Of a stretch of DNA of 11,321 nucleotides, positions 1 through 11,321 are shown piece after piece. This DNA comes from Candidatus Poribacteria bacterium (GTDB lineage: Bacteria; Abyssobacteria; SURF-5), in assembly GCA_016215705.1 (NCBI GenBank), contig JACRIR010000137.1:1-11321 (forward strand). The letters are read 5' to 3'. Within the stretch, counting starts at the first letter, position 1. Each line of letters starts with the position of its first letter. The notes beneath the pieces are model-generated. The model ran no database searches, was not told the origin of the DNA, and worked only from the letters and a program-made list of their open reading frames with translations. The position numbers and the translations under genes were made by a program.

Positions 1-22
1 GGAGGAGAACTGACCTTGTGTA

Positions 23-1474
23 CTATCGCGGTGGGACGGGGTTGTGACAGGCGAAGAAGTGGCCAGACGTGTGTTCGATGAGACCGGGGATGACGACGCT
101 GCAGACGGGGAGGGCGTTGAAGCAGCGGGGATGGAAGCTGCAACCGGGCGGAGGGTTAATGGGTGAAGGAACGTCGCCGGGCAGGATTATCCGTTTGCGT
201 TTGCGTTCAGGGTCCGGGATTGGGATTGCCGACATGAGGGCGACAGTGTAGGGATGCCTGGGGCTGCGATATAGCTCTTCGCTCGAGGCAAGCTCTGCGA
301 TTTTGCCAAGATACATGACGGCGACGCGGTCGCTGATGTTCTCGACCACTCTGAGATCGTGGGCTATAAAGAGGTACGCGAGCCCATATTCCTTTTGCAG
401 GTCTTTGAGGAGATTTATGACCTGGGCCTGGATGGAAACATCGAGAGCGGAGACCGGCTCATCGCAGACTATGAATCGAGGTTTGAGGGCGAGGGCGCGG
501 GCAATGCCGATTCTCTGCCGCTGTCCGCCGCTGAACTCGTGGGGATAGCGGTCGAGGTGTTCTTCCGAGAGACCAACTCGGTTCAGGAGTTGGATTACGC
601 GCTCGCGGCGCTCCTTTCCTTCGGCGAGTTTGTGGACGGTCATAGGCTCGCCAATGATATTCTCGACGGTCATGCGAGGGTTGAGCGAACCGAAGGGGTC
701 CTGAAATATTACTTGCATCTCTTTGCGCATGACGCGCATTTCGCTGTCGGAGAGTAGTTCGAGGGGCAGGCCGTCGAAGATGACCCTCCCTTCGGTGAGC
801 GGAATAAGACGCAGAATGCATCGCCCGAGAGTTGTTTTGCCGCACCCGCTTTCGCCGACGAGCCCGAGTGTTTCCGCCGGTTTGATGAACAGACTGATAT
901 CGTCAACCGCCTTGACATGGGCGCGCACTTGCGAGAAAACTCCGCTGCGGACGGGGAAGTATCTCTTGAGATTATTCACGCGCAGGAGAAAGCCGTCGAG
1001 TGGTTCGAGGAGGCGTTGCTTTTCATATCGACTGCGTGTCATCTCGACCGTCATGGTCTGCTTTTTCACAGGAGGTCTCAGCGCTACATAGAGAATCTGG
1101 AAAACGAGCCACGGGGCGAATGCCGGAAGCGAGAGAACGAGGGCCGCTGCGGGCCACAAAGTTGTGTTCATTTGCCTGCCCTTGCAGTCATCATAAGTCC
1201 AAAAGGCGATGTAGCCCGGAATTGAGAAGAATGCGCAGAGAGCGGGCCAGAAGACCGGATGATGTTCTCTTTCGATTGCCTGGTAACGGGCGTAATAGCA
1301 GAGAGGACCGCCGGGCGCGCCGAAAAGCGAGCCGATGATGAAGGCGGCGGCGGCCCATTTGAGAGCCGGGCGACGATTGCGGCGCGCGTCGGCGTACACC
1401 CAGTAGGCGAGGGTCAGCGACAGGGCCGAGTTGGCGGCGAGAAGCCAAGCGAGTAGAGTCCAGTTTGAGGTCAT
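23..1474 (-). CDS. dppF: DppF/OppF-like peptide ABC transporter ATPase with N-terminal four-helix membrane domain
   Basis: ATP-hydrolysing subunit of a peptide-type ABC importer, 483 codons; DppF/OppF proteins are usually about 320-340. Residues 165-483 form the ATPase: Walker A GESGCGKT (207-214), Q-loop near 258, signature FSGGQRQR (314-321), Walker B ending CDEP with D-loop SALD (337-345), switch His372. The C-terminal oligopeptide-transporter domain has four Cys (445, 451, 458, 476), the spacing known to hold a [4Fe-4S] cluster in some DppD proteins. Residues 1-135 are extra: four predicted helices (about 7-27, 41-61, 73-93, 107-131) built as two similar halves. The first ATG is used because the frame runs through without a stop. 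Internal ATGs at 1054 and 1042 have no convincing Shine-Dalgarno, but the ATG at 1474 also has only a weak GAGAG about 15 bases upstream, so the real start is uncertain. It is the last gene of the operon, 128 bases after dppD. The family call is firm; the membrane domain's role is unknown. Confidence 0.93.
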
Positions 1475-1515
1475 GAGTTCACACCATTGCTCTCGAAGAT
1501 ATTCCCGCGTTCTTA

Positions 1516-1547
1516 TTTTGGATTTTGGATTTTGGATTTTGGATTGG
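1516..1547. repeat. Heptamer tandem repeat (TTTTGGA x4, then TTGG)
   Basis: Four perfect head-to-tail copies of TTTTGGA (TCCAAAA on the coding strand) followed by TTGG, in the 128-base gap between the dppD and dppF genes. It resembles the short heptamer repeats found between genes in cyanobacteria and many environmental bacteria. I see no coding role. It could change length by slippage between strains, which would alter the dppD-dppF distance. Confidence 0.9.
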
Positions 1548-1602
1548 AAAAGGCCATATCACGGGGCACCGTTCATATCGCACACACTTACTATTCATGG
1601 GT

Positions 1603-2565
1603 TCAGACCTTCCAGCAGCGGACGAGGTGTCCGGTTTCGATTTCGCGGAGTTCGATATCCATTTGTTTGCATTTTTGCTCCATCAGGTTGCAGCGCGGAT
1701 GGAAGCGGCATCCGACGGGATAATTTGAAGGGTCGGGCACGAAGCCTTCGATTGCCTGGAGGTGTTCGCGTTTGTCGCCGAGTTTTGGCAAAGAGCCGAA
1801 CAGTCCGACAGTGTAGGGATGTTTGGGATTCGTGAACAGCCTGCGTGTCGTTGTGTATTCCATGATCTGGCCGGCATACATGACGGCGACGTCGTCGGTA
1901 GTCTCCGCAATAACGCCGAGATCGTGCGTAATGAGGAGAGTCGACATTTTGAATTCGTCGCGCAGTTCCATGAGGAGTTCGAGGATTTGGGCCTGGATGG
2001 TGACATCGAGCGCGGTAGTAGGCTCGTCGGCAATGAGGAGTTTTGGGTGACAGCAGATGGCCATTGCTATCATGATGCGCTGTTTCATGCCGCCGGACAG
2101 TTGATGTGGATAATCGTTGTAGCGTTGCTCGGGCGATGGGATTTTCACCTTGTGGAGGAAGTCTATGGTGATTGACTTTGCCTCGGCCCGCGATACGCGG
2201 CGATGCAGGCGGAGCGCCTCGGAAATCTGATAGCCGATGGTGAACACCGGGTTGAGCGAGGTCATGGGTTCCTGGAAAATCATTCCTATGTCATTGCCTC
2301 GGACTGAGCGCATTTGAGATTCCGGAAGTTTGAGAAGGTCGCGTCCCTCGAATACGATTTCTCCGCCGACGATTCTGCCGGGGGGAGAAGGGATGAGGCG
2401 CAGGATGGAGAGGGCAGTGACGCTTTTGCCGCAGCCGCTTTCGCCTACGAGGCCGAGGGTTCTCCCCTGCCCTATCGAGAAACTGATTCCGTCGACGGCG
2501 CGCGCGATTTTGGAGTCCGAGAAGAAGTGAGTCTTCAACTCGCGAACGTCAAGGATAATATCCAA
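1603..2565 (-). CDS. dppD: DppD/OppD-like peptide ABC transporter ATPase
   Basis: First ATPase of the peptide importer, 320 residues, the normal family length. Cytoplasmic, expected to pair with the DppF-like ATPase under the two permeases. Walker A GESGCGKS (41-48), Q-loop FQEP (97-100), signature LSGGMKQR (156-163), Walker B LLIADEP with D-loop TALD (176-187), switch His214. The C-terminal peptide-transporter domain (about 230-320) carries Cys286, 292, 299 and 317, a C-x5-C-x6-C-x17-C pattern matching the [4Fe-4S] ligands described for some DppD proteins and identical in spacing to the DppF-like partner. The start is TTG: GGAGAG lies 9 bases upstream at 2575-2580, inside the end of dppC, and no ATG or GTG fits better. 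The gene begins 3 bases after the dppC stop, implying translational coupling. Substrate is unknown; nickel and antimicrobial-peptide importers share the family. Confidence 0.95.
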
Positions 2566-2568
2566 GAG

Positions 2569-3690
2569 TTACTTCTCTCCTTCGAAGGCGAGGCGCGGGT
2601 CAAAGGCGTCGCGCAGGCCGTCGCCCAGGAAATTGAATGCCATGACTGCGATGAAGATGAACATGCCCGGTATCAGAATCCACGGGTGAAATCTTATTTC
2701 GGAGATATTCATGGCCTCGCTGAGCAGATTTCCCCAACTCGCGTAGGGTTCTTGAATGCCCACGCCTATGAGGCTCAGGGCCGACTCACCCAAGATGTAG
2801 GCCGGGATGCTGAGAGTGACAGCGACAATAACATAAGAGAGCGTGTTCGGGAGAATGTATCGGAGTATTATCCGGAGCGAGTTTTCGCCGGAAGAGATTG
2901 CCGCGGTCACGAACTCCTTTTCTCTAATCGAGAGAACCATGCCCCGGATGACTCTGGCGAGGCCGGCCCAACCGATGAAACTCATGATGAGTACGATCAT
3001 GAAGTAGACTTCGATTGACGAGAGGCCGGGCGGAAAGGCGGCGCGAAGGGCGAGCATGAGGTAGAAGCCCGGGATCATCATGACCATTTCGCACAGGCGC
3101 ATGAGAGCGTTGTCGGTGCGCCCGCCAAAGAAACCGGAGATTCCGCCAACGATCATGCCGACGAAAAATGAGACAATGACGCCCACGAATCCGATAGAGA
3201 GCGACACCCGGCTGCCGTAGAGGATGCGTGAGAAGAGGTCGCGGCCCCGGTAGTCAGCGCCGAGCAGGTAGAGACGGGCGGGCTCGTCGACTCCGAACAG
3301 CCGAGTGTTCATGGGGATGAATCCGAGCAGTCGGTGTTCTGCGCCGTGAACGAAGAATTTCAGGGGAAACGGCCTGGTTGAGTCCTGCACGTAGACCCGG
3401 TTGTAATACTCATCGAAGGTGTAGGAGTACCTGTACACAAACGGGCGCAGGTGGAGATTGCCTGATTCGTCGACGAAATTCAGCCGCATCAGCGGGCAGT
3501 AGGACAGTTCGCGGCGCTCGTCGTCGAAGCTATAGGGCGCGACGAAGTCGGCGAACAGGGCGACTGCATAGAAGAATGCGAGAACCCAAAGGCTGAATAT
3601 TGCCAGCTTGTGGCGGCGCAGGCGGCGAAGCGCCATTCCCGTTTGACTGACAGACGGCGGTCCCGATTCATTTTGCATGTTTTGGCTCAT
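2569..3690 (-). CDS. dppC: DppC/OppC-like peptide ABC transporter permease with long first extracytoplasmic loop
   Basis: Second inner-membrane permease of the importer, 373 residues against about 300 for E. coli DppC. Helix 1 spans about 29-48. The core begins with LLGADYRGRDLFSRILYGSR (142-161), the family's conserved start of the transport domain, followed by about five helices. The EAA loop that docks the ATPase lies at about 259-282, and the family ending GDGLRDAFDPR at 356-366. The excess length is a polar, aromatic-rich segment between helix 1 and the core (about 55-135), predicted outside the cytoplasm. Longer DppC/YejE-type permeases are known, so this is probably a subfamily trait. 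Its ATG overlaps the dppB stop (ATGA at 3690-3687), and an AGGT about 10 bases upstream may serve as ribosome-binding site. Confidence 0.94.
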   Translation of the reverse strand: MSQNMQNESGPPSVSQTGMALRRLRRHKLAIFSLWVLAFFYAVALFADFVAPYSFDDERRELSYCPLMRLNFVDESGNLHLRPFVYRYSYTFDEYYNRVYVQDSTRPFPLKFFVHGAEHRLLGFIPMNTRLFGVDEPARLYLLGADYRGRDLFSRILYGSRVSLSIGFVGVIVSFFVGMIVGGISGFFGGRTDNALMRLCEMVMMIPGFYLMLALRAAFPPGLSSIEVYFMIVLIMSFIGWAGLARVIRGMVLSIREKEFVTAAISSGENSLRIILRYILPNTLSYVIVAVTLSIPAYILGESALSLIGVGIQEPYASWGNLLSEAMNISEIRFHPWILIPGMFIFIAVMAFNFLGDGLRDAFDPRLAFEGEK

Positions 3691-4655
3691 TGATATGACA
3701 CCTGCGGGTCGGCAATTGCGAGGAGCACGTCTGCGACGAGGTTTCCGACAACGAGGAGCAATCCGCCTATGAGCATGCTGCCCATGACGAGAAAGAGGTC
3801 CTGACTCCTCACGGCTTCGAGCATTACCTGTCCCAGGCCCGGGTAGCCGCAGACTATTTCGAGCAGAGCGGCGCCGCTCAGCAGACTTGACAACTCGAAT
3901 CCGAATATCGTGACCATAGGATTGATTGCGTTGCGGAGGGCATGGCGATATATGACCCTGCTTTCCGGGAGTCCTTTGGCGCGGGCCGTCATTACGTATT
4001 GCATCCGGAGCACCTCGAGCATATTGCCTCGCATTATTCTTTGGAGACTTGCGAGACCGCCGATGGAAAGGACTACAGTCGGTATGACCAAATGCAGGGC
4101 GACGTCAGCGAGTTTGGCCATTCGGGAAAATTCGTAATAGTTGGGGGATTTCAGTCCGCCGATGGGAAGCAGGCCGAACTCAGCCCCCAGGAAGTAAAGC
4201 ATCAACAGGGCAAGGAAAAAGCCCGGCAGGGACATTCCAATGAAAGAGATGGCGGAGAAGATTTTGTCGCCTAAGGAGTATTGGTGGACTGCGCAATACA
4301 CTCCGATGGGAATGGCGACGAGCCAAGTTATCAGAATGCTCGATATGGAAAGCAGCAGTGTATTAAGGAGACGCGTCCCTATGACGGTGGCGACCGGCTG
4401 CTTTTGGGAAATCGAAAAACCCAAATCGAGGTGGATAAGGTTTCGGAGCCAGTAGACGTATTGAACCAGCGGCGGCTTGTCCATGTGGTACTGAGCCTGG
4501 AGTCGCCGGATGGTTTCGTCGGAGATTTGAGGGTTCATTCTCAGGGTGGCGAAATAGTCGCCTGGCGCGAGTTGAATGAACATGAACGCCACGAATGACA
4601 TGGCGAGAAGAAGCGGCAGGAGGATAAGCAGGCGGCGTAAGATGTAAGCGCTCAC
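3687..4655 (-). CDS. dppB: DppB/OppB-like peptide ABC transporter permease
   Basis: First inner-membrane permease of the importer, 322 residues from the chosen start, typical for the family. The N-terminus MSAYILRRLLILLPLLLAMS is the usual DppB opening, with helix 1 at about 8-28. It is followed by the family motif APGDY (30-34), an extracytoplasmic segment, and five more helices. The EAA loop (YVMTARAKGLP ... RNAINP, 220-246) contacts an ATPase, and the C-terminus ends near ADPQV as in relatives. I chose GTG at 4655 because GGGG lies 7 bases upstream (4663-4666) and the protein then begins as relatives do. A TTG at 4673 would add six residues (MFWGTN). An upstream ATG at 4677 is in another frame and soon stops. 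The gene ends by overlapping dppC and follows dppA after 104 bases containing two hairpins. Confidence 0.95.
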   Translation of the reverse strand: MSAYILRRLLILLPLLLAMSFVAFMFIQLAPGDYFATLRMNPQISDETIRRLQAQYHMDKPPLVQYVYWLRNLIHLDLGFSISQKQPVATVIGTRLLNTLLLSISSILITWLVAIPIGVYCAVHQYSLGDKIFSAISFIGMSLPGFFLALLMLYFLGAEFGLLPIGGLKSPNYYEFSRMAKLADVALHLVIPTVVLSIGGLASLQRIMRGNMLEVLRMQYVMTARAKGLPESRVIYRHALRNAINPMVTIFGFELSSLLSGAALLEIVCGYPGLGQVMLEAVRSQDLFLVMGSMLIGGLLLVVGNLVADVLLAIADPQVSYQ

Positions 4656-4683
4656 ATTAGTGCCCCAAAACAAACATGATTGA

Positions 4684-4706
4684 GCCCACGAGTAATGCTC
4701 GTGGGC
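4684..4706. repeat. Perfect 9-bp inverted repeat between dppA and dppB
   Basis: Arms GCCCACGAG (4684-4692) and CTCGTGGGC (4698-4706) flank a 5-base loop. It forms a strong GC-rich hairpin in the dppA-dppB transcript, about 29 bases before the dppB start. No T-run follows on the coding strand, so it is not a standard terminator. It may stabilise the upstream dppA message or mark an RNA processing site, or be a dispersed palindromic repeat. Confidence 0.85.
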
Positions 4707-4733
4707 AGTCTATAAGTTCCCAAATCCCCCCTG

Positions 4734-4752
4734 CCCCCTTTGCAAAAGGGGG
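4734..4752. repeat. 8-bp G/C-run inverted repeat downstream of dppA
   Basis: Arms CCCCCTTT (4734-4741) and AAAGGGGG (4745-4752) flank a 3-base loop, beginning 8 bases past the dppA stop. The surrounding bases (about 4720-4756) look like the dispersed element with CCCCC-TTTGCAAA-GGGGG seen between genes in many environmental genomes. On the coding strand there is no T-run, so it is more likely a repeat or mRNA-stabilising hairpin than a complete terminator. Confidence 0.8.
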
Positions 4753-4759
4753 GGAAGGA

Positions 4760-6547
4760 TTACTTAATGAGATATATCTCCTCGATATTATGGAATGCAC
4801 CACCGAAAGGAGTCGGATAGAGGTTCCCGAACTTGTTCCGGACGGCGAAAATCGATTCGGGCATGACTGTAAAGATTACCGGAAGTTGTTCCGAGACGAT
4901 CAATTGCCATTCGTCGTAGAGCTTCTTGCGCTTGTCGCGATCGAGTTCCTGTACACCCAGGTCGAATGTTTCGTCCATTCGCGCTTCCCAAGTGGTTGCC
5001 GGTTTCTTTTGGCGCGGATACCACTCATGGAGCTGACCTGACGAGTGCCAGACATTCTTTCCGAAGTGCGGTTCTATTCCGCCGGTCAGTCCCAAGAGAA
5101 TGCACTCCCAATCGGCTGTCGAAGAGAGTTTATCGACAAGGTTATTGAACTCAAGCGCCGTGAAGCGAACGTGCATGCCGACTTCCTCGAGGTCCTTCCG
5201 GATCATGTCGGCTATTTTCACGCGAACGGTGTTCTCGGCGTTTGTGAACAGATTGAATTCAACTTTGTGGCCCTCGGGGTCCTCTATGTAGCCGTCGCCG
5301 TTCCGGTCTTTGAATCCTGCATCTGCGAGGATTTGCCGAGATTTTTCCGGATTGTAGTCATACTTTATCACGTTTGGGTTGTAGAAGAAACCGGCGCTGG
5401 GACTCATCGCAGAATGCTGAATGTATGCGAGGCCGTTCATCGCGAGGTCGATTATTGACTGCCGGTCGAGCGCGAGGGCGACCGCCTTGCGGAATTGAAG
5501 GTTAGCGAACCACTTCAGTTTGATCGGATCGACATAAGGTTTCCCGGTCTCCGGATTTTTTTCCGGGTTCTGGTTGAACACGATGAAGTTTGTGCCGAAG
5601 TCGGGGCCCGCCCGATAGATAGTGAAGTTTTTCTGTTTTTCGAGGGGTTTAAGAATCGGATAGTCAGACCCCCGGAGGCCGAAGTAGTCGCTCTCGCCGT
5701 CCTGGAATTTGAGTAGCGACACATCGATATTTGGAACAATGAGGATGATGATGCTGTCGAGATAGGGCAGGCGGTTGCCTGCGGAATCAGTGCGCCAGTA
5801 GTGCGGGTTGCGTTTCAGGACAACGCGTTGACTGGGCTCATAGTGATCGATCATGAAGGGGCCGGTACCCACTATTTCTTCCGGCTTCGAGTCGACGCCC
5901 CATGTGGAGTTGAAGGTTCCATCCCGGACGGATTTTTCCAGGATATGCTTCGGCAGGATTTCCTGAACAAGCCCTTGTAGAAAGGGAGCGAATTTGACGG
6001 GTGTCTTGAAGGTGACCGTCAGGTCGTTCACCTTTGTGACATCGAATTCCTTGCCCTCGATGGTGAACACGTCGCGACTGCTGGTCGGGATATCCTTGTT
6101 GTAAACAAGTTGGCGGTAAGTGAAGACCACGTCGTCCGCCGTGAGGGGTTTCCCATCATTCCACTTCACGCCTTCCCGCAAATGGATTGTCCATGTCAGG
6201 CCGTCGGGCGAAATATCCCAGCTTTTCGCCAGGGCAGGCTCCGGCTCGGCTGTTATCCCGGATACCCGCGTGAGTCCCTCGAATATATACTGCGTGATAG
6301 CAGTCGTTGAAGTTTCCTGCGCTATAATCGGGTTGAAGCTCTTCGGATTTGCGATGTTAGCGAGGACCAAGTTGCCGCCGGATGAGCCCACTTTTGGCTT
6401 ATAGTCGGCCGGAGTGACTATCATGGCAGGGGCTGGCGCGGGCTTTTGTGAAGCGGGCGTACCGCCGCTCTGTTTTTTGCCGCAGCCGAGAATCAGGCAT
6501 GTTAAGGTGAGGCCGAGGAGCGTGTTTGCAACTAAACGAAAGGTCAA
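4760..6547 (-). CDS. dppA: Peptide-binding lipoprotein of ABC importer (family 5 solute-binding protein)
   Basis: Extracytoplasmic ligand-binding subunit of the importer, 595 residues, within the family 5 range of about 500-600. The N-terminus has a lipoprotein signal: short Arg-containing start, hydrophobic core, lipobox LILGC with lipidated Cys22, then a flexible Gly/Ser/Ala/Pro linker to about residue 42. The mature protein has family 5 hallmarks: GLTWTIHLREGVKWNDGKPL (116-135) with ADDVVFTY next, then FRKAVALALDR in the middle of the protein, followed by NPEKSRQILADAGFKDRNGD. The start is TTG: GGAGG is 11 bases upstream (6559-6563), an in-frame TGA lies three codons upstream, and no ATG or GTG occurs before the lipobox. 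First gene of the dpp operon, possibly driven by the promoter at 6690-6717. The ligand could be di- or oligopeptides, but nickel, heme and sugar binders share this fold, so the symbol reflects operon position. Confidence 0.94.
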   Translation of the reverse strand: MTFRLVANTLLGLTLTCLILGCGKKQSGGTPASQKPAPAPAMIVTPADYKPKVGSSGGNLVLANIANPKSFNPIIAQETSTTAITQYIFEGLTRVSGITAEPEPALAKSWDISPDGLTWTIHLREGVKWNDGKPLTADDVVFTYRQLVYNKDIPTSSRDVFTIEGKEFDVTKVNDLTVTFKTPVKFAPFLQGLVQEILPKHILEKSVRDGTFNSTWGVDSKPEEIVGTGPFMIDHYEPSQRVVLKRNPHYWRTDSAGNRLPYLDSIIILIVPNIDVSLLKFQDGESDYFGLRGSDYPILKPLEKQKNFTIYRAGPDFGTNFIVFNQNPEKNPETGKPYVDPIKLKWFANLQFRKAVALALDRQSIIDLAMNGLAYIQHSAMSPSAGFFYNPNVIKYDYNPEKSRQILADAGFKDRNGDGYIEDPEGHKVEFNLFTNAENTVRVKIADMIRKDLEEVGMHVRFTALEFNNLVDKLSSTADWECILLGLTGGIEPHFGKNVWHSSGQLHEWYPRQKKPATTWEARMDETFDLGVQELDRDKRKKLYDEWQLIVSEQLPVIFTVMPESIFAVRNKFGNLYPTPFGGAFHNIEEIYLIK

Positions 6548-6573
6548 GATTCTTCAGGCCTCCGAAAGGTTAT

Positions 6574-6590
6574 AAAAGGCGCGGTGCGCC
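6574..6590 (-). terminator. Possible weak terminator/attenuator hairpin upstream of dppA
   Basis: On the coding strand GGCGC-ACC-GCGCC forms a 5-bp all-GC stem followed directly by TTTTATA. It ends about 10 bases before the dppA Shine-Dalgarno. The stem is short and the T-run only four, so full termination is doubtful. It could end transcripts of the small upstream frame or attenuate dppA. With the flanking GTACGGGCAC it may instead be a decayed copy of the palindromic repeats found further upstream. Confidence 0.3.
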
Positions 6591-6634
6591 GTGCCCGTAC
6601 AGTCTCGCACGAAGGGAAACGGGCTGCAAGAGTG

Positions 6635-6727
6635 TCACAGTGTTTTGTCCAGATAGAACCAGAGGGCGATACAGTAAATACCCACGAGTATTATCTGGAT
6701 AACCTCAATTTTGCCAAAGTTTTCCAT
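6635..6727 (-). CDS. Possible small single-pass membrane peptide (30 aa)
   Basis: An ATG-to-TGA frame of 30 codons upstream of dppA encodes MENFGKIEV, then a hydrophobic stretch IQIILVGIYCIALWFYL, then DKTL. One membrane helix with charged ends is a plausible small membrane protein layout, and TAAGG lies 6 bases before the ATG as a weak ribosome-binding site. I recognise no family. Against it: the frame is short, the site is weak, and a good promoter-like sequence (6690-6717) lies inside it, so it may be leader DNA that is open by chance. Confidence 0.35.
   Translation of the reverse strand: MENFGKIEVIQIILVGIYCIALWFYLDKTL
6690..6717 (-). promoter_or_regulatory. Candidate sigma70-type promoter for the dpp operon
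   Basis: On the coding strand TTGGCA (6717-6712) and GATAAT (6695-6690) are separated by 16 bases; each matches the consensus at five of six positions. A transcript starting near 6683 would have a leader of about 135 bases before the dppA TTG, including the hairpin at 6578-6590. It lies inside the possible 30-codon peptide frame. Confidence 0.4.
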
Positions 6728-6764
6728 GGGATGCCTTAAAGGTTTACTTTAGGTCCAAAATCGA

Positions 6765-6790
6765 GGGCGAACACAAGGTTCGCCCCTACA
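6765..6790. repeat. Palindromic dispersed-type repeat, perfect copy
   Basis: Arms GGGCGAAC (6765-6772) and GTTCGCCC (6778-6785) flank loop ACAAG, followed by CTACA. Read on the minus strand it begins TGTAGGGGCGAACC. This sequence type occurs repeatedly between genes in many environmental bacterial genomes. It lies about 100 bases past the ppdK stop and could form a hairpin that protects the 3' end of its message. Confidence 0.75.
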
Positions 6791-6798
6791 GAAACTGA

Positions 6799-6823
6799 GG
6801 GTTCGAATAAATTCGCACCCACA
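6799..6823. repeat. Diverged second copy of the palindromic repeat
   Basis: Arms GGGT-T-CGAA (6799-6807) and TTCG-C-ACCC (6812-6820) flank a 4-base loop with one mismatch, followed by ACA. Read on the minus strand it begins TGTGGGTGCGAA, close to the TGTAGGGGCGAA of the copy at 6765-6790, in the same orientation. The two look like diverged members of one family. Confidence 0.6.
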
Positions 6824-6840
6824 GGAGTTCTCATCCGAGA

Positions 6841-6866
6841 GATTCTTCGCTTCGCTCAGAATGACA
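6841..6866. repeat. Interspersed repeat with ATTCT/AGAAT arms after ppdK
   Basis: The stretch reads TGTCATTCTGAGCGAAGCGA then AGAATC on the minus strand, 17 bases past the ppdK stop. Arms ATTCT (6842-6846) and AGAAT (6858-6862) flank a GCGAAGCGA core. I recognise this as a very common intergenic repeat in genomes of several unrelated phyla; its origin is unclear. Confidence 0.65.
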
Positions 6867-6882
6867 TTATGGGGCGAATTCC

Positions 6883-9654
6883 TCACCCACGCTTTTTCGA
6901 GCGTCCCGCACTTGCTTTCGATTTCTTGGCGGCAACCTTTGCCTTTTTTACAGTGGCACGCGCTGGTCGTTTCTTGGTTTTGGCCTTTTGCTTGTTGGCT
7001 TCTTCCTTTACTGCTGCCTGCGCGGCGGCTAAACGAGCGATTGGGACCCGATAAGGTGAACAGCTCACATAGTTGAGGCCTATTCTGTGGCAGAACTCCA
7101 CAGCGCTTGGTTCGCCGCCATGTTCGCCGCAGATACCGAGTTTAAGGTCTTTGCGGACGCTTCGGCCTTTGGCTGCTGCGATTTTCATGAGCTCGCCAAC
7201 GCCGACCTGATCCAGCACCTGGAAGGGGTCTTTTTCGAAGATGCCTTTCTTCAAGTAGTCATTGAGGAACATTCCGCTGTCGTCACGGCTGAACCCGTAG
7301 GTCATTTGTGTGAGGTCATTCGTGCCGAAGGAGAAGAATTCGGCTTCCTCGGCGATCTTGTCGGCGGTCAAAGCGCCACGCGGAACCTCGATCATTGTGC
7401 CGACTGTGTATTTGACCTTTATGCCTTGTTCTTTCATCACTTGAGTGGCCACTTCGATGGCGTCTTTCTTGAGCAGCCGAAGCTCCGTGACGTCGCCGAT
7501 AAGGGGGAGCATTATTTCGGGAATGACCTTGATTTTCTGTTTGGCCAATTCGCACGCTGCCTCTATGATGGCGCGAGTCTGCATCTTATAGATTTCCGGG
7601 AATGTTATGCCGAGGCGGCATCCGCGATGGCCAAGCATCGGGTTGAACTCTTTGAGGCTCTCGACCTTTTCGCGGAGCTTCTCGACCGGCACATTCATCT
7701 CAGCGGCAAGCGCCTCGATTTGAGCGCGTTCATGGGGCAGGAACTCGTGGAGCGGCGGGTCAAGGAGCCGGATGGTAACCGGCAGACCGGCCATTTCTCG
7801 GAAGATACCTATAAAATCGCCCTTTTGCATCGGCAGGAGCTTTGCCAGAGCGCGCTCGCGACTCGCTACGTTATCGGCAAGGATCATTTCACGCACTGCC
7901 ATGATGCGGTCGCCTTCGAAGAACATATGCTCGGTCCGGCAGAGTCCGATTCCCTCGGCCCCGAACCCTCTGGCCACTTTGGCGTCATTGGGGGTGTCGG
8001 CGTTAGTGCGGATATTGAGGCGCCGAGTTTCATCGGCCCATTTCATGAGTATTCCGAAATGGCCGCTGAGGCTGGGCATGACAGTTCTCACCTGGCCAAG
8101 CATAACTTCGCCTTTGCCACCGTCGAGCGAAATGAAATCACCCTCGTTGACAGAGAGGCTATCTACCGTGAATCTCCGGTTTGCGTAATCGACAACGAGG
8201 TCGCCACAGCCTGCGACGCAGCACTTCCCCATTCCCCTTGCCACAACCGCCGCATGCGAGGTCATGCCACCCCTTTGGGTGAGAATTCCCTGTGCGGCCG
8301 CCATACCACCGATATCCTCCGGAGAGGTTTCAATTCTCACGAGTATGACCTTTTCGCTCTGGCCCGCGAGCTCTTCCGCCCGGTCGGCGGTGAAGACGAC
8401 CTTGCCCGTGGCGGCTCCGGGTGAAGCCGGTAACCCGCGTGCGATGACTTTTTTCTCGGCGGAGGGATCGAATGTCGGGTGGAGGAGTTGATCGAGGTCG
8501 GCCGGCGGGACACGGCGAAGGGCTTCTTTCTTGGTGATAAGGCCTTCCTTCTTCATGTCTACGGCGATTCGAATAGCGGCAGTTGCCGTGCGCTTTCCCC
8601 TGCGCGTTTGCAGCATCCACAGTTTGCCTTTTTCTATGGTGAACTCGATATCCTGCATTTCCGTGAAGTGTTTCTCGAGCTTCTTGTAGATTACGGTGAG
8701 TTCTTTGTACACTTGCGGCATGAAATCTTCGAGGGAGACCAAGTTGGGATCAGTTTTGCCGACGTTGTTGATGGGTTGAGGAGTCCGTATGCCGGCAACG
8801 ACGTCTTCGCCCTGTGCGTTGGGCAGATACTCTCCATAGAAGCGTTTTTCGCCGGTGGCAGGGTCGCGAGTGAAAGCGACGCCGGTGGCGCAGTCGTTCC
8901 CCATGTTGCCGAAGACCATGGTTTGCACGTTGACGGCGGTTCCCCAATGTTCGGGTATATTATTCAGTTCCCGGTATTTTTTTGCGCGCTTGGTATTCCA
9001 CGACTCGAATACGGCGCCGATAGCTCCCCATAACTGCTTCATAGGCTCTTCGGGGAAATCCTGGCCTGTGTGCGTTTTGACCGCTTGTTTGAACTTTGCC
9101 GTCAGTTCTTTCCAGTCTTCGGCAGTCAGTTCCATATCCAGTTTTACATTTTTTTCCTTCTTTTTTGCTTCAATCAGGCCCTCGAACGCCTCGTCTTCGA
9201 CCCCCATTACCACGTTTCCGTACATTTGGACGAAGCGTCTATAGGCGTCATATGCGAAGCGTTCATTGCCTGTCTGTGTGATGATTCCTTGTAGTGTCCG
9301 AGCGTTCAGGCCGATGTTGAGGACAGTGTCCATCATTCCTGGCATCGAGACTCTGGCGCCGGAGCGTACCGACACAAGAAGGGGGTTGACGGGGTCGCCG
9401 TATTTGCGGCCCATAACCTTTTCGACCTTTGCCAGAGAGGATGCAACCTCTTCAGTGAGGCCTTTGGGGTAACGTTGATTATTCTCGTAGAATTCCGTGC
9501 AGACTTCGGTGGTGATTGTAAAACCTGCGGGGACAGGAACGGCTAGATTCGTCATTTCAGCAAGGTCTGCTCCCTTACCACCAAGCAGATTCCGCATTGC
9601 GCTGCTTCCTTCGGCTCTGTTGTTTCCGAAGAAGTATACTCTTTTCCTAGCCAC
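6883..9654 (-). CDS. ppdK: Pyruvate, phosphate dikinase with basic C-terminal tail
   Basis: Cytoplasmic enzyme interconverting pyruvate + ATP + phosphate and PEP + AMP + diphosphate (EC 2.7.9.1), serving gluconeogenesis or PPi-linked glycolysis. Residue numbers count from the ATG at 9660; subtract 2 for the chosen start. The N-terminal nucleotide-binding domain has KRVYFFG (6-12), GGKGADLAEM (27-36) and VSVRSGARVSMPGMMDTVLN (97-116). The swivelling phosphohistidine domain has TQRGGMTSHAAVVARGMGK (461-479) with catalytic His469. The C-terminal pyruvate-binding barrel has GLCRTEHMFF (572-581), MIEVPRGAL (756-764), FGTNDLTQMTYGFSRDD (778-794) and catalytic Cys844 in GICGEHGGE. All key residues are present. 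Family proteins usually end near PYRVPIARLAAAQAA; here about 40 more residues follow, 13 Lys and 4 Arg. GTG at 9654 is preferred because GGAGG lies 7 bases before it but only 1 base before the ATG at 9660. A promoter lies at 9717-9746. Confidence 0.96.
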   Translation of the reverse strand: MARKRVYFFGNNRAEGSSAMRNLLGGKGADLAEMTNLAVPVPAGFTITTEVCTEFYENNQRYPKGLTEEVASSLAKVEKVMGRKYGDPVNPLLVSVRSGARVSMPGMMDTVLNIGLNARTLQGIITQTGNERFAYDAYRRFVQMYGNVVMGVEDEAFEGLIEAKKKEKNVKLDMELTAEDWKELTAKFKQAVKTHTGQDFPEEPMKQLWGAIGAVFESWNTKRAKKYRELNNIPEHWGTAVNVQTMVFGNMGNDCATGVAFTRDPATGEKRFYGEYLPNAQGEDVVAGIRTPQPINNVGKTDPNLVSLEDFMPQVYKELTVIYKKLEKHFTEMQDIEFTIEKGKLWMLQTRRGKRTATAAIRIAVDMKKEGLITKKEALRRVPPADLDQLLHPTFDPSAEKKVIARGLPASPGAATGKVVFTADRAEELAGQSEKVILVRIETSPEDIGGMAAAQGILTQRGGMTSHAAVVARGMGKCCVAGCGDLVVDYANRRFTVDSLSVNEGDFISLDGGKGEVMLGQVRTVMPSLSGHFGILMKWADETRRLNIRTNADTPNDAKVARGFGAEGIGLCRTEHMFFEGDRIMAVREMILADNVASRERALAKLLPMQKGDFIGIFREMAGLPVTIRLLDPPLHEFLPHERAQIEALAAEMNVPVEKLREKVESLKEFNPMLGHRGCRLGITFPEIYKMQTRAIIEAACELAKQKIKVIPEIMLPLIGDVTELRLLKKDAIEVATQVMKEQGIKVKYTVGTMIEVPRGALTADKIAEEAEFFSFGTNDLTQMTYGFSRDDSGMFLNDYLKKGIFEKDPFQVLDQVGVGELMKIAAAKGRSVRKDLKLGICGEHGGEPSAVEFCHRIGLNYVSCSPYRVPIARLAAAQAAVKEEANKQKAKTKKRPARATVKKAKVAAKKSKASAGRSKKRG

Positions 9655-9661
9655 GGCCATT

Positions 9662-9666
9662 CCTCC
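9662..9666 (-). promoter_or_regulatory. ppdK ribosome-binding site, deciding the GTG start
   Basis: GGAGG on the coding strand. It is 7 bases from the GTG at 9654, an ideal gap, but only 1 base from the ATG at 9660, which is too close. The encoded protein would then start M-A-R-K-R-V-Y-F-F-G, matching typical family starts. Confidence 0.75.
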
Positions 9667-9716
9667 AGATTGTTTGTGGAATCCCTGTTCAGTGTTTCAG
9701 GATGAAGATAGCATAC

Positions 9717-9746
9717 TTTATAGCACAAGACCTTGGTTTATTTCAA
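9717..9746 (-). promoter_or_regulatory. Candidate sigma70-type promoter for ppdK
   Basis: On the coding strand TTGAAA (9746-9741) and TATAAA (9722-9717) are 18 bases apart, in the 119-base gap before ppdK. The predicted transcript would start near 9710, giving a leader of about 55 bases. It suggests ppdK is transcribed independently of the membrane protein upstream. Confidence 0.5.
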
Positions 9747-9779
9747 CCTGATAATTGCGCGGTGAGGTCCGAGAAGGTT

Positions 9780-11321
9780 TCAGTAGTATTCGATACTCAT
9801 CGATTTGATGGAGAAGAGAGTCCCGACGTCTTGACTCGGGCGAAGAGCAAAGCGTCTTATTTCAGGATCATAAAGGGTCAGACCGTTCCGATAGAGAGGG
9901 ATTCTGTAACCATGAAATAGGCCGTCGGCGTCAGCGTAGAATGCTATCGACTTCGGGCCATCGTAGTTTGTGTCTTTTCGCGTGACCCAGAACAAGCGAA
10001 CGACGTCGCGGGTATTGGCCTTCTTCTTGAGCATCATCTCGAAAGTCACATACTTAATCGGTGGACCGATGCGAATGGGGGGCAGTTTGAGCATTGCCCA
10101 TTTGTCGGTGACAATGAAAAGAGGGTACGTCATGTTCGCGCCCCAAACGCGAGACATTCCCGCAGATATTTCGATAGTGGCTTGGTCGGTCCACTTCAGG
10201 AAATCGAAGGCGGGCGGGCGCGCGTCTGAGTCAAACTCGGGTGACTTCGCGGGAGTCAGCGAATACGATTCGGGATCGAAAGAAAGGAGCACGTACTGTG
10301 GGGAGGTCCAATCTTTTTCACGGCTGTTTTCCTTGTCCAGGTCAACAACGATATTAGGAGGCAAGAACGAAAGATTGCCTTCCACATTTTTCCTGTCATA
10401 AGCGAGGCCCATGGCCGTTGGAAACCCTGTGGCGAAGAGAGGCACACCTTTGTGTCCCCATGGGATTCCGGAAACATAGAAGCGGGTATAGGGCCGGAAA
10501 ACCGGGTATTCTGACCTTATTGTTTCCACAATTCTCTTTGTGATGGTTTGAGCGGCGAGCCATTGGCGATCATAATACTTGGTGAGCGCAAGAGCCGGAA
10601 TTACAAAAAAAACTGGAACGGCTATTCGGAAAAGTTTGTGTTTCCACCTATCCCCTACCCCACAGGCAATCATTGAAAGAATATAGCAAGAGCCGACGGA
10701 CGGCAAATATAGGAAACGCGACCAGTGTCGGAGTCCGATTGTGCGATAGGCGCCGATGACCGGAATTAGCGTGATAATCATTAAGATCAGGCAAAGGCCG
10801 ACTGCTCTCAGATCAATTGCGCGCCGCCAGGCCAGGATAACGACGGTAGCGGCGACTCCGATCAGCACCGAGGCCTGTATCATGGCTTGGTGCGAGAACT
10901 CCGGCGATATCGGCGCAAAAGAGAATGCAATTCCGCGCAGAAGGATGGCCGTAGCATCATCGAAGAGCATCGCGAAGTTGCTGAGATAGAGCGAGAAGAC
11001 GTCGTCACCAGCATCCGTCAAATATCCGATCCTCAGACGGAATACATATTTTGTCAGCAGGGCGACCAAAAAGATCACGGCCCAGAATGGAGTGTATTCG
11101 ATTACGCGCTTTCGCCAGGAGATGCTGATGGAGCGCAGCCGAACCAGAAAGGGGTCAAGCATGATGAGCGTCAGCGGAAGTGTGTAGACAAGTTCTTTGC
11201 AGAGAGTTCCCGCAACGTACCAGAGAAAAGAGGACAAGAAATACGTGGTGCGTCCGCGAATTCGATAGTATACGAAGAGGTTGAGGCTGAGTAAATAGAA
11301 GATGACGGCCCAGGAGTCGAA
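9780..11321 (-). CDS. Polytopic membrane protein, GT-C glycosyltransferase-like, 5' end outside window
   Basis: The frame is open to the window edge, so the N-terminus is missing; 513 codons plus stop are present. A TTG at 11237 is only an internal codon, because 28 sense codons with a hydrophobic stretch (SWAVIFYLLSLNLFVYY) precede it. The first about 245 residues hold roughly seven membrane helices. Two motifs recall TMTC-like or TPR-associated GT-C transferases using lipid-linked sugars: a loop-helix CKELVYTLPLTLIMLDP and RHWSRFLYLPSVGS. The last about 250 residues are soluble and β-rich in appearance. Near the end, KSIAFYADADGLFHGYRIPL ... IRRFALRP ... FSIKSMSIEY resembles β-sandwich domains often attached to surface-sugar enzymes. 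A role in modifying surface glycans or proteins is inference; the catalytic acidic residues usually near the N-terminus lie outside the window. The stop is followed by 119 bases before ppdK, with no clear terminator. Confidence 0.7.
   Translation of the reverse strand, partial: FDSWAVIFYLLSLNLFVYYRIRGRTTYFLSSFLWYVAGTLCKELVYTLPLTLIMLDPFLVRLRSISISWRKRVIEYTPFWAVIFLVALLTKYVFRLRIGYLTDAGDDVFSLYLSNFAMLFDDATAILLRGIAFSFAPISPEFSHQAMIQASVLIGVAATVVILAWRRAIDLRAVGLCLILMIITLIPVIGAYRTIGLRHWSRFLYLPSVGSCYILSMIACGVGDRWKHKLFRIAVPVFFVIPALALTKYYDRQWLAAQTITKRIVETIRSEYPVFRPYTRFYVSGIPWGHKGVPLFATGFPTAMGLAYDRKNVEGNLSFLPPNIVVDLDKENSREKDWTSPQYVLLSFDPESYSLTPAKSPEFDSDARPPAFDFLKWTDQATIEISAGMSRVWGANMTYPLFIVTDKWAMLKLPPIRIGPPIKYVTFEMMLKKKANTRDVVRLFWVTRKDTNYDGPKSIAFYADADGLFHGYRIPLYRNGLTLYDPEIRRFALRPSQDVGTLFSIKSMSIEYY

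Follow-up and report, generated by a model that had tools for sequence, protein, structure and literature searches.

ATPases of Dpp/Opp-type importers are regarded as peripheral subunits that are held solely by the coupling helices of the permeases. The dppF gene in the stretch of DNA analyzed here (11,321 nucleotides in all, referred to as the window) raises the question whether such an ATPase can itself be an integral membrane protein, or whether a small membrane gene and an ATPase gene merely appear joined. The window belongs to a genome of a little-known lineage of deep-subsurface bacteria. The order of genes on its minus strand is pyruvate phosphate dikinase, then dppA, dppB, dppC, dppD, and finally dppF, and the operon parts are the same as in E. 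coli Dpp. The coordinates are collected in Table 1. No stop codon separates the hydrophobic part of dppF from the ATPase in the 483-codon translation, in agreement with the sequence-only reading, which had placed about 135 hydrophobic residues in frame with a DppF-like ATPase; four hydrophobic windows fall within this N-terminal part. The range 1042-1474, which had been singled out as the unusual part of the gene, comprises codons 1-145 and ends with M145 (codon 145, at 1040-1042).

Table 1. Positions of the dppF fusion, its parts, the neighboring dpp genes and the orthologous fusions. Positions refer to the window unless preceded by a locus label.
Feature	Position	Strand	Description or basis
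dppF, membrane domain-ATPase fusion	1474..23	minus	483 aa, single open frame
N-terminal membrane domain, residues 1-134	1073..1474	minus	four hydrophobic helices; hydrophobicity, AlphaFold2
Helix 1, residues 2-32	1379..1471	minus	conserved W-V-x-A-D-A-R-R-N at end; AlphaFold2, hydrophobicity, conservation
Helix 2, residues 37-68	1271..1366	minus	break at conserved F-G-A-P; AlphaFold2, hydrophobicity, conservation
Helix 3, residues 75-99	1178..1252	minus	conserved T-Y-D-D-C at end; AlphaFold2, hydrophobicity, conservation
Helix 4, residues 106-132	1079..1159	minus	conserved LWP and PW breaks; AlphaFold2, hydrophobicity, conservation
Linker, residues 135-161 (~27 residues)	992..1072	minus	carries M141 and M145; three-genus alignment
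DppF/OppF ATPase, residues from 162 on	26..991	minus	PF00005, PF08352, PDB alignment
dppD, partner ATPase	1603..2565	minus	without membrane extension
dppC, permease	2569..3690	minus	OppC_N and BPD_transp_1; Pfam
dppB, permease	3687..4673	minus	BPD_transp_1; Pfam
dppA, lipoprotein-like peptide-binding protein	4760..6547	minus	SBP_bac_5; Pfam
Orthologous fusions	L012:5992-7437; L092:8219-9703		membrane part and ATPase in one frame

The ATPase part has the features of the DppF/OppF class. Pfam domains PF00005 (ABC_tran, residues 191-341, E = 1.1e-31) and PF08352 (oligo_HPY, residues 394-458, E = 1.2e-16) both match above cut-off, the Walker A motif GESGCGK is found at 836-856 together with the signature motif and DEP, the C-terminal oligo_HPY region carries four invariant cysteines (C445, C451, C458, and C476), and dppA, dppB, dppC, and dppD lie beside the gene. 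The best NCBIfam matches are OppF, with 400.5 bits against a cut-off of 540, and the dipeptide subfamily NF008453, with 395.6 bits against a cut-off of 408 and hence just below it; the matches cover nearly the complete profile length. In comparisons with the nearest solved relatives, E. coli DppF/DppBCDF (PDB 8z1v, 8z1w) and OppF (PDB 8z21), residues 162-476 match along the entire DppF/OppF chain. The E. coli chains begin about 10 residues ahead of the stretch matched from residue 162 onward and have no counterpart of the membrane domain or of most of the linker. The equivalents of the four cysteines in E. coli DppF bind a [4Fe-4S] cluster (PMC12136057); their spacing is 6, 7, and 17 in E. coli compared to 6, 7, and 18 here, where the cluster is predicted. 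With four hydrophobic helices in residues 1-134 that are conserved in the family, however, the protein is not a soluble subunit free of membrane helices, and we therefore class it as a variant rather than an ordinary member of DppF/OppF.

When 41 genomes were searched with residues 1-153, three matched: besides the window, the hits fell in two further genomes of its family, each representing another genus and each with the match within a long open frame. One hit is on contig QZKI01000027.1, from Candidatus Abyssobacteria SURF_17, and the other lies in the genome designated here G001. In both relatives the fused gene occupies the equivalent position of an orthologous dppABCDF operon; the other four genes, ordinary in the window, have aligned orthologues in both, in unchanged order. 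Identity across the three pairs of sequences is 61%, 53%, and 51% in the membrane part, 45-52% in the linker, and 83-85% in the ATPase. Codon changes among the three genera occur mostly at third positions, and dN/dS of the membrane part is about 0.17 or less, where the value of 0.17 comes from the one pair with unsaturated dS (dS is saturated in two of the three). This substitution pattern indicates that the membrane part is under purifying selection. Conservation of the frame and of the hydrophobic helices over three genera, with a bias in codon position and a low dN/dS, puts the fusion beyond chance. The data exclude separate genes for the two parts in each of the three genomes. The source genome is fragmented (5.47 Mb in 270 contigs), which would favor a frame accident, a sequencing error or a misassembly joining two genes, but the same junction occurs independently in three genera, including QZKI01000027.1, with selection on both sides of it. 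We consider such an artefact extremely improbable, and it is practically certain that the gene is a genuine, family-wide fusion rather than an accident of frame or assembly. Of the two possibilities raised by the sequence-only reading, an ATPase made an integral membrane protein by a real fusion is thus supported by all three genera compared, whereas a separate small gene fused only by an open frame or an error is contradicted by the conserved junction and by selection. The same fusion, which that reading proposed to look for in related genomes, exists in two further genera, and in no relative did we find the two parts split into separate genes.

A fused gene could still give rise to two products, a small membrane protein and a soluble ATPase, through internal translation or through cleavage. 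ATG 1474 is the earliest possible start in the dppF frame of the window. The linker contains M141 and M145, a GAG triplet immediately precedes M145, and the window and G001 share a GTG at residue 136, all of which would be consistent with internal initiation. However, there is no Shine-Dalgarno-like stretch upstream of M141 and nothing more than the bare GAG upstream of M145, which bears out the earlier statement that a good internal ribosome-binding site is lacking. In the alignment, the residue equivalent to Met141 is Ile and that equivalent to Met145 is Ser in both relatives, so that neither has a start codon at these positions, and an internal start at M141 or M145 is rejected. GTG136 is absent from SURF_17, whose earliest possible start codon (ATG, GTG or TTG) past helix 4 is TTG167, situated in the first strand of the ATPase. 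Because M141 and M145 are not conserved and GTG136 is missing in SURF_17, a family-wide internal start is excluded, and we regard two products as very improbable. Separate genes in close relatives, or an N-terminus at residue 141 or 145, had been named as observations that would speak against the fusion; the relatives have neither separate genes nor start codons at these residues. Initiation can instead be placed at the membrane domain, as the start codon of dppF (8219) overlaps the stop codon of dppD (8220-8222) as ATGA in G001, and dppF of SURF_17 begins with GTG 4 bases past the dppD stop. Automatic trimming of start sites to the "normal" length of DppF would delete a real domain. The gap between dppD and dppF in the window measures 128 bases and includes a tandem repeat of the 7-base unit ATTTTGG (1515-1545, 4.4 copies, period 7), which looks like an insertion in the lineage of the window because dppD and dppF overlap or lie 4 bases apart in the relatives.

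According to a PF08352 search, each of the three genomes encodes a single DppD and a single DppF. This Dpp/Opp-type importer is the only one found in these genomes, and since the fused protein is the sole DppF, no soluble DppF is left in them. A lineage whose only DppF is an integral membrane protein represents a natural experiment on how much freedom of movement the ATPase needs. Outside the three genera the fusion appears to be rare. No additional fused copy turned up when a profile built from the three membrane domains was run against sets of 386 and 385 genomes, which overlap to a large extent; a search of a plasmid collection gave no match, and among 80 DppF-like loci from named genomes only that of SURF_17 carries a hydrophobic extension. 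An apparent extension in a Bacillus locus (L059) is an overlap artefact, as the frame in front of the real dppF (328 aa) overlaps dppD. We also fetched 20 unusually long DppF-type frames from among the best-listed matches of 290 genomes, and none of these 20 has a hydrophobic window ahead of the ATPase. A full-text literature search found no description of such a fusion, which is weak evidence of absence. We conclude that a well-known importer exists here as a genuine variant that is specific to this lineage.

Among the nearest known systems are also type I importer subunits annotated in Actinobacteria that unite permease and ATPase in one chain. These likewise tie an importer ATPase covalently to membrane helices. 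In those chains, however, it is the permease itself (BPD_transp_1) that supplies the membrane part, whereas DppB and DppC are separate and complete in the operon described here, and the extra domain has no BPD_transp_1 match.

The four-helix membrane domain described by the sequence-only reading stands as far as the helices are concerned. Four hydrophobic windows of 19 residues (residues 5-23, 41-59, 74-92, and 110-128) have Kyte-Doolittle means of 1.44-1.91, and a full-length AlphaFold2 model built on three sequences only places four helices here with pLDDT of about 72-86, the last three of them kinked. A model of the domain alone is poor (mean pLDDT 56), yet it places the same helices. The simple arrangement of four crossings is at odds with the distribution of charge. 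The loop ADARRNRR carries 4-5 positive charges (K+R) that are kept in all three genera. If the chain crosses four times and the ATPase is cytoplasmic, the N-terminus would lie inside and this loop in the periplasm, contrary to the positive-inside rule. Either a specific contact may keep the RRNRR loop outside, or one of the hydrophobic segments may not cross the membrane; helix 4, given its conserved proline breaks, may be a candidate re-entrant segment. The number of crossings or the orientation may therefore not be fixed by the simple four-helix model.

The attached helices strongly imply that the ATPase is anchored in the membrane. In E. coli DppBCDF, DppF docks on DppC via a coupling helix (PMC12136057). 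We propose that the fused domain would remain attached to the DppF of a type I Dpp/Opp peptide importer and would reside in the inner membrane, next to the permease subunit on which DppF docks, which would be DppC as in E. coli. There it would anchor the ATPase and would stabilize or bias assembly and the DppC-DppF contact, and the importer would hold more helices than the usual twelve. The domain would also make specific contacts, most likely with DppC and possibly with lipid. The three-sequence alignment has 63 invariant columns out of 149; invariance extends to 15 of 24 charged or polar residues, as against 24 of 66 hydrophobic ones (p = 0.03 by Fisher's exact test, a small test chosen post hoc). 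This higher conservation at charged and polar positions favors specific contacts over a bare anchor. A simple membrane tether, which would keep DppF near the permeases with no specific contacts or signaling, would account for the variable linker and for the faster evolution of the membrane part relative to the ATPase, but such an anchor needs hydrophobicity alone and would not explain the invariant columns or the excess conservation of polar and charged residues; we consider it unlikely. The mechanism with anchoring, assembly or coupling at DppC, and specific contacts, taken as a whole, seems to us slightly favored over its being wrong in some part. It is a more tentative suggestion, one that we hold with clearly less than even confidence, that the domain could be a new accessory module of type I importers, specific to Abyssobacteria, which packs on the permease core to give about 16 helices and whose polar contacts set coupling or assembly.

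Another possibility is that the domain senses a ligand, the state of the lipid or a partner protein, or otherwise regulates the ATPase, as regulatory domains do in certain other importer ATPases. The invariant polar residues at the helix ends would fit such a role, as would the weak similarity between the second hairpin and a free-standing hairpin that carries zinc ribbons (L098, described below). On the other hand, Pfam, NCBIfam, and PDB searches revealed no recognizable ligand-binding fold, and a sensory or regulatory role appears decidedly unlikely.

Searches of Pfam and NCBIfam place the membrane domain in no family above chance; it is an unannotated membrane domain family. Matches to DUF6518, EBP, DUF2834, and similar Pfam families are far under cut-off, and no two of the three relatives hit the same family. 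A permease remnant was rejected, as residues 1-153 have no BPD_transp_1 match at E up to 1, and so was a PLDc_N hairpin (PF13396), which has no match in the domain; the sole PF13396 match in genome G000 lies on another contig, C53. Sequence matches in the PDB (CBL, cytochrome bo3) are due to chance (E at least 0.077), and fold searches with the low-confidence models return generic helical bundles and designed repeats, with a best Z of 5.7 over 52 residues and Foldseek E of at least 2. The two halves of the domain share a similar motif (WVYADARRN...W), and the registers of the motif agree, but the hhalign probability is 10, so that an internal duplication of two hairpins is suggestive at most. 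A DNA motif pattern for the hairpin found nothing in the three genomes.

The search for stand-alone homologues, also proposed as a check, left two weak leads. Stand-alone four-helix proteins (L097, L108, L109, and L111) with an [IVL]QDGHA...IP.fN.YW core and the domain match each other weakly in both directions over helices 2-3: A1 found L097 at E = 1.9e-4, and L097 found the G002 fusion, alone within that genome, at 5e-4. These proteins have no ATPase attached, and the hhalign probability is 21 over 36 columns; kinship with them may be taken as a weak lead. The second is the L098 membrane hairpin with the pattern Y.DA..RG, which resembles the second hairpin of the domain (E = 0.0011 with AFYVYNDAKVRGSKSLNW compared) but is a single hairpin, fused to a double zinc ribbon instead of an ATPase. 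L097:834-2085 encodes two adjoining membrane proteins with the IQDGHA...IP.fN.YW core and without an above-cut-off Pfam name, with relatives in G033 and G035, and the stand-alone protein at L098:1420-1926 combines the Y.DA..RG hairpin, again without an above-cut-off Pfam name, with double zinc ribbons.

Several other features of the window were observed. DppC has about 120 residues between OppC_N (residues 15-57) and BPD_transp_1 (from residue 178), probably a periplasmic insert, and its entire length aligns with both relatives. The segment 9780-11321 of the minus strand encodes a large membrane protein of at least 513 aa, open at the edge of the window, for which positions 9783-11237 gave no Pfam match at E up to 0.001. 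The pyruvate phosphate dikinase (6883-9660, minus strand) ends in a C-terminal tail of about 40 residues that is rich in Lys, Arg, and Ala (KQKAKTKKRPARATVKKAKVAAKKSKASAGRSKKRG) and histone-like in composition; its orthologues in G001 and SURF_17 have basic tails too, of different sequence.
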